A DNA stretch of 58,510 nt from Nocardioides stalactiti (GTDB lineage Bacteria > Actinomycetota > Actinomycetes > Propionibacteriales > Nocardioidaceae): contig NZ_JACEFC010000011.1 in the NCBI RefSeq assembly GCF_014180715.1, forward strand, positions 1 through 58,510. The letters are read 5' to 3'. Position numbers and translations under genes: made by a program. Shown piece after piece: positions 1 to 58,510 of this stretch; positions within the stretch are counted from its first letter, which is position 1, and the number at the start of each line of letters is the position of its first letter. The notes beneath the pieces were generated by a model. The model searched no databases and was not told the DNA's origin. It was given only the letters and a program-made list of their open reading frames with translations.

Positions 1-2
1 CG

Positions 3-569
3 CGGATGGTCGCGCGGCACCGGTCCGACCGCGACGCCGCGCGGGCGCGTCGGCGGGTGCTCGAGGTGTGCGACGGGCTGCACGCCGAGCTGACCGCGGG
101 GCAGCCGCCGACGGATGCCCTCGCCCGGATGGCTGTCGAGTGGCCGGTGCTGGCTCCGGTCAGCAGGACGGCGGTCGTGGGTGGCGACGTCCCCGCGGCG
201 TTCCGCGACCTGGCGTCGTCGCCCGGCGCTGGGGACCTGCGGGTCGTCGGTGCCGCGTGGCAGGTCGCCCACCGCACCGGGCACGGGCTGGCCGATGCCC
301 TGGCCCGGGTCGCCGCCGAGCTGCGCGAGTCCGACCAGGTCCGGCGGGTGGTCGCGGGCGAGCTCGCCTCGGCGCGCGCCACGGCCCGGCTGGTCGCCGG
401 CCTGCCTCTGGTGGTGCTGGCGATGGGGAGCGGCGCCGGCGCCGACCCGTGGCGGTTCCTGCTCGGCGGGCCGTTCGGCCTCGCCTGCCTGGGCGGCGGC
501 CTGGCCTGCGGTGTCGCGGGACTCGCGTGGATCGAGGCGCTCGCGCGCGACGTCGAGCGGGGCCGGTGA
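3..569 (+). CDS. TadB-type pilus assembly membrane protein (5' end outside window)
   Basis: This is the C-terminal part of a type II secretion F-domain protein of the Tad/Flp pilus machine, an inner-membrane platform protein that works with the TadA ATPase. The visible part has the helical F domain around residues 20-120 and two hydrophobic segments at roughly 128-145 and 152-175. The reading frame stays open to the window edge, so the true start is probably upstream, although an ATG exists at 6. It is followed two bases later by a second F-domain gene, as in actinobacterial tad clusters. The assignment rests on composition and the neighbours rather than on a sharp motif. Confidence 0.6.
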   Translation, partial: RMVARHRSDRDAARARRRVLEVCDGLHAELTAGQPPTDALARMAVEWPVLAPVSRTAVVGGDVPAAFRDLASSPGAGDLRVVGAAWQVAHRTGHGLADALARVAAELRESDQVRRVVAGELASARATARLVAGLPLVVLAMGSGAGADPWRFLLGGPFGLACLGGGLACGVAGLAWIEALARDVERGR

Positions 570-570
570 G

Positions 571-1290
571 GTGGGCGTCCTCGCTGCGCTGCTGGCAGGA
601 GCAGCGCTCGCGCTCGCCGGTCGTCCGCGTGCCGCTGTCGTCGTCGCGTCCCGACGCGCGGACGGTGCCCTCCCGGGCCCCGCCGAGGGCCCGCTCCGAC
701 GATGGCGCCTCCTCTGGTCGCTGCTCGCCGGGGCGGGAGCCGCAGCCTTCGTCGGTGGGCCGGGCGCACCGCTCGTCGGCGGGGTGGTCGCGGTGACGGT
801 CGGTGTCGTCGCGGCCCGCAGCGAGCCGCGCTCGGTCCGGCTCCGCCGGGAGGAGGTACGACGCGACCTCCCGCACGTCGTCGCCCTGCTCGGGGCGGCG
901 CTGCGGTCCGGCGCGGCTCCGACCACGGCGCTCGACGTCGTCCGCCGCGCCCTGCCCGGGGCAGCGGCCGACGTGCTGGCTCCGGTCGCGGCGCGGCTCG
1001 CCCTCGGCACGGACCCGGCGGAGGTCTGGACCGTCGTCGCCCGCGACCCGGTGCTCGGTCCGCTGGGCGCCGCGCTGGCCCGGGCCCATCGGTCGGGCGC
1101 TCCCGTGGTGGACGCCGTCGAGCGGCTCTCGGTGGAGCTCGGGCGAGCGTCGCGGGCCGAGGTCGAGGACCGTGCGCGAGCGGTCGGCGTCCGTGCCGCG
1201 GTCCCGCTCGGGATCTGCCTCCTGCCGGCGTTCCTGCTGCTCGGCATCGTCCCGCTGGTGGCGGGTCTCGCCCGCTCCATCGCCGCGTGA
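571..1290 (+). CDS. TadC-type pilus assembly membrane protein
   Basis: A 239-aa second F-domain platform protein of the Tad pilus. It has N-terminal hydrophobic segments (about residues 2-15 and 45-80), a soluble helical domain containing a conserved-looking 'LRSGAAPTTAL' stretch near residue 110, and a C-terminal pair of membrane helices near 205-235. The GTG at 571 is chosen because it lies just after the stop of the upstream gene; a longer frame opens at 115 but overlaps that gene entirely. TadB-TadC-pilin order supports the assignment. Confidence 0.65.
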   Translation: MGVLAALLAGAALALAGRPRAAVVVASRRADGALPGPAEGPLRRWRLLWSLLAGAGAAAFVGGPGAPLVGGVVAVTVGVVAARSEPRSVRLRREEVRRDLPHVVALLGAALRSGAAPTTALDVVRRALPGAAADVLAPVAARLALGTDPAEVWTVVARDPVLGPLGAALARAHRSGAPVVDAVERLSVELGRASRAEVEDRARAVGVRAAVPLGICLLPAFLLLGIVPLVAGLARSIAA

Positions 1291-1300
1291 TTCCGCGTGA

Positions 1301-1516
1301 TCGGCCGAGTGCACGACCAAGGTCGACGGTGACGACCGGCTCAACCCGGTCGGGATCGTCAACGAGCACAGTGGTGTGGTGGGCCTGCCGACGGTCATCG
1401 ACCTGGTCAGCGTGTCCCCGGGCTCGCACACCGTGACGCTCGCCTGCAGGGAGAGTCCCTCCGACGTGCAGTTCGAGGACCTCCGCATCGGGGTGCTCGA
1501 GCTCGCCGGCGACTGA
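1301..1516 (+). pseudogene. C-terminal remnant of an unidentified gene
   Basis: Between tadC and the pilin gene an open frame of 71 codons runs from the TGA at 1298-1300 to a TGA at 1514-1516. It has no plausible start codon near its beginning. Its translation is balanced and protein-like (acidic and hydrophobic residues alternate, with 'GIVNEHSGVVGLPTVIDLV' in the middle and two cysteines), unlike the Arg/Pro-rich shadow frames around it. I read it as the 3' end of a degraded gene. The remaining 1517-1673 holds the pilin leader; I see nothing else in it. Confidence 0.4.
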
Positions 1517-1673
1517 CGCCCCCGGTGCCCTGCGGGCCGGCATCCGTCCCGGTCGGCCGCCGCCCGCCATCCTCTCCACAGGTCCGCGCCGGGCCGCCCG
1601 GATCGGTCGGTCCGGTCGCCCAGGCTCTCCTCGTCCCGGACCGCACCGGCGGTCCGACCGAGGAGGAGGCGAC

Positions 1674-1868
1674 ATGACCCCACCCACCACCCGACCAGCG
1701 CTGCGCTGCGTCGACGAGCAGGGCATCACCACGGCGGAGTACGCCGTCGGGACGGCGGCAGGTGCCGGCCTGGCCGGCCTGCTCTACAAGCTGCTGAGCG
1801 GAGGGTTCGGCGAAGGGATGCTGCGCCGGCTCTTCGACCACGTCTTCAGCCTGCTCGGCATCGGATGA
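1674..1868 (+). CDS. Flp pilin-like small protein (DUF4244 type)
   Basis: A 64-aa protein with a short polar N-terminus, the motif 'DEQGITTAEYAVGTAAGAG' at about residues 14-32, and one hydrophobic helix. The G/TTAEYA signature with Glu five residues into the helix is typical of Flp/Tad pilins and of the actinobacterial DUF4244 family, where a prepilin peptidase cuts just before the helix. It would be the fibre subunit of the Tad machine encoded upstream. The ATG is preceded by a strong GAGGAGGAGG ribosome-binding site. Confidence 0.75.
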   Translation: MTPPTTRPALRCVDEQGITTAEYAVGTAAGAGLAGLLYKLLSGGFGEGMLRRLFDHVFSLLGIG

Positions 1869-1921
1869 GGCCGTCGGACCACCAGGCCCGCCGGTCTGGC
1901 CGGATCGAGGGCAGGCACGAC

Positions 1922-2266
1922 ATGAGGGGCGCGGTGACCGCCGAGCTGGCACTCGGGCTCCCGATCCTGCTCGCGGTCACCTCCGGGATGGTCTGGCTGC
2001 TGTCGGTCGGCGCGGCCCAGGTCCGCACCGTCGACGCGGCCCGGGAGGCAGCGCGCGCGGCGGCGCGCGGCGACGAGGTGGCGGTGGCGGGCGCCGTCGG
2101 CGAACGGGTCGCTCCCGACGGTGTCCGGGTCGAGGTCGCGCACGAGGCCGGCCGGGTGACGGCGCGGGCCGCCGGACACGTGCCGGGGCCGGGCGGCCTG
2201 TTCGACTTCCTGCCCGGTGCCGACGTACGGGCGGAGGCGGTCGCCGTGGTCGAGGAGGACGGGTGA
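1922..2266 (+). CDS. TadE-like pseudopilin
   Basis: A 114-aa protein beginning 'MRGAVTAELALGLPILL', the TadE-family signature in which a Glu follows a short N-terminal segment at the start of a membrane helix. It is a minor pseudopilin of the Tad apparatus. I place the start at 1922, which has a GAGGGCAGG site six bases upstream. An in-frame ATG at 1865 overlaps the previous stop (ATGA) and would add 19 basic residues not seen in the family. It overlaps the next gene by four bases. Confidence 0.7.
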   Translation: MRGAVTAELALGLPILLAVTSGMVWLLSVGAAQVRTVDAAREAARAAARGDEVAVAGAVGERVAPDGVRVEVAHEAGRVTARAAGHVPGPGGLFDFLPGADVRAEAVAVVEEDG

Positions 2267-2616
2267 GGGTGGCGGTCGACCGCGGCGCGGCGACGGTCGT
2301 GGTCGTCGCCTGCCTCGGCCTGGTGCTGCTCGTCGGCAGCGCGCTGGCGGTCGTCGCTGCGATGGTCACGGCGCACCGCTCCGCCCAGGCGGCCGCCGAC
2401 CTGGCGGCGCTCGCGGGAGCGACGGCCGCGAGCGACGGCGCGGTGCCCTGCGCGGCCGCTGCCGACGTCGCGAGCGCCAACGGGGCGCGGTTGACCGACT
2501 GCGTCGTGGCGGACGGGGTCGTGACGGTGGCTGTCGAGGTGCCGGGTCCGCGGTGGCTCGGCCAGGACCACGACCTGTCGGCCCGGGCGCGGGCCGGTCC
2601 GGCCACGGCGATCTGA
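2263..2616 (+). CDS. Secretion-neighbourhood TadE-like protein
   Basis: A 117-aa protein with a GTG start four bases inside the preceding stop. It has a short basic N-terminus, one hydrophobic helix at about residues 11-35, then an Ala-rich segment 'QAAADLAALAGA' and two cysteines. This layout matches the TadE-like protein (Rv3654c type) that sits in the actinobacterial 'helicase/secretion neighbourhood', next to a large helicase gene, as here at 3958-6300. It probably acts with the pilus or secretion machine at the cell surface. Confidence 0.65.
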   Translation: MRVAVDRGAATVVVVACLGLVLLVGSALAVVAAMVTAHRSAQAAADLAALAGATAASDGAVPCAAAADVASANGARLTDCVVADGVVTVAVEVPGPRWLGQDHDLSARARAGPATAI

Positions 2617-2675
2617 CCAGCGCCGGGTTAGCCTCCCTCTCGCAGGGGGACCACCGCTCGGCACCGGGAGAACCA

Positions 2676-3209
2676 ATGGGACGCGCACTCGGCACGATCG
2701 CCGCCACTGCAGCCGTGCTGCTGAGCCTGTCCGCCTGCAGTGGCTCCGACGGGGACGACGACTCGGGGTCCGGTGACGAGCCGTCGGCCGAGATCTCCTC
2801 GACCCTGTCGCCGCGGGAGGACAAGGCCGCGATCACCGCCGCCATCGCCGACTACGACAAGGCGCTCGTCGGTTTCAACGACGCGCAGGAGGTCACCGAC
2901 GACCTCGCCGCCGTCACGACGGAGCAGTGGGCGGGGTCGTTGCTGACGAACTACGAGGACAACCTGTTCTCCAACGACCAGCAGATGATCGGCAGGTGGC
3001 GCACGATCGTCGGCGTCATCACCCTCGACGGCAACGAGGCCGAGGCCCGGGTCTGCAACGACGGCAGCAAGGTCTTCGTCGTCGATCGAGGGTCCGACAG
3101 CACCCGAGGCGCGCAGCCCCGTGGCCGCGCCCCCGGCACGGTCGCACTGGTCCTCGAGGAGGACGGCTGGAAGGTCGACGGCTACGCCGTCACCGACGGC
3201 CTCTGCTGA
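2676..3209 (+). CDS. Putative lipoprotein
   Basis: A 177-aa predicted lipoprotein. A signal peptide ends in a lipobox LSAC near residues 17-20, followed by an Asp/Gly/Ser-rich linker. The mature domain (about 50-177) has two cysteines, one at the very C-terminus, and resembles small mixed alpha/beta extracellular domains that begin with an 'I.AAIADYDKAL' helix. I do not recognise the family. The start follows a weak GGGAG site. No operon partner is evident; the pilus genes end 60 bases upstream. Confidence 0.7.
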   Translation: MGRALGTIAATAAVLLSLSACSGSDGDDDSGSGDEPSAEISSTLSPREDKAAITAAIADYDKALVGFNDAQEVTDDLAAVTTEQWAGSLLTNYEDNLFSNDQQMIGRWRTIVGVITLDGNEAEARVCNDGSKVFVVDRGSDSTRGAQPRGRAPGTVALVLEEDGWKVDGYAVTDGLC

Positions 3210-3261
3210 CTCCCGCCGCCTCCCGCCGAAAATTCTTCGCGAAGTGGCGTAAGGAAACCGC

Positions 3262-3288
3262 GCTCCCATCCGTCTGCTGGGTGGGAGC
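3262..3288. terminator. GC-rich hairpin between lipoprotein and small Cys protein
   Basis: A 10-bp inverted repeat (GCTCCCATCC / GGGTGGGAGC, one G-T wobble) with a 7-nt loop. There is no T-run on either side, so it may be a terminator for the lipoprotein gene or a leader element for the gene at 3324. Confidence 0.35.
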
Positions 3289-3323
3289 CCTCGCGGGAGG
3301 GCGTGCAGAGGGGCGTGAGTCGG

Positions 3324-3596
3324 ATGGCTGTTCTCGGGGAGCACGGCGGGGCGTGTGCGGAGGAACCGGAGGAGTGGGCGAGGCTCGAGGAGCGGCACCG
3401 GCAGGCTCACGGGCCGCTGGAGTCCGCGGCGGTCGTCGGGCTGGCTGAGCAGGGGTTCTGCGGGGCGTGCTCGGTCTGGCTGAGCTGCGCGGAGCGTGCC
3501 GAGCGCACGAGACACACCGGGTTGGCCGCCGGCGCGCCGTACGACGCAGGCCGGCGTCAGCCCCGGTTCTGGGTCAGGGCACTCACCCGGGCGTGA
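3324..3596 (+). CDS. Small Cys-rich protein, WhiB-like spacing but degenerate
   Basis: A protein of about 90 aa of uncertain start (ATG 3324; GTG 3303 and 3315 are alternatives). It contains C-x2-C-x5-C ('CGACSVWLSC', about residues 51-60), the second half of the four-cysteine cluster of WhiB iron-sulphur regulators, with an earlier Cys about 40 residues before. The WhiB 'GVWGG' turn is missing and an altered 'GLAAGAPYDAG' stands near that position. It could be a divergent WhiB-like protein or an unrelated metal-binding protein; the frame has normal amino-acid composition. Confidence 0.5.
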   Translation: MAVLGEHGGACAEEPEEWARLEERHRQAHGPLESAAVVGLAEQGFCGACSVWLSCAERAERTRHTGLAAGAPYDAGRRQPRFWVRALTRA

Positions 3597-3602
3597 CGCG
3601 CC

Positions 3603-3932
3603 TCAGGCGTTGTCGGTCTCCTCGCCCTCGTCGCCGCGGCGGCGCTCGGCCTTGTCGAGCTTCTCGGAGAGCTCCTCGAGGCGCTTCTGCTCCTTGCGGG
3701 CCTTCCAACCCTGCTTCGCGCCGTACTTGAGGAACCAGAGCCCGACGAACACCAGCGACGTGGCGACGACGGCGACGATGAACAGGGTGCTGGCGGACAT
3801 CTCGATGCCGAGGAAGGTCGTGTGGACGTCGGTCTTGCCGTCGCTCGTGGTCGCTTCCTCGCCGGCCTTGAAGATGCCGAGCAGGATGCCGAGGGCGCCG
3901 ATGGCGAGCAGGATGAGCCCGAAGATGACCAT
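3603..3932 (-). CDS. Small membrane protein with coiled-coil tail
   Basis: A 109-aa protein with two hydrophobic segments (about residues 2-20 and 48-68), an intervening polar loop, and a charged, probably coiled-coil C-terminus rich in Lys/Glu. It is convergent with the Cys-rich gene and follows the helicase gene on the same strand by 25 bases, so both may share a transcript. No catalytic motif is visible and the function is unknown. Confidence 0.65.
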   Translation of the reverse strand: MVIFGLILLAIGALGILLGIFKAGEEATTSDGKTDVHTTFLGIEMSASTLFIVAVVATSLVFVGLWFLKYGAKQGWKARKEQKRLEELSEKLDKAERRRGDEGEETDNA

Positions 3933-3957
3933 GCCCGGAGACTAGACCGCGAGCGCG

Positions 3958-6300
3958 TCAGCGGGCGAGCAACGCGTCGAGCAGCAGCACCGCACCCTGC
4001 TTGTCGAGGGGGTCGTTGCCGTTGCCGCACTTGGGGGACTGGATGCACGACGGGCAGCCGCTCACGCACTCGCAGGCGGCGATGGTCGCGCGGGTCGCGG
4101 TGAGCCACTCGCGGGCGACCGCGTAGCCGCGCTCGGCGAAGCCGGCTCCGCCCGGGTGGCCGTCGTGGACGAAGACGGTGAGGACGCCGGTGTCGGGGTG
4201 GCGTGCCGTCGAGACCCCGCCGATGTCCCACCGGTCGCAGGTCGCGAACAGCGGGAGCAGCCCGATCGAGCAGTGCTCGGCCGCATGAGCGGCCCCCGGC
4301 AGGTCGGTGCGCTCGAGCCCGCTCGCCTCGAGCACGTCGTCGGGCACCGTCCACCACACCGCACTGGTCCGCAGGGTGCGCTCCGGGAGGTCGAGCGGGG
4401 TCTCGTCGATCACCTCGCCGGTGCGGCTGCGCCGTCGGAGGTACGACGTCACCTGGTTGCTGACGTCGACGGACCCGAACGACACCCGGCACCGCCCCCA
4501 CATCTCGTGGGAACGCTCCTCCACGATCGCGATGTCGGCGACGTCGCGAGCGGTCGTCGTCCAGTCGACGTCGGTGCGCCGGATCTCCGCGACGTGGGTC
4601 TCCAGGTCGAGGTGCTCGACCAGCCAGGTGTCGCCGCGGTGGACGTAGACCGCACCCGTGTGGGCCGTGGTGTGGGCCCGGCCTCCGTCGACCGTCCCGA
4701 TCACGCGGCCGGTGTCGGCCTCGACGAGCTGGACCGCGGAGCCGCCGGTGGACCGGATGTCGGCGAGGTCGGCGGCGCGCCGCCGGTCGGTCCAGAACCA
4801 GCCCTGCGGCCGGCGCCGCAGGAGCCCGGCCGCGACCAGGTCGTCGAGCAGCCCGCGTGCGGTGGGCCCGAACAGGTCCAGGTCGGCCGGCGTGAGCGGC
4901 TGCTCCTGGGCGGCCGCGCACAGGTGCGGGCCGAGGACGTAGGGGTTGTCGGGGTCGAACACGGTGCCCTCGACGGGGCGGCCGAGCAGGGCCTCGGGAT
5001 GGTGCACCAGGTAGGTGTCGAGCGGGTCGTCGCGCGCGATGAGCAGGCCCAGCGCCCCGCCGCCGGAGCGACCGGCCCGGCCGACCTGTTGCCAGAACGC
5101 CGCCCGGGTGCCGGGATAACCGGTGATGAGCACGGCGTCGAGCCCGCTGATGTCGATGCCGAGCTCGAGCGCGTTGGTGGCAGCCATCCCCATCAGACGG
5201 CCGCTGCGCAGTGCCTCCTCGAGCTCTCGCCGCTCCTCGGGCAGGTAGCCGCCCCGGTAGGAGTCGACCGTGCTGGCGAGGCCCGGTCCGATCTCGGCGA
5301 GCAGGTCGGACGCGCGTCGCGCGACCTGCTCGACCCCGCGCCGGGAGCGGACGAACGCGAGCGTCCGTACTCCCTCGACGACCAGGTCGGCCAACAGGTC
5401 GGCGGTCTCGGCTGCGGCGGGACGGCGGACCGGAGCACCCTGCTCCCCGGTGTAGGACGTCAGTGGCGGCTCCCAGAGCCCGAGCGCGACCTCACCCCGC
5501 GGCGAGGCGTCGTCGGTCACCGCCTCGACGGCCAGTCCGGTCAGCCGCTGCGCCGCGACCTCCGGCTCGGCCACGGTGGCGGACGCCAGGACGAAGGTCG
5601 GCGACGACCCGTGGAGCGCGCACACCCTGCGCAGCCGGCGCAGCACCTGGGCGACGTGGGCGCCGAACACGCCCCGGTAGTGGTGGCACTCGTCGACGAC
5701 CACGTGGTCGACGGTCGCGAAGAACCGTGACCAGCGCTCGTGTTGGGGGAGCAGCGAGCGGTGGAGCATGTCGGGGTTGGTGAGGACGTACTCACCGTGG
5801 TCGCGGGTCCAGTCGCGCTGCTCCTGGCTGCTGTCGCCGTCGTGGGTGGCGACCCGGACGTCGAGCCCCAGGGCGTCGATGGCGGCCCGCTGGTCCTGGG
5901 CCAGCGCCTTGGTGGGCGCGAGGTAGAGCGTGCTCGACCCGCGCTGGCCGCGCGGCCCGCGCGCCGCCCGCGTGGCCGTGAGCGCCGGCAGCAGGTAGGC
6001 CAGGGACTTGCCGGACGCCGTGCCGGTCGCGAGCACGACGTGCTGCCGTTCGTGGGCGAGATCGGCGGCCCGCACCTGGTGGCGCCACGGGAGCTCGATC
6101 CCGCGGGTGGTGAACGCGGCGACGACCTCGGGGTCGGCCCAGGACGGCCAGGGCGCGGTCGCCGCCTGACGGGCAGGGATCCGCTCCAGGTGGGTCAGCC
6201 GGTCCTCCCGGGTCGACCCGGCCGCGAGCCGCCCGAGCAGCGCCACCGGGTCGGCGGCACCGGGCCCGAGCGGGGTCCGGGCGGTCACGGCGGCGGTCAT
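3958..6300 (-). CDS. DEAD/DEAH-box helicase with C-terminal DUF1998 Cys cluster
   Basis: A 780-aa superfamily 2 helicase of the MrfA/YprA type. Visible motifs in order are Walker A GTASGKS near residue 95, DECH near 190, SAT near 235, then the second RecA domain with 'AFVRSRRG', 'TNALELGIDISG' and 'QQVGRAGRSG'. The C-terminal DUF1998-like region ends in four cysteines ('CECVSGCPSC' plus 'KCGNG'). Homologues unwind DNA in 3' to 5' direction and MrfA acts in mitomycin C repair. Its place beside tad genes is the actinobacterial 'helicase/secretion neighbourhood'. The start at 6300 is chosen because longer frames run into the divergent gene. Confidence 0.88.
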   Translation of the reverse strand: MTAAVTARTPLGPGAADPVALLGRLAAGSTREDRLTHLERIPARQAATAPWPSWADPEVVAAFTTRGIELPWRHQVRAADLAHERQHVVLATGTASGKSLAYLLPALTATRAARGPRGQRGSSTLYLAPTKALAQDQRAAIDALGLDVRVATHDGDSSQEQRDWTRDHGEYVLTNPDMLHRSLLPQHERWSRFFATVDHVVVDECHHYRGVFGAHVAQVLRRLRRVCALHGSSPTFVLASATVAEPEVAAQRLTGLAVEAVTDDASPRGEVALGLWEPPLTSYTGEQGAPVRRPAAAETADLLADLVVEGVRTLAFVRSRRGVEQVARRASDLLAEIGPGLASTVDSYRGGYLPEERRELEEALRSGRLMGMAATNALELGIDISGLDAVLITGYPGTRAAFWQQVGRAGRSGGGALGLLIARDDPLDTYLVHHPEALLGRPVEGTVFDPDNPYVLGPHLCAAAQEQPLTPADLDLFGPTARGLLDDLVAAGLLRRRPQGWFWTDRRRAADLADIRSTGGSAVQLVEADTGRVIGTVDGGRAHTTAHTGAVYVHRGDTWLVEHLDLETHVAEIRRTDVDWTTTARDVADIAIVEERSHEMWGRCRVSFGSVDVSNQVTSYLRRRSRTGEVIDETPLDLPERTLRTSAVWWTVPDDVLEASGLERTDLPGAAHAAEHCSIGLLPLFATCDRWDIGGVSTARHPDTGVLTVFVHDGHPGGAGFAERGYAVAREWLTATRATIAACECVSGCPSCIQSPKCGNGNDPLDKQGAVLLLDALLAR

Positions 6301-6383
6301 GAGGCCATTGTCACCATCAGGTCCGACAAAAGGAGACGGCGGAGCCGACGGCAGTCGTGGTAGGACTGACGTGGTTTGATAAC

Positions 6384-6397
6384 CGCGAGATATCGCG
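6384..6397. promoter_or_regulatory. Short palindrome upstream of the bldG-like gene
   Basis: CGCGAGATATCGCG (5-bp arms, 4-bp centre) lies 24 bases before the GTG of the anti-sigma antagonist gene, in the divergent intergenic region. It may be an operator; no clear -35/-10 pair was identified. Confidence 0.25.
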
Positions 6398-6420
6398 ACT
6401 CTTTCTCTGGGATGGACATC

Positions 6421-6753
6421 GTGGACCTGACACTGTCGACGCGCGAGGTCGGTGGCCGCACCGTCGTCGCCGTGGGGGGCGAGATCGACGTCTACACCGC
6501 GCCCAAGCTGCGTGACGCGATCACGGAGCTGGTGGCCGCAGGCAGCTATGACCTCGTCATCGACATGGAGAAGGTCGAGTTCCTCGACTCCACCGGTCTC
6601 GGCGTGCTCGTCGGGGGCCTGAAGAAGGTCCGTGCCCACGAGGGCTCGCTCCAGCTGGTCTGCAACCAGGACCGGCTGCTGAAGATCTTCCGGATCACGG
6701 GTCTGGCCAAGGTGTTCACCATCCACGAGTCCACCGAAGCCGCCCTGGCCTGA
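6421..6753 (+). CDS. Anti-sigma factor antagonist (STAS domain, BldG-like)
   Basis: A 110-aa single STAS domain. It shows the BldG hallmarks '[12 protein letters not shown]' near residue 20, '[11 protein letters not shown]' with the phosphorylatable Ser near residue 57, and 'KIFRITGL' near 92. Unphosphorylated protein sequesters an anti-sigma factor and so releases a stress or developmental sigma factor; phosphorylation by a serine kinase stops this. GTG 6421 is preferred over ATG 6412 because BldG homologues begin at the equivalent 'MDLSLSTR' and GGGATGG stands upstream. No partner kinase lies in the window. Confidence 0.85.
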
Positions 6754-6970
6754 TCGCACGAGCGTGTCGCGGTCGAGGTCAGCGTGGGTAGCCGCTGTCC
6801 GGCGGCTTGAGGGCTCCAGCGGTAGGGACGACCCGTCCACCCCTTGAACTTGGCTGAGTGACCCCGGTCACACCCCTCGTGTGTTCTGCGCCACACCGTG
6901 CGTAGACTCCGGCGCGTTCCCCGACGTGCGCCGTCTCTCGGCGCACCCCCGAACCCCTTGGAGGAAACGC

Positions 6971-9256
6971 ATGCCCGGGATTCTTCCCGCTGTCGTGGAG
7001 GTCGAAGGCGGTGACTTCGTGCTGGTCGCGGTGGTGGCTGCCATCGCGCTCGGATCACTCGCGATGGCCGTCATCTTCCGCCAGCAGGTGCTCGCCGCCG
7101 GCGAGGGCACCGAGAACATGCGCCGCATCGCGCAGGCCGTCCAGGAAGGCGCCAACGCCTACCTGACCCGCCAGTTCCGGACCCTCGCGGTCTTCGCGGC
7201 CATCGCCTTCTTCGCGCTCATGGCGCTGCCCGCCGACGACACGACCGTGCGGATCTTCCGCTCGGTGTTCTTCCTGGTCGGAGCCGGCTTCTCCGGCGCG
7301 ATCGGCTACCTGGGCATGTCGCTGGCGGTGCGCGCCAACCTGCGGGTCGCCGCGGCCGCCAACGAGCAGGGTCGCGACCCGGCCATGAACATCGGCTTCC
7401 GCACCGGTGCGTTCGTCGGCATGGCGACCGTCGGGCTCGGCCTGCTCGGCGCCAGCGTCGTCGTGCTCGCGTTCCAGGACGACGCCCCGCACGTGCTCGA
7501 GGGCTTCGGCTTCGGTGCCGCGCTGCTCGCCATGTTCATGCGTGTCGGCGGAGGCATCTTCACCAAGGCTGCCGACGTCGGCGCCGACCTGGTCGGCAAG
7601 GTCGAGCAGAACATCCCCGAGGACGACCCGCGCAACGCGGCGACCATCGCCGACAACGTGGGCGACAACGTCGGCGACTGCGCCGGTATGGCGGCCGACC
7701 TGTTCGAGTCCTACGCCGTCACCCTCGTCGCCGCGCTGATCCTCGGCTCGCAGGCGTTCGGCGACCAGGGCCTGGTGTTCCCGCTCATCGTCCCCGCGAT
7801 CGGTGCGCTCTCCGCGATCGCCGGTGTCTTCCTCACCAAGCCGCGGGCCGGCGAGCACGGTCTGAAGACGATCAACCGCGCGTTCTACCAGTCGGCCGCC
7901 GTCGGCGCCGTCGCCAGCGCGATCGCCGCCTTCGTCTACCTGCCCTCCGAGTGGAGCGAGTTCGGGACGGGTGTCGAGGCCGACCTCAGCCCGCCGGTCT
8001 TCGCCGCGGGCGCCGTGGTCATCGGCATCGTGCTCGCCGCTGCGATCCTCGCGCTGACCGGCTACTTCACCGGCACCGACCACCGCCCGGTCAAGGACGT
8101 CGCCGAGACGTCGCTCACCGGGCACGCGACCGTGATCCTGTCCGGCCTGTCGGTCGGTCTGGAGTCGGCGGTCTACACCGCGATCGTCATCGGCACGGCC
8201 GTGTTCGGCGCAGCGCTCCTCGCGGGCGGCTCGACCGGTCTGGCCCTCTTCGCGGTCGCGCTCGCCGGTTGCGGGCTGCTCACCACCGTCGGCGTCATCG
8301 TGGCCATGGACACCTTCGGTCCGGTCTCCGACAACGCCCAGGGCATCGCGGAGATGTCGGGTGACGTCAGCCCCGAGGGCGCGCAGATCCTCACCGAGCT
8401 CGACGCCGTCGGCAACACCACCAAGGCGATCACCAAGGGCATCGCGATCGCGACCGCCGTCCTCGCGGCGAGCGCGCTCTTCGCGTCCTACACCCAGAGC
8501 GCGTTCGAGGAGATCAGCCTGGCGGACGCAGACGCGCTCAGCGCGAGCTTCCTGGTGTACGACGCCAAGCTCATCGTGGGTGCCCTGCTGGGCGCCGGTG
8601 TGGTGTTCCTCTTCTCGGGCCTCGCCATCAACGCGGTCGGCCGTGCGGCCGGCGCCGTGGTGATGGAGGTGCGGCGCCAGTTCCGCGACATCCCCGGGAT
8701 CATGGAGGGCACCGGTCGTCCGGAGTACGGCAAGGTCGTCGACATCGTCACCCGTGACTCGCTCCGTGAGCTGGCCACGCCCGGCATCCTCGCGATCCTC
8801 GCGCCGATCGCCGTCGGCTTCGGTCTCGGCGTCGGTCCGCTGGCGGGCTTCCTCGTCGGCGCGATCGCGTCCGGCACCCTGATGGCGGTGTTCCTCGCCA
8901 ACGCGGGTGGCGCCTGGGACAACGCGAAGAAGCTGGTCGAGGACGGCCACCACGGTGGCAAGGGGTCCGAGGCGCACGCCGCCACGATCACCGGCGACAC
9001 CGTCGGTGACCCGTTCAAGGACACCGCCGGCCCGGCGATCAACCCGCTGCTCAAGGTGATGAACCTGGTCTCGCTGCTCATCGTGGGCGCCATCGTCAGC
9101 CTCTCCTACGGCAAGGACGAGAACGACCTGGTGCGGATCCTCATCGCGCTCGCGGCTGCCTCCGGCATCGCGGTCGCGGTGTACATCTCCAAGCAGCGCC
9201 AGTCGACGATGGGTGACGACATCCCGGCCGCGGAGCCGGCCGCCGACACCGTCTGA
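6971..9256 (+). CDS. hppA: Membrane-bound proton-translocating pyrophosphatase
   Basis: A 761-aa polytopic protein (about 16 membrane segments) that couples PPi hydrolysis to H+ export. The PPi/Mg2+-binding signature 'DVGADLVGKVE' and 'DNVGDNVGDCAG' lies near residues 197-240 and the C-terminal 'NAGGAWDNAKK' near 650. The motif 'GNTTKAITKG' has Lys where K+-dependent enzymes have Ala, which marks the K+-independent class. The start has a GGAGGAAACGC site. It is a single gene followed by a strong terminator hairpin. Confidence 0.95.
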   Translation: MPGILPAVVEVEGGDFVLVAVVAAIALGSLAMAVIFRQQVLAAGEGTENMRRIAQAVQEGANAYLTRQFRTLAVFAAIAFFALMALPADDTTVRIFRSVFFLVGAGFSGAIGYLGMSLAVRANLRVAAAANEQGRDPAMNIGFRTGAFVGMATVGLGLLGASVVVLAFQDDAPHVLEGFGFGAALLAMFMRVGGGIFTKAADVGADLVGKVEQNIPEDDPRNAATIADNVGDNVGDCAGMAADLFESYAVTLVAALILGSQAFGDQGLVFPLIVPAIGALSAIAGVFLTKPRAGEHGLKTINRAFYQSAAVGAVASAIAAFVYLPSEWSEFGTGVEADLSPPVFAAGAVVIGIVLAAAILALTGYFTGTDHRPVKDVAETSLTGHATVILSGLSVGLESAVYTAIVIGTAVFGAALLAGGSTGLALFAVALAGCGLLTTVGVIVAMDTFGPVSDNAQGIAEMSGDVSPEGAQILTELDAVGNTTKAITKGIAIATAVLAASALFASYTQSAFEEISLADADALSASFLVYDAKLIVGALLGAGVVFLFSGLAINAVGRAAGAVVMEVRRQFRDIPGIMEGTGRPEYGKVVDIVTRDSLRELATPGILAILAPIAVGFGLGVGPLAGFLVGAIASGTLMAVFLANAGGAWDNAKKLVEDGHHGGKGSEAHAATITGDTVGDPFKDTAGPAINPLLKVMNLVSLLIVGAIVSLSYGKDENDLVRILIALAAASGIAVAVYISKQRQSTMGDDIPAAEPAADTV

Positions 9257-9276
9257 CCGTCGAGGACAGCAGCACC

Positions 9277-9316
9277 GGACCGGCCCGGTCTCCCGAAGGG
9301 GGGACCGGGCCGGTCC
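9277..9316 (+). terminator. Terminator hairpin of hppA
   Basis: An 18-bp inverted repeat of GGACCGGCCCGGTC-type sequence closed by a GAAG loop, 20 bases after the hppA stop. It lacks a T-run, as is common in actinobacteria. Confidence 0.7.
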
Positions 9317-9394
9317 GCGTCCGGGTAACATCCCCGGCGAGGGGCGTTCCGCGCAGACGCGGGGTGCGGGATCGATTCGGGAGTGAATGACGTG

Positions 9395-10690
9395 ATGGGA
9401 CGCATGGGGGCGATCCGGGCTGTCGGCCTGGGCGCGGTAGCGATGACGGTGACGGGGCTCGGCGTGATCAGCGCGCCGACGGCGCAGGCGGCCGACCCGT
9501 CGTTCCCGGCGCCCAACAGCGGGCACTGGTCCGTGGTCTTCCAGACCAAGGAGGGCGTGGCCGGCCCGGCGACCGAGGACCGCGAGGACCTCAACGACGT
9601 CACCGCGGCCCACCTCAACCTGGTGCCCGTCGACAGCACGCTCAACCCGACGACCGGCAAGTCGACCAAGCCGGAGACGGCGTTCGTCTACGCCGACTTC
9701 GAGCACGTCTACTTCCGCTTCCACGTCGCGGCCCTCCCGGGCAACGCGGCGGGCGGCTACGTCGTCCAGTTCGACTCCGACGGCACGGCCGGCTGGGAGA
9801 AGGCGGTGCGGTACGACGACCAGACCGACACGATCACCCTCTGGAGCGGCGCCAACGAGAAGGTCAACGAGGACGGCGCCGTGGTCGCCACCATCCCCGC
9901 GACCGCGCTCAACGCGACGACGTACGCCGGTGCCGGTGGCGACGGCTACGTCGCCTGGGCCGTCTCCCGGGCCGACCTGACCACCGCGGGCCTGCCGCTC
10001 GCGACCGACCTGCGCACCGTCATGGGCAGCACCTCGTCGACCGGCGCGGGCCTCGACGCCAAGAAGGGCGGCCTGCTCGGCAGCGGCATCCCGACCGACG
10101 ACGTGCTCGGCGCCGTGCCGTGGTCCGGCGGTCTGCTCGGCGGCGCCCCCGCGTGGGACACGCTGGCGACCAACTCGATCAACCTCGAGGCGACCGACGA
10201 CGACGACGACGGCATCGTCGACGGCGTCGACAACTGCCCGGGGACGGCGAACCCGACCCAGGTCGACTACGACGACGACAGTCTCGGTGACGAGTGTGAC
10301 CAGTTCCCGGCCGGGCCCGACCCCGACGGTGACGGCGTCGGCCTCCTCGACGACGACTGCCCGGAGCGACCCGGCCTGCTCGAGAACGGCTGCGTCGCCC
10401 GCTCCATCACCACCGCGACCCTGCGCTACAGCGCCCGCAAGAAGGCCTTCACCGGCCTGGTCCGCGCCGACTACGACCAGTGCCTGCCGCGCCGCGGCGT
10501 CGCCGTCTACAAGATCGTCTCCGGCCCCGACAAGCTCCAGGGCTCGGGCAAGACCGACGCGACCGGCAAGTTCGTCCTCGCCAAGCGCGGCACCAAGGGC
10601 AAGTACTACCTGCGGGTCGACCCGAGGAACATCTACGACAAGGGCGTGGCCTGCTTCGGCGTGAAGTCGCCGAAGATGGAGATTCGCTGA
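9395..10690 (+). CDS. Secreted protein with thrombospondin type 3 calcium-binding repeats
   Basis: A 431-aa protein with a signal peptide (cleavage after 'AQAA', about residue 34). A beta-rich domain covers about 40-260. Two or three thrombospondin type 3-like Asp-rich repeats follow at about 266-325 ('DDDDDGIVDGVDNCPG', 'DYDDDSLGDECD', 'DPDGDGVGLLDDDCP'), then a C-terminal Lys-rich beta domain. These repeats bind Ca2+ and stiffen surface proteins. The ATG at 9395 (or GTG 9392) follows a GGGAG site; GTG 9383 overlaps that site. Its last four bases overlap the next gene. Confidence 0.8.
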   Translation: MGRMGAIRAVGLGAVAMTVTGLGVISAPTAQAADPSFPAPNSGHWSVVFQTKEGVAGPATEDREDLNDVTAAHLNLVPVDSTLNPTTGKSTKPETAFVYADFEHVYFRFHVAALPGNAAGGYVVQFDSDGTAGWEKAVRYDDQTDTITLWSGANEKVNEDGAVVATIPATALNATTYAGAGGDGYVAWAVSRADLTTAGLPLATDLRTVMGSTSSTGAGLDAKKGGLLGSGIPTDDVLGAVPWSGGLLGGAPAWDTLATNSINLEATDDDDDGIVDGVDNCPGTANPTQVDYDDDSLGDECDQFPAGPDPDGDGVGLLDDDCPERPGLLENGCVARSITTATLRYSARKKAFTGLVRADYDQCLPRRGVAVYKIVSGPDKLQGSGKTDATGKFVLAKRGTKGKYYLRVDPRNIYDKGVACFGVKSPKMEIR

Positions 10691-12180
10691 CCGAGGTCGC
10701 GCTCGCGGGCCCGCTCCGCGACGCGCTGCTCGCCGCCGACTTCACCTACGACGCGATCGCCGACCGGCTCGGGCCGGAGGCGCACGCGGCGCTCTCCCGC
10801 AACGAGACGACCCCGGCGCTGCGGCGGACGACGGGCGGCGACCCGCTCGCGACGCTGGTCCGGCTGTTCCTGCTCCAGGGCAGCGTCCCGCTCGCCGACG
10901 CCGAGCGGGTCCTGCCGGGTCTCGTCGACCGGCTCTGCGCGTCCGGCGTGCTGGCCCAGTCGGTCGGGGAGGTCGCGGCGCGGCTCGACTGCCGTCCCTA
11001 CGGGACCGACGACGGGACCGACCTCTGGGTCGTCAGCGACCTGACGCCCGGCCTCGACGGCGCACCCCAGCGGGTGACGTCGGACTACGTGCTCGGCATC
11101 AGCCCGGCGTCGACCTCGCTGGCCCAGCTGACCCTGCGGCACGACGTCACCAGCGCCCTCGACCTCGGCACCGGCTGCGGCGTCCAGGCGCTCCACCTGG
11201 CCGCCCACGCCGACCGGGTGGTGGCGACCGACGTCAACCGACGTGCGCTCGACCTGGCGCGGTTCAACGCCGAGCTCAACGAGGTGGGCGACCGCATCGA
11301 GGTGCGTGACGGCTCGTTCTTCGCACCGGTGGCGGGCGAGCGCTACGACCTGATCGCCACGAACCCCCCGTTCGTCATCTCCCCGGCCACCGGGGAGCGC
11401 CTCGTCTACCGCGACTCCGGGCTCCCCGGCGACCGGGTCGTCGAGCACATCGTCCGCTCGGCGCCCGACCACCTCACCGACGGCGGCTGGTGCCAGGTGC
11501 TCGCCAACTGGGCGGTGCACGCCGACCAGCCGTGGGACGAGCGGCTGGCGGGCTGGCTGCCCGACGACTGCGACGCGCTCGTGGTCCAGCGCGAGGTCCT
11601 CGCCCCGGCGTCGTACGTCGAGCTGTGGCTGAAGGACTCCGGCCACCACCCGTCGACGGGGAGGGGCTCGGCGGAGGAGGCCCGCGAGTACGTGCGCCGC
11701 TACGACACCTGGCTGGCGTGGCTGGAGGAGCAGCGGATCACCGGCATCGGCTTCGGCTGGATCAACCTGCACCGCACGGGCGGGTCCGCGCGCGAGCTGG
11801 TCGACTGGCCCTACGACGTCGAGCAGCCCATCGCTCCCGCGATCGGCGCGTGGGCCGCGGCGCAGGGCTCCGTCGTCGACCTCGGGTCGCACCTCGCCGT
11901 CCGTGCGGACGTCCAGCAGGAGACCGTCGGCGCCGCGGGCGCGGAGGACCCGGCGACGATCCTGCTGCGCCAGCAGCGCGGACTGCGCCGCGCCCGGCAG
12001 GTCGACACCGCCCTCGCCGCGGTCACCGGCGCCTGTGACGGCGACCTGCCGGTCGGGGCGATCCTCGACGCCGTCGCCCAGCTCCTCGACCTCGATCCCG
12101 AGGCGACCCGCGAGCAGTACCTCCCCGAGCTGACGGCGATGGTGCGCGAGGGCTACCTGGTGGTCGCAGGCGTCGAGTAG
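10687..12180 (+). CDS. SAM-dependent methyltransferase (NPPF class) with apparent CTG start
   Basis: A protein of about 497 aa with an N-terminal helical region (residues 1-130), a Rossmann methyltransferase with 'DLGTGCGVQALHLA' near 158 and catalytic 'TNPPF' near 223, and a C-terminal winged-helix-like part. NPPF enzymes methylate glutamine side chains or rRNA guanine; the substrate here is unknown. No ATG, GTG or TTG occurs in frame before the conserved region. The only sensible start is CTG 10687, which overlaps the upstream TGA as CTGA, like the usual ATGA coupling. Translation is then coupled to the upstream gene. Confidence 0.8.
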   Translation: MTEVALAGPLRDALLAADFTYDAIADRLGPEAHAALSRNETTPALRRTTGGDPLATLVRLFLLQGSVPLADAERVLPGLVDRLCASGVLAQSVGEVAARLDCRPYGTDDGTDLWVVSDLTPGLDGAPQRVTSDYVLGISPASTSLAQLTLRHDVTSALDLGTGCGVQALHLAAHADRVVATDVNRRALDLARFNAELNEVGDRIEVRDGSFFAPVAGERYDLIATNPPFVISPATGERLVYRDSGLPGDRVVEHIVRSAPDHLTDGGWCQVLANWAVHADQPWDERLAGWLPDDCDALVVQREVLAPASYVELWLKDSGHHPSTGRGSAEEAREYVRRYDTWLAWLEEQRITGIGFGWINLHRTGGSARELVDWPYDVEQPIAPAIGAWAAAQGSVVDLGSHLAVRADVQQETVGAAGAEDPATILLRQQRGLRRARQVDTALAAVTGACDGDLPVGAILDAVAQLLDLDPEATREQYLPELTAMVREGYLVVAGVE

Positions 12181-12209
12181 GGCGGTCCCCGTGGGGCAGA
12201 CTGGCCCCC

Positions 12210-13331
12210 GTGACCCACGCCGGCTGGTACCCCGATCCCTCCGGTCAGCCTCAGACCTACCGCTACTGGGACGGCTCGTCCTGGAGCGAGCAGACGTCGG
12301 GCGACCCCTACGCGACCCCGCCGGTCGCGGACGCGCCGCCGGCACCGCCGCCGACCATGCCGACCACGATGGCGCCGACCCCGGCGCCACCCTCGGCTCC
12401 GGTTCCGCCGGCACCGCCGACCCCCTACGGGCAGCAGGCGGCGTATGGGCAGGTCCCACCTCCGCCGTCAGCCGGGGGCTACGGCCAGCCCGCGCCCGCG
12501 TTCCCGCCCTCGCCCAACGGGGGCAACGTGCGGAACCCGCGCCTCCTCATCGCCCTCGTGGTCGGTGTCCTGACGCTCTTCCTCGTCCTCGCCGCCGCCG
12601 GGTTCATCGTCTTCGCGACGACCGGCGACGACACGAAGGACGCCGACGACACGAGCGCGACCGACGGCACCAGCCCGGAGCCGCCCACCCCGCCGACCCC
12701 GCCGACGTCGCCGACCGCCCCCGACACCACCGCTCCGACCGACACGACGACGACCGACGGCACGGAGACGACCGCCCAGCAGTGCCTCGGCGGTCGGCCT
12801 CGGCCCGCGGTCGACCCGGCCGCGGACGCACAGCAGATCAGCACCAGCGGCCTCACCATCCCGGTGCCCGACGGCTACGCCCCGGAGACGGCGTACGCGC
12901 CGGCGTTCACGTTCGCCAACGCGTTCATCCCGCTCCAGATGGCCATCGAGGAGGGCAGCGAGTACGGCTGGGTCTCCATCTACGGCATCGGCGGCGTCGA
13001 GAAGGCCAACGGCTTCACCGACCCCGCGCAGGCGGCGGAGGTCGTGATGACCTGCATGGCCGCCTCGCCCGAGCTCTACCGCGGGTTCAGCGGCCGGACC
13101 GACCTGAGCTCGGGGCCGGTGACGATCGATGGCACCCCGGGCTTCCAGGTCACCGCCGAGCTGCGCGTCGACGACCCCAACATCACGCTCGAGGGAGACG
13201 TCGCGCAGGTGGTCGTCGTGGACACCGGCGACGCCGAGACCTTCGGTCTCTACATCACCGTGGTGCCGATCGGGGACGACGCCCTCATCGCCCAGCAGGC
13301 GGCCTTCCTCGACCGGATCACGGTCGACTGA
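12210..13331 (+). CDS. DUF2510 membrane-anchored surface protein
   Basis: A 373-aa protein starting with a DUF2510 motif ('GWYPDPSG', 'RYWDGSSWSEQ', residues 5-28). A Pro/Ala-rich cytoplasmic linker, one membrane helix (about 112-132), a Thr/Pro/Asp-rich stalk and an extracellular domain (about 195-373) follow. Function is unknown; DUF2510 is common in actinobacterial membrane proteins. CAGACT stands 7 bases before the GTG and there is no ribosome-binding site, so it is probably leaderless. Confidence 0.8.
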   Translation: MTHAGWYPDPSGQPQTYRYWDGSSWSEQTSGDPYATPPVADAPPAPPPTMPTTMAPTPAPPSAPVPPAPPTPYGQQAAYGQVPPPPSAGGYGQPAPAFPPSPNGGNVRNPRLLIALVVGVLTLFLVLAAAGFIVFATTGDDTKDADDTSATDGTSPEPPTPPTPPTSPTAPDTTAPTDTTTTDGTETTAQQCLGGRPRPAVDPAADAQQISTSGLTIPVPDGYAPETAYAPAFTFANAFIPLQMAIEEGSEYGWVSIYGIGGVEKANGFTDPAQAAEVVMTCMAASPELYRGFSGRTDLSSGPVTIDGTPGFQVTAELRVDDPNITLEGDVAQVVVVDTGDAETFGLYITVVPIGDDALIAQQAAFLDRITVD

Positions 13332-13451
13332 GCTGGCCCTGCCAGGCACCCCCGACGGTCCCATCCGCCGCTCGGAGGGTGGAGGAGTGGACAGCACGCG
13401 CTACCGTCATGCGTCGTACGACCCATGTCTGAGCAGTGAAGAAGGTCCCGA

Positions 13452-16163
13452 GTGGCACACAAGTTGGTGATCGTCGAGTCACCGGCCAAGGCCCGCACGA
13501 TCGGCGGGTACCTCGGCGACGGTTATGTCGTCGAGTCCTCGATCGGTCACATCCGTGACCTCCCGAACAACGCCGCCGACACCCCCGCGAAGATCAAGGA
13601 CAAGCCGTGGGGACGGCTGGCGATCGACGTCGAGAACGGCTTCGAGCCGTACTACGTCGTGCCGCGCGACAAGAAGAGCCACATCTCCAAGCTCAAGGGC
13701 CTGCTCAAGGACGCCGACGAGCTCTACCTCGCCACCGATGAGGACCGCGAGGGAGAGGCGATCGCCTGGCACCTGCTCGACGAGCTGAAGCCGAAGAACA
13801 TCCCCGTGAAGCGGATGGTCTTCCACGAGATCACCAAGGCGGCCATCCAGGAGGCGGCCGCCAACCCGCGCGAGCTCGACATGGACCTCGTTCAGGCGCA
13901 GGAGACCCGCCGTCTCCTCGACCGCCTCTACGGCTACGAGGTCTCACCGGTCCTGTGGCGCAAGGTCATGTCGGGCCTGTCCGCCGGCCGGGTGCAGTCC
14001 GTCGCCACCCGGCTGGTCGTCGACCGCGAGAAGGAGCGGATGGCGTTCCGCGTCGCGTCGTACTGGGACCTCGAGGGGACCTTCGACGCCGGCTCGAAGC
14101 ACGACCAGCGGATGTTCCCCGCCAAGCTGCACTCGATCGACGGCACCCGGGTCGCCTCAGGCAGCAACTTCGGACCCGACGGACTGCTCAAGGAACGGGC
14201 CGACGTCGTCCACGTCGACCGGGCCCGGGCCGAGGCGCTCGTCAGCGCCCTGGCGGACTCCTCGTACGACGTGCGCTCGGTCGAGTCCAAGCCCTACCGC
14301 CGCTCGCCGTACCCGCCGTTCCGGACGACCACCCTCCAGCAGGAGGCCAGCCGCAAGCTCGGGATGAGCGCCAGCGTCACCATGTCGGTCGCGCAGCGCC
14401 TCTACGAGAACGGCTACATCACCTACATGCGTACCGACTCCACGACGCTGTCGGGGAGCGCCATCGGGGCGGCGCGGTCACAGGTGAGCGAGCTCTACGG
14501 CAGCGAGTACCTGCCGGACGCGCCGCGGACCTACACGAGCAAGGTCAAGAACGCCCAGGAGGCGCACGAGGCCATCCGTCCTGCGGGTGAGTCGTTCCGC
14601 ACCCCGGCGCAGACCGGCCTCACCGGCGACCAGTTCCGCCTCTACGAGCTGATCTGGATGCGGACCGTCGCCTCCCAGATGAAGGACGCCGTCGGCCAGT
14701 CGGTCTCGGTGCGGATCGGCGGCGCGTCCTCGGCCGGCGAGGACGTGGTCTTCTCCGCGTCGGGTCGCGTCATCACCTTCCACGGCTTCCTCAAGGCCTA
14801 CGTCGAGGGCACCGACGAGGGCGGGGCCAAGGACGACCAGGAGACCCGGCTGCCCGCGCTCGTCGAGGGCGACGCGGTGTCGGCGGCCTCGCTCACTGCC
14901 AACGGCCACGAGACCAAGCCGCCGTCGCGCTTCACCGAGGCCACGCTGATCAAGGAGCTCGAGGACCGCCAGATCGGCCGGCCGTCGACGTACGCCTCGA
15001 TCATCGGCACCATCCTCAACCGCGGCTACGTCTACAAGAAGGGCACCGCGCTGGTGCCCGCGTGGATCGCGTTCTCCGTCGTACGCCTCCTCGAGGAGCA
15101 CTTCACACGGCTCATCGACTACGACTTCACCGCGCTGATGGAGACCGTCCTCGACGACATCGCCAACGGCGAGAAGGACCGGACCACCGAGCTCACCGAG
15201 TTCTACTACGGGTCGGACAAGCTGGCCGGCGTCAAGGCGCTGGTCGACGGTCTCGGCGACATCGACGCGAAGGCGCTGGCGACGTTCCCGGTCGGCGACC
15301 CGGCGGAGGGCATCGACCTCCGCGTCGGCAAGTACGGCCCCTACCTCGAGGGACCGGGCGACGATGGTGCGCCCGCGGCCAAGCGGGCCAACGTGCCCGA
15401 CGACCTCCCGCCCGACGAGCTGACCGTCGCCAAGGCCAAGGAGCTGCTGGCCAACCCGGCGGGCGAGGAGATCGAGCTCGGCAACCACCCCGAGACCGGC
15501 CTGCGCGTCGTGGCGAAGAACGGCCGGTTCGGCCCCTACGTCACCGAGGACCTCCCCGAGGACGCCCCCAAGTCGGCCAAGGCCCGCACCGGGTCGCTCT
15601 TCAAGTCGATGTCCCTCGACACCGTGACCCTCGCCGACGCCATGAAGCTCCTCGAGCTGCCGCGCGTCGTCGGTGAGGACCCGGAGTCCAAGGAGGAGAT
15701 CACCGCCCAGAACGGCCGCTACGGGCCGTACCTGAAGAAGGGCACCGACTCCCGGTCGCTGACGACCGAGGACCAGATCTTCGCGATCACGCTCGACGAG
15801 GCGCTGGCGATCTACGCGCAGCCCAAGCAGCGCGGTCGGGCGGCCGCGGCGCCGCCGCTCAAGGAGCTCGGCAACGACCCGGTCTCCGGTCAGCCGATCG
15901 TCGTGAAGGCCGGCCGCTTCGGGGAGTACGTCACCGACGGCGAGTTCAACGCGACCTTGCGCAAGGACGACTCGGTCGAGGCGATCACCCTCGAGCGGGC
16001 CGCCGAGCTGCTGGCGGAGCGCCGCGCGAAGGGCCCGGCCAAGAAGACCGCCAAGCGCGGGGCCAAGAAGGCGCCGGCGAAGAAGACGGCGGCTAAGAAG
16101 ACCACCAAGAAGGCGCCGGCGAAGAAGGCCGCCGCCAAGAAGTCGGCGGCCAAGAAGAGCTGA
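13452..16163 (+). CDS. topA: DNA topoisomerase I
   Basis: A 903-aa type IA topoisomerase. The Toprim domain begins '[10 protein letters not shown]' and has '[10 protein letters not shown]' (metal-binding acids near residues 97-103). The active-site Tyr lies in 'YITYMRTDS' near residue 325. The C-terminus has several 'GRFGPYV'-type repeats (about 615-830) and a 50-residue Lys/Ala-rich tail like that of other actinobacterial enzymes, which supports processive relaxation. It removes negative supercoils behind polymerases. The GTG start fits the family N-terminus. Confidence 0.96.
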
Positions 16164-16170
16164 GCCGACG

Positions 16171-16917
16171 GTGGGGCTCACCCGGATCGACGACCACGTC
16201 ACGATGGTCACCGGGACCAACGTCAACTGGGCGCTGGTCACCGAGGGTGACGACGTGACGCTGGTCGACGCCGGCTACCCGGGCGATGCCCAGGCGCTGC
16301 TCGGCTCGTTGGCGGCCATCGGCCGGCGGGTCGAGGACGTCCGGGCGGTCCTGCTCACCCACGCGCACCTCGACCACATGGGCGGCATCCCCGCCCTGCG
16401 CTCGCGGGTGCAGGTGCCGGTCCTCACCGGCGAGGAGGAGGCCCGGCACGCACGCCGGGAGTACCTCGAGCAGATCACGCCCCTCCAGATGCTGCGCCAG
16501 TGCACGCACCACGCGGGACGGCGCTGGGTCCGGCAGACGCTGTCCGTGGTGCTGCCCCACACATCGATGTCGCTCGACGACGTCACCGCCGTCCCGTACG
16601 ACGTGCCGCTCGACGTCCCCGGCGGGCTGGTGCCGGTCGCGACACCCGGCCACACGAGCGGCCACACCGCCTGGCTGGCCCCGGGCGAGGGCGTGCTGTT
16701 CACCGGCGACGCGGTGGTCACCGCCCACCCGCTGTCGCGGCTCGGGGAGCGGCCGCAGCTTCTCCCCGGCGTGTTCAACGAGGACGAGGAGCTCATGGTG
16801 GCGAGCCTGGAGGGCCTCACCGGCCTGGACGCCGACACGATCGTGCCGGGTCACGGGCCCCACGTCCGCGGCGACCTCCCGACCCTCCTCGCGCGAGCCG
16901 TCGGCACCTCCCCGTAG
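16171..16917 (+). CDS. Metallo-beta-lactamase fold hydrolase
   Basis: A 248-aa MBL-fold enzyme. The zinc motif HxHxDH is in 'THAHLDHMGG' near residue 70, with later metal ligands in 'TPGHTSGHTA' near 164 and 'FTGDAVVTAH' near 180. The substrate is not evident; relatives include glyoxalase II-like thioesterases. It lies 7 bases after topA and 9 before tmk, so it is probably in one transcript with them. Confidence 0.85.
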   Translation: MGLTRIDDHVTMVTGTNVNWALVTEGDDVTLVDAGYPGDAQALLGSLAAIGRRVEDVRAVLLTHAHLDHMGGIPALRSRVQVPVLTGEEEARHARREYLEQITPLQMLRQCTHHAGRRWVRQTLSVVLPHTSMSLDDVTAVPYDVPLDVPGGLVPVATPGHTSGHTAWLAPGEGVLFTGDAVVTAHPLSRLGERPQLLPGVFNEDEELMVASLEGLTGLDADTIVPGHGPHVRGDLPTLLARAVGTSP

Positions 16918-16926
16918 GTTCTCCCC

Positions 16927-17583
16927 ATGGGATGGACCGGTCGCTACACCGACACCGGCGTCTTCGTCTGCTTCGAGGGCGGCGAGGGCTCGGGCAAGTC
17001 CACCCAGTCCCGGCTGCTCGCCGAGGTCCTGACCGCCGACGGCTACCAGGTCCGGCTCACCTTCGAGCCCGGCGACACCGCCGTCGGCAAGGAGATGCGG
17101 CGGATCGTGCTCAGCCCCGAGACCGGTGAGCTCGACGACCGGACCGAGGCGCTGCTCTATGCCGCCGACAAGGCGGAGCACGTCGCGACCGTCGTCCTCC
17201 CCGCCCTCGAGCGGGGCGAGGTGGTCATCACCGACCGCTACGTCGACTCGACCCTGGCCTACCAGGGGGCGGGGCGGTCGCTCGATCCCGCCGAGCTCGA
17301 GCACGTGGCCCGGTGGGCCACCGGAGACCTGCGGCCGCACCTCACCGTCGTGCTCGACCTGGCGCCGGAGGCCGGCCTCGGTCGCTTCGACGAGCGCGAC
17401 CGGATCGAGGGCGAGTCCCTGGAGTTCCACCAGCGGGTGCGCCAGGCGTTCCTCGACCTGGCCGCGGCCAACCCCGACCACTACCTGGTGCTCGACGCGC
17501 GGGCGAGCGTCGAGGAGATCGCGTCCGCGATCGCCGACCGGGTCGGGCTGCTGCTCGGCCAGGCCCGCCGGGAGACTCAGTGA
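16927..17583 (+). CDS. tmk: Thymidylate kinase
   Basis: A 218-aa P-loop kinase that phosphorylates dTMP to dTDP. The Walker A is 'EGGEGSGKST' (about residues 17-26), the DR[Y/H] motif is 'ITDRYVDST' near 103, and the thymidine-binding stretch 'AYQGAGRSL' follows. TAGGTT ends 6 bases before the ATG, suggesting an extra leaderless start inside the topA-holB run. It overlaps holB by four bases (GTGA), the usual pairing of the two genes. Confidence 0.93.
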   Translation: MGWTGRYTDTGVFVCFEGGEGSGKSTQSRLLAEVLTADGYQVRLTFEPGDTAVGKEMRRIVLSPETGELDDRTEALLYAADKAEHVATVVLPALERGEVVITDRYVDSTLAYQGAGRSLDPAELEHVARWATGDLRPHLTVVLDLAPEAGLGRFDERDRIEGESLEFHQRVRQAFLDLAAANPDHYLVLDARASVEEIASAIADRVGLLLGQARRETQ

Positions 17584-18731
17584 CGGTCTGGGACAGCCTC
17601 GTCGGCCAGCGCCCGACCATCGAGGCGCTCCGCACGGCCGCGTCCGGGCACGGGATGAGCCACGCCTGGCTGTTCACCGGTCCGCCGGGCAGCGGCCGCT
17701 CCAACACCGCCGTCGCCTTCGCGGCCGCGCTGCAGTGCGAGCAGGGCGGCGAGGGGCCGAGCTGTCCCGACGGCTGCCACGACTGCCACACCGTCCTCGC
17801 CGGCAGCCACGCCGACGTGTCGGTCGTCCGCACCGAGAAGCTGACGATCGGCGTCAAGGAGGTGCGCGACCTCGTCCGGCGGGCGTCCCTGAGCGCGATG
17901 GGCAAGCGGTGGCAGATCCTCATCGTCGAGGACGCCGACCGGCTCACCGAGCAGGCGTGCAACGCGCTGCTCAAGGCGATCGAGGAGCCCAATGCCCGCA
18001 CGGTCTGGATGCTCTGCGCGCCGACCGTCGACGACGTGCTGCCCACGATCCGCTCGCGCTGTCGCCTGGTCGCGCTGAGCACGCCGACGACTGCGGAGGT
18101 CGCCGGGTTCCTGCGTTCCCTGGGGTGCGACGAGGCGCGGGCGTCGTACGCCGCGCGCGCCAGCCAGGGCCACATCGGACGTGCTCGGGCGCTGGCCTTC
18201 GACGACGGGGTCCGTGACCGACGCCAGGACGTGGTCGCCATCCCCGCGCGGCTGACGACCCTCAAGGCCTGTCTCAGCTCCGCGACCCGGCTCGCCGAGG
18301 GGGCCAGGGCGGAGGCCGACGAGATCACCGCGGTCCTCGACGCGCGGGAGAAGGCCGACCTCGACACGGCCTACGGCGTCGTCGAGCGCGGTCGGCGACC
18401 GCGGGAGTACGCGCCGGCGCTGCGCGACCTCGAGCAGGCCCAGAAGACCCGCGCCAAGCGCCGCCAGCTCGACGTGGTCGACCGGGGGCTCGTCGACCTG
18501 GTGTCGATCTATCGCGACGCGATCGCGCTGGCCTCCGGTGCATCGGGCGAGCTCGTCAACGAGGACGTCCGGTCCGACGTCGAGGAGATCGCCGCGTCGT
18601 CGTCGCCGGAGCTCAACCTCCAACGCATCGGATGGATCTTCGAGGCGCGCGAGCAGATGCTGGAGTTCAACGTGCCCGTCGCGCTTGCCCTGGAGTCGAT
18701 GATGGTGGCACTCCGTGTGCCGGAGCGTTGA
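17580..18731 (+). CDS. holB: DNA polymerase III delta' subunit
   Basis: A 383-aa clamp-loader subunit. The P-loop reads 'GPPGSGRS', with Arg in place of the catalytic Lys, as expected for the ATPase-inactive delta'. A Cys cluster (C-x8-C-x3-C-x2-C, about residues 53-68) forms the zinc module. 'SRCRLVAL' near residue 160 carries the arginine-finger SRC motif. The start GTG overlaps the tmk stop. It loads the sliding clamp together with delta and tau/gamma, which are encoded elsewhere. Confidence 0.93.
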   Translation: MTVWDSLVGQRPTIEALRTAASGHGMSHAWLFTGPPGSGRSNTAVAFAAALQCEQGGEGPSCPDGCHDCHTVLAGSHADVSVVRTEKLTIGVKEVRDLVRRASLSAMGKRWQILIVEDADRLTEQACNALLKAIEEPNARTVWMLCAPTVDDVLPTIRSRCRLVALSTPTTAEVAGFLRSLGCDEARASYAARASQGHIGRARALAFDDGVRDRRQDVVAIPARLTTLKACLSSATRLAEGARAEADEITAVLDAREKADLDTAYGVVERGRRPREYAPALRDLEQAQKTRAKRRQLDVVDRGLVDLVSIYRDAIALASGASGELVNEDVRSDVEEIAASSSPELNLQRIGWIFEAREQMLEFNVPVALALESMMVALRVPER

Positions 18732-18772
18732 CCGGTGCGACCAGCGCCGGTGAAGTGGACTGAGGAGACCTG

Positions 18773-20362
18773 GTGAAGAAGCTGATCATCGCGATCATCG
18801 TCGTGTGGACGCTGGTGATCGCGTCGGCAGTCGTCGTCGGGGTCGTCCTGCTGACCCGTGACGACGACAGCACCGACGCCGACGACGACGGCGCGCCCAG
18901 TCCCTCGCCGACGACGCCGACCGACGTGTCGTCCTCGCCGACGTCGCCGACCGGTCCGGCCGGACCGGTCCCGGCCGGCCTGGAGGAGTTCTACAGCCAG
19001 CAGATCACCTGGGAGCCCTGCGGCGAGAACGAGTGCGGCACCCTCACCGTCCCGCTCGACTACGCCGACCCGACCGGCGACACGATCGACATCGCCCTCG
19101 AGCTCGCCGCGGCGACCGGTGAGCGGATCGGGTCGCTGGTGGTCAACCCCGGCGGTCCGGGCGCGCCGGGCACCAACATGGCGCGGGACAACGACTTCTA
19201 CTTCGCCCCTGAGCTGCGCGCGGCCTACGACATCGTCGGCTTCGACCCCCGCGGCACCGGTGAGTCCAGCCCGGTCGACTGCCTCGACGACGCCGAGCTC
19301 GACACCTACCTCGCCTCCGACCCCTCACCCGACGACCGGGCCGAGGTGCGGTCGTTCAACGAGGACGGCGCCGAGTTCTGGGCGGGGTGCGAGGAGCTGT
19401 CCGGCGCCCTCGGGTCGCACGTGAGCACGATCGAGGTGGCGCGCGACATGGACGTGCTCCGCGGTGTGCTCGGCGAGGTCAAGCTGCCCTATCTCGGTTT
19501 CTCCTACGGCACCCGCCTCGGGGCGACGTACGCCGAGCTGTTCCCGGAGAACGTCGGACGGTTCGTCCTCGACGGCGCCGTCGACCCGAGCCTGCCTGCC
19601 CTCGAGGGCTCGCTCAGCCAGGCCAAGGGCTTCGAGACCGCCCTGCGCGCCTACGTCCAGAACTGCGTCGACACCGGTGACTGCTTCCTCGGTGACAGCG
19701 TCGACGAGGGTGTCGGGACCATCAGCGACCTGGTCGACTCGATCGAGGACGAGCCGTTGCCGACCAACGACCCCGGTGGCCGCGACCTCACCGTCGGGCT
19801 CGCGTTCTACGGGATCATCACGCCGCTGTACGCCGAGGACTACTGGACCTACCTCGACCTCGCGCTGGAGGAGGCGCTCGACGGGTCGGGCGACACGCTG
19901 CTGCTGCTCGCCGACTCCTACGCCTCCCGCGAGAACGGCGCCTTCACGGACAACAGCGTCGAGGCGATCGGCGTCATCAACTGTCTCGACGACCCGTTCG
20001 CGATCTCGACCGACGAGGTCCCGGACTACTTCGACGACTTCGCCGAGGCGTCCCCGACGTTCGGCGAGGTGTTCGCGTGGGGCCTCACCTACTGCGAGGA
20101 CACCCCGTTCCGGACGACCGAGCCCGAGATCGAGATCGACGGCTCCGGCGCCGACCCGATCGTCGTCATCGGCACGACCCGCGACCCGGCGACGCCGTAC
20201 CAGGAGGCGGTGGCGATGGCCGAGCAGCTCGAGTCCGGCGTCCTGCTCAGCCGCGACGGTGACGGCCACACGGCCTACAACCGCGGCAACGCCTGTATCG
20301 ACGCCGCGGTCCACGCCTACCTGATCGACGGGGTGGTTCCCGCCGACGGCACCGACTGCTGA
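18773..20362 (+). CDS. Secreted or membrane-anchored alpha/beta hydrolase (TAP C-terminal domain)
   Basis: A 529-aa protein with an N-terminal membrane helix (residues 3-26) and a Thr/Ser/Pro stalk. The alpha/beta hydrolase has oxyanion 'NPGGPG' near 122, nucleophile Ser in 'GFSYGTRLGA' near 240, an Asp in 'TTRDPATPY' near 464, and His in 'DGDGHTAYN' near 498. The C-terminal region matches the TAP-like domain of actinomycete tripeptidyl aminopeptidases (SlpD/E, Hip1 type). It probably cleaves peptides or esters outside the cell. The GTG start follows GAGGAGACCTG. Confidence 0.88.
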   Translation: MKKLIIAIIVVWTLVIASAVVVGVVLLTRDDDSTDADDDGAPSPSPTTPTDVSSSPTSPTGPAGPVPAGLEEFYSQQITWEPCGENECGTLTVPLDYADPTGDTIDIALELAAATGERIGSLVVNPGGPGAPGTNMARDNDFYFAPELRAAYDIVGFDPRGTGESSPVDCLDDAELDTYLASDPSPDDRAEVRSFNEDGAEFWAGCEELSGALGSHVSTIEVARDMDVLRGVLGEVKLPYLGFSYGTRLGATYAELFPENVGRFVLDGAVDPSLPALEGSLSQAKGFETALRAYVQNCVDTGDCFLGDSVDEGVGTISDLVDSIEDEPLPTNDPGGRDLTVGLAFYGIITPLYAEDYWTYLDLALEEALDGSGDTLLLLADSYASRENGAFTDNSVEAIGVINCLDDPFAISTDEVPDYFDDFAEASPTFGEVFAWGLTYCEDTPFRTTEPEIEIDGSGADPIVVIGTTRDPATPYQEAVAMAEQLESGVLLSRDGDGHTAYNRGNACIDAAVHAYLIDGVVPADGTDC

Positions 20363-20367
20363 GGAGT

Positions 20368-20417
20368 GGGTCGTCCGACTCAGCGTGACCTATGGGCCAC
20401 GCTCACTCGGACGACCC
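20368..20417 (+). terminator. Terminator of the hydrolase gene
   Basis: A 20-bp inverted repeat (18 pairs, two mismatches; arms 20368-20387 and 20398-20417) with a 10-nt loop, starting 6 bases after the stop. Confidence 0.7.
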
Positions 20418-20489
20418 GCCGGTTTCGCCCCCCTGGGCGCCCGCCGGTATGCTTCCGCAGGTTGTTGCCACGCCTCGGTGCGGTAGCAC

Positions 20490-20562
20490 GCCGCCTTAGC
20501 TCAGTCGGTAGAGCGATTCACTCGTAATGACTAGGTCGTCGGTTCGATTCCGACAGGCGGCT
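20490..20562 (+). tRNA. tRNA-Thr (anticodon CGT); phage attachment site
   Basis: A 73-nt cloverleaf. The acceptor stem GCCGCCT/AGGCGGC, D arm GCTC...GAGC, anticodon loop CTCGTAA (anticodon CGT, codon ACG, Thr) and T arm GTCGGTTCGATTCCGAC are all present. CCA is not encoded; CC is followed by G. One anticodon-stem pair (T-C) is mismatched. Its 3' part from 20520 on is the left copy of the prophage core, so the phage restores the gene on integration. Confidence 0.95.
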
Positions 20563-20564
20563 CC
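20520..20564 (+). repeat. attL core (45-bp direct repeat, left copy)
   Basis: The 45 bases from the anticodon loop to the CC after the discriminator base match 57234-57278 exactly. The flanking bases differ on both sides (C/A on the left, G/A on the right). Confidence 0.95.
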
Positions 20565-20569
20565 GCGTG

Positions 20570-20597
20570 AAACCCGGTCCCTGAAGGGGCCGGGTTT
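20570..20597 (+). terminator. Phage-borne copy of the tRNA terminator
   Basis: A 12-bp stem (AAACCCGGTCCC / GGGGCCGGGTTT, one wobble) with a TGAA loop, five bases after the attL core. It differs at one loop base from the chromosomal hairpin at 57283-57310 over 27 nt, so the tRNA keeps an equivalent terminator after integration. Confidence 0.8.
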
Positions 20598-20604
20598 CGT
20601 CGTA

Positions 20605-20624
20605 TGTAGCCATCACTGTAGCCA
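20605..20624 (+). repeat. Integrase arm-type sites, P' side
   Basis: Two copies of TGTAGCCA spaced 12 bp (20605-20612, 20617-20624), about 40 bp inside the attL core. The same pair with the same spacing lies at 57129-57148, on the other side of the core in the circular phage. These fit arm sites for the integrase N-terminal domain. Confidence 0.7.
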
Positions 20625-20662
20625 ATCTGGATTCGTCGGGCCCGCGCAGTACGGTCCCCGCC

Positions 20663-20905
20663 ATGGAGACCACCCCCGCACTGACGGACCTTGAGCTAGC
20701 CGTGCTCGAGTTCGAGCGCGCCAGGTGGAAGTACTCCGGCGCGAAAGACGCAGCCATCCTCAGCATGTTCGGATGGAGCCCCACCCGCTACTACCAGTTC
20801 CTGAACCGGCTGATCGACCGCCCGGAGGCGCTGGTAGCCGACCCGCAGCTGGTGAATCGGTTGCAGCGTCTCCGGGACGTGCGGCGGCGGGCGCGAGCGT
20901 CGTGA
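20663..20905 (+). CDS. DUF3263 protein
   Basis: An 80-aa protein with the DUF3263 pattern: 'LAVLEFERARWKYSGAKDAA', then 'FGWSPTRYYQFLNRLIDRPE' and a basic C-terminus. This small helical, probably DNA-binding family occurs in actinobacterial chromosomes and in many actinophages; its function is not known. TACGGT ends 7 bases before the ATG and there is no ribosome-binding site, so it is probably leaderless. It is the first gene after attL and heads a three-gene run joined by four-base overlaps. Confidence 0.8.
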   Translation: METTPALTDLELAVLEFERARWKYSGAKDAAILSMFGWSPTRYYQFLNRLIDRPEALVADPQLVNRLQRLRDVRRRARAS

Positions 20906-21114
20906 GTAGGTTCACCGATGACCTGGTGTTCCGCCGACGGGGCGAGCCGCCGCCGATCCACTTCGACGGCATCCTGCGTCGGCACCTGGGCGTCCTCCAC
21001 GCGCCACACGCCGTGGCGCTCGACGCCATTCGTGAGTGGCTCGCCAGCAACGAGCCCTCACCGACGCTGCGACGTTCGCTTGAGGAAAGTGACTTCGCCG
21101 CGGCACTGCAATGA
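20902..21114 (+). CDS. Small hypothetical prophage protein
   Basis: A 70-aa protein starting at a GTG that overlaps the previous stop (GTGA) and ending in an ATGA overlap with the next gene. It is polar with a helical C-terminal half ('SPTLRRSLEESDFAAAL') and has no recognised domain. Coupling to the DUF3263 gene suggests a shared role. Confidence 0.6.
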   Translation: MSRFTDDLVFRRRGEPPPIHFDGILRRHLGVLHAPHAVALDAIREWLASNEPSPTLRRSLEESDFAAALQ

Positions 21115-21323
21115 CCGACCAGCGCCATGTCTTCGTTCGCCGAGAGCACGATCCGCGGGAGTACCCCGGGCTGCTCCTTGAGTGGAGACGCGACGCCGAG
21201 GGCCAGTGGGAGGCGCGGGTGACGTACATCGAGGAGAAGCTCGGGCGCAGCGTCACGGAGTGGGCGCCGGCGGTGTGGCTGCGCCCGATCGAGCCGCAGG
21301 CGCCCCGGCCTGCTCAAGGCTGA
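21111..21323 (+). CDS. Small hypothetical prophage protein
   Basis: A 70-aa protein rich in Arg, Glu and Trp ('LLLEWRRDAEGQWEARV'), last of the three overlapping plus-strand genes. Its first 20 bases form the left copy of a direct repeat found again at 23259. Its 3' end overlaps the convergent serine recombinase by 10 bases. The family is unknown; it may have been joined to this operon by insertion of the recombinase unit. Confidence 0.55.
   Translation: MTDQRHVFVRREHDPREYPGLLLEWRRDAEGQWEARVTYIEEKLGRSVTEWAPAVWLRPIEPQAPRPAQG
21112..21131 (+). repeat. Direct repeat, left copy, flanking the serine recombinase region
   Basis: TGACCGACCAGCGCCATGTC recurs at 23259-23278 with one difference (T/C at position 17). 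Both copies begin with the stop codon of the preceding plus-strand gene. Confidence 0.7.
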
Positions 21324-22654
21324 GTCGCCAGCGAGAGTCGGGACGGATCGAACCTTGGCGGGCTGGTCTTGTCGGCGGGTGCGACTGCCCAGCCCGTGAA
21401 TCCTCGGCCTACGAGCAGTGCCCGGACGAGCTCACGCTTCTCCACCGGCTGCAGACGCTCCCACGCTGTTGCCGGCGCCTGTGACCTGACGACTCGCCGC
21501 GCTGCCCGCGGGATGGCAGGGGCAGGCGAGCCGGCCGCAACTAGACGGAGCGCGTCGGGACGGGCCAGGGCTTCGAGCGACCAACTCGCGACGACGGTCT
21601 CGACGTGCGGCCCTGAGACGAACGTGTGTCCGCACCCTCGTTCCCGCCGCTGGGTCGAGCACCAGTAGTTGTGCGTGCGCCGGTTGCCGTACTGGTAGCA
21701 GATCCCGACCATGGGCGCCCCGCAGCGCCCGCACCAGAGGAGACGTCCGCACCAGTAGCGCAGGTTCGGGACCTTGAGCCGAACCGTTCCCTGCGCGAGC
21801 TTCGCCAGAAGCGCATCACGCTGGGTCGTCGTGATGATGCCGGGCCAGGTCGCCGGGCCAACGATCTCCCCTCGATGGGTGCGCAGGCCGGCGATCCGCC
21901 CGGACCGCAGGAGCTGATGAAGTGTTCCCGGTGACCACTGCTCGGCGCGGACCGGTCGGATCTTTCGTCGGTTCAGGTCCTCACAGACGGACAGGACCGT
22001 TTCGCCTGTGAGCACGCGTGCGGCGGCATCTCGGATGACGTCGGCTTCCGACTGACGGATGGTGACGTGGTCTGCTTCGTACCCGAACGGCCGCCCGCCG
22101 CCGCCTGGTCGACCAGCCGCTGCGATCTCGTCCATCTTCCGCTTGATGCGGCGGCTCGCGTCGCGGCTGGCCTTGTTGGCGATGGCGACCATGACTCGCG
22201 CCATCGTGACGTCAGCGTCGTTGTCGAGGCGCAGCGAGCCGGTCACAGAGCGAACGGCGACGCGCGGCTCGGTGTGCTCGACGACGTCGATCAGGTCCTC
22301 GAGGTCACGCGGGTCCCGGGCTGCTCTGTCGAGGTCGTAGGCGATGAGCGCGTCGGCCTCGCCGTTCTCGAGCATGTCGAGGACGTGGCGGAATCCCGGC
22401 CGGACCGTTCGGAGTTGCTGCCGACCGCCTGGCGTCCTGATCTTGCGGCGGGCGAACGCTGAGGTGTCGTTCTCGACGATGACCTCGATCGGGTCGGGCC
22501 ACCTCAGGAGTTGGGCGAGTGTGCGGACATCTTCCTCTTGGCGGGCGACGCCGAGGGCGTCTCCCGTCCTGTCGTCACTGATCCGGACAAGGCCGACCGG
22601 GCGGCTGGGGACAAGGTCTTCCACCGACCGACGGTAGGCCGTCTTCTTGCTCAA
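21314..22654 (-). CDS. Large serine recombinase (phage-type serine integrase)
   Basis: A 446-aa recombinase. The resolvase domain (about residues 18-170) has catalytic Ser26 in 'VGLVRISDDR' and the conserved 'ALIAYDLDRAARDP'. The recombinase domain follows ('GRPGGGGRPFGYE', about 187-310), then a zinc ribbon with 'LLWCGRCG' and 'YWCSTQRRERGCGH' (about 315-360) and a helical C-terminus. All parts needed for activity are visible. It would join short attP and attB sites by serine-linked cleavage. It faces both neighbouring plus-strand genes tail-to-tail or head-to-head. Confidence 0.9.
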   Translation of the reverse strand: MSKKTAYRRSVEDLVPSRPVGLVRISDDRTGDALGVARQEEDVRTLAQLLRWPDPIEVIVENDTSAFARRKIRTPGGRQQLRTVRPGFRHVLDMLENGEADALIAYDLDRAARDPRDLEDLIDVVEHTEPRVAVRSVTGSLRLDNDADVTMARVMVAIANKASRDASRRIKRKMDEIAAAGRPGGGGRPFGYEADHVTIRQSEADVIRDAAARVLTGETVLSVCEDLNRRKIRPVRAEQWSPGTLHQLLRSGRIAGLRTHRGEIVGPATWPGIITTTQRDALLAKLAQGTVRLKVPNLRYWCGRLLWCGRCGAPMVGICYQYGNRRTHNYWCSTQRRERGCGHTFVSGPHVETVVASWSLEALARPDALRLVAAGSPAPAIPRAARRVVRSQAPATAWERLQPVEKRELVRALLVGRGFTGWAVAPADKTSPPRFDPSRLSLATQP

Positions 22655-22694
22655 GGCGCCGCAAACCGATCGCAGGCGGGGCTAGCCTTCGGCC

Positions 22695-23261
22695 ATGCGC
22701 CGCGCCCTCGCCGTCTTGCTAACCACCTGGCTGCTGGCGATCTTTCCCCACGCGGCCGCCGTCGACGGCACGTTGACCCGCACCGAGTTCCGCCAGGTGA
22801 AGCGCGGAGACACGCTCGCCGACGTCCGCCGCACCTGGGACGTTGGCCACGGGCGGTGCTGGTACTTCAATGGCGAGTGGGGCCTGGCGTGGAAGATCCG
22901 CGGCCGATCGACCTGGGTGACCGCCGAGTTCCACTACCGGCGCGGCGCCTGGCGCTTGATGTCGAAGGACTGGAACACGCTGTTCGTGGACTTCGGTGGC
23001 TGCCGAGACCAGCCCGCCCGGTCGGTGGCCGACACGCCCGGCTGCGCCAGCGCGACCGAGATCGAACGGGTCGGCGACACAGACCTCTCCATCGCGCAGA
23101 TCCGTCGGGTGTTCGATGTCCGCGGACGCCAGGTCGACCGCGGACCGGGGACGCGGGATCGCATCTATCCGGGCTGTGGTCGCGTGATCCAGGTGTGGAT
23201 CTACTACCAGTGGCGCGATGGCGCGTTCCGCTGGAACGGAAGCAGCCACACGACACGGTGA
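22695..23261 (+). CDS. Secreted protein with two BLIP/BamE-like repeats
   Basis: A 188-aa protein with a signal peptide (about residues 1-21, 'FPHAAA'). Two similar halves follow, each opening with an acidic/basic phrase ending in 'V..G.T/D' plus a helix ('TRTEFRQVKRGDTLADVRR' and 'ATEIERVGDTDLSIAQIRR'). Each then has a Trp/Tyr-rich beta meander and cysteines. The pattern resembles the tandem beta-lactamase-inhibitor/SmpA-type fold; this is inference from pattern only. TAGCCT ends 6 bases before the ATG, so it likely has its own leaderless promoter and is expressed in the lysogen. Confidence 0.65.
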   Translation: MRRALAVLLTTWLLAIFPHAAAVDGTLTRTEFRQVKRGDTLADVRRTWDVGHGRCWYFNGEWGLAWKIRGRSTWVTAEFHYRRGAWRLMSKDWNTLFVDFGGCRDQPARSVADTPGCASATEIERVGDTDLSIAQIRRVFDVRGRQVDRGPGTRDRIYPGCGRVIQVWIYYQWRDGAFRWNGSSHTTR

Positions 23262-23278
23262 CCGACCAGCGCCACGTC
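23259..23278 (+). repeat. Direct repeat, right copy
   Basis: Matches 21112-21131 at 19 of 20 bases in the same orientation. The copy would encode the same first residues (TDQRHV), but the frame after it is not a convincing gene. Confidence 0.7.
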
Positions 23279-23325
23279 GACGCGCGTCGCATAGAAGTCC
23301 GGCGGCTCGTGCGTACCCTCCCCTC

Positions 23326-23559
23326 ATGGCATCAGCGAAGAGTGATCCCGGCGACTCGCCGTTCGCATACATCCTGTGTGGCCTGGTCCTCCAGGCGTTC
23401 GGTGGCGCGGTGTTCGGAGCAGCGTGGAGCGAGGACGAGACCCTGATCGCCTTGGTCGGAGCTGGCATCGCCTCGATCGGGGGACTCCTCGCGCTTGTCG
23501 GCGTGATCGGGGCGGGCGTCGCGCTGGGGCTGCGGATGCACGCCCGTCAGTCGGACTGA
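23326..23559 (+). CDS. Small two-helix membrane protein
   Basis: A 77-aa protein with two hydrophobic helices (about residues 13-33 and 42-68). TACCCT ends 6 bases before the ATG with no ribosome-binding site, another leaderless arrangement. It is followed 4 bases later by a second protein of the same layout, suggesting a duplicated pair. Membrane cargo expressed from a prophage often affects superinfection, but nothing here proves it. Confidence 0.6.
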   Translation: MASAKSDPGDSPFAYILCGLVLQAFGGAVFGAAWSEDETLIALVGAGIASIGGLLALVGVIGAGVALGLRMHARQSD

Positions 23560-23563
23560 GCGC

Positions 23564-23791
23564 GTGGCAACGACGCGCAGCGGCACCTCGGACCTCTGGC
23601 TGTTCTTCCTCCTCGGCCTAGCCGCCCAGGGCATCGGCCTCGCGTGCGCCCTGTTCGGCGCGGCGAGCGCGGAGGGTGGCGCGCTGGAGGTGGTCGGCTG
23701 GGTGCTGCTCGGGGTCGGCGGCGTGCTGACGTTCGTGGCCGCCGTCGGCTTCGCGGTGCTGCTCGGCCTGCGCGCCCACGACGACGCTTGA
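23564..23791 (+). CDS. Small two-helix membrane protein
   Basis: A 75-aa protein starting with GTG. Its two hydrophobic segments (about residues 11-30 and 43-68) and short charged ends mirror the preceding gene, including a common C-terminal 'VA.GFAVLLGLRAH' versus 'IGAGVALGLRMHA' pattern. It is probably a paralogue co-transcribed with it. Function unknown. Confidence 0.6.
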   Translation: MATTRSGTSDLWLFFLLGLAAQGIGLACALFGAASAEGGALEVVGWVLLGVGGVLTFVAAVGFAVLLGLRAHDDA

Positions 23792-23802
23792 AAACGACGA
23801 AA

Positions 23803-23832
23803 GCCCCCGCCCTCCCGGAGAAGAGCGGGGGC
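23803..23832 (-). terminator. Terminator of the late (structural/lysis) operon
   Basis: An 8-bp perfect stem GCCCCCGC / GCGGGGGC around a 14-nt loop. On the minus strand it is followed by TTTCGTCGTTTT, giving a usable T-rich tail. It closes the minus-strand late genes; the plus-strand tail is not T-rich. Confidence 0.75.
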
Positions 23833-23873
23833 GACAAGTGAGAACAGCGGCGTCGCTATTCTCACTTAGCCGT

Positions 23874-24056
23874 TCAGTCGTAGGCCCTATACCCGCGCCA
23901 GACGTGCACAGCGAGATAGGTCGTTACCGCAGCCCACAGCGCGGCGAACGCGGCCCGGGGCAGCACGCGCCGGGTGACCGAGCAGATGGTGGCGCGTCCT
24001 CGTCGGTGCTGGAGGTAGTTGACGGCCAAGGACGCGAGGAGCGGGATCCAGGCCAT
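23874..24056 (-). CDS. Small membrane protein of the lysis cassette
   Basis: A 60-aa protein with a basic middle ('RRGRATICSVTRR') and a C-terminal membrane helix (about residues 34-52). Proteins with this 'GR.TIC..TRR' phrase before a helix are frequent beside actinophage lysis genes. It is the last gene before the late terminator and its ATG overlaps the upstream stop (TGATG). Confidence 0.6.
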   Translation of the reverse strand: MAWIPLLASLAVNYLQHRRGRATICSVTRRVLPRAAFAALWAAVTTYLAVHVWRGYRAYD

Positions 24057-24139
24057 CAGTCGTCGTCCTCACTGAGGTCGACGTCGAACAGGTCGTCGGG
24101 GATCAGCCGCCCGAGCAGCTCGCCCAGCCAGGCGAGCAC
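24056..24139 (-). CDS. Very small acidic ORF
   Basis: A 27-codon frame with a GTG start, an amphipathic N-terminus and the C-terminus 'DLFDVDLSEDDD'. It ends in a TGATG overlap with the next gene and begins 6 bases after the holin stop. Position and coupling support it; the ribosome-binding site is weak. Confidence 0.35.
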   Translation of the reverse strand: MLAWLGELLGRLIPDDLFDVDLSEDDD

Positions 24140-24145
24140 AGCTGA

Positions 24146-24430
24146 CTACCGCACGATCAGGACGTAGAGCAGGAGCGCCAGCCCGACGCCAGCCGCGACG
24201 CACAGGACCAGTCGCGCCTCGCCGGCGCCACGGTCGGGCGGCTGGACGCTCCCGCCCTGGTGACGTCCGGTGGGGTCGAGGTTCGGCACGAGGTAGACGC
24301 CGACCGCGGTGAGGAACGCGGAGACGATCGCGCCCCACTTCTGGACGTCGGGGTCGTCGGGGAAGGCGATCAGGACGGCGGTCAGCGTCGCGCCGATGAC
24401 GGCAATGACGGCCTTGGCGTAGTGCTTCAT
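24146..24430 (-). CDS. Holin-like membrane protein
   Basis: A 94-aa protein with a helix at about residues 4-22, a second at about 32-48 ('WGAIVSAFLTAVGVYLVP'), a polar loop, and a third at 74-92. Size, helices and position after endolysin match actinophage holins, which form the inner-membrane lesions that let endolysin act. ATG 24430 is chosen because AAGGAG precedes it by six bases. It overlaps the stop of the upstream frame as ATGA. Confidence 0.65.
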   Translation of the reverse strand: MKHYAKAVIAVIGATLTAVLIAFPDDPDVQKWGAIVSAFLTAVGVYLVPNLDPTGRHQGGSVQPPDRGAGEARLVLCVAAGVGLALLLYVLIVR

Positions 24431-24626
24431 GACTGCTCCTTGCATCGGAAGGCGGGCGTACAGTGGCGGTTGTGCGAATGCGGCTTGCAGTGGACCCGGA
24501 TCTCGGTGTTGTCGCGGCTGCGATCGATGACCAGGGGCGGATCGTCGCGACGGAAGCCGCCGTGGTTCGCGACGGCCTGGACTCTGTCCTCGAGGGAGTG
24601 GGCCTGTTCGATCCGCTCGACTAGCG
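24427..24626 (-). other. Open frame without a start codon between EEP gene and holin (-1 frame of EEP gene)
   Basis: This frame of about 65 codons begins at the EEP stop codon and ends in an ATGA overlap with the holin ATG, just as a real gene would. Its composition is protein-like, with 'LVERIEQAHSLEDRVQAVA' and a Cys/His-rich end. It contains no ATG, GTG or TTG. It lies in the -1 frame of the EEP gene, so a frameshifted EEP extension, a damaged gene or an unusual start codon are possible. Confidence 0.4.
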
Positions 24627-25295
24627 AGTCGTCATGATCGGTACGCGGTGGTCGCTTGGGAAGCTCACGACCTCGACCCGCCCGGAGACACCGAGCGTCC
24701 AGACGTGGTCGATGGTGCGGCGCCCGTGGGTCGGCTGGTGGGTGCGCTGCTTCATCCCGAAGCGGCGCAGCGGCTTGAGGACGAGCGCGTTGGGCCGAGC
24801 GTTCATGTCGCCGACCACGACGACGTCGATGCGGTCCTCGCGGCGCTCGACCATGTCGGCCAGGTCGGCGATCTGCTTCTTCGCCAGGGCGCGGCGACGC
24901 GGGAGGTAGAGGCTGGCGGGGAGGTGGCCGTTGATGAGGACGAAGGGATCCTCGCCGGGTGCGTGGACGCGGGCGTGGTTCCAGACCTTCGCCTTGACGA
25001 CGTCGGGCCCGGCGCCGAGGCGGCCGGTGTTGGTGGCCTCGGTCGCGGGTCGCGTTCCCTGGCGGCTGACCTCGACGGCCTTGGGGTTCCATAGGACCGG
25101 CGTCGACGCGGAGCCTTCCTCGTCGCCCGTCCAGCACTCCCAGCCGGTCGCGGTGCAGAACCGCCCGAGGATCTTGAGGCGGTCGCCGCACTCCTGGAGG
25201 CCGAACACGTCGGCCCGGAGTGCGAGCGAGTGCAGGCCAGCGAGGACGGCGGCGTCGGGGCGGTTGCCGAGGTTGGCAGTAGCGACGCCGGTCAC
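24621..25295 (-). CDS. Endonuclease/exonuclease/phosphatase (EEP) family protein
   Basis: A 224-aa protein with the EEP set: Asn in 'ATANLGN' (about residue 8), Glu in 'GLQECGD' (36), 'INGHLPAS' (120), 'VVVGDMNARPN' (160), 'TIDHVW' (195) and 'SDHRVPI' (215). These form the Mg2+ site of phosphodiesterases such as DNase I-like nucleases. GTG start overlaps the endolysin stop by four bases. An EEP enzyme inside a lysis cassette is unusual; it might degrade DNA at lysis or cleave a lipid phosphodiester. The substrate cannot be told from sequence. Confidence 0.8.
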   Translation of the reverse strand: MTGVATANLGNRPDAAVLAGLHSLALRADVFGLQECGDRLKILGRFCTATGWECWTGDEEGSASTPVLWNPKAVEVSRQGTRPATEATNTGRLGAGPDVVKAKVWNHARVHAPGEDPFVLINGHLPASLYLPRRRALAKKQIADLADMVERREDRIDVVVVGDMNARPNALVLKPLRRFGMKQRTHQPTHGRRTIDHVWTLGVSGRVEVVSFPSDHRVPIMTTR

Positions 25296-25942
25296 GGCTC
25301 GAGGTGCCCCAGGATCTCGTCGAGCTCGGCGTCGGTGCTGCCGAACCGTTCCTTGAGGATGACGCGGAGGTTGGCGAACAGGCGTCGCTCGCGGTCCTTG
25401 TCGGCCTTGTCGCGCTCGACCTCAGCGGCGGCGAGGTCAGCCACCTTCTTCTCGATGCGGTCCAGCTGCTCGGCGTAGTCGGCCATCGGGTCCTCCTCGG
25501 GTGGTTCGGTGACGATCGGGTCGGGGCGCCAGTGGTAGTCGGCTGCGTTGCCGGCGAGGCCGTCACGGCTGTCGAGGTACGCCTGCCACTGCCGCAGAGC
25601 GCCGGGCGAGGGGTGCGCCCAGGGTCCGGGCACGAGGTGGGCGTGCAGGTCGAAGCCCTGGGACTCGTATCGCTCCCAATAGGCGAAGCCATGCGATCGC
25701 AGGGTGCGGACCATCTGCCGCCGCTCGTCCTCGGTGCGGTCCCATAGGCGCAAGTCGAGGGCGTCGCCGTCGTGGGTGTCTGCCGATGCGCTCGCGCCGC
25801 CGTCGCCGACCCAGCCGCCCTGCACGATCGTCGGGGTGAACCCGAGCGCCTCGCAGGCGTCGTCCCAGGCCGTCCAGAACGCTACGGAGGCCTTGATGGC
25901 GCGGCCCGAGGAGTCGAAGCCACGCTGGATCACGGTGGGCAT
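25292..25942 (-). CDS. Endolysin, peptidase M15-like
   Basis: A 216-aa enzyme. 'THDGDALDLRLWD' near residue 58 supplies a His and an Asp, and 'DLHAHLVPG' near 100 a further His, as in zinc DD/LD-peptidases of the M15 group. This predicts cleavage of peptide bonds in peptidoglycan stem peptides. The C-terminal 75 residues are a charged probable coiled coil ('AEQLDRIEKKVADLAAAE') in place of a typical wall-binding domain. The ATG at 25942 opens the conserved part; the frame is open further upstream but is Arg/Pro shadow. Confidence 0.7.
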   Translation of the reverse strand: MPTVIQRGFDSSGRAIKASVAFWTAWDDACEALGFTPTIVQGGWVGDGGASASADTHDGDALDLRLWDRTEDERRQMVRTLRSHGFAYWERYESQGFDLHAHLVPGPWAHPSPGALRQWQAYLDSRDGLAGNAADYHWRPDPIVTEPPEEDPMADYAEQLDRIEKKVADLAAAEVERDKADKDRERRLFANLRVILKERFGSTDAELDEILGHLEP

Positions 25943-25943
25943 G

Positions 25944-26084
25944 TCAGCCTCCAAGGGCGGTGTCGATCCCGGGCGCGAAGTCGCTGGCGCACAGGCACCA
26001 GTCGCACGGGAGGATGTGGTGCGGATGGGGGCAGGAGTGGCACGCCGGGTCGCGGGGGATGGGCGGCACGAACTCGCCGCCCAT
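25944..26084 (-). CDS. Small Cys/His-rich protein
   Basis: A 46-aa ORF with 'CHSCPHPHHILPCDWCLC', a CxxC...CxxC arrangement with intervening histidines that could bind zinc. It sits between two late genes with 1-4 base spacing, which supports expression. Function unknown. Confidence 0.6.
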   Translation of the reverse strand: MGGEFVPPIPRDPACHSCPHPHHILPCDWCLCASDFAPGIDTALGG

Positions 26085-26088
26085 CGGA

Positions 26089-26412
26089 TCAGCCCGTGAC
26101 CGCGATGATCAGGGAGACCATCAGCCCGACGCCTGAGCATCCGAGCGCGGCGATGACCCACCATTGCGGCGAGGAGTTCTTCAAGTCCTGCCGGATCCCG
26201 CCGAGGTCGGTTCGCATCGCCGCGAGCCCCTCAGCCAGCGCCGCCTTGATGTCGCGGACCTCGCGGTCGTTGCTCAGTCGCCACGCCTCGAACTCACCAC
26301 GAGTGACGAACACGGTGGACTGGCTCTTGACGTCGTTCTTGATCTCGCGGATGTCGAGCTCGATTCGCTCCACGGCTCGCCCGAGCTCGGGCGGGGAGTA
26401 GGGCTCGGACAT
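26089..26412 (-). CDS. XhlA-like membrane protein (holin accessory)
   Basis: A 107-aa protein with an N-terminal coiled coil (about residues 10-75, 'RAVERIELDIREIKNDV') and one C-terminal membrane helix (86-105). This is the layout of XhlA-type haemolysin proteins that accompany holins. It lies directly upstream of the endolysin region and overlaps the previous stop (TGATG). Confidence 0.6.
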   Translation of the reverse strand: MSEPYSPPELGRAVERIELDIREIKNDVKSQSTVFVTRGEFEAWRLSNDREVRDIKAALAEGLAAMRTDLGGIRQDLKNSSPQWWVIAALGCSGVGLMVSLIIAVTG

Positions 26413-26879
26413 CAGGCGGCCTCGTAGGTTCCGGTGATGACGATCTCGTCGCCAGTGGCCCAGGTGAACGGCGCGGTGGAGGAGAGGACCGCGGAAGCAT
26501 CGTCGCGGAGCACGACGGTGGTCGTGGTGTTGTTGAACGCCCAGCCGCCCTTGAAGGTGTTCGCCGAGGTGTCGTACATCAGCAGCTGGGCGTTGATCGT
26601 GCGGGTCGCGGTCGCGGTCGCGGGGAGCGTGAATGTCGGCGCTCCGGTGATGGCCGACGTCGAGCCGAGGGTGAACTTGATCCGGAAGAACGTCATCTTT
26701 CCGACCGACACGTAGGCCGCCGACAGCGTGCCGTTGCCGAGGGTGATGTTCGTCGTCGTCGGCGTGTAGGAGGTCCACGCGTCACCGAGCGCCTTGAAGT
26801 TGTCCCGCAGGTACGCGTTGAGCTCGGCGGCGGTGAGCGTGTTCCCGGCCGTGAAGGTCGGGGGAGTGGAGTAGGCCAC
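26412..26879 (-). CDS. Minor tail / tail-tip protein
   Basis: A 155-aa protein starting 'MAYSTPPTFTAGNTLTAAEL', a phrase typical of short tail-end proteins in actinobacterial prophages. A Thr/Ala-rich beta region follows ('LPATATATRTINAQLL'). It probably forms part of the tail tip or a receptor-binding beta structure. It follows the large tail-tip gene by 14 bases. Confidence 0.65.
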   Translation of the reverse strand: MAYSTPPTFTAGNTLTAAELNAYLRDNFKALGDAWTSYTPTTTNITLGNGTLSAAYVSVGKMTFFRIKFTLGSTSAITGAPTFTLPATATATRTINAQLLMYDTSANTFKGGWAFNNTTTTVVLRDDASAVLSSTAPFTWATGDEIVITGTYEAA

Positions 26880-26893
26880 GGGTGGTGCTCCTG

Positions 26894-28921
26894 TCAGCCG
26901 ATGACGTAGGCGCTGTTGAGGTCGCCGCGGGTGGTGTCGTCGAGGAGGAAGGTCGCGGCCTCGGCCGACGCGTCAGAGACGTAGAGGGTCACCTCGCAGG
27001 TCCCGGGTCCATAGACCTCGGTCATGCCCTCGAGGTAGCAGGACGTCGGAACACCGTTGATCGCAGTCGGGATGTTCGACAGCGTCACGAGCGACCCGGG
27101 CTCGAACGACTCCGACAGCAGCTGTGCCTGCTTTCCGGACGACAGCGAGGTGACCGACACGGTGATCGCGGGCATCCGGGGGACCGGGTTGCCGAACTTG
27201 TAGAGCAGCCAGTCGGCGCGTTCGCGCAGGTGCGGCTGGGACGCAGTGATGAGGGTGTGCTCTTGGGCGTTGTAGCCGATCAGGGCGATCGAGGCCGCGT
27301 CCTCACGGACGACCGTCTCGGACTCGTCAGCGGCCTTCACGGTCACCTGGTTGACGACCTCGCTGGTGTCCGCGGTCACGGCGAGGTTGCCCGGCTCTGA
27401 CACCGAGGCGTCGAGGGCGATCGACGCCGTACTCGCGGTCGTGCGGACCAGCGGACCGAGGTAGCGGATGTTGCCGTTGCGGCGGTCGAACAGGAACCCA
27501 CCGTCGGTGGTCGCGACGTCCTGCATCAGGGCGAGCGCGGTGCCGACCGGAGGCTGCGGCAGAAGCGGGGTGTCGCCCGGCGAGGTGATCGTGATCTGGC
27601 TGGTGGGATACCCCGCGTACTCGGCCCACCGCTGCAACCGCTGGGTGACGGTGTCGCCCTCGCCGTCCTGGTTGACGATGTCGTCGTAGAGGCTTGCGAC
27701 CTGACTGTCGGTCAGGCGGGTGCCGTTCCAGATGGCGAGCCGGCCGAACTCGTGCTTGAGGTCGACCGGCTTGCCGTCGACGTCGAAGTAGGTGCTCTCG
27801 CCGACGCCGATCTGCCGGAGGGTGAAGCCGCCGCTGGCGACCGAGAGCGTGGCAACCAGCTCGTCGTCGTAGTAGGCCCGCAGGGTCGGAGTCGCGCCAC
27901 CGCCTGAGGTCAGCGTGAACAGGTGCCACTCGGTGTCGCGGATGCCGGGCGCAGCGACCTGGACGATGTCGGTGGAGCCGCCGTTGATCGCGTAGATCTC
28001 CCACTCGGCGTTCTTCTGGTAGGCGTTCCAGGCGAACACGTAGCGGGGGTTCCCGTTGAACTGGAAGTCGGCGTCGCTGTGCAGGGTGAACGGCAAGAAC
28101 TCGGCGGATTCGGTGCGCTCCGTGCGGCCGAGTCGCGCAATCATCGTCACCGACCACGCGGCCGTCGAGGAGATGACCGGCATCTTGCGGACCTGGGCCG
28201 ACAGGTGAGAGTCCCCAGCGGGGACGGGCTTGAACGCAGCGACCTTGAGCCCGTCCGGAGACGCGCCCCACTCCTCGTTCGGGGTCTTCGCGAACGCGCC
28301 CTTGGTCGCCTTGTCTTCGCCAGAGGCACGGACCCAGATCCGAGGCTGGTCGTCGAACTCGTGCCACGGCGGCGACGACTTCACCGTACCGTCGTTCGAC
28401 TCGGTCGACTCGGTCATCGGCCAGTACGACGTCGCCCCCAGGGCGAGGATCGCCGCCGACGTCCGGTCCTGCAGCGACTTCGCCCGACCCATCCATGCCA
28501 GCCGGGACGACGCCCGCACCTGGATCCGCAGGCCCGTGTCGAGGTTCCCCGACGGCCACACCGGAGTGATTGACTCGATGTAGCCGACGAACCGGTTACG
28601 TACCGCTTGGCCGTTCGGCTGCGCCCGGACCCGCAGCGGCACCCCTACCCCGATCAGGGCGTTCGAGGGAGTGATCTTCGCGTAGGGCCCCGACGCGTCG
28701 ACCTTGAACTCCGAGGCCGCGAACGTCAGGGTGCACACGTTCGGGTCGGCCTGCGAGATCTCGTTCTGGCGACCGAAGTCGATCTGGATGGCGTCCTGCA
28801 CCTCGACGTCGTCGTTGGCGCTGATCCACGTGATCGACGCGGTTGTCGTCAGCGGCGTGTCCGTCCCGCGGGTGCCAACGTCGACCGTGGGCGACGGGAA
28901 GTTGGAGTAGTCGCCGCTCAC
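26894..28921 (-). CDS. Tail-tip protein with inserted LamG-like lectin domain
   Basis: A 675-aa protein following the tape measure gene. The N-terminal 140 residues and the C-terminal 230 resemble a siphovirus baseplate hub ('ASSRLAWMGRAKSLQDRT' near the middle boundary). About residues 240-420 form a concanavalin/LamG-type beta sandwich ('WSVTMIARLG', 'EWHLFTLTSGG', 'GRLAIWNGTRLTDSQVASL'). LamG domains bind sugars, so it may aid host-surface recognition. The GTG start overlaps the tape measure stop by four bases. Confidence 0.75.
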   Translation of the reverse strand: MSGDYSNFPSPTVDVGTRGTDTPLTTTASITWISANDDVEVQDAIQIDFGRQNEISQADPNVCTLTFAASEFKVDASGPYAKITPSNALIGVGVPLRVRAQPNGQAVRNRFVGYIESITPVWPSGNLDTGLRIQVRASSRLAWMGRAKSLQDRTSAAILALGATSYWPMTESTESNDGTVKSSPPWHEFDDQPRIWVRASGEDKATKGAFAKTPNEEWGASPDGLKVAAFKPVPAGDSHLSAQVRKMPVISSTAAWSVTMIARLGRTERTESAEFLPFTLHSDADFQFNGNPRYVFAWNAYQKNAEWEIYAINGGSTDIVQVAAPGIRDTEWHLFTLTSGGGATPTLRAYYDDELVATLSVASGGFTLRQIGVGESTYFDVDGKPVDLKHEFGRLAIWNGTRLTDSQVASLYDDIVNQDGEGDTVTQRLQRWAEYAGYPTSQITITSPGDTPLLPQPPVGTALALMQDVATTDGGFLFDRRNGNIRYLGPLVRTTASTASIALDASVSEPGNLAVTADTSEVVNQVTVKAADESETVVREDAASIALIGYNAQEHTLITASQPHLRERADWLLYKFGNPVPRMPAITVSVTSLSSGKQAQLLSESFEPGSLVTLSNIPTAINGVPTSCYLEGMTEVYGPGTCEVTLYVSDASAEAATFLLDDTTRGDLNSAYVIG

Positions 28922-30804
28922 GCCGCCGGCCCCAACGTCTTCACCTGCAGCGGACGGCCCGTGGTGCGCTGGTGCTCGATCAGGATCTGCTCGATCACCC
29001 GTCCGTTGGGCAGCACCAGCTGCACGACAAGCGGCTGCCCCGACCCGCCCCCGAGCCCCGCGGCCATCGCCCGGGTAGCTGCCGCCGTGTGGACCTGCGA
29101 CCCGCGGGGGAGGTTGACCAGCTCGGGGCCCTCCTCGCCGACGACCGTCAGGCCGCCGCGCCAGTGGTTCGTGCCCCTCGCCAGGTGCCCGATATCCGGG
29201 GCGTTGACCGAGATCCCGATGCCCTTGACCTTGAAGTCGAACTCGAGCAGGTTGTTGAGCTGGTCGATGCCGCTGTTGATAGCCCCCTTCACGGCCGACC
29301 AGATCTGACCGGCGAAGTCGGAGGCGAACCCGGCGGCGTTCTGGATGCCCTTGGCGATGCCGCCGATCAGTGCGCCTCCGGCCTCCTTGAACTTGTCGAC
29401 CAGGCCCCGGATCTTGCCCGGGATCTCGCGGATCTTGTCCACAATGAAGTCGGCGCCGTCGCGAGCCTTGTCCTTCACGACGTCCCACAGCTTCGACATG
29501 ATCGACGAGCCGGCGTCGCGGAACTTCCCGGCCAAGGCCTTGATGGCGCCAGGCAGCTCGCGGATCTTGTCGCGCAGCCAGTCGGCGCCCTTCTTGGCGA
29601 GGATCTTGATGCCCTCCCACATCACCGACCACGTCTTCTTCAGGATCACCCCGGCGTTCTTGAACGCGAACTTGACGAGGTTGAAGAGCTGCCGCACGAG
29701 GCCGACGACGATCTTCCCGGCGCCACGGACGATGAGTTTGATGCCGTCCCAGGCCTTCTTCCAGTCGCCCTTGAGGAGCGCGGAGACGGTCTTGAACCCG
29801 CCCTTGATGACGTCGAATGCCCCCGAGAGGACGGTCTTGACGTTGGCGAAGGTCGACTTCAGGAACCGGACGATGTTGTCGCCGAACAGCCGCCAGAGGT
29901 TCTGCAGGATCGCGATGCCGTCGGAGAAGATGCCCTTCACGTCAGCGACGAACCCGGCCAGCTTGCCTGATCCGTCGCCGCTGAACTTGTCGATCACGCC
30001 GCGGATGCGGTCGAAGATCGGGGGGACCTTCTCGCCGAGGTAGCGACCAAACGCCTCGATGGCCGGGAGGCCCTTCTTCAGGAACCAGTCGGCCATCTTG
30101 GTGACGACGGGGATCAGCTTCGCGCCGATCTCCTCACCGGCCTCGGCGAGCATCACCTTGAGCCGCTGCATCTTGCCCGACAGGGTGTTGGCGTTCTTCT
30201 CGGCCTGGCCCTTGAACGTGCGCGCGAGGCGCTTCTGAGCCTCCTCGAACGAGATCGTCTCGCCGGCGGCGTTCTTGGTCTTGATCCCGAACTTCGCTAG
30301 CCCCGCGACGTTGCCGTTGTACGCCTTCGTGAGCGCCTTGCTCACCGAGTCCATGGAGGCGCCGGACCCCGCGGCGACGTCCATCGACAGCGCGGTGAGC
30401 TTCTGAGCCTCGTCGACGTCCTTGGTCGCCTGGGCGAGGCGTCCGAGCGCGGGCCGCAGCTCGTCGTCGGTGATCCCGAGCGCCTTGCCCTGCGCCGAGA
30501 TCCAGTCCTCGACGGCGGCGACCTGCGTCTTGGTCGCGCCCGTGTTGTTCTTCAGCGCGGTCGCGAGCTTGGTCTGTGCCGCCTGGTCCTCGATCGCGCC
30601 CTTCGTCATGTCGAACAGGGCCTTGCCAGCGATGATCGACCCAGCTGCGATCGCGAGGACGCCCGTCTTGGCCGCGGTCTTAGCGACGCCGCCGAGCTTC
30701 GACAGCTTGCTGTTCGACCGGTCGGCGCTGTTGCCGAGTCGGTCGAACTTGTCGGAGGCCCGGTCGCGGGCGAGGATGTCGAAGACGACCGAGGTGCTAG
30801 CCAT
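28918..30804 (-). CDS. Tape measure protein
   Basis: A 628-aa protein with a short 'FDILARDRASDKFDRLG' start, long helices, a hydrophobic stretch (about 45-65), and repeated 'IREIPGKIRGLVDKF'-type amphipathic segments around 400-490. It determines tail length and helps DNA passage. It is short for the family, predicting a short flexible tail (a rule of about 1.5 A per residue would give roughly 95 nm). It starts inside the stop of the chaperone frame. Confidence 0.85.
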   Translation of the reverse strand: MASTSVVFDILARDRASDKFDRLGNSADRSNSKLSKLGGVAKTAAKTGVLAIAAGSIIAGKALFDMTKGAIEDQAAQTKLATALKNNTGATKTQVAAVEDWISAQGKALGITDDELRPALGRLAQATKDVDEAQKLTALSMDVAAGSGASMDSVSKALTKAYNGNVAGLAKFGIKTKNAAGETISFEEAQKRLARTFKGQAEKNANTLSGKMQRLKVMLAEAGEEIGAKLIPVVTKMADWFLKKGLPAIEAFGRYLGEKVPPIFDRIRGVIDKFSGDGSGKLAGFVADVKGIFSDGIAILQNLWRLFGDNIVRFLKSTFANVKTVLSGAFDVIKGGFKTVSALLKGDWKKAWDGIKLIVRGAGKIVVGLVRQLFNLVKFAFKNAGVILKKTWSVMWEGIKILAKKGADWLRDKIRELPGAIKALAGKFRDAGSSIMSKLWDVVKDKARDGADFIVDKIREIPGKIRGLVDKFKEAGGALIGGIAKGIQNAAGFASDFAGQIWSAVKGAINSGIDQLNNLLEFDFKVKGIGISVNAPDIGHLARGTNHWRGGLTVVGEEGPELVNLPRGSQVHTAAATRAMAAGLGGGSGQPLVVQLVLPNGRVIEQILIEHQRTTGRPLQVKTLGPAA

Positions 30805-30961
30805 GCTCGACCTCCTCGTAGTTGCGGCTCATCTGCCGCTCGTAGTCCTTCGCGAACGCGAGTCGTGCGCGGACTTCCTGCGTGGACATGCGCTCAAGGC
30901 GCCACGGATACCAACCGCCGAGGTGCTCGAGCAGCGGTCCGTAGACGCGGACCTGCTGCAC
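30797..30961 (-). CDS. Tail assembly chaperone, second part (T-like)
   Basis: A 54-codon frame ('YGPLLEHLGGWYPWRLERM') that lies in the -1 frame of the upstream chaperone gene, begins near its stop, and overlaps the tape measure start. This is the siphovirus G/GT layout. It can start at GTG 30961. A -1 shift would have to occur in the short window before 30967 (bases reading GTCGACCCGGAAGCC), but I see no canonical slippery heptamer. Confidence 0.65.
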   Translation of the reverse strand: MQQVRVYGPLLEHLGGWYPWRLERMSTQEVRARLAFAKDYERQMSRNYEEVEHG

Positions 30962-30966
30962 GAGCG

Positions 30967-31347
30967 TCAGGCTTCCGGGTCGACGTCAGTCCCCTCGACC
31001 GCGTTGTCTTCCTTCGCCGGCGCCGGGCACTCGTGGTCGTCGTCGTCCTCGGTGCTGGCCCACTGCTTGCAGTCCGAGCACTGGACCGAGTACGTCACCT
31101 CTCCCGAGTCGGGCATGACGGCCTCGAGCTGCAGCTTCGGCTCGTCCCGCTTCCGGAGCACCCACAGGAGCGCGGCCTCAGCCTTCCCCGACTCCTTCAT
31201 CAGCCGGGAGCGGAACTCGGCCCACGGCCAGTCGGTGACCTCCTCGGTCTTCGACCGGACGTCCCAGGCCGGGTTCTCGATGTCGACCGTCCACTCGCGC
31301 GGCGAACCGCCGTCGGGCTTGTAGGTGATCTGCAGGATCGCAGCCAT
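30967..31347 (-). CDS. Tail assembly chaperone, first part (G-like)
   Basis: A 126-aa protein between the tail completion gene and the tape measure gene, the fixed place of the G chaperone. It has a beta-rich N-terminus, a helical middle ('WPWAEFRSRLMKESGKAEAA') and an acidic end with CxxC...C. Its ATG overlaps the previous stop (TGATG). Confidence 0.7.
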   Translation of the reverse strand: MAAILQITYKPDGGSPREWTVDIENPAWDVRSKTEEVTDWPWAEFRSRLMKESGKAEAALLWVLRKRDEPKLQLEAVMPDSGEVTYSVQCSDCKQWASTEDDDDHECPAPAKEDNAVEGTDVDPEA

Positions 31348-31811
31348 CAGATGTTCGTTACCTCTCGTGCGATGTCCTCGAGCACGCCGCGGATGGCGCG
31401 CTGAACGTCGGGGAGTTGCTTGTCGAACTCGCCCGTGAAGACCGCCGGTTCGACGCCCGCGGTCTGGTCGAACCAGTGGCCGCGGTGACCGAACAGCGGG
31501 TGGCGGAGCCTCTTCCCGGTGAGGGTCCGGAGGTCGTGGCCGCGCGCCGAAAACCGCATCGAGACGCCCGCGTAGCGGCCTGCCTTCGCTGAAGTCGACG
31601 CCCGAGTCGCCCCGGCGACCTGCTCCGCGAGCCCGCCGCGACGCGGCAGCGCGGCGGGGATGACCTCGATCATCTGCCCGCGGATGTCCTTCGTCACGCT
31701 GTTCAGGCCCCGGAACAGCTCCCGCCGCAAGCCCTTCGCGTCGGCGTGCGTGCGGATCTTGCGGACGAGGTTCTCGACGTCCTCCGACCGGATCTCGAAG
31801 TCGTCGACCAT
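31347..31811 (-). CDS. HK97 gp10-like tail completion/minor tail protein
   Basis: A 154-aa protein with an N-terminal helix containing 'ENLVRKIRTHADAKGLRREL', then 'VIPAALPRRGGLAEQVA', and a C-terminal helix. The 'ALP..GGLA..VA' phrase is typical of HK97-gp10-type connector proteins. Here it lies after the tail tube gene, an uncommon but known order. The start ATG overlaps the region of the tube stop. Confidence 0.65.
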   Translation of the reverse strand: MVDDFEIRSEDVENLVRKIRTHADAKGLRRELFRGLNSVTKDIRGQMIEVIPAALPRRGGLAEQVAGATRASTSAKAGRYAGVSMRFSARGHDLRTLTGKRLRHPLFGHRGHWFDQTAGVEPAVFTGEFDKQLPDVQRAIRGVLEDIAREVTNI

Positions 31812-31813
31812 GA

Positions 31814-32857
31814 TCAGATCGCGACCGAGTCCTGGCTGATCAGCAGCACCTGGAACGGGTTGTTCGTGGCGTTGGCGTACACCTCGAGCTCGACCTGGGC
31901 CTTGACGACCTCGGGACCGGACACCTGCGGGGTGACCTTCTTGATCCGCGCCACGGGGACGATGAACTCGATGGTGTTCTTGTAGGTCGTCTCGATGGTC
32001 GAGGCCTCGAACCGGCACAGCAGCGAGGTCGCGGTCCCAGCCTTGAACGGCGTGTAGAACTCGGCCTGGTTGTACTCGGCGTCGAGGGTGATCGTGATGA
32101 CCGGGACGCCGCCCTCGAGCTGCTCCTTCTTCAGGCCAGCGTTGCCGAGCCCGTACCGCTCGACGTCGAGGGCGTTGTCGCCCTTGATCGTGATGCCCTT
32201 GACGATCGTCGCGACCGCGGTGCCACCGGTGTAGGTGAGCTCGGTCGTGCCGCCGATGGTGCCGCCCAGCGAGAATGCCGAGCAGTGGGTGAAGTTGAAC
32301 TCGCCGTTCGTCGAGTCCGACACGAACGACGCCGCCGCGAGGGCGGTCGCGGTCGTCTCGTCCCAGCCGTCGAGGCCGAGCACCAGCTTGGCCCCTGCGG
32401 AGTCCGAGCAGGAGAACTCCCAGTCGGTGACCTTGGCGCCGCGGATGGTGTGCGGCCGGATGGCCTGGGAGCCGTGCGCCTCGGGCCGGCCGACCTGGAC
32501 GGTGAGCGACTTGCCGAGCAGGTCTCCGGACTGGTGGACCTGCTTGTACGCGGCCGCCGGGCCGACGAGCGTGGGCGTGGTGACCGACGAGCCGATGGCG
32601 GCCTTCCACAAGCCGCCCATCGTGCGGAAGGCGTAGGGCACGTCGATCGGGCCCGCGACCTTCTTGAGCGACTGCGCGAGGCGCGTGTTGTTCTTGAACT
32701 TCTGACCCGTGCGGATGCCGGTCGGCTCGAGCCACGTCGGGTCGAAGTCCAGGCCCTCACTGTTGAACTCGAGGAACTTGTTCGGCGTGACCTCGGTGCC
32801 GACGGTCGTCTCGAGCCGGTAGCCGAGCTGGGCGTCGATTCCGGTTCCAGTGGTCAT
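31814..32857 (-). CDS. Major tail tube protein
   Basis: A 347-aa protein starting with the tube-like phrase 'DAQLGYRLETTVGTEVTPNK'. A long beta-rich body ('TLDAEYNQAEFYTPF') and acidic/Val-rich C-terminal strands follow. It is located just before the tail chaperones. It would form the stacked rings of the tail. The assignment rests on size, composition and position. Confidence 0.75.
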   Translation of the reverse strand: MTTGTGIDAQLGYRLETTVGTEVTPNKFLEFNSEGLDFDPTWLEPTGIRTGQKFKNNTRLAQSLKKVAGPIDVPYAFRTMGGLWKAAIGSSVTTPTLVGPAAAYKQVHQSGDLLGKSLTVQVGRPEAHGSQAIRPHTIRGAKVTDWEFSCSDSAGAKLVLGLDGWDETTATALAAASFVSDSTNGEFNFTHCSAFSLGGTIGGTTELTYTGGTAVATIVKGITIKGDNALDVERYGLGNAGLKKEQLEGGVPVITITLDAEYNQAEFYTPFKAGTATSLLCRFEASTIETTYKNTIEFIVPVARIKKVTPQVSGPEVVKAQVELEVYANATNNPFQVLLISQDSVAI

Positions 32858-32860
32858 GGG

Positions 32861-33205
32861 TCAGTCCTCCGGGGTGTCGTCGGTGTCGTCGGTGTCGACC
32901 TCGTCGCCCTGCGGCGGGTCGGGGATCACGGGCTCGCCCTCGTCGAAGGGGGCGGGGACCGGGGTGGGGATCACCTCGGGCTCGGGGACCTCGTCCTCGG
33001 GGAGGTAGAGGGTGGCGTCGTCGAGCGGCACCGAGACGACGCCGTCGACGGCCGGCGGGACGACGATCTCCCATGTGTCGGAGGACCAGGCGAGGCCGAC
33101 GAACTTCTCGTCGGAGATCTCGACCTCGTCGCCCGGGTAGACCGGGGGCGCGCCCGTGTTGAACAGGGACAGGGCGTCCGGAGTGATGTTCTTGATGACG
33201 GCCAC
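32861..33205 (-). CDS. Small structural protein of unknown role
   Basis: A 114-aa protein with a beta-domain of about 60 residues ('YPGDEVEISDEKFVGLAW') and a very acidic Pro/Asp C-terminal tail. It lies 3 bases before the tail tube gene, so it may be a tube accessory or head-tail linker. GTG start after a good GAAGGAGC site. Confidence 0.55.
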   Translation of the reverse strand: MAVIKNITPDALSLFNTGAPPVYPGDEVEISDEKFVGLAWSSDTWEIVVPPAVDGVVSVPLDDATLYLPEDEVPEPEVIPTPVPAPFDEGEPVIPDPPQGDEVDTDDTDDTPED

Positions 33206-33269
33206 GGGGTGCTCCTTCGGGGCGCGGCGAACAGCCCGCCGTGTGGTGGCGGGCTGGCGGGTGGGTAGG

Positions 33270-33734
33270 TCAGATGCGGGCCTTGAACGCGATCTCGAAC
33301 ACCAGTTGCGCGACCGCGCCGCGGTCGGAGAGCCACTGCTTCAGGTCGGAGCGGGTGCCGTAGCCGACCCACTGCAGGCCGGTGACGACGTTGCCGAGAC
33401 TCGGGTCCGAACGTAGGTCCGCCTCGATCAGGTCGGTGATCTGCTTCGCCGCGGCGCGGGCGGTCGTGATGTCGTTACCGCCGTCACAGCAGATGAGGAG
33501 GCAGGTCAGCGTGCCTTCCTCCTCGCGGGTCTGGGCGCCGAGTCCGTGCCATGCCTGGCGCGCTTCGGCGCTGTTGCCGCGGTCGTTGTCGGGGTCGTCC
33601 CAGCCGACCATGAGGAAGTTGTCGCCGCTGTCGTCGAGGCCGTCGCCGTCGAAAACGGTCACCGTGTCCTCGAGTAGAGCGGTCCATCGCTCGTAGAGGG
33701 TGTCGATCAGGTCGTAGACGACAGTGGTGCCCAC
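33270..33734 (-). CDS. Tail terminator-like protein
   Basis: A 154-aa protein of mixed alpha/beta type with 'LIDTLYERWTALL' at the start and 'LVFEIAFKARI' at the end, as in Neck/tail terminator proteins that cap the tube at the head interface. Position between the connector and tube genes supports this. GTG start. Confidence 0.55.
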   Translation of the reverse strand: MGTTVVYDLIDTLYERWTALLEDTVTVFDGDGLDDSGDNFLMVGWDDPDNDRGNSAEARQAWHGLGAQTREEEGTLTCLLICCDGGNDITTARAAAKQITDLIEADLRSDPSLGNVVTGLQWVGYGTRSDLKQWLSDRGAVAQLVFEIAFKARI

Positions 33735-33735
33735 G

Positions 33736-34278
33736 TCAGCCGACCAACTGGGGCATGTGCGGGGCGATCAGCTGCGACACCCGAAACGGGAACATAAACG
33801 CGGCACCAGGCACGGTGTTCGACATCTCGTTCGAGGCTGTCGATCCCGGGCGCCGGGCGGGTCCGGTCTGGGTCGCCCAGAGGTGCCGGACCATCTCCTT
33901 GACGGCGAGGACCAGGTCGGCCGGGCACGGGTCGTATCCGTGCATGTAGGTCACGTCGTACCAGCGGCTCGTGAAGGCACTGCCGTCGAGGTAGTAGGCG
34001 AGCCCGGAGGCCGCGTCGACGCGGAGATCGGCGACCGCAACGGCGGAGCCGTCGGCGTCGACGACCGCGGTGAACGCGGCCGCGGGCGAGGGAACCCGCA
34101 GGGTGCGCGGGTACGGGGTGATCCGCACCGTCCGCTCGACGGCCGCCAAGGGTCCGACCCGCTCACCGATGGCCGACTCGGCGGCGTCGATGAAGACCTG
34201 CAGCTCGGTGTCGTGCGTGAGTTTGTCGGCCGGGATGTTGAGGTGGACCTTGACGGCGTCGAGCGAGACGGTGCTCAT
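33736..34278 (-). CDS. Head-tail connector (gp6-like adaptor)
   Basis: A 180-aa protein. The N-terminal helical pattern 'DAVKVHLNIPADKLTHDTEL..FIDAA' and the late phrase 'VTYMHGYDPCPADLVLAVKEMVRHLW' match HK97-gp6-type adaptors, which form the ring under the portal. It follows the capsid genes in the usual place. Confidence 0.75.
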   Translation of the reverse strand: MSTVSLDAVKVHLNIPADKLTHDTELQVFIDAAESAIGERVGPLAAVERTVRITPYPRTLRVPSPAAAFTAVVDADGSAVAVADLRVDAASGLAYYLDGSAFTSRWYDVTYMHGYDPCPADLVLAVKEMVRHLWATQTGPARRPGSTASNEMSNTVPGAAFMFPFRVSQLIAPHMPQLVG

Positions 34279-34281
34279 GGA

Positions 34282-34647
34282 TCAGGCCTTCCGCTTGCGC
34301 GGCGTGGTCGTGGTCGTCTTCGGAGTGACCTCGTCGACGACCTTCTCCGCGTCAGCGTCAGCGTCCGCCGCGGGCAGCTGCTCGCCGTCGCCCTCGATCT
34401 CGGGGAGCGGCTCACCGGCCGGAGTGACCTCGCCGGTCTCTGCGTTCACGGCCTCGCCCGCGCCGGCGAGGGGCTCGTCGGCGACGAGCACGCCCTCGAT
34501 CTCGACCGCGCCGAGGTCGCGGACGTTGTCGGCGTCCTCGGGCTTCAGCGGGTCACCAGTGCCGTAGGCGAGCGTCTCCGCGTCCGGGTGCTCGTCGGGC
34601 ACCAGGTCGCCGTCAGCGGTGCGCCAGAGGCGGTATCCGTCAGGCAT
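34282..34647 (-). CDS. Acidic small head protein
   Basis: A 121-aa protein, mostly Glu/Asp/Ala/Pro, with a basic 'TTTTTPRKRKA' end. It overlaps the upstream gene by 8 bases. Proteins of this kind between capsid and adaptor genes are common in actinophages and of unknown role. Confidence 0.55.
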   Translation of the reverse strand: MPDGYRLWRTADGDLVPDEHPDAETLAYGTGDPLKPEDADNVRDLGAVEIEGVLVADEPLAGAGEAVNAETGEVTPAGEPLPEIEGDGEQLPAADADADAEKVVDEVTPKTTTTTPRKRKA

Positions 34648-35038
34648 GGTCAGCCCCCCACTTGTAGAAGAGGACGACGCGGAACTTGCCGGCCGTGAAC
34701 GCCGCGGTGGCGATCACGATCTTCACGTTCCGCTCGGCAGTGGTCTTGACCGTCGTCGCGCCGGTACCGGCGGGGATGACGGACTTGCGGCCGGCGGTGA
34801 GCGCGGCCTCGAGCGAGGTGGCGAGGATGTCGCCAGCGGCCTCGGCCTGGACGGCGATAGTGCCGGTGGCCGACGCGCACGACGTCTCGATGTCGATGTA
34901 GCCGCCGGTGATGACCGACCCCGAGGGGATCGAGTTGTCACCCCGCAGCGTGATCGTGCCGACAGCGCCGCCATCGACCGCGAAGTCGTACAGCGCCTCG
35001 ACGGTCTTGACGCGGGTGGTTCCTTCGATCTTGCCCAT
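34640..35038 (-). CDS. Probable head decoration or accessory structural protein
   Basis: A 132-aa beta-rich, Ala/Thr/Gly-rich protein lying right after the capsid gene, with regularly spaced strands ('AVGTITLRGDNSIPSGSVITGG'-like region, 'VKIVIATAAFTAGKFRVVLF'). A capsid decoration or fibre role is inferred from position only. Confidence 0.5.
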   Translation of the reverse strand: MGKIEGTTRVKTVEALYDFAVDGGAVGTITLRGDNSIPSGSVITGGYIDIETSCASATGTIAVQAEAAGDILATSLEAALTAGRKSVIPAGTGATTVKTTAERNVKIVIATAAFTAGKFRVVLFYKWGADHA

Positions 35039-35121
35039 GGAGTCTCTCCTTCGGGGTGGGGGTTGGCACCCAGGGGCGCCCCGACCAGTGGCCGGGACGC
35101 CCCCGAGGCTTGGTCCGTCGG

Positions 35122-36345
35122 TCAGATGCCGGTGACCGTGCAGAACGCGGCGCCGCGGTACCAGACCATCGCGGCCCGGATGTTGGCGCGGATGGCCTGC
35201 TTGCCGTTGACGAAGAAGTCCGAGTGCGCGTCGGTCACCTTCACCTCGACACCGCGACGGATCGCGAGCTCGGAGAAGTTCGCGAAGTCACCGACGACGC
35301 CGGTGTTCTCCGTGAGCGCGTCGGACTGGACGACCTGCAGGCCCCAGATCCGCTCCGGGCCGGCCTCCGAGGGCGAGCCCCAGATGTAGATGCCGTCCGC
35401 GGTGCGGAGCAGGCGGACGTCCTGCCAGTCGTTCGGGTGCGTGATGTACGCCCCGGGCAGCGCCCGGCCGGTGACCCGGACCTTGGTCATGGCCTTGTAG
35501 ACCGCGTCCGGCACCGGGTCGGCGCCCTTGGCCTGGGTCTGCAGGCCGCTGGCGTTCAGCACGCCGCGCAGGTTCGGGGTCGAACCGTCGCCGACGAGGA
35601 CCTGGCCGTCGAGGCGCTGACGCACCATGAACGGCAGACGGTTGTTGACGTAGGCCTGGGCCCGCGCCTCGTCCTCGAGCTGCTCGTCGGTGACCGGCAG
35701 CCACACGCCGATCGACTCGACGATCGCGGTGCGCTCGGTGAGGACCAGCGCGGCCTCACCGTAGGCGCCGCCCTCGGCGCGCTCCGCGGCGTTGTTCGTG
35801 AAGGTGGTCTCCTCCATGTACTTCACCGCGGCCTGGCTGGTCGGCGTGGTCGGGATCAGGTCGAGAACCTGGATCGGACGCACGGCCTTGTCGACCACCT
35901 TGCCGGTCCGGGTGACCTCCGGGTCCCAGCCGGCGTCGGTGGTCATCAGGGTCTTCAGGTCGATGTCGAGTTCGCTCTCGCGGCCCTTCATCTTCCGCGC
36001 CTCGGACTCGGTGAAGAGCTGGCCGAAGGACTTCACGGTCCCGCCGCCCAGGTCGGTCGAGCCCTGCTCGACGCCCTTCTCGGCGCGGCCGGCGTTGGCC
36101 TCGGCCGCCTTGTGGATCGCGACCAGATTCTCGACCTCCTTCGCGAGGTCGGTGCACGCGCCGTTCAGCTCGAGCACGTAGTCGGCGACGGCCTTGCTGT
36201 CGGCCGCGCCGGACACGCTCTTGACCTTGGAGAAGTCGAGGTCGGGCCCCGCCTCCTTGAAGATCGAGCCCAGCTCGTCCTGCTTGGCCTCGAGCTTGCC
36301 GCGGGCCTCCTTGAGGGCCGGGAACTCCGGAATCGTTGCGGTCAT
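35122..36345 (-). CDS. HK97-fold major capsid protein
   Basis: A 407-aa capsid protein. The first ~120 residues are a charged helical delta (scaffold) domain, expected to be removed by the protease encoded upstream. The mature shell region has 'IQVLDLIPTTPTSQAAVKYMEE', an E-loop and A-domain helix ('NRLPFMVRQRLDGQVLVGDG'), and ends 'DFFVNGKQAIRANIRAAMVW'. This is the standard HK97 order and size. Confidence 0.9.
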   Translation of the reverse strand: MTATIPEFPALKEARGKLEAKQDELGSIFKEAGPDLDFSKVKSVSGAADSKAVADYVLELNGACTDLAKEVENLVAIHKAAEANAGRAEKGVEQGSTDLGGGTVKSFGQLFTESEARKMKGRESELDIDLKTLMTTDAGWDPEVTRTGKVVDKAVRPIQVLDLIPTTPTSQAAVKYMEETTFTNNAAERAEGGAYGEAALVLTERTAIVESIGVWLPVTDEQLEDEARAQAYVNNRLPFMVRQRLDGQVLVGDGSTPNLRGVLNASGLQTQAKGADPVPDAVYKAMTKVRVTGRALPGAYITHPNDWQDVRLLRTADGIYIWGSPSEAGPERIWGLQVVQSDALTENTGVVGDFANFSELAIRRGVEVKVTDAHSDFFVNGKQAIRANIRAAMVWYRGAAFCTVTGI

Positions 36346-36348
36346 GGG

Positions 36349-37101
36349 TCACGCCTCCTTGGCGAGATTGGGAGCGCACTCGTTGCGCAGCCACGCGGCG
36401 AACGCGTCCTGAGCCTTAGCGAGCGTCTCCTCGGGGATGTCCTCCTCGGCGGGTGCCGAGTCGGCGGTGAGCAGGTCGCGCGCCTTGACCAGCAGCTCCT
36501 CGAGGTCCTCGATGTGGGACTTCGACTCGTCGCTGAGGGTGCGACCCTTCGCGCCACGGAGGGCCATGACCTCGCCCGCGCGATCGAGGTAGGACTTGAC
36601 GACGGCCACGACCGCGTCGCCTTCCTCGTTGAACTTGAGGCCCTTGGCGACGAGCGTGCGCGTGTTCACGCCTGCGCCCATCAGGACCGGAGAGACCTCC
36701 TTGATAAGGCCGATGTCCTCGATCACCCAGTACCGCTGACCGTCCTGCTCGACGCTCTTGCGGGTGACGTTGTTCAGCGAGTACGACCACTCCTGGAGGT
36801 CGGACTCACTCAGGCTCTTGACGACCTTGAACGCGTCCGCGCCGTGGGTGGTGTCCATGAAGAACTCGCCCTCGAGGATCGCCTCGGTCTTCGTGGTCCG
36901 GATGACGCCCTTGCCGACCGGCAGCGCGCCGTAGTGCGACTGGTGGCCGTAGGCCGAGATCACGACCTCGGTGCCGTCCTTGATCGCACCGGGCAGCGTG
37001 AGGTCGCCGTCCTTGTCGATGACGTTGAACGTCGAGAACACCGCGGACACCTGGCCCTTGTCGGCGTCCTTGATGGTGACCCCGCTGATGGTCTTGTGCA
37101 T
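36349..37101 (-). CDS. Prohead maturation protease
   Basis: A 250-aa HK97-type (U35) protease: 'STFNVIDKDGDLTLPGAI' near the start, catalytic His in 'SAYGHQSHYGALPVGKG' (about 52) and Ser in 'LQEWSYSLN' (about 105). It cleaves delta domains during head maturation. Its C-terminal helical part may act as scaffold. The ATG overlaps the portal stop. Confidence 0.88.
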   Translation of the reverse strand: MHKTISGVTIKDADKGQVSAVFSTFNVIDKDGDLTLPGAIKDGTEVVISAYGHQSHYGALPVGKGVIRTTKTEAILEGEFFMDTTHGADAFKVVKSLSESDLQEWSYSLNNVTRKSVEQDGQRYWVIEDIGLIKEVSPVLMGAGVNTRTLVAKGLKFNEEGDAVVAVVKSYLDRAGEVMALRGAKGRTLSDESKSHIEDLEELLVKARDLLTADSAPAEEDIPEETLAKAQDAFAAWLRNECAPNLAKEA

Positions 37102-38456
37102 CACGCCTCCTCGGGTGACGGGTCGGGCGCAGGCGGAAGTTCGCCGGCGCCGGGCTTCTGCAGCTGGACGGAGTACAGGCCGGAGTGCTTCAGGACGGTG
37201 AGGCTGCCGGTGTCGAGGAACTCGATGACCGACTCCGGGGTGAACCCGCCGTCGAGCAGCGACTTCGCGGTCGAAGCCTGCTGGGCCTGGATCTCGGCGA
37301 CGTCCTTGGAGTTGTCCCGCAGGAACGCGACGTCGCGGTCGTCGTACCAGAGCGACACGCCCTTGCCCGGCGGCGGCTTGAGGAGCCGCTCGAGACTGCC
37401 CGACGCGTTGCGCCACAGGGGGCGGATGGTCTTGTCGGCGGTGAACCGGATCGCGGCCTCGAAGTTGCCCGCGTTGAGCGACGAACCCTGCAGCCCCTCC
37501 GACAGTCCGACGACCACGGGGTGCACGCCGCCGGCCGACGCGATCCGCGTCTCGCCCGCACCCTGGGTCGCCTTGAAGTCGAGTTCCTTCATCGACGACC
37601 CGTTGAGCGTGACGTCGGCGCCGCCGCCCAGGTAGAGCGTCCGGTAGGCGTTGTCGACGCCCTCGGTCTGCGCCCGCATCTTCGCGACGAACGCCTCGAA
37701 CTTCTCCGGGGTGATCTCCTTGTCGAGCGACACGACCGTCGAGATCGTCGCGCCCTGCTCGAAGAACTTGAGCTTGTGCTTCGACGCGGCCTTGTCGGCC
37801 TTGATCTCGCGGAGCACCGGGGTCAGCCACGACATGCCGCGGAACCGCGCCTCGGGGTCCGGGATGGGGGAGAAGTGCGACACCTCGTTCGGGAGGAGGA
37901 GCACCTTCTCGGCCTCCGGCGGCGCGTAGAGGTAGCCGAGCGGGCGGGTGTCGAGGTCGCGCAGGTTGCCCGACCGCGACCCGAGGATGATCGACACCCA
38001 GTCCGGCCGCATCCGCGCGATGCGCCGCGACGGCCCGGCAGCGGACGCCCCGAACCGACCGTGATCGTCGACCATCGTGTGGTAGGCGTTGCCCGCCAGG
38101 TCGGCGTCCTGGATCATCCTGCCGAGCAGGTCGCCCGTCGTACCGCCGGGCCACGGCCGCTCGAGGATCCCGAGCTCTTCGTTCGTGAACAGCGACTTGG
38201 CCTGCCCGTTGACGAACTGCCGCCAGGCGAACCGCGCCTCGGTGAACAGCGCCATCCGCGCGAGCATGATGCTGAAGACGACGCCGTTGTCCTTGAAGGC
38301 CGACTGGATGTAGCCCTCGAAGTCGTTGGCGATCCGCTCGCGGTCGTACATCGGCCCGTTGAACAGCGCGGTCGACGCCGACTGCGCGTCCGAGGACCAG
38401 AACGCCGGCTGGCTGAACGACTTCCGCCGGACCAGGACCCGCTGCGAGCGGCGCAT
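37101..38456 (-). CDS. Portal protein (HK97 family)
   Basis: A 451-aa portal. 'MLARMALFTEARFAWRQ' near residue 65, 'DLAGNAYHTMVDDHGR' near 125, 'ISHFSPIPDPEARFRGMSWL'-like region near 195 and the crown helix 'RLLKPPPGKGVSLWYDDRDV' near 360 follow the family order. The dodecamer forms the DNA channel for terminase. Confidence 0.9.
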   Translation of the reverse strand: MRRSQRVLVRRKSFSQPAFWSSDAQSASTALFNGPMYDRERIANDFEGYIQSAFKDNGVVFSIMLARMALFTEARFAWRQFVNGQAKSLFTNEELGILERPWPGGTTGDLLGRMIQDADLAGNAYHTMVDDHGRFGASAAGPSRRIARMRPDWVSIILGSRSGNLRDLDTRPLGYLYAPPEAEKVLLLPNEVSHFSPIPDPEARFRGMSWLTPVLREIKADKAASKHKLKFFEQGATISTVVSLDKEITPEKFEAFVAKMRAQTEGVDNAYRTLYLGGGADVTLNGSSMKELDFKATQGAGETRIASAGGVHPVVVGLSEGLQGSSLNAGNFEAAIRFTADKTIRPLWRNASGSLERLLKPPPGKGVSLWYDDRDVAFLRDNSKDVAEIQAQQASTAKSLLDGGFTPESVIEFLDTGSLTVLKHSGLYSVQLQKPGAGELPPAPDPSPEEA

Positions 38457-38629
38457 CAGGCGTCGTCCGCCTCAGTCGTCTCGACCTCGGTCAGGAACAG
38501 GAACCCGATCCCGGCCACGCCGACCCCGGCCACGACAAAGGAGAGCGGCACAGACAGCAGCGCGAGGCCGGTCACGACCAGGCCCAGCGCCGCCACCAGC
38601 ACCAGGGCGAGCAGGAGCTCACGCAACAT
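38456..38629 (-). CDS. Small two-helix membrane protein
   Basis: A 57-aa protein with two hydrophobic stretches and an acidic end ('TEVETTEADDA'), between terminase and portal genes. A strong CAGGAGGTCCG site precedes ATG 38629; a longer frame upstream is Arg-rich shadow. Function unknown. Confidence 0.65.
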   Translation of the reverse strand: MLRELLLALVLVAALGLVVTGLALLSVPLSFVVAGVGVAGIGFLFLTEVETTEADDA

Positions 38630-38655
38630 CGGACCTCCTGAGGATCGTGGGGGCG

Positions 38656-40203
38656 TCAGCCGAAGGCGCCGAGGGGTTCCCGCTCGACGGGCGCGTTCAG
38701 CGCGCCGTGCGTGGCTGCGCACGCGGCTTCCAACATGTCGATGTCACCGGCAGACGCGCGGCGACCAGGCACCTTGCGGCCATCGCCGATCTCGCGGAGT
38801 TTCGCGGCGAGCACGGCCTCGTCGAGCAGCTCGTTGGCCTGATGGGTGACCCGCGCTTCGCGGACACGGTTCGTGATCTCCGACCAGGCGGCGACGTACC
38901 CGTCGATCTTCATCACGGTCACCTCGACACCGGCCGCCTCGAGCGCCGGGAGCAGGGTCGCGTCCGGGCACTTCTCGTCGACCACCACGCGGCAGCCGTG
39001 CTCGGACTGGATCCGCTTCGCCTCGCCGACCAGCCACGCCGAGCCACGGCGCCGCTCCTGCCCGTCGAGGTTGAGCATGTCGTCGCCGTACCGGTCGGCC
39101 TGAGCGATCGAGCCCCACTCGCCGCCGATCGACACCGCCAGCCCGATCGCCGCGAGCGGAGAGCCGGGGTGGTCGGCCAAGAGGTTCGGCCAGCCGGGCA
39201 GCACCGAGAGCGTCGGCTTCTCGATCGGCACAGGCTGGTTCAGGAAGAACCGACGGAAGTCCGCCTCCGACGCCTGCGGGTCGTCCCAGTAGTCGGCGAT
39301 CGCGTCGAGGTCCATCCACGCCGCTGCCGGCCCGTAGGCCTCGCGGAGCGCCTTCAGTCGCTCGGACCTCTTGGAGAGGTTCCACTTCTCCGACGCCTGC
39401 ACGTGGTCGAACAGCAGCTTGCCGTCAGCCTGACCGGCGGTCGCGAGGGCCTTGGCGTACTGGTGCGTTCCCTCCGCGACCGAGCCCTCGCCCTCGCCGT
39501 ACATCGTCGACGTCTCGAGCATCCAGCCCGACGCGATCTTCCGCTTGAGCAGGTTCCGCACCATCGTCTGGTGCATCTTCCCGAGCTTGAACTTTCCCGA
39601 CCGGGGCGGGATCCACAGGTGCGTCTCGTCGGCGACGATGTACGTCGACTTGCCGCCGTCCTTCGACTCGTTCGACGCCGTGACCGGCTCGATGAACCCG
39701 CGGCTGTTCGGCAGGTTGATCCTGGTCAGCCCGACGTCGAGGTGGCCGTAGTCCTCGAGCAGCGCGTCCGAGCACGTGTCCGCGTGGAGCACGTAATAGA
39801 CGGCGTCGTAGGTGTTGCCCGCCTGACCTTCCTCGGTCGCGACGTTGAGGATCTCGACGTACTCGAGCGGCTTGCCGACCGGCTCGCCGGGCTCGTACTC
39901 GTAGCCCCAGGCCGACACCTCGCCCGACTCGGCCCAGTGGTCGAACCGGCACGGGCCCAGCGCCTCGAACGCCTCGATGAATGCCGCGAGCCCAGACTTA
40001 CTCCGGCCCTTCGCCCGCGAGAGGAACGCGCGGCGCACGACCCGGGCGCCGGTCTTCGGGTTGACCCGGTACGCCTTCACGATGAAGGCGGCGAACTCGT
40101 CATCGAGCTCGATCGGCTGGCCCTGAACATCGCCCGGCCCGTGAACGAGGTAGTGCTCGATCCAGCTGATCGCCGCCCAGCCGAGCGACGGGCTACTCGT
40201 CAT
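38656..40203 (-). CDS. Terminase large subunit
   Basis: A 515-aa packaging motor. The ATPase P-loop-like 'SRAKGRSKSGLAA' is near residue 63, Walker B-like 'TYIVADETHLW' near 185 and the nuclease Asp cluster in the C-terminal half ('GGEWGSIAQADRYGD', 'RVVVDEKCPD'). It translocates and cuts concatemeric DNA. ATG 40203 lies in the small-subunit stop region; ATG 40224 would add seven residues. Confidence 0.9.
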   Translation of the reverse strand: MTSSPSLGWAAISWIEHYLVHGPGDVQGQPIELDDEFAAFIVKAYRVNPKTGARVVRRAFLSRAKGRSKSGLAAFIEAFEALGPCRFDHWAESGEVSAWGYEYEPGEPVGKPLEYVEILNVATEEGQAGNTYDAVYYVLHADTCSDALLEDYGHLDVGLTRINLPNSRGFIEPVTASNESKDGGKSTYIVADETHLWIPPRSGKFKLGKMHQTMVRNLLKRKIASGWMLETSTMYGEGEGSVAEGTHQYAKALATAGQADGKLLFDHVQASEKWNLSKRSERLKALREAYGPAAAWMDLDAIADYWDDPQASEADFRRFFLNQPVPIEKPTLSVLPGWPNLLADHPGSPLAAIGLAVSIGGEWGSIAQADRYGDDMLNLDGQERRRGSAWLVGEAKRIQSEHGCRVVVDEKCPDATLLPALEAAGVEVTVMKIDGYVAAWSEITNRVREARVTHQANELLDEAVLAAKLREIGDGRKVPGRRASAGDIDMLEAACAATHGALNAPVEREPLGAFG

Positions 40204-40666
40204 CGCCCACCGCTCGCAGCACACGCTGCTTCCGCGCCTTCGACGCGCTCGACGGCCGGGACGGTGCCGGCGACCCGGGCGCCGGGGTGAACTCGATCTT
40301 CAGACGCGCCCGGTCCTCGGGCGTCGCGCCGAACTTCGCGACCCGGAGCCGCAGCTCGGGCGCCTGCGAAGTGTCGCCCTGCCAGAACCGAGCGTGGATC
40401 AACGCCGTGTCCAGCAGGAAGTCCCAGTCGGTCGAGCCGTAGTTCTCCGTCAGCGGGGACTCGCCCCACATCCGCCACCAGTCCCGCGTCCGCTCCGGCC
40501 ACGCGAACGGCTCGACCGTCATCGCGTCACCCTTCTTGGTGACCACGTTGAACTCCGGCAGGTCCGGCTGAGCCGCCGGCCGCGCCTCGATCGACGTCGA
40601 CCCGCCGCCAGCGTTCCGCCGCCGCCGCTCGTTCGGATCCTTCGGAGCCGGGCCGCGACCTGCCAT
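40193..40666 (-). CDS. Terminase small subunit (P27 family)
   Basis: A 157-aa protein beginning 'MAGRGPAPKDPNERRRRNAG', the typical actinophage TerS opening, with 'WPERTRDWWRMWGESPL' in the middle. It recognises packaging sites on phage DNA. It overlaps the large subunit. Confidence 0.88.
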   Translation of the reverse strand: MAGRGPAPKDPNERRRRNAGGGSTSIEARPAAQPDLPEFNVVTKKGDAMTVEPFAWPERTRDWWRMWGESPLTENYGSTDWDFLLDTALIHARFWQGDTSQAPELRLRVAKFGATPEDRARLKIEFTPAPGSPAPSRPSSASKARKQRVLRAVGDDE

Positions 40667-40770
40667 GCCTCAGCCCTCCCTCAGATCCCCCAGACCCGTA
40701 CACACCGCGACACACCCAGGTGCTGGGGTCCTCGCGGTGTGGTCCTTACGTGGTTGGCCCGCCCCCGGGG

Positions 40771-41034
40771 TCAGAGGGTTCGTCGCACGGGTGTGGGGGG
40801 GCGGTGTCGGCGTCGGCCGCCGTCTGCGCGGTTGCACCGCTGGTGTTCGGGTCCGTGGTAGGCGGTGCGGTCGTCGGTGTGGCCGAGGTCCCAGTTGTCG
40901 CCGTGGTGGATGGGCTGGCCGCACCTGGCGCAGGGGAGTGAGCCGACCTTCTTGAGCTCGCGTGCCCAGTCGTCTCGGAGTGCGCGGTGTTCGGGTCCGT
41001 AGCCGCGGTCGGTGGTGGTGCCGGGCTTGGGCAT
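40771..41034 (-). CDS. HNH endonuclease
   Basis: An 87-aa HNH nuclease: 'CARCGQPIHHGDNWDLGH' followed by 'YHGPEHQRCNRADGG', giving CxxC, the His-rich centre and a late Cys. HNH proteins next to terminase genes in HK97-like phages assist packaging cleavage. It is separated from TerS by about 100 bases with no gene. Confidence 0.85.
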   Translation of the reverse strand: MPKPGTTTDRGYGPEHRALRDDWARELKKVGSLPCARCGQPIHHGDNWDLGHTDDRTAYHGPEHQRCNRADGGRRRHRPPTPVRRTL

Positions 41035-41132
41035 CGGCGTTCACCCCCGGACATGCAGCGACCCGGGCCAGCAGATATCTGGTCCGGGTCGGCTGGGGGG
41101 CAGAGTGCACCGCCCCTTCGTTGCTGACGATA

Positions 41133-41786
41133 TCAGGTTGTTCGATGCTCGTCGGGGACGATGGCGTTCATCGTTGCGAGGGTCTTGCTGATCTTCTTGA
41201 GCGCTTCGAGGAACTCGGCGTTCGCCTGGGGGCGAGCCTTGGCGAGGGCCAGAGACGCGTTGATTTCGCGCAAGGCCTTGAGATTCTCGGCGGTGCCGAC
41301 CTGCGGCTGGCGCTCGGCGAGGTTGCGGATTGCGGTCTGCAGCGTGGCGAATCCGTCGGCCTTGGAGGTGAGGGCGGCGCGGGGGATCGTGTAGCCCTTG
41401 CCGACCTTCTCGGCGGGGAGGGTGTGCCGGCTGATCCGGTCGAGTACCGCCTGACGGGAGACGCCGAGGATCTCGGCGGCCTGGCTGACAGACACGAGGT
41501 CTGACGGGCTGTCCTCCCATCCTTCGCGGGCGTCGGCCTCGGCCTCGGTCATCGAGGTGACCGCGACGGTGGGATGTCCTGCGGCCTGCTCGATCGCTGC
41601 GACTGCGAGGGTGACGGCCTGCCCGACGTGCTCGGCAGGCAGGGTCACGGTGACCTCGAGCCAGCCGCGGGCCGAGGTGCCGATCGCGGGGTGCAGTGTG
41701 CTGAGGTTGGTCATCAGCTGGTCGAGCTGATCGTCGGTGAGCTGGTCGCGTGTTGCGAGCTCGACGGTGGTGGTGTGCATCTTCAT
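41133..41786 (-). CDS. Helix-turn-helix protein downstream of HicA-like gene
   Basis: A 217-aa protein in three parts: an N-terminal alpha/beta domain (about 1-95, 'WLEVTVTLPAEHVGQAV'), a MerR/excisionase-type HTH (about 105-150, 'VSQAAEILGVSRQAVLDRI' with the wing 'GKGYTIPRAAL'), and a C-terminal coiled region. ATG 41786 follows GAGGACCGG. It could be the regulator or antitoxin partner of the HicA-like protein 88 bases upstream, or a late-gene regulator. Confidence 0.65.
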   Translation of the reverse strand: MKMHTTTVELATRDQLTDDQLDQLMTNLSTLHPAIGTSARGWLEVTVTLPAEHVGQAVTLAVAAIEQAAGHPTVAVTSMTEAEADAREGWEDSPSDLVSVSQAAEILGVSRQAVLDRISRHTLPAEKVGKGYTIPRAALTSKADGFATLQTAIRNLAERQPQVGTAENLKALREINASLALAKARPQANAEFLEALKKISKTLATMNAIVPDEHRTT

Positions 41787-41874
41787 GTTCCGGTCCTCGG
41801 TTCTCATCCGATGTGGTGAGGGTCCCGAGGACCGGGAGCAATATCTGTGCTCCCGGTCCTCTTCGTCCGTTGGC

Positions 41875-42069
41875 CTAGGGCCAGCGGAACCCTGCGCGCC
41901 TTGCCTGTGCAATCGCGTTCCTGATTGCGCGGTGGTCGCTGGCGGTGCCGGACATCGTGGTCACGAGTCGTCCGTCGAGCGTCACGATGATGTGCTGCTT
42001 CTTGGAGATTCGGACCTCGAAGCCCTGCTCTTCCAGTGCCTCGACGACCTTCTTGGTCTGCTTGTCCAT
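41875..42069 (-). CDS. HicA-like small protein
   Basis: A 64-aa protein: 'KVVEALEEQGFEVRISKKQH' followed by 'IIVTLDGRLVTTMSGTASDH', resembling the small double-stranded-RNA-binding fold of HicA mRNA interferases with a central Lys/His region. The catalytic His of HicA normally sits in a G-S-H phrase; here it is 'KKQH', so activity is uncertain. It has its own promoter and palindromic operators and AAAGGAGG nine bases before the ATG. Confidence 0.6.
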   Translation of the reverse strand: MDKQTKKVVEALEEQGFEVRISKKQHIIVTLDGRLVTTMSGTASDHRAIRNAIAQARRAGFRWP

Positions 42070-42086
42070 TGTGGGCTACCTCCTTT

Positions 42087-42135
42087 CTTGTAGACAAGTC
42101 CATCTTAGCACGTCCCCTTGTCAAATGACAAGGGG
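42087..42135 (-). promoter_or_regulatory. Promoter with two palindromic operators for the HicA-like gene
   Basis: On the minus strand, -35 TTGTCA (42126-42131), an 18-bp spacer and -10 TAAGAT (42102-42107). The -35 lies within a 22-bp palindrome (arms CCCCTTGTCA / TGACAAGGGG, 42114-42135). A second palindrome CTTGTAGACAAG (42087-42098) covers the expected transcript start and abuts the ribosome-binding site. Both share CTTGT/ACAAG. Confidence 0.65.
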
Positions 42136-42150
42136 CAGAAGGCTTGACAC

Positions 42151-43122
42151 TCAGGCCGACCGGGCAGCCCGGCGATGGTCCCCGCCCGCGTCCCGGATCG
42201 CTACGGCGTCGGCCACCCGGTAGACCTTCCGGTTGCCACCGTCCCGGCCGCACGACCGGATCAGCGGCGCGAGCTCGACCGCCTGCTCGCCCTTCCGCTG
42301 CACGCGCATGACGCTCGCCCACGACCGGATCGTCGAGGCAGGGACGCCGATCCGCTGGGCGAGGTCGTCGGCGTTGAGGCGGTCGGCGTGCTTGATGTGC
42401 GCCGCCTTCACAGCGAGGTGGTACTGGTTCTCGGTGAGGTCGTCGTGGCACCGGGTGCAGCGGTAGCCGCGCTCGGCCTTGACCAGGTGGGTGCCGCACT
42501 TCACGCACGGTGCAGCGCGCTCGACCTGCTCGTCGGCGCGGAGCACCGTCTCGAGGTGGGTCTTGCACTGGGCGATCTCGCCGGCGAACGCGGGGAAGTC
42601 GATCAGGGGGTCCTGGGCGAGGTCGCTGAGGTTGCGCTTGATGTAGTCGGCCGCCGTCGTCACAGTGACGTTGGCCGTGCGGATGTGGCCGTAGTGCTCG
42701 GTGATCATCAGGTCCCAGACGCCGAGGACCCAGAGCGGGTGGTCCAGGCCGACGACGTCGTCGCGGTGGTTGCGGTAGCCGTGCTTGCGTCGCTGCTGCC
42801 ACTGCTTGACGTGGGCGGTGGGCCCGAGGAGGTGGGCGGCCTCTGATCGGTTGCCGCGCGTCAGGAGCTCGTCGACGAGGGGGAGGCCGGTCAGTTCGAC
42901 GATGCGCTCGATGTTGGTACGGATCTCGCTGATGCAGTTGGGGCAGGTGAGGTCGGTGACGTGCTCGCGGTCGCAGGTGCTGCAGTGGGGTCGGGTGCAG
43001 GGCTGGCAGCCGTCGCAGTCCCAGGCGAGAGGCGGATGCCAGCCGACCATCGGGCAGGCCACGGGGTCGTGGCGGTTGCGAACCAGACGGGGTTGGTCGC
43101 GCGCGATCCGGTAGCAGCTCAA
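42151..43122 (-). CDS. Zinc-finger/HTH DNA-binding protein
   Basis: A 323-aa protein. The first 60 residues hold several CxxC/H pairs ('CDGCQPCTRPHCSTC', 'CPNC'), the middle is helical, a zinc ribbon follows near 215-240 ('CVKCGT..YRCTRCHDDL'), and the C-terminus has an HTH ('ADDLAQRIGVPASTIRSWA') with a wing. It is probably a regulator. The TTG start at 43122 has AGGAGGG six bases before it. The mirror-image operator array lies directly upstream. Confidence 0.7.
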   Translation of the reverse strand: MSCYRIARDQPRLVRNRHDPVACPMVGWHPPLAWDCDGCQPCTRPHCSTCDREHVTDLTCPNCISEIRTNIERIVELTGLPLVDELLTRGNRSEAAHLLGPTAHVKQWQQRRKHGYRNHRDDVVGLDHPLWVLGVWDLMITEHYGHIRTANVTVTTAADYIKRNLSDLAQDPLIDFPAFAGEIAQCKTHLETVLRADEQVERAAPCVKCGTHLVKAERGYRCTRCHDDLTENQYHLAVKAAHIKHADRLNADDLAQRIGVPASTIRSWASVMRVQRKGEQAVELAPLIRSCGRDGGNRKVYRVADAVAIRDAGGDHRRAARSA

Positions 43123-43136
43123 GGTCGTCCCTCCTG

Positions 43137-43166
43137 GGGGTGGACAGGGGTGGACATGTCCACCCC
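43137..43166. repeat. Repeat array A: three copies of GGGGTGGACA
   Basis: Two direct copies and one inverted copy; the last two form a perfect 20-bp palindrome (43147-43166). The array ends 15 bases before the TTG of the zinc-finger/HTH gene and is an exact inverted copy of array B. Confidence 0.85.
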
Positions 43167-43256
43167 TGGGGTGCGTCGGCCTTGCACCTGCGGATGAGAA
43201 AATTCAGTTCTGACCTGGGCTTTTGCATTCGGTGCCCATGAAGGAGGCCGTTGCCA

Positions 43257-43286
43257 GGGGTGGACATGTCCACCCCTGTCCACCCC
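43257..43286. repeat. Repeat array B: inverted copy of array A
   Basis: One direct and two inverted copies of GGGGTGGACA; a perfect palindrome at 43257-43276. With three further matching bases the arrays form a 33-bp inverted repeat around about 85 bp. It starts 11 bases after the stop of the ATPase gene. Likely operator or replication-origin element. Confidence 0.85.
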
Positions 43287-43297
43287 TGTGTTCGGGG

Positions 43298-45049
43298 TCA
43301 CGAGTCGGCCCTCAGGCGGTACTTGCCGGTCGTGTTGCCGTGCCCGGTCGCTGCGGCGTCGTGCTCGATCTGTCCGGCTTCGATAAGCCGGTCGAGGGCG
43401 GGGTCGAAGTGTTCTCGGTCGCGGCCAGGCAGCGCGCCGCGCAGCGTCTTCCGTGATGTCCAGTCGCCTTCGCGGCGGAGCTTGCGGGTGATCCCGCGGC
43501 AGGCCCGTTGTACGGCGGCGTCGGCGAGCCGTTCGTCGACGTGCACGGCGCGGGCGGCTTCGGCGTCGGCGCGGGCGGTGTTGGCGGCGGTGGTCTTCTG
43601 CTGGAGGGTGGCGACGACGCGTGCTCGGGTGGCGTCGGACTTGGCCTGGACGATCCCGGCGAGGTCCCAGTCGGTGCCGGTGATGTCGAGGCGTTGGTCG
43701 GCGAGGGCGAGGGCGGCGGCGGTCTTGAGGCGGGCGAGGAGGGCGTGTCCGTCGAGGGCTTCGCCGTGGCCGCGGAGGCGGGCGAGGCGGGCCTCTACGA
43801 CGGTGTCCTTGGCGGTGTCGCAGACCCCGATGCGGATCCCTCCGTGGCCGGCGCGGTCGCTGACGTAGGGGGCGTTCCAGGTCCAGGGCTTGGGTTCGTC
43901 GGGTGCGTCGGTGGGTGCGTCGGGGTCGGTGGCGGGCATCCAGAGGAACCGTTGGGGTGTGCCGCCGTCGGCGTCGTCGAGGAGGCACGCGGCGCGCCCG
44001 GGTTGGATGCCGGCGACGAGGCACATGCGGTACTGGTGGGCTTCGACGATGATCCGCTTGGTGGGGTCGGCGTACCCGAACCCGAGCTGTTCGCCTGTCC
44101 ATCCGGAGCGAAGTTGGGGCATGAGGGTCGCGCCGCGCCGGTCGCCTTGGGCGGCGAGGGAATCGATTTCGGGGACGGAGAAGAGGACGGCGTGGCGGTC
44201 GTCGAGCCATTCGAGGTCGCCCTTGACGCGGCGCTTGTAGCCGTGGGCGATCCCTTCTCCGCTGCCGACGTTGTGGCTGGTGATGTAGCCGACGTGGAGG
44301 GCGTCGGCTGCGACAGCTTCGGCTGCGCCCTTGCCGGCGCCGGAGGGGCCGACGAGTCCGATGAAGAGGTTGAGGGAGGCGCGGCCGCCGACGATCGGGG
44401 GGATGCAGACCTGGTGGGGGGTGGCGGTGATGATGCGGGCGAGTGCGACGCCGAGGACGGCCCAGGGGGAGACGCGGCGGGCGCGGGCGAAGGTGTGGAG
44501 GTGGGTGAGGATCGGTCGGGCGCCCCAGAACGCGTCTTCGTCAACGGCGGGGGAGGTGAGGTCGGTGGGGTTGACGATGGTGACCTGGGGGTCGTAGGTC
44601 AGGGTCGGGGTGCGGGGGTGTTGGGCGCCGGCGCGCATGGCGGAGGTGTCGTCGTCGCGGAGGACGGTGTCGATCTCGTGTTGGGGCAGTCCGGCTTTGC
44701 GGGCGGCGTCGGCGAGGGTGGTGCGGACGAGGTCTTGGGTGATGGTTCCGGCTCCGATGTGTCGGCCCATGTTGAACCAGGCCTTGTTGAGGGCGTGGTT
44801 CCTAGTGCCTTCGGGGGCGGTGGCGACGAGTTCGGTTTCGCCGCGGAGTGCAGCGAGGGCGTAGGGCGCGGCGTCGTGGTCGCCGTTGATGATCGTGAAC
44901 TTCGGCGGGTCGGCGACGGTGGGGGCCGGGGGCTTGAGGCTGTCGAAGTACCCGATGACTAGCTCACCCTTTCGCTTGGAGCGACGCCGTTGTTGCGTCG
45001 GACGGTCGGCGTACGGTCGAGATCGAGAGGCGGCACCAGGTCGCCGCAC
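43298..45049 (-). CDS. P-loop ATPase, probable replicative helicase (DUF3987-like)
   Basis: A protein of about 550-583 aa. Walker A 'GLVGPSGAGKGAA' lies near residue 238 and a Walker B-like 'AVLFSVPEIDSLA' near 288; the rest resembles DUF3987 helicase-type proteins that pair with a primase-polymerase, as encoded at 47571. The start is unclear: the conserved part begins 'GYFDSLKPP' right after AAAGGGTGAG, but no ATG, GTG or TTG is there, and GTG 45049 adds an Arg-rich leader that overlaps the divergent promoter region. Confidence 0.7.
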   Translation of the reverse strand: MRRPGAASRSRPYADRPTQQRRRSKRKGELVIGYFDSLKPPAPTVADPPKFTIINGDHDAAPYALAALRGETELVATAPEGTRNHALNKAWFNMGRHIGAGTITQDLVRTTLADAARKAGLPQHEIDTVLRDDDTSAMRAGAQHPRTPTLTYDPQVTIVNPTDLTSPAVDEDAFWGARPILTHLHTFARARRVSPWAVLGVALARIITATPHQVCIPPIVGGRASLNLFIGLVGPSGAGKGAAEAVAADALHVGYITSHNVGSGEGIAHGYKRRVKGDLEWLDDRHAVLFSVPEIDSLAAQGDRRGATLMPQLRSGWTGEQLGFGYADPTKRIIVEAHQYRMCLVAGIQPGRAACLLDDADGGTPQRFLWMPATDPDAPTDAPDEPKPWTWNAPYVSDRAGHGGIRIGVCDTAKDTVVEARLARLRGHGEALDGHALLARLKTAAALALADQRLDITGTDWDLAGIVQAKSDATRARVVATLQQKTTAANTARADAEAARAVHVDERLADAAVQRACRGITRKLRREGDWTSRKTLRGALPGRDREHFDPALDRLIEAGQIEHDAAATGHGNTTGKYRLRADS

Positions 45050-45066
45050 ACGGAAGGGGTCCTGCC

Positions 45067-45255
45067 ATGCCAGGTCCGCACGGCGACGCCCACAAGGCGT
45101 TGCTCATGGAAATCACCCGTCAGGTCGAGGCCATCAAGAGCCACGACTTCGGCCCGATTCACGAGGCCGAGCTGGTCCGGGATCTCGCTCTGGCGTTCCG
45201 CTACACCTCCGGCGGGCCGCAGCCTGGGACGCCGGTCGCTCCGAGCAGCGACTAG
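45067..45255 (+). CDS. Small plus-strand protein in the replication module
   Basis: A 62-aa protein, the only plus-strand gene between 23.8 and 52.2 kb, with GGAAGGGG seven bases before the ATG. A possible promoter TTGTTG (44990) - 16 bp - TACGGT (45012) lies upstream. It has a helical core ('HKALLMEITRQVEAIKSHDF') and no known domain. It is divergent from the ATPase gene and convergent with the methyltransferase gene. Confidence 0.5.
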   Translation: MPGPHGDAHKALLMEITRQVEAIKSHDFGPIHEAELVRDLALAFRYTSGGPQPGTPVAPSSD

Positions 45256-45269
45256 CCTCACTGCGCCTT

Positions 45270-47102
45270 TCACGCTGCACCGACCAGGGACTCAGCGACG
45301 GCGGCGATCAGGTCGCGCGCGGCTGGCGGCGTGACGGCGTTGCCGGCGAGCTTGACGCGCTCGCGGCGGGTGCCTGCCCACAGGTAGTCGGCGGGGAACG
45401 CCATCCCGGCGGCGACCTCGTGGGGCTCGAGCATCCGGAACATGCAGTCGTCGACCTGCGCCTCGGCGGCGGCGATCTCGCCGGGGGTGACGAGGGACTG
45501 GTGGCCGCTGGTGGTGAGGGTGCGGAGGTACTCGGCTGCGGGGGTGAGCATCTCGCCGCCGTCGCCCTTGCTGCTGTTGTGCCGCTGGATGAGCGCGTAG
45601 CGGTCGACCGTGGTGAGGGTGCCGACCGGCTTGTCGACGGGCTGGGAGCCCTCGGCGTTGCCGTAGTACGGCGTCAGCATCGCCGACGTCTCCCGGGTCG
45701 TCATGGTCCGGTGCGGCTCGTCGGTGGACCGGGCGTCGTCGTTCCACGTCCCGCCGGCAGGCACCACGAGGCCGTGGTGGTTCCCGGACGCGGTGATCGT
45801 CGAGAGCGGGTGTGATGCGGGCCGGGCGTCCGACCCGCCACCCCGGAGCTCAGCGATGAAGGACGGCTTGGGGTCGGGGCCATGGAGGTGATCGGGCCAC
45901 GAGTAGCCGTGCGGGTTGGGCTTGCCGCACGTCGGGCAGATCCAGACCTCGTCAGTTCCGCCGTCGACGGAGACGAGCGCATCGAGGTGGCGTGAGGTCT
46001 GGGTGCGGAGCGGCTGGCTGGCGCTGTTCACCCGGTCGCCTGCCCGTCCCTCGAGGGGCACGACGAGCCCCTTCGACTCGATCGTGTGCAGCACCTTGAG
46101 CGGCTCGGACATGGGCCACGCCCGGTAGTAGGCGTTCGGGTCGCCGAAGCTCTTGTGCTTCGGGTCGGCGGCGTCGTACTGGTTGCCGGACGCCTCGATG
46201 TGGAACGCGCCCCAGTACTTCGCGATCCCGGCCGCGATCCGGCGGCGGGTCTTCTCGGCGAGGTCCTTCGTCCGGTCGCCGATCCGGGAGCCCCGGAGCG
46301 ACCAGTCGATCGCGGCGGCGGCCGGAAGGTAGCCGGGCTCGACCGTGGTCCCGCACCCGGCGTGGAGGTAGACGTACTGCGACCGGTACTTCCCGACCGT
46401 GCGGCCGTTCTTGAAGACCTGCTGCGACTCGACGACGGCCGAGCACTCCGGGCACCACGCGAGCGGCCGCATGACGGCGTCGATGTTCGGCGCACGGTTG
46501 CCCTTGAGCCAGAACACGATGTAGAGCCGGTCGCGGGACTGCGGCGCCGGGTCGCCGTGCGCCTGGGCGTGCATGCTGTTGAGCGACACGACCCGGAACT
46601 CGTAGCCGAGGTTGATCAGGCCCTTGCGCCACAGCGCCCACTCGGGGGCGTACTTCCGGTTGGTCGCGATGTCGACGACGTTCTCGATCACCCCGGCCCG
46701 GTAGCGGTGGTGCTCGACGAACCGGAGGACGTCGAACATCAGCAGCCGGGAGCGGCGGACGATCGCCGTCTCGGGGTCCTCGTCGACGAGGTCGGGGTTC
46801 AGCAGCTCGAGGAGGTCCCCGTCGAGCGACGTCGAGATCGACGAGTACTTCGCGCCGGACGCCTGAGACCACTTGGTGCACTCGGGGGAGGCCCACAGGA
46901 TGTCGGTGCGGGGGAAGTAGCGGGGGTCTTCCTCGTGGAGGTCGACGGCGGCGTGGTCGGCGTCGGGGTGGTTGCTGTTGTGGACCTCGACGGCGAGGTC
47001 CCAGTGGTTGGCGGCCATGCGGACCTGAATGCCGGGCACGGCGATCATGCCGGTGCTCGATCCGCCACCGCCGCAAAACAGATCGGTCACGGTGAGGGTC
47101 AT
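45270..47102 (-). CDS. DNA cytosine-C5 methyltransferase (orphan)
   Basis: A 610-aa enzyme with motif I 'DLFCGGGGSSTGM', motif IV 'ASPECTKWSQ' (catalytic Cys in PEC rather than PPC), motif VI 'GVIENVVDI', motif VIII 'QSRDRLYIV' and motif X 'GNAVTPPAARDL'. The long target-recognition part (about 200-540) contains two zinc-like CxxC pairs and five copies of a 'P..T.T.....ALV' phrase. No restriction enzyme is nearby, so it probably protects phage DNA or changes its regulation. It overlaps the upstream gene. Confidence 0.88.
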   Translation of the reverse strand: MTLTVTDLFCGGGGSSTGMIAVPGIQVRMAANHWDLAVEVHNSNHPDADHAAVDLHEEDPRYFPRTDILWASPECTKWSQASGAKYSSISTSLDGDLLELLNPDLVDEDPETAIVRRSRLLMFDVLRFVEHHRYRAGVIENVVDIATNRKYAPEWALWRKGLINLGYEFRVVSLNSMHAQAHGDPAPQSRDRLYIVFWLKGNRAPNIDAVMRPLAWCPECSAVVESQQVFKNGRTVGKYRSQYVYLHAGCGTTVEPGYLPAAAAIDWSLRGSRIGDRTKDLAEKTRRRIAAGIAKYWGAFHIEASGNQYDAADPKHKSFGDPNAYYRAWPMSEPLKVLHTIESKGLVVPLEGRAGDRVNSASQPLRTQTSRHLDALVSVDGGTDEVWICPTCGKPNPHGYSWPDHLHGPDPKPSFIAELRGGGSDARPASHPLSTITASGNHHGLVVPAGGTWNDDARSTDEPHRTMTTRETSAMLTPYYGNAEGSQPVDKPVGTLTTVDRYALIQRHNSSKGDGGEMLTPAAEYLRTLTTSGHQSLVTPGEIAAAEAQVDDCMFRMLEPHEVAAGMAFPADYLWAGTRRERVKLAGNAVTPPAARDLIAAVAESLVGAA

Positions 47103-47482
47103 GCTGCTCCTCCGAGCTGCTGGTGGGCGGTGGCGTAGGCCTCGACGACAGCGCCCTTGATCCGGCCGCGGCGGACCTGGTCGAGGAGGCCGACGGAGAC
47201 GGCCCAGACCTTGACGTCGTGGCTGGTGACGCCGAGCTGCTGCAGACGCTTGGTGACGCGGTCCTCGGCCTTCTTCCGTCGGGTCCTCGGGGCACCGGTG
47301 CGCTTCGGGAGCGGCCGACCACCCTCGCCGCGGATCGCGTCAGTGATCTTCTGCTCGAGGGTGAGGAGCCGGGCGAGCTCGCGGCGGTTCCCGGCGCGGG
47401 TGGCGCTGTCGATCTCGTGGCGCACCCGTCGCTCGAGGGTCTGGAGCTGTTCGAGGCGGGTGCGGGACTCGACGGCCCTCAT
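47099..47482 (-). CDS. Lsr2-like DNA-binding protein
   Basis: A 127-aa protein. An N-terminal charged helix/coiled coil (about 1-60) and a basic linker precede a C-terminal domain with 'VKVWAVSVGLLDQVRRGRIK' and 'AVVEAYATAH', which matches the Lsr2 C-terminal domain including its RGR AT-hook-like loop. Lsr2 silences AT-rich DNA in actinobacteria; a phage version may compete with or imitate the host protein. ATG 47482 follows AGGACGCAGC. Confidence 0.7.
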   Translation of the reverse strand: MRAVESRTRLEQLQTLERRVRHEIDSATRAGNRRELARLLTLEQKITDAIRGEGGRPLPKRTGAPRTRRKKAEDRVTKRLQQLGVTSHDVKVWAVSVGLLDQVRRGRIKGAVVEAYATAHQQLGGAA

Positions 47483-47571
47483 GCTGCGTCCTGGTCGTGT
47501 TCGGGGCAGCCGGGGTCGTAGCCTCCGGAGTCCTGGTGGCGGGGGTCGCAGGTGCACGTGTCCGGCGCCAT
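47479..47571 (-). CDS. 30-aa Cys-rich protein
   Basis: A short ORF: 'DTCTCDPRHQDSGGYDPGCPEHD'-type content with three Cys and two His, probably zinc-binding. Its ATG overlaps the primase stop and its stop overlaps the next ATG (ATGA), so it is tightly coupled on both sides. Similar tiny proteins are common in actinophages. Confidence 0.6.
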   Translation of the reverse strand: MAPDTCTCDPRHQDSGGYDPGCPEHDQDAA

Positions 47572-48224
47572 CACGCCGCCCCGTCCGTGAGGTCGAGGTT
47601 GGGGGTGCCGAGGAACTCGTAGTGGCCGGGGTGGTGGTTGTCGTACTTCCGCGCCGCCTCCTCTGTGATCACCGATGGCGGCGCGACGACGTACCCGCCC
47701 TTGCCGCGGTAGTCGACGCCCGGGACGATGCCGGCGCGGTTCCCGTCACCGGTCGCGGGAACGTAGATGTGCATCCCGCCCGGACGGGGGGTGAGGACCT
47801 TGGCGAGCTGGTCGGCGTCGACCTTCGCGAACACCTCGTCCCAGTGCCGGGCACGGCTGGTCTGTCCGGGGAGGCCGTCGATGTCAACGACGTCGACGCG
47901 ATGTCCGGTGGCGAGTCCGATGTTGGCGTCGGGCTCGGCGTTCCACCAGCCGTTGACGACGTCGGGGTTGGAGGATCCGTCGAGGCAGCCATTGGAGCCC
48001 TTGAAGGGGATCTTGGTGCCCGGGATGAGAGGGAAGACGCGGAACCCGCGGGCGGCGTACCAGAGCGCGACCGAGTGGAGGGTCGCGGCCTTGCGGCGTT
48101 CACGAGCGAGGCGGTCGAGCTCGTCGACGACCTTCTCGGCCGCAGCGGCTCGGGTGTCGTCGCCGGCGCGCCAGGCTTCGATGAGCTCGGCCTCGGCCTC
48201 CTCGAGCGTCTGCGGGCCGCTCAT
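47571..48224 (-). CDS. Primase-polymerase (bifunctional Prim-Pol domain)
   Basis: A 217-aa protein. After a helical leader (1-45), the AEP core shows 'ALWYAARGFRVFPLIPGTKIP', catalytic 'VDVVDIDG' near residue 112 and 'PRPGGMHIYVP' near 148. It lays primers and may extend them. The domain stands alone and the helicase part is a separate gene (43298-45049). Confidence 0.88.
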   Translation of the reverse strand: MSGPQTLEEAEAELIEAWRAGDDTRAAAAEKVVDELDRLARERRKAATLHSVALWYAARGFRVFPLIPGTKIPFKGSNGCLDGSSNPDVVNGWWNAEPDANIGLATGHRVDVVDIDGLPGQTSRARHWDEVFAKVDADQLAKVLTPRPGGMHIYVPATGDGNRAGIVPGVDYRGKGGYVVAPPSVITEEAARKYDNHHPGHYEFLGTPNLDLTDGAA

Positions 48225-48526
48225 CGGAGGGCCTGACGCAGTTGGTGAACGAGGAACTCGGGCTCGATGTCGGGGTCGTCGCCGTAGGCGGCCAGGATGC
48301 CCTCGACCATGCCGATGCGTTGGAGCAGCGCGAGCACTCGCCGTCCCTGGATGGCGCCGCCGTTCTTCGTGTCCGCGGGGTAGTTGAGGTCCCAGTCGAT
48401 CGCGTCGTCGCGCCAGGCGACGTACGCCGACCCGTCGAAGTCCGGAAGGACGTGAACGGGGTGGAACCCTCGCGCGGCCTCCTCGGCCTTGCGTTTGCGG
48501 GCTTCGCTGTTCGGGGCGCCGATCAC
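48221..48526 (-). CDS. Hypothetical phage protein
   Basis: A 101-aa protein with a charged N-terminal helix and 'AYVAWRDDAIDWDLNYPADT' in the middle. It overlaps the primase gene by four bases. I do not recognise the family. Upstream, 48527-48635 holds no convincing gene. Confidence 0.55.
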   Translation of the reverse strand: MIGAPNSEARKRKAEEAARGFHPVHVLPDFDGSAYVAWRDDAIDWDLNYPADTKNGGAIQGRRVLALLQRIGMVEGILAAYGDDPDIEPEFLVHQLRQALR

Positions 48527-48635
48527 TTCGTCACCTTCTTCATCGGGTCAGGCCTTCTCTCGGTCCGCGGGTTCGAGGTGTCTTCGGCACGTCCCACCCG
48601 GCTTCCCCTGCGCGGATGGGACGCACCGGAGGCAC

Positions 48636-49085
48636 CTAGAACGGGGCCTCCTCCTTCACCGGCTCCGACGAGCTGGCGGAGGCCGCCGGGGCCTTCGCGG
48701 AGGCGCTGGCGCCGGCGCCGCGGGCGACCTTGATGCCGAACTCCTTGACCGTGCCCTTCTCGGTCTTCACGAGGTTCTGCAGCTCGATCTTCACCAGGTC
48801 CCCGACGTCGAGCGCCGCCGCGCGGACCGCGCGCTTGAGGGACACCTGCCCGCAGTTGAGGACCACGAGGTCACCGGCCGGGTAGTCGGTGCGGTCGCCG
48901 TCCTTGTTGAACGACGCCGCGGGGTCGGTGAGCTCGACCTGCAACTGCGGGCAGGGGTCGCCGGCGAAGTCGGTGCCGCCGCGCTCGTCGTACGCGAGGA
49001 CCTTCCCGGTGACGTGCTGCCCGACCTTGCTGCCCCAGCCGATGAACGCCCCACGGGGGACGTCGATCTCTTCCCAGTTCGTCAT
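48636..49085 (-). CDS. Single-stranded DNA-binding-like protein
   Basis: A 149-aa protein: an OB-fold-like N-terminal domain (about 1-120), an Ala/Ser linker and the acidic tip 'EPVKEEAPF'. SSB proteins end in an acidic tip with C-terminal Pro-Phe that recruits repair proteins, so the tail is a strong hint. It lies with exonuclease and RusA genes. Confidence 0.72.
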   Translation of the reverse strand: MTNWEEIDVPRGAFIGWGSKVGQHVTGKVLAYDERGGTDFAGDPCPQLQVELTDPAASFNKDGDRTDYPAGDLVVLNCGQVSLKRAVRAAALDVGDLVKIELQNLVKTEKGTVKEFGIKVARGAGASASAKAPAASASSSEPVKEEAPF

Positions 49086-49104
49086 GTCCTTCTCCTTGCT
49101 CTTC

Positions 49105-49401
49105 TCAGTGGTCCCGGGCGCCGGTGTTGGCGGCCGGGGGCTTGTTGATCCGCTCGAAGCGGTTGATCCACGCGCGGGCCGGGCGCAGACGCTCCCCGGT
49201 GGTCTCGCAGACCAGACCCCGCGGTGTGGTGAGGACGCGGCGCAGGCAGTCGTCGCAGGACAGGCCGTGCCCGACGTGGACCTCGCACCGGTGGTTGGTC
49301 CAGACGATCCACTCGGCCGGCTTCTCGCAGCTGTGCCAGCCGCAGGGGAGGTCGATCTCTTCGCCGACGATGTCGGCGACGTCGAGCTGCTCGGCGGTCA
49401 T
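49105..49401 (-). CDS. Zinc-binding small protein
   Basis: A 98-aa protein with several Cys/His ('CGWHSCEKPAEW', 'HRCEVHVGHGLSCDDCLRR') that suggest one or two zinc sites. It overlaps the exonuclease gene by four bases. Function unknown. Confidence 0.6.
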   Translation of the reverse strand: MTAEQLDVADIVGEEIDLPCGWHSCEKPAEWIVWTNHRCEVHVGHGLSCDDCLRRVLTTPRGLVCETTGERLRPARAWINRFERINKPPAANTGARDH

Positions 49402-50441
49402 GACGCCTCCCGCCCGAGGCTTTTGATGTGGGTCTTCGCGACCGCGGTCAGGGTGTCGGTCCACGCCACGGCGTTGTTCGCCCACAGGTCGCGGACCATG
49501 TCCGCGGTGTCGCAGGCGCGGATCATCCGGTCGAGCTTCTGCTGCTCGTTCTCGACCTGCTGGGTGACCTTCGCCTGGTCCGCCTTCTCCCGGCGCAGTG
49601 ACGGCCGTGGTGGGGGCCCGAACGGTTCGGTGAGGAGGTCGAACTGGTGCTTGCAGGACGACACGTTCCGGCCGGCGCAGTCGGCGCAGAGCCGGGCGCC
49701 CCACACGTCGCGGGCGACGAGGACGGACTCCCACCCGGCCTCGAGGTCGACCCACACGAGTTCAGCGGTGCCCGCGCCGGCGGGCATGTGGTAGATGATC
49801 CCGCGGCTGGTGGAGCAGCCGTGGGGGGTGCGTTCGGCGGTCTCGACGTCGTAGAGGTAGGACCGGGAGTAGACCGCGAGCTGCATCGCGATCTTCCGGA
49901 CGCCGAACTCGATGCTCCCGGTCTTGGTGTCGGCGATGTACCGCTCGCCCTTGTACTCCACGATCCGGTCGGGGGTCCCGGCGATGCGGAGCGTGTCGAG
50001 GACGGTGGGGTGCTCGATGTGGATGACTTTGAGGTCCGCGGTGGCCTCCTTGTAGGCGCGCAGCGACGCGACGACGTCGTCGGGGAGCGTCTCGGGGAGG
50101 TCCTGGCCGCGGTCGACGAGGTCGGTGAGGGCGTGGAGGGCGGTGCCCTTCGTCGCGGCGCTGCTGGCCTTGGCGGCCTCGGTGGCCTGGTCGACGAGGG
50201 TGTTGAGCCGGTTCTTGTCGTCCTTGTGGGCGAGGACGGCGAGGCGGAGGTCGTCACGCTCGGCGATCCCGAGCGCGGTCATGCGCTGCTTCCAGAGCTC
50301 GAGGTTGTAGCGGTTGTCGAGGACGTCGACGTACGACGTGCACCGCTTGTAGGGGACCGGGCGGCCGCCGTCGGTGGGCGTGATCTTGGGGCGCTTCCAC
50401 TGGTCGCGCTTGAACTCGGGGTGGACGACGAGCGCGCTCAC
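49398..50441 (-). CDS. PD-(D/E)XK exonuclease (Cas4/RecB-like)
   Basis: A 347-aa nuclease with the catalytic set in 'AGTPDRIVEYKG' and 'YIADTKTGS' (about residues 155-175), then 'QLAVYSRSYLYD'. Such enzymes resect DNA ends for phage recombination. The GTG start overlaps the upstream stop (GTGA). A C-terminal helical region of about 70 residues follows a CxxC..C cluster. Confidence 0.8.
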   Translation of the reverse strand: MSALVVHPEFKRDQWKRPKITPTDGGRPVPYKRCTSYVDVLDNRYNLELWKQRMTALGIAERDDLRLAVLAHKDDKNRLNTLVDQATEAAKASSAATKGTALHALTDLVDRGQDLPETLPDDVVASLRAYKEATADLKVIHIEHPTVLDTLRIAGTPDRIVEYKGERYIADTKTGSIEFGVRKIAMQLAVYSRSYLYDVETAERTPHGCSTSRGIIYHMPAGAGTAELVWVDLEAGWESVLVARDVWGARLCADCAGRNVSSCKHQFDLLTEPFGPPPRPSLRREKADQAKVTQQVENEQQKLDRMIRACDTADMVRDLWANNAVAWTDTLTAVAKTHIKSLGREAS

Positions 50442-50950
50442 GACGACGCCACCTCCCCGGCGCCCGTGGCGAGGAGTTCGCCGTCGGTGGTGCAGGGGCA
50501 GCGGGGGACGTCCTCGAGGACGGGGTGGCGGCACGGGGTGTAGATGCAGGCCACGCCGTCGCGGCGGCCGTGGTTAATCGACCGGGACCCGAACGACTGG
50601 CCGCAATGGTCGCAGAACAACACCTCGACCTGGCCGCGGATGATGACGTCCCGCGGGGTGGCCTCGACGCCGGCGAGGAGGGTCCGGTTGGGCTGGCGGG
50701 CTGTGTAGAAGGCGCGCTGCAGCTCGCGGAGGTGCTCGGCGGCGTCGGAGTCGACGGCGGGCTCGACCGACGCGACGGTGAGCTTCACGCCGCGGGTGTC
50801 GCCGGAGTCCTCGGACCGCTCGTCGACGATGAGCTCGACGATCGCGATGTGGCGGGACCCGAGCTTGGCCCACATCTTCGCGGCGAGGTCGGGGGTGACG
50901 CCGGTGTCCTTGCAGGACGCGGCGGCGATCTTGGCGGTGGTGGTGCTCAC
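50438..50950 (-). CDS. Hypothetical protein with C-terminal zinc cluster
   Basis: A 170-aa protein; the C-terminal third has 'FCDHCGQSFG', 'CIYTPCRHP' and 'RCPCTTDG', probably a zinc ribbon. It lies between exonuclease and RusA, with four-base overlaps on both sides, suggesting a recombination-related role. Confidence 0.6.
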   Translation of the reverse strand: MSTTTAKIAAASCKDTGVTPDLAAKMWAKLGSRHIAIVELIVDERSEDSGDTRGVKLTVASVEPAVDSDAAEHLRELQRAFYTARQPNRTLLAGVEATPRDVIIRGQVEVLFCDHCGQSFGSRSINHGRRDGVACIYTPCRHPVLEDVPRCPCTTDGELLATGAGEVASS

Positions 50951-51354
50951 TGGATCTCCTGGGTGTGGGCGCGGTCGAGGTCGTGGATGTCGATGAGGAC
51001 GCGGCAGGGTCCGCGGTCGGGGTCTCTGCGGAGGTCGGGTCCGATGAGGTGGTGGTCGTTGTCGTCGGGAATGACGCGGGCGTCGACGAGCCCGTCGACG
51101 ATGGGCTTGGCGACGTAGGGGTAGAGGTTGGAGACGTCGCGGCGGCGGAGGTCGGGGAACCGGAAGGTGAGGACGATCCGGATGCGTTGGTGCCAGGCCT
51201 GGCCGATGTCGGCGTGGCCGTAGGCGTCGAGGGCGGCGCGGTTGGCGAGGTCGCGCCAGTAGGCGCAGACCTCGGCGCGCTTGTAGTAGTGGATCCGCCG
51301 GTTCCCGGTGACGAGGTGCCGGGTGTCGATCGTGTCGATGGTGATCGGGATCAT
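50947..51354 (-). CDS. RusA-type Holliday junction resolvase
   Basis: A 135-aa protein with 'YYKRAEVCAYWRDLANRAA', then 'RRRDVSNLYPYVAKPIVDGL' and 'IPDDNDHHL', carrying the Asp residues of the RusA active site. It resolves four-way junctions during phage recombination. ATG 51354 overlaps the stop of the tiny membrane gene. Confidence 0.8.
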   Translation of the reverse strand: MIPITIDTIDTRHLVTGNRRIHYYKRAEVCAYWRDLANRAALDAYGHADIGQAWHQRIRIVLTFRFPDLRRRDVSNLYPYVAKPIVDGLVDARVIPDDNDHHLIGPDLRRDPDRGPCRVLIDIHDLDRAHTQEIQ

Positions 51355-51446
51355 CGGACGACGCCCCAGCACAGGAGGAGCCACGTCGCGGCGAGGCCGA
51401 GGGTGAGGCCAACGACGGTGAGGGTGATCTGGTCGGGCCGGTTCAT
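51351..51446 (-). CDS. 31-aa single-helix membrane protein
   Basis: A short ORF with one hydrophobic helix ('LTVVGLTLGLAATWLLLCW') joined by ATGA overlaps to both neighbours, which supports translation. Function unknown. Confidence 0.5.
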   Translation of the reverse strand: MNRPDQITLTVVGLTLGLAATWLLLCWGVVR

Positions 51447-51634
51447 CGAACGACTGCCTTGTGCTTGGCCGCCTCGCGTCCGTAGGTCACGGGGAAGTGG
51501 GCGGGGCACGGCCCGACGTCGGGCCCGGCGCAGGTCGCGCGGCTGCCCTCGACGGTGTGCCCGCCGGGGCCGCCGAGGTGGATGAGAGTCGGCTCGCCGC
51601 GGTGGTTGGGGACGAGCGTGAGGATGCGGTTCAC
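51443..51634 (-). CDS. Small early phage protein
   Basis: A 63-aa protein with 'THAxxx'-like Cys/His content ('GSRATCAGPDVGPCPAHF'). It is the first gene after an early leader hairpin and ends in an ATGA overlap. Family unknown. Confidence 0.5.
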   Translation of the reverse strand: MNRILTLVPNHRGEPTLIHLGGPGGHTVEGSRATCAGPDVGPCPAHFPVTYGREAAKHKAVVR

Positions 51635-51656
51635 GGGTAGACTCGCTTTCGTTGGT

Positions 51657-51692
51657 GGGGTCCGGTCGCTGCCAGGCGATGAGCCGGACCCC
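51657..51692. terminator. Hairpin in the early operon
   Basis: A 9-bp perfect stem GGGGTCCGG / CCGGACCCC with an 18-nt loop, between the Xis/AlpA-like gene and the next early gene. The T-rich side (GGCTTTT) faces the plus strand, so on the minus strand it is more likely an attenuator or processing signal than a terminator. Confidence 0.4.
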
Positions 51693-51739
51693 GCTGGCTT
51701 TTCAGGAGGCGACGCAGGTCTTCTGAGCGGTGGGGTCGC

Positions 51740-51949
51740 TCACGCGTCCTCCAGCTCGGAGAACCACTGCTCGAGCTCGGCGACGCTGTAGAGCTCCTTG
51801 GTGACTTGGCCGTCGGAGCGGTGGCTCACGGCCTTCGGGTGGAGTCGGCCTTCGTCGCGGGCGCGCTTGACGACGTCGATGGAGACGCCGAGCATCTGCG
51901 CGGCCTCCTTGCGGGTCACCGCGATCCGAGGGAGGGCGGAGACGACCAT
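51740..51949 (-). CDS. Excisionase/AlpA-like HTH protein
   Basis: A 69-aa protein with 'VTRKEAAQMLGVSIDVVKRA' and a following wing-like part, the MerR/Xis-type winged helix. As second gene behind cro it may be the excisionase for the tyrosine integrase or an early regulator. The ATG overlaps the cro stop (TGATG). A 13-codon frame (51702-51743) follows, too short to call. Confidence 0.7.
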   Translation of the reverse strand: MVVSALPRIAVTRKEAAQMLGVSIDVVKRARDEGRLHPKAVSHRSDGQVTKELYSVAELEQWFSELEDA

Positions 51950-52200
51950 CAGGCGGCGCCCCGGATCCCGGCGATGCGCTCCGCTGCCGCCACAAGCTCG
52001 GAGACGGGGCGCTTGGTCACCCGTGCGACCGCGACGATCTCGTTCCACTGAAACGCGATGTGCCCGTTCATCCGGCGAGAGAAGGAGTTGTCCGCGAGTC
52101 CGATCTGGCTCGCGCACTGGCTGATGGTCAGTCCGGCCTCGACGATCGCAGCGCGGATAGCCTGCTGCATCGCTACGTCATGAGGTTCGTTATGTGCCAC
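51949..52200 (-). CDS. Cro-like HTH protein
   Basis: An 83-aa protein with the HTH 'GLTISQCASQIGLADNSFSRR'-type segment (about residues 22-42) and a helical end. Its GTG coincides with the predicted transcript start, so the mRNA should be leaderless. It is the first gene of the lytic transcript and probably represses the repressor promoter. Confidence 0.75.
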   Translation of the reverse strand: MAHNEPHDVAMQQAIRAAIVEAGLTISQCASQIGLADNSFSRRMNGHIAFQWNEIVAVARVTKRPVSELVAAAERIAGIRGAA

Positions 52201-52260
52201 ATATGGAACTTAACCTTCCATCTGCAGCCGATTCAAGTTCAATACGTGCCAGATATGGCA
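52195..52260. promoter_or_regulatory. Lysis-lysogeny switch: cro promoter and operators
   Basis: Minus-strand -35 TTGAAT (52231-52236), 17-bp spacer, -10 TTAAGT (52208-52213), start 7 bases later at the cro GTG. Two operator-like copies, TGCCACATATGGAA (52195-52208) and TGCCAGATATGGCA (52247-52260), lie 52 bp apart; the first covers the end of the -10 and the start. A third inverted repeat ATGGAA/TTCCAT spans 52203-52221. Confidence 0.65.
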
Positions 52261-52291
52261 TTTCTTGACCAGTCGGGACAGAATCAGACAC

Positions 52292-52747
52292 ATGGAAGCC
52301 GACGACGAGTGGACTGAGCGCCTTCTTGTCGCGCTCGGGCACGAGATCAAGGCGATGCGCGTGAAGCGCGGACTGTCGCGCGACGAAGTGGCTGAGCTCG
52401 CGCGCATCACCGCGCGCCAGGTCGGGAAGATTGAGCGCGGCGAACGAGGGCAGTTCAGCGAGGTCTGGAACGTCGCCCAGGCTCTTGATGTCGCCCTATC
52501 TTGGCTCGTCTCGGAGGCCGAGGTCGCCGAAGATGGCCGCACAGGCGATGCCACCGTGATCCATACGCCCGACGGCCAGACCTACCTGATGCCCCCCGAG
52601 GCCCGGGTTAGATGGGGCTTCACACGCAGCGCGTCTGCGCGAGGCTTCCAGCCAACACCTGAGCACGCGGCCGACCACGATCTTGCGGCTGACGACCAGG
52701 ATGTCGACCCGTACGACGAAGCCGAGGAGACCGAACGCAGCACCTGA
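52292..52747 (+). CDS. Prophage repressor (Xre/CI-like HTH)
   Basis: A 151-aa protein. The HTH (about residues 10-65: 'MRVKRGLSRDEVAELARITA', 'KIERGERG', 'LDVALSWLV') is Xre-type; the C-terminus is acidic and lacks a Ser/Lys autoprotease, so RecA cleavage is not expected. It probably keeps lysogeny by binding the adjacent operators. An ImmA-like protease encoded downstream is the likely inducer. TTG 52265 is an alternative start. Confidence 0.75.
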   Translation: MEADDEWTERLLVALGHEIKAMRVKRGLSRDEVAELARITARQVGKIERGERGQFSEVWNVAQALDVALSWLVSEAEVAEDGRTGDATVIHTPDGQTYLMPPEARVRWGFTRSASARGFQPTPEHAADHDLAADDQDVDPYDEAEETERST

Positions 52748-52809
52748 GGGCCAGCGAGAAATCGAGTTTCGGTGGGACAGGCTGATCTGGTCCGTGCAAA
52801 GGTGATTGG

Positions 52810-53325
52810 GTGTTCAGGGCCGTCTCGCGTGTGGTTGCGACTGGGTTCGTCGTGGGGGTGCTCGCATCGTGCTCAGCGGAGACTGGTGTGAGTCCTTCTG
52901 ACAAAGACGAAGCCGCTGCACTGGAGCGAAAGCTTGAGAACGAGGAGCTCCGAGAAGAGGAGCGTGAACAGCGTCGTGAGGCTCGCTACTGGCGAGACCG
53001 CGAGGTATCGGATCGCCTGAGGGATCGGGCGCTGGACCTGGAAGCGCGGGCGCACTACTTTCCGTCGCCAATCAATGAGCGGCGCGCAGCTCTGGCTAAG
53101 GCGAGGGCGGACATCTGGGATGACCACTCTTACCGGTCGAACGGCTACGACTGCCCGCCGCAGGCGCCCATCAAGGGGAACTGGTCGTTCACCAGCCGCC
53201 GAACTGCTCGCATCTATCACTTGCCGACCTGGCTCTACTACGGCGCAACGATCCCTGAGGAGTGCTTCAAGAGCGAAGAGCAGGCGCGACGCCGCGGCTT
53301 CCGCCCTTCGAGGATCCGCCGATGA
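52810..53325 (+). CDS. Lipoprotein with sunset-type domain
   Basis: A 171-aa lipoprotein: signal peptide with lipobox LASC (about residues 18-21), a long charged helix (about 30-85), then the conserved 'YDCPPQAPIKGNWSF', 'RIYHLPTWLYYGATIPEECF' and 'EEQARRRGFRPSR' of the 'sunset' domain. The domain is found at the surface of actinobacteria. Placed in the lysogeny module, it is a candidate superinfection-exclusion protein. GTG start behind AAAGG. Confidence 0.75.
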   Translation: MFRAVSRVVATGFVVGVLASCSAETGVSPSDKDEAAALERKLENEELREEEREQRREARYWRDREVSDRLRDRALDLEARAHYFPSPINERRAALAKARADIWDDHSYRSNGYDCPPQAPIKGNWSFTSRRTARIYHLPTWLYYGATIPEECFKSEEQARRRGFRPSRIRR

Positions 53326-53435
53326 ACGTGCTCTGTCGGAACCGCCTGCCAGGATCCGTGCCCTGACAGCGGCCGCCATCCGGGTGCGGCTGGTCGGCGG
53401 AGAACCGGGAGAACGCCAGAGGCCATGACGCGCAG

Positions 53436-53855
53436 GTGAGCCGAGACCGCCTCGACCTGGTCTTCCAGCACTGCGCCGACCTCGGCATCGAAGTCGAGTG
53501 GGCCGACCTCGGCGACCGCCGCCGCGGCGAGTACCACTGGATCGACGACCGCATCGTCCTCAGCCTCCGCCTGACCCGGGCCCAGGCAACAGCCACCCTC
53601 GCTCACGAGCTCGGCCACCAGAAGTTCGGCGACCGCTGCTCCTCCCGCCGGGCCGAACGCCGCGCATGGGAGTACGGCGCCGCCTTCCTCATTACCCCGG
53701 CGCAGTACGCCACCGCCGAAGACCTGGCCGGCCACCACCTGTCCGCGCTCGCGGTCGAGCTCGGCGTCACCCCGAAGTTGATCGAGGCGTGGCGACGGTG
53801 GTGGGAGACTCGCGGAAGGCAGCTTCACGAGAGACACCAGAAGCGTGACGCTTGA
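53436..53855 (+). CDS. ImmA/IrrE-type metalloprotease
   Basis: A 139-aa protein with the zinc motif 'LAHELGHQKFGD' (HExxH type: HELGH) near residue 54 and a further acidic helix ('RRAERRAWEYGAAFLI'). In ICEBs1, ImmA cleaves the repressor ImmR to induce excision; the same arrangement here predicts control of the repressor at 52292. GTG start; the ribosome-binding site is weak. Confidence 0.8.
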   Translation: MSRDRLDLVFQHCADLGIEVEWADLGDRRRGEYHWIDDRIVLSLRLTRAQATATLAHELGHQKFGDRCSSRRAERRAWEYGAAFLITPAQYATAEDLAGHHLSALAVELGVTPKLIEAWRRWWETRGRQLHERHQKRDA

Positions 53856-53899
53856 CCATTTGCCTGCGGCCCTCGTCTCGCCGACCTAGCCTGACCGCC

Positions 53900-54508
53900 A
53901 TGTCACCCCGCGGCTTTCTCCCGGCGCTGTCCCTTCCTCTAGCTCTTCTCGCAGGGTGCGGCGAGGATTCGACTGGCGACGCAAAGCCCGTCGAGACCGT
54001 CACCGCGACCGCGACGGTCACCGTGACGCCGGAGACCTTCGAGTCCGACTCGGCGGCACCAACGACATCGCCCGCCGAGGATCCATTCGCACCGAACGTA
54101 GGGGAGCGTGCGCTCAAAGTCGGACAGACCCGGGTCGGTCAGTCGATCGAGACCACGCTCGAAGAGGTGAAGATCCCGTACCCGCCGGCTCAATACCGCG
54201 AACCTCAAGCCGGCAACGTTTTCCTCGGGCTGCGCATCGAGCAGTGCCTTGCCGAGGATGGCCCCAACGACATCTTCTCCACGTCGGCCCACGACTGGTC
54301 CGCCGTCGCCCCGGACGGTAGCGAGTACAAGGACAGCGGGTCGTCGTGGAACGACTGGCCAACGCCTCGGTTCTCCGAGTACGTCACGATGATTCCCGGG
54401 CGATGCATCAAAGGGTGGATCGCGTACGAGGTGCCGCAGGGCGCCAAGATCGCAAGCTTGCTCTGGAGGCCTGACGGCGTGACCACAGCCGAGTGGCTGC
54501 CGAGGTGA
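53900..54508 (+). CDS. Lipoprotein, DUF4352-like domain
   Basis: A 202-aa lipoprotein with lipobox LAGC (about residue 17-20), a Thr/Val-rich linker and a beta-sandwich-like domain ('VGQTRVGQSIETTLEEVKIP', 'AGNVFLGLRIEQC', 'CIKGWIAYEVPQGAK') resembling the Ig-like DUF4352 fold. TAGCCT ends 7 bases before the ATG, so it has its own leaderless promoter and is probably expressed in the lysogen as surface cargo. Confidence 0.7.
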   Translation: MSPRGFLPALSLPLALLAGCGEDSTGDAKPVETVTATATVTVTPETFESDSAAPTTSPAEDPFAPNVGERALKVGQTRVGQSIETTLEEVKIPYPPAQYREPQAGNVFLGLRIEQCLAEDGPNDIFSTSAHDWSAVAPDGSEYKDSGSSWNDWPTPRFSEYVTMIPGRCIKGWIAYEVPQGAKIASLLWRPDGVTTAEWLPR

Positions 54509-54585
54509 AACCAGGTCGACGAGGGCATGGTCACGATTCGGCGAGGATGGTGGACGTCCTGGCGAAATCGGCTACCGTGACAGAA

Positions 54586-54656
54586 GACGCCGCCGCCCCG
54601 AGCCGTACGGAGCGATTTCCTTCAGCAAGAACCTCTCCGGCTCGGTGGCGGCGGCG
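54586..54656. other. Long hairpin downstream of the 302-aa gene
   Basis: A 16-bp stem (GCCGCCGCC + CCGAGCC against GGCTCGG + GGCGGCGGC, one bulged T) encloses a 34-nt loop containing GGAGCGATTTCCTTCAGCA (54609-54627). The same motif, one base longer, recurs at 55634-55653. It may terminate either converging gene or act as a structured RNA. Confidence 0.55.
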
Positions 54657-54676
54657 CCAGTTTTGGAGCAGCTGTC

Positions 54677-55585
54677 CTAGCCGCGGAGCCGCTCAGCCAG
54701 CGCGAGGACGAAGTCCCGCTGGGTTTCGTCCATCGACTGCAGGTCGTCAGCCGTCAGCCGCACGCTCAGGTTGAACGACACGATCGCCTCGGTGTCGACC
54801 GACGGGTTGGGCCGCGCCGTGCTCGCACTGGTCGAGGCGGTGAGCTCGGCCGCGTTGGCCTCCGACTCGTTCTCGACGCTGTCGACCTTCTCGTCGTCTG
54901 CCGCGTCGGCCGGCGCCTCCTCGATGCTCCGCAACCGGATCTGGCCTTCCTCGCGCACGACGAGGCCCACCCACTCGAGCCACTCCAGGATCATCGTCAG
55001 TTGCGACCCGTGGTCGGTTGCTCCGGCGGCCTTAGCCAACTCGACCAGGGCCAGCGACTCGCGGATGGGCTGTCCGCTCTCAAGCATGGGCTGCAACGTT
55101 TCCCAGAACCAGCTGCGGGCGACCTCGGCGCGCATCTGCGCGGTCGCCTCGAACTGGGCGGTCGGGTCGACGCTGACGTGCTGGTTCCATGCGAGGGTGC
55201 CAGGGCTGGCGGTGTAGTCTCCACGCGCCTCGGCGAGCTCGAACCAGCCGGCCGACCGAAAGAACCGCGAGTTCAACCCACCGGTCTCGCCCTTGAGCCC
55301 GATCGCCGCGGACATCGCGTAGGAGTCCGAACCCCGCCGGTTGTTGCCGCTGGTGATGGCGACGTTCTTCAGTACCGCGACCTGGTTCGAGAAGCTAAGC
55401 CGGTCGGTCGGCAGGGGGCGGGCGGCCCGCGCCTTCTTCGGTGCGCGGACCGGACGGTCCGTGCCGCTGCCGTTGTCTCCGCCGGTCGGAGGGGCCGCCG
55501 CGGAACCGCGGTCGGTGATGTCGTGGCCTGCCTCGAAGCGAGCCGCGTCGTCCTGCACCGAGTGCAGGTGGGTAGTGCTGGTCAT
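54677..55585 (-). CDS. Unrecognised 302-aa protein, possible prophage defence gene
   Basis: A disordered, charged N-terminus (1-55), a helical domain with 'LPTDRLSFSNQVAVLKNVAI' near 58-77, a second helical, winged-helix-like domain (about 150-215, 'QLTMILEWLEWVGLVVREEG'), an acidic linker and a C-terminal 'SVRLTADDLQSMDETQRDF' segment. No catalytic motif is visible. It has AAGGAG before its ATG, sits between the lysogeny genes and int on the opposite strand, and is flanked by two related hairpins. Prophage genes in this position often act against other phages; that is inference. Confidence 0.6.
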   Translation of the reverse strand: MTSTTHLHSVQDDAARFEAGHDITDRGSAAAPPTGGDNGSGTDRPVRAPKKARAARPLPTDRLSFSNQVAVLKNVAITSGNNRRGSDSYAMSAAIGLKGETGGLNSRFFRSAGWFELAEARGDYTASPGTLAWNQHVSVDPTAQFEATAQMRAEVARSWFWETLQPMLESGQPIRESLALVELAKAAGATDHGSQLTMILEWLEWVGLVVREEGQIRLRSIEEAPADAADDEKVDSVENESEANAAELTASTSASTARPNPSVDTEAIVSFNLSVRLTADDLQSMDETQRDFVLALAERLRG

Positions 55586-55905
55586 GCCGATCTCCTTGAT
55601 CGAGACGTGAGCCCCTCGACCGGGATTGATCGGGGAGCGATTTCCATTCAGCAGGGCTCACGCTACCACCAGCGGTGGGTCGACGGCCGCAGGCGCCGAC
55701 GAGAACCGGAGGTAAAGGAGATGCCTTCATGATCTCGGCATGCTGTTCGAACTGGTGTCCAAGTCCGCAGGTCAGGGCGAGTTTCTCCTGCATTTTCCGA
55801 GGATTCCTTCCATTTCCCGCGGACAGTGATGTCACTCCTGGGCGTTCAAATGCGGCGAAATTCCGCTTGAGGCGAACAGGCCCTCCATCGGCGTGGCGCG
55901 GCTCG
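55586..55905. other. 320-bp gene-free stretch before int
   Basis: It starts with the leader of the 302-aa gene. An 8-bp stem GTGAGCCC / GGGCTCAC (55607-55661) encloses the 20-nt motif GGAGCGATTTCCATTCAGCA (55634-55653), 22 bases above the start codon. The rest (55662-55905) has slightly lower GC and the palindrome GTTCGAAC near 55747. A plus-strand frame from 55729 with AAAGGAG upstream is not convincing. Confidence 0.5.
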
Positions 55906-57117
55906 TCAGCCGAGCTGCAGTCGGTCGGCCACGAGCTCGAGCGCGGCCATCGCGCGCTCGGTGCGGACGTGCTGGTAGCCACGGGTCGTCAAGATCGAGC
56001 TGTGCCCCATGATCGCGACGATGACAGCCGGGTCAACGCCGCACTCGAGCAGGAGGGTCGCTGTCGTGTGTCGGGCCTCGTGGATCGAGAACAGGCGCCC
56101 GGCGGGATGCTGCACGTCGGCGGCCTGCTGGAGTCCGTACCACTCCTCGTCGTCGACCTTGTAGTACGTCGGCGCCCCATCGAGGTTCGGCCAGACGAGT
56201 CCGTGCGGGTTGTCGGTGATCAGGTCGGCCTGGACCTCGCGCCATGCGAGCAGGGCGTCCCGCATCACGGGGACGATCGGGATGACCCGGTAGCCGGCCT
56301 TCGACTTGGGGCGCACCAGGTGAAGTGCGCCCTGCAGGTGTCGGACCTCGTAGCCGTCGGGGATCCGGAAGCCCGAGGTCCGGTCGCGCGCGATCCGGTA
56401 GGGGAGTGCCTGGGCCTGCCACTCGACGGTGATGGTGTTCGCGTCGAGGTCGACCGACGGCCACGTGAGGCCGAGGCTCTCGCCCTGCCGCATCCCTTGC
56501 AGCAGGGCGGCGAGGAAGCGGGAGCCGTGATGGAGCGATCCGGCCCAGGGGAGGATCGCGAGGGCCTGCTCGACGGTCATGGCGTCGCGGTCGGTGACGG
56601 CCTTCCGCGGTGCCTTCACGGCGAGCAGCCGGGGGTGGACGGTGTGTCCTTCGAGCATCGCCGCCTTGAGCATGGTCATGAGGACGGAGTGGGTGCGCAG
56701 CTCGGTGCTGGAGGAGCGGCCGGCCTTGCGTTGGGCGGTGGCGACGGCGCGGATGTCGGCGGGAGTGAGTTCGGCGAACTTCTTGTGGCCGATCGTCGGG
56801 ATGATCCAGAGGTTCACCGCTGCCCGGGCGCTGACGAACGACGAGGGGCGCATGGTTCGTTCGGCCATGGGCAGCCACTCCTCGGCCCAGGACTTCGTGG
56901 TGGCGCGGGCGGAGACCACGGGCGTGCCGTTGGAGTCGATCTCGACCTGCTTCTTCTGCAGCTTGCGCTTGGCTTCAGCCTTGGTCTTGGCGGAGACGGT
57001 GACGCGACGTCGCGCGCCAGTGGCGGTCCACCCGGCCTCGATCGTGCCGATCCAGAGACCGTCGCTCTTGCGCTGGTAGACGCTGCCGCTGCCGTAGTCG
57101 CGTCGGGTGGTGGTCAT
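55906..57117 (-). CDS. int: Tyrosine recombinase (phage integrase)
   Basis: A 403-aa integrase. An N-terminal arm-binding domain (1-60) and SAM-like core-binding domain (70-160) precede the catalytic domain with Arg in 'LLQGMRQGESLGL' (about 217), 'HEARHTTATLLL' (His-x-x-Arg, about 337), His in 'IMGHSSILTT' (360) and the nucleophile Tyr in 'RGYQHV' (about 374). It inserts the phage at tRNA-Thr. Its promoter region contains the P arm sites, so it may regulate itself. Confidence 0.95.
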   Translation of the reverse strand: MTTTRRDYGSGSVYQRKSDGLWIGTIEAGWTATGARRRVTVSAKTKAEAKRKLQKKQVEIDSNGTPVVSARATTKSWAEEWLPMAERTMRPSSFVSARAAVNLWIIPTIGHKKFAELTPADIRAVATAQRKAGRSSSTELRTHSVLMTMLKAAMLEGHTVHPRLLAVKAPRKAVTDRDAMTVEQALAILPWAGSLHHGSRFLAALLQGMRQGESLGLTWPSVDLDANTITVEWQAQALPYRIARDRTSGFRIPDGYEVRHLQGALHLVRPKSKAGYRVIPIVPVMRDALLAWREVQADLITDNPHGLVWPNLDGAPTYYKVDDEEWYGLQQAADVQHPAGRLFSIHEARHTTATLLLECGVDPAVIVAIMGHSSILTTRGYQHVRTERAMAALELVADRLQLG

Positions 57118-57128
57118 GACTGCCCGCC

Positions 57129-57148
57129 TGTAGCCATTTCTGTAGCCA
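57129..57148 (+). repeat. Integrase arm-type sites, P side
   Basis: Two TGTAGCCA copies spaced 12 bp (57129-57136, 57141-57148), between int and the attR core and matching the pair at 20605-20624. Confidence 0.7.
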
Positions 57149-57233
57149 TCTTGAACATGCTACCTGACATTGATTGGAACTGAATCACGCTCAACGGAGC
57201 GGTTTTGAGGCCCGTCACAGAGCGATTCTAGCA

Positions 57234-57278
57234 ACTCGTAATGACTAGGTCGTCGGTTCGATTCCGACAGGCGGCTCC
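57234..57278 (+). repeat. attR core (45-bp direct repeat, right copy)
   Basis: Identical to 20520-20564. Upstream bases (57179-57233) do not continue the tRNA, so this copy is only the 3' part of the gene. Confidence 0.95.
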
Positions 57279-57282
57279 AACG

Positions 57283-57310
57283 GAACCCGGTCCCTGATGG
57301 GGCCGGGTTT
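57283..57310 (+). terminator. Original tRNA-Thr terminator
   Basis: The 12-base-arm hairpin that stood behind the tRNA before integration (loop TGAT), now behind attR. Confidence 0.7.
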
Positions 57311-57351
57311 CTGTGTTCGCGCCTCCGCTGGCGGAACCTCACTTTGGGCCG

Positions 57352-57380
57352 TTGTATGTACTGGATTCAGTACATATCCT
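57352..57380 (+). promoter_or_regulatory. Promoter with palindromic operator for the HTH/nucleotidyltransferase pair
   Basis: -35 TTGTAT (57352-57357), 17-bp spacer, -10 TATCCT (57375-57380), start 7 bases later at GTG 57387. A 22-bp palindrome (arms TATGTACTG / CAGTACATA, 57355-57376) fills the spacer, the layout of an autoregulated toxin-antitoxin promoter. Confidence 0.65.
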
Positions 57381-57386
57381 GGGGTG

Positions 57387-57713
57387 GTGGATTGCGCAGA
57401 TCTGGTCGGGATGCTCCTCGAGGAGTCGGGCATGACCAAGTCGGCCCTCTCGGAGGTGTCCGGGGTGAGTCGGTCGCTCCTCGACGGCTACCTCAAGGGC
57501 ACGACCCAGCCGTCCCTCCCGCAGCTCGAGCGGCTTGCCGCCGCCGCCGGGCGGCGCATCGAGGTGACGGTGAAGAGGCGGCTCGAGATCTCCGAGTCGT
57601 TCATCGCGGTGCTCGAGCTCGGCGAGCTGTTCCCCCGCAAGGAGAAGGACCCGCTCCCGGACCTGAGCGACGTGTGGGCGCTGGCCTCTCGGCGGGCAGC
57701 AGCCCATGCCTGA
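57387..57713 (+). CDS. HTH antitoxin-like protein
   Basis: A 108-aa protein with an Xre-type HTH in the first 60 residues ('MLLEESGMTKSALSEVSGVS', 'LDGYLKGTTQPSLPQLERLA') and a helical C-terminus. It probably binds the palindrome in its own promoter and, as antitoxin, counters the downstream nucleotidyltransferase, whose ATG it overlaps by 8 bases. GTG 57384 is an alternative start. Confidence 0.75.
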   Translation: MDCADLVGMLLEESGMTKSALSEVSGVSRSLLDGYLKGTTQPSLPQLERLAAAAGRRIEVTVKRRLEISESFIAVLELGELFPRKEKDPLPDLSDVWALASRRAAAHA

Positions 57714-58281
57714 ACGACCAGCTCCCCTCCTGCTCCAGCGCCTCCTGTCGGTCCATCGGACGCTCGAGGCGGCCGGCCTTCCGCATGCGGTGGGTGGAGC
57801 CTTGGCCCTGGCTGTCCACACGCGGGACCCTCGGTTCACGGCCGACATCGATCTCAACGTCACGGCTGACACCGCCCATCCGGAGATCCTGTTCGCAGCG
57901 CTGCCTGACGATCTCGAGATCCATGGGGCCGCTCGTTCCGAGGTCCGCCAGGTGGGGCAGACCAGGCTCTGGTGGCGCGACCCCGACACGCCGCTCGACC
58001 TGTTCCTGCCCGTCCATCCGACCTACCACGAGCTCGTCGTCGACCGGGCAGAGCCTGCCCGCTTCCTGAGTGACGACATCCTGGTTCTCACAGCGACCGA
58101 CCTGATCGTCTTCAAGGCACTCTTCAACCGCTCGAAGGACTGGGTCGACATCGAGACCTTGATCCAGGACGGCAGTGGTGACGTCGGAGAAGCCGCGGCC
58201 TGGATCGACGAGATCACCGGCGATCACTCCCGCGGGGATCGCCTGCGCCGCATCAGGTCCGACCTGCCCGGCGCGACCTGA
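57706..58281 (+). CDS. Nucleotidyltransferase toxin-like protein (AbiEii/MenT type)
   Basis: A 191-aa protein with the polymerase-beta-type signature 'HAVGGALALAVHTRDPRFTADIDL' split as GG near residue 29 and DID near 46, then Lys in 'DLIVFKALFNRSKDWVDIE' near 140. AbiEii/MenT proteins transfer nucleotides, for example to tRNA ends, and block growth or phage infection. With the upstream HTH gene it forms a toxin-antitoxin-like pair just outside attR. It overlaps the convergent MFS gene. Confidence 0.78.
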   Translation: MPERPAPLLLQRLLSVHRTLEAAGLPHAVGGALALAVHTRDPRFTADIDLNVTADTAHPEILFAALPDDLEIHGAARSEVRQVGQTRLWWRDPDTPLDLFLPVHPTYHELVVDRAEPARFLSDDILVLTATDLIVFKALFNRSKDWVDIETLIQDGSGDVGEAAAWIDEITGDHSRGDRLRRIRSDLPGAT

Positions 58282-58510
58282 GGCGCCGCGTTGGCGCGCC
58301 GTGCGTCCAGCACGACGACCGCGATCCCGGCGGCGACCCAGAGGCCGCAGATGACGAGCAGGGTCGATCGGAAGCCGGAGGCACCGCCGCCGAACGCGGC
58401 GAGCAGCGCGGGGCTCGCGGCACTGCCGATGGTGAAGCCGAGGAAGCGGAGCACCTGGTTGAAGGCGAGCGCCGACGCGGTCTCTCCCTGGGGGAGGTGC
58501 GGGACCATCA
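58224..58510 (-). CDS. MFS transporter, C-terminal part (cut by window edge)
   Basis: The last 95 or so residues of a major facilitator transporter: 'GETASALAFNQVLRFLGFTI' and a final hydrophobic helix ('TLLVICGLWVAAGIAVVVL') with a basic tail. The frame is open to the window end, so the start lies outside. Substrate unknown. Confidence 0.7.
   Translation of the reverse strand, partial: MVPHLPQGETASALAFNQVLRFLGFTIGSAASPALLAAFGGGASGFRSTLLVICGLWVAAGIAVVVLDARRANAAPQVAPGRSDLMRRRRSPRE

Follow-up and report, generated by a model that had tools for sequence, protein, structure and literature searches.

Mirror-image repeat arrays behind a phage helicase gene as a probable replication origin in an actinobacterial prophage

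In a 58,510-nucleotide stretch of DNA from Nocardioides stalactiti (hereafter, the window), two mirror-image arrays of a 10-bp unit lie directly behind the helicase gene of a prophage. From their sequence setting, these arrays are very probably a prophage replication origin of the type known from staphylococcal islands (SaPI/PICI), with the phage's own helicase (43298-45049, minus strand, 583 amino acids) as its reader. Under the mechanism we propose, this replicative helicase would act as the initiator and recognize the 10-bp units by its C-terminal winged helix; a pair of helicase rings would be seated on the opposed arrays, face to face over an AT-rich spacer, the spacer would be melted between the rings, and a Prim-Pol would then prime two forks. 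We infer binding, ring loading, melting, and the start of replication at the arrays from anatomy, recurrence, predicted folds, and covariation.

The unit, GGGGTGGACA, has six exact copies in the window, all within 43137-43286. They are ordered direct-direct-inverted (+,+,-) in array 1 (43137-43169) and direct-inverted-inverted (+,-,-) in array 2 (43254-43286), the exact mirror of array 1. These two 33-nt arms are 100% complementary and have 84 nt between them, confirming an earlier note on this DNA that had described six units forming a mirror-image 33-bp inverted repeat. At up to one mismatch, GGGGTGGACA matched 11 times in the window (5.5 expected), a number reached in 2 of 100 shuffles; the five one-mismatch matches fall outside 43137-43286. 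Each array contains one copy of a 20-bp palindrome, GGGGTGGACATGTCCACCCC (43147-43166 and 43257-43276). Across the 4.55-Mb host genome, the palindrome at up to two mismatches was found at the two array sites only, and the exact 18-bp core was missing from 293 other sampled genomes of the family. The spacer (43170-43253), a proposed unwinding element, has a GC content of 57% compared to 70% for the window, with 1.4% of 84-bp segments equally low; among 40-bp segments, 0.1% are as poor in GC as its lowest 40 bp (42.5%). The window's GC skew gave no information.

The arrays occupy most of the 175-bp gap that runs from the helicase stop to the start of a gene for a zinc-finger/HTH-like protein (42151-43122, minus strand), which is where the earlier note had placed them, and 11 nt lie between the helicase stop and the array region. 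The surroundings are those of a prophage, with genes for TerL, a head protease, a tape measure protein, an integrase, an exonuclease, and a Prim-Pol, and a cytosine methylase-like gene. The Prim-Pol primase/polymerase (47571-48224, minus strand) is upstream, in the helicase's replication module, and tblastn (E 0.001) found a Prim-Pol relative in 32 of 89 helicase loci. Between Prim-Pol and helicase, the cytosine-5 methylase-like gene (45270-47102) scores below the NCBIfam dcm cut-off; it holds long inserts, as 290 phrog_116 positions are spread across 608 residues.

The earlier note had proposed that related phages be searched for the unit, and this search linked the arrays to the helicase. 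We sought the exact 18-mer GGGTGGACATGTCCACCC in 84,980 species genomes and 2.9 million viral contigs and found 18 matching stretches (15 from genomes and 3 viral), the named hosts being Micromonospora veneta, M. phaseoli, and M. rosaria. Clustered arrays were present in 6 of the 18 (L003, L004, L008, L018, L019, and L022; five distinct, with L003 and L019 identical in sequence). These six are exactly the stretches with a tblastn relative of the window helicase; in the other 12, where matches were isolated or scattered, there was no helicase relative within the 6.6 to 8 kb examined. Two opposed arrays around a spacer with an AT-rich stretch were seen in L003/L019, L008, L018, and L022. In L004, one array follows the helicase, and a second, longer array of the same unit (6625-6705), with five direct copies and one inverted copy, lies about 3 kb from it.

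To extend this beyond a single unit sequence, we gathered helicase relatives from phage records and viral contigs. Searching the viral contigs with the window helicase alone gave three pattern matches and no relative; when ten aligned relatives served as the query, 71 of 105 matched stretches were obtained, representing 70 loci. From 90 records with a match, including the window, eight were dropped (duplicates or fewer than 440 nt behind the stop), and the remaining 82 formed 57 families under 90% identity with one representative each, the window included. We computed a gapless inverted-repeat score for the 500 nt around each representative's helicase stop and compared it with 12 control segments elsewhere. 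By this gapless measure, applied to loci with a helicase in common, 42 of the 57 families outscored every one of their own controls; in 41 of those 42 the array started within 70 nt of the stop. A score of at least 16 was reached by 33 of 57 families and by 2 of 684 control segments, with the AT minimum falling between the arms in 30 of these 33 families. The layout, an inverted repeat at the helicase stop, is general across families.

Fifteen of the 57 families did not beat their own controls. In four of these (L030, L033, L051, and L060), visual inspection shows imperfect arrays, and the family of L004 fails through its representative, with its member L035 scoring 24. No array was found near the helicase in L073 (whose family includes Catdawg and Firecracker, phages of the Corndog type), L075, L078, L093, or L094, and L092 has a single inverted repeat 2.7 kb upstream. 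Within the window's genus, the helicase was found in 5 of 196 genomes; all four loci other than the window's scored above controls, two of them narrowly (L109, 11 vs 10; L111, 13 vs 11) with opposed palindromes visible. In a sample of the phylum, the helicase occurred in 6 of 396 genomes at seven places, counting the window's. Two of the six other places have arrays after the stop (L117 and L118, the latter from 151 nt on), and four (L113-L116) have none there. In L113, L114, and L116, repeated palindromic units sit inside the 3' coding tail of the helicase (gapless scores of 11, 11, and 16, with no control set), so the putative origin in these loci may be translated; L115 has no such units inside the helicase gene either. 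Elsewhere, phage annotations as deposited put a small “hypothetical protein” gene over the putative origin (L023:3468-3698, L098:3709-3939, L103:3712-3984, L104:3712-3984, and L106:3721-3972), and these annotations may not be real genes.

The unit sequence differs between families while the mirrored arrangement is kept, mostly flanking an AT-rich spacer and often with the palindrome on the inner side of the arrays. Observed units include GTGGACA, GTTGGACA, GTCGGAC, GTGGCCA, GTGGAGGC, GTGTCAGC, CCTGGAA, TTTGCTGG, GGTTCCGAGGG, TGTACAC, and TGGTGACGA. As a separate observation, the motif AGGTCAGA, picked after looking, recurs near helicase ends of unrelated families, with 7 sense copies in 30 kb compared to 6 in 526 kb elsewhere. 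It is found in the window spacer (43209-43216, minus strand), in the spacers of L024, L110, and L119 (the last outside the counted set), in the coding tail of L114, and behind the stop in L077, which is not a counted array family; two of the seven copies (L027 and L097) are in coding DNA before the arrays.

We next turn to the protein. From its AlphaFold2 model (583 residues, mean pLDDT 82), the window protein is predicted to be an MCM-like AAA+ helicase with a C-terminal winged helix. Its core (residues 176-476) aligns with MCM helicases in VIA (best Z 15.7, rmsd 4.7 over 262 residues, 13% identity), and MCM-type chains make up the best 50 Foldseek matches (E values from 1.5e-6 to 8e-5, with a whole-protein TM of about 0.3). 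Taken on their own (pLDDT 85), the 92 C-terminal residues match winged helices in VIA, with Rpa2 as the best match (Z 10.8, rmsd 4.1, 79 residues) and with many of the matches being winged helices of unrelated function, such as those of cullins; in Foldseek, the C-terminal winged helix alone had no match at E 0.001 or less. A sequence profile of the C-terminal part matched the winged helices of RPA32 (E 0.004) and MCM4 (E 0.03) weakly. Among 45 relatives, Pfam (E 0.01) assigned DUF3987 to 40 and AAA_lid_2 to 3, and DUF927 and D5_N/Primase_Cterm were not among the five Pfam families listed. The window helicase itself falls below the DUF3987 cut-off and has no NCBIfam match. SaPI Rep was absent among the matches listed in the sequence and fold searches, to which we give no weight as evidence.

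The C-terminal winged-helix part (residues 506-583; 43301-43534, minus strand) is the proposed reader of the units. We compared array similarity with the similarity of helicase parts across 39 families, using statistics that ignore phylogeny. After controlling for the core, the C-terminal domain predicted array similarity (partial r 0.41, p 0.0005); after controlling for the C-terminal domain, the core hardly did so (partial r 0.13, p 0.055). Among 50-residue segments the association peaked at residues 499-548 (0.47); the last 35 residues of the helicase, which are encoded closest to the arrays, gave just 0.09, which disfavors mere linkage. Among 12-residue segments the peak was at residues 534-545, KTLRGALPGRDR (0.49; codons at 43415-43450, minus strand), compared to a maximum of 0.32 in 400 permutations over 100 segments. 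In the model these residues form the end of one helix (533-539), a turn, and the start of another (542-557), and they are predicted to lie at the place of the recognition helix, the DNA-reading helix of a winged helix. An association between RD[RK] and GGAC (18, 6, 3, and 12 of 39; Fisher p 0.001) was selected post hoc and ignores phylogeny. In both of the loci with at least four GTGGCC words (L025 and L083), SRDR is preceded by T.

Close relatives point to the same part of the protein. We took four switch pairs, picked by looking and not at random, from seven inspected groups of close relatives and calculated identity over all but the last 85 alignment columns and then over those 85, counting units in a 270-nt region. 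The Gordonia phages Santhid and Hibiscus are 94% and 74% identical by these two measures, with 7 vs 0 copies of CCTGGAA and 0 vs 10 of CGTGGAC. The corresponding values are 98% and 76% for prophiGD05-1 and prophiGD17-1 (GTGGAGG, 6 vs 0; GTGTCAG, 0 vs 8), 96% and 88% for L065 and L083 (GTGGACA, 7 vs 0; GTGGCCA, 0 vs 11; spacer largely common by eye), and 93% and 73% for L068 and L106 (GTCGGGC, 10 vs 0; GTCGGC[CT], 1 vs 11). Thus, in four pairs that are 93-98% identical outside the winged-helix domain, the unit has been replaced and the winged helix differs too. These sequence comparisons make the helicase, via its C-terminal winged helix, the likely candidate for reading the units.

The switch pairs also bear on the possibility that a DNA secondary structure (a cruciform or stem-loop) is what is recognized, as proposed for pRN1, and that the units matter only as its stem. 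The arms do remain complementary though their sequence changes, as described for pRN plasmids in PMC4234260. That account places the pRN1 origin just downstream of orf904, as one 100-nt stem-loop without iterons whose fold is conserved and whose sequence is not; a prim-pol, a helicase, a C-terminal winged helix, and an arrangement conserved without its sequence are features that pRN1 shares with our loci (PMC4234260). Unlike pRN1, an archaeal plasmid with an SF3 helicase and an iteron-free stem-loop, the window has arms made of repeated units. A stem needs no repeated unit within each arm, however, and members of the switch pairs differ in 6 to 11 copies at once, with the sequence tracking the recognition helix. 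We consider recognition of structure unlikely and, by analogy with these arrays, the pRN1 origin may deserve a second look.

Palindromic operators are common, and of the two readings offered in the earlier note, one was looping repression of the 43122 gene. Here, the 42151-43122 protein or another regulator would bind both arrays, loop the DNA, and silence the downstream gene. Array 1 does almost abut the ribosome-binding site of that gene (43129-43135, one base away), and some Gordonia relatives carry a MerR-like HTH gene 1-2 kb downstream, which is unrelated and not matched by the 42151-43122 tblastn. But the 42151-43122 protein, which has no Pfam match and is not conserved with the arrays, has no homologue in the 89 helicase loci (tblastn, E 0.001; a few kb at most on each side), which belong mostly to families with arrays, so looping repression cannot explain the family; one weak relative was found in phage records, in Microcystis phage MinS1. 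The genes behind the arrays vary (endonuclease VII, resolvase, hypothetical), promoter and terminator scans found nothing, with no sigma-70-like promoter in 42900-43500, and the units follow the helicase winged helix. Operator arrays are thus quite unlikely, and a local influence on the 42151-43122 gene is possible as a side effect, because its ribosome-binding site almost abuts array 1. The note's other reading, an iteron-like phage origin, agrees with what we observed: the arrays keep their position after the helicase gene, they oppose each other across an AT-rich spacer, and their units vary along with the helicase's predicted DNA-binding domain.

Binding of the arrays by host DnaA is very unlikely, despite a resemblance in sequence. 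The unit core TGTCCAC corresponds to 7 of the 9 bases of the actinobacterial DnaA box, TTGTCCACA; at least three TGTCCAC copies are present in 17 of 47 array families, and L059 has three exact boxes. The window arrays, however, have no box at up to one mismatch, at least three such boxes occur in only 3 of 47 families, and TGTCCAC is absent in 30 of 47. Phage genomes carry packaging and partition sites, and TerL is 3 kb from the arrays, but such a site in place of an origin is extremely improbable, as the arrays accompany the helicase gene across families and no terminase or partition gene is annotated beside them in the phage records examined.

The phage origin that we propose resembles several described systems. 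As described in PMC6092414 and PMC7581432, SaPI/PICI origins pair a Rep helicase with iterons, lie directly 3' of the helicase gene with a primase nearby, and are recognized by the helicase through its C-terminal domain. The window arrays likewise sit immediately 3' of the helicase gene (11 nt), and a primase, here Prim-Pol, is near the helicase. Unlike these satellites, the window phage has its own TerL, head protease, tape measure, and integrase, and the arrays are found in phages with terminase, capsid, and tail genes; the helicase is DUF3987-like rather than DUF927 or Primase_Cterm, there are palindromes within the arrays, and the unit code varies among close relatives. By analogy, then, the element appears to work like a SaPI origin and is no PICI. 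The putative origin of SCCmec Cch2, as presented in PMC7581432, also has repeats downstream of the helicase gene that are bound in vitro by the helicase C-terminal domain; it differs in that three short direct repeats are needed and inverted repeats are dispensable for binding, and in its Primase_Cterm/D5-type helicase (PMC7581432). Mycobacterial extrachromosomal prophages, which likewise concern origins of actinobacterial phages, are described in PMC7157519 as having RepA-like protein or RNA-based origins, and the words helicase, primase, and inverted repeats are absent from its text. A Gordonia phage study reports inverted repeats and states that no replication origins were identifiable (PMC4524720). 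A literature search of open-licence papers found no description of the origin proposed here.

The module is also found on a circular element. Two records matched the helicase in a plasmid search. Nonomuraea gerenzanensis plasmid III (L119/L121; 59,257 bp, circular) has capsid, portal, and terminase genes along with the helicase, and directly behind the helicase it has ATGTGGACA arrays round an AT-rich spacer (50,000 bases inspected). Judged by its gene content, it looks like a phage-plasmid carrying the helicase-array module; it also has its own dnaN. In the second record, Tsukamurella plasmid 8, where the match covered 48% of the query, a repeat scan of L120 from 3900 to 4400 showed one hairpin and no opposed arrays.

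Taken together, these results indicate that a putative origin of SaPI-like design turns up repeatedly among families of phages and prophages whose helicase is of another kind. We tentatively suggest, as a possibility that falls somewhat short of even odds, that actinobacterial phages share a lock-and-key origin: an MCM-like helicase would carry its own address-reading domain, and the address would be rewritten wholesale, repeats and recognition helix together, with hardly any change in the remainder of the helicase or, in some cases, in the spacer. Changes of this kind would set types of origin incompatibility, and competitors or satellites exploiting the phage helicase may be what drives them. 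The set of loci suggests a rule by which origins in actinobacterial phages could be located, and the way a winged helix selects its DNA could be tested with natural allele pairs such as Santhid and Hibiscus. If confirmed, these origins may give small replicons for actinobacterial genetics.
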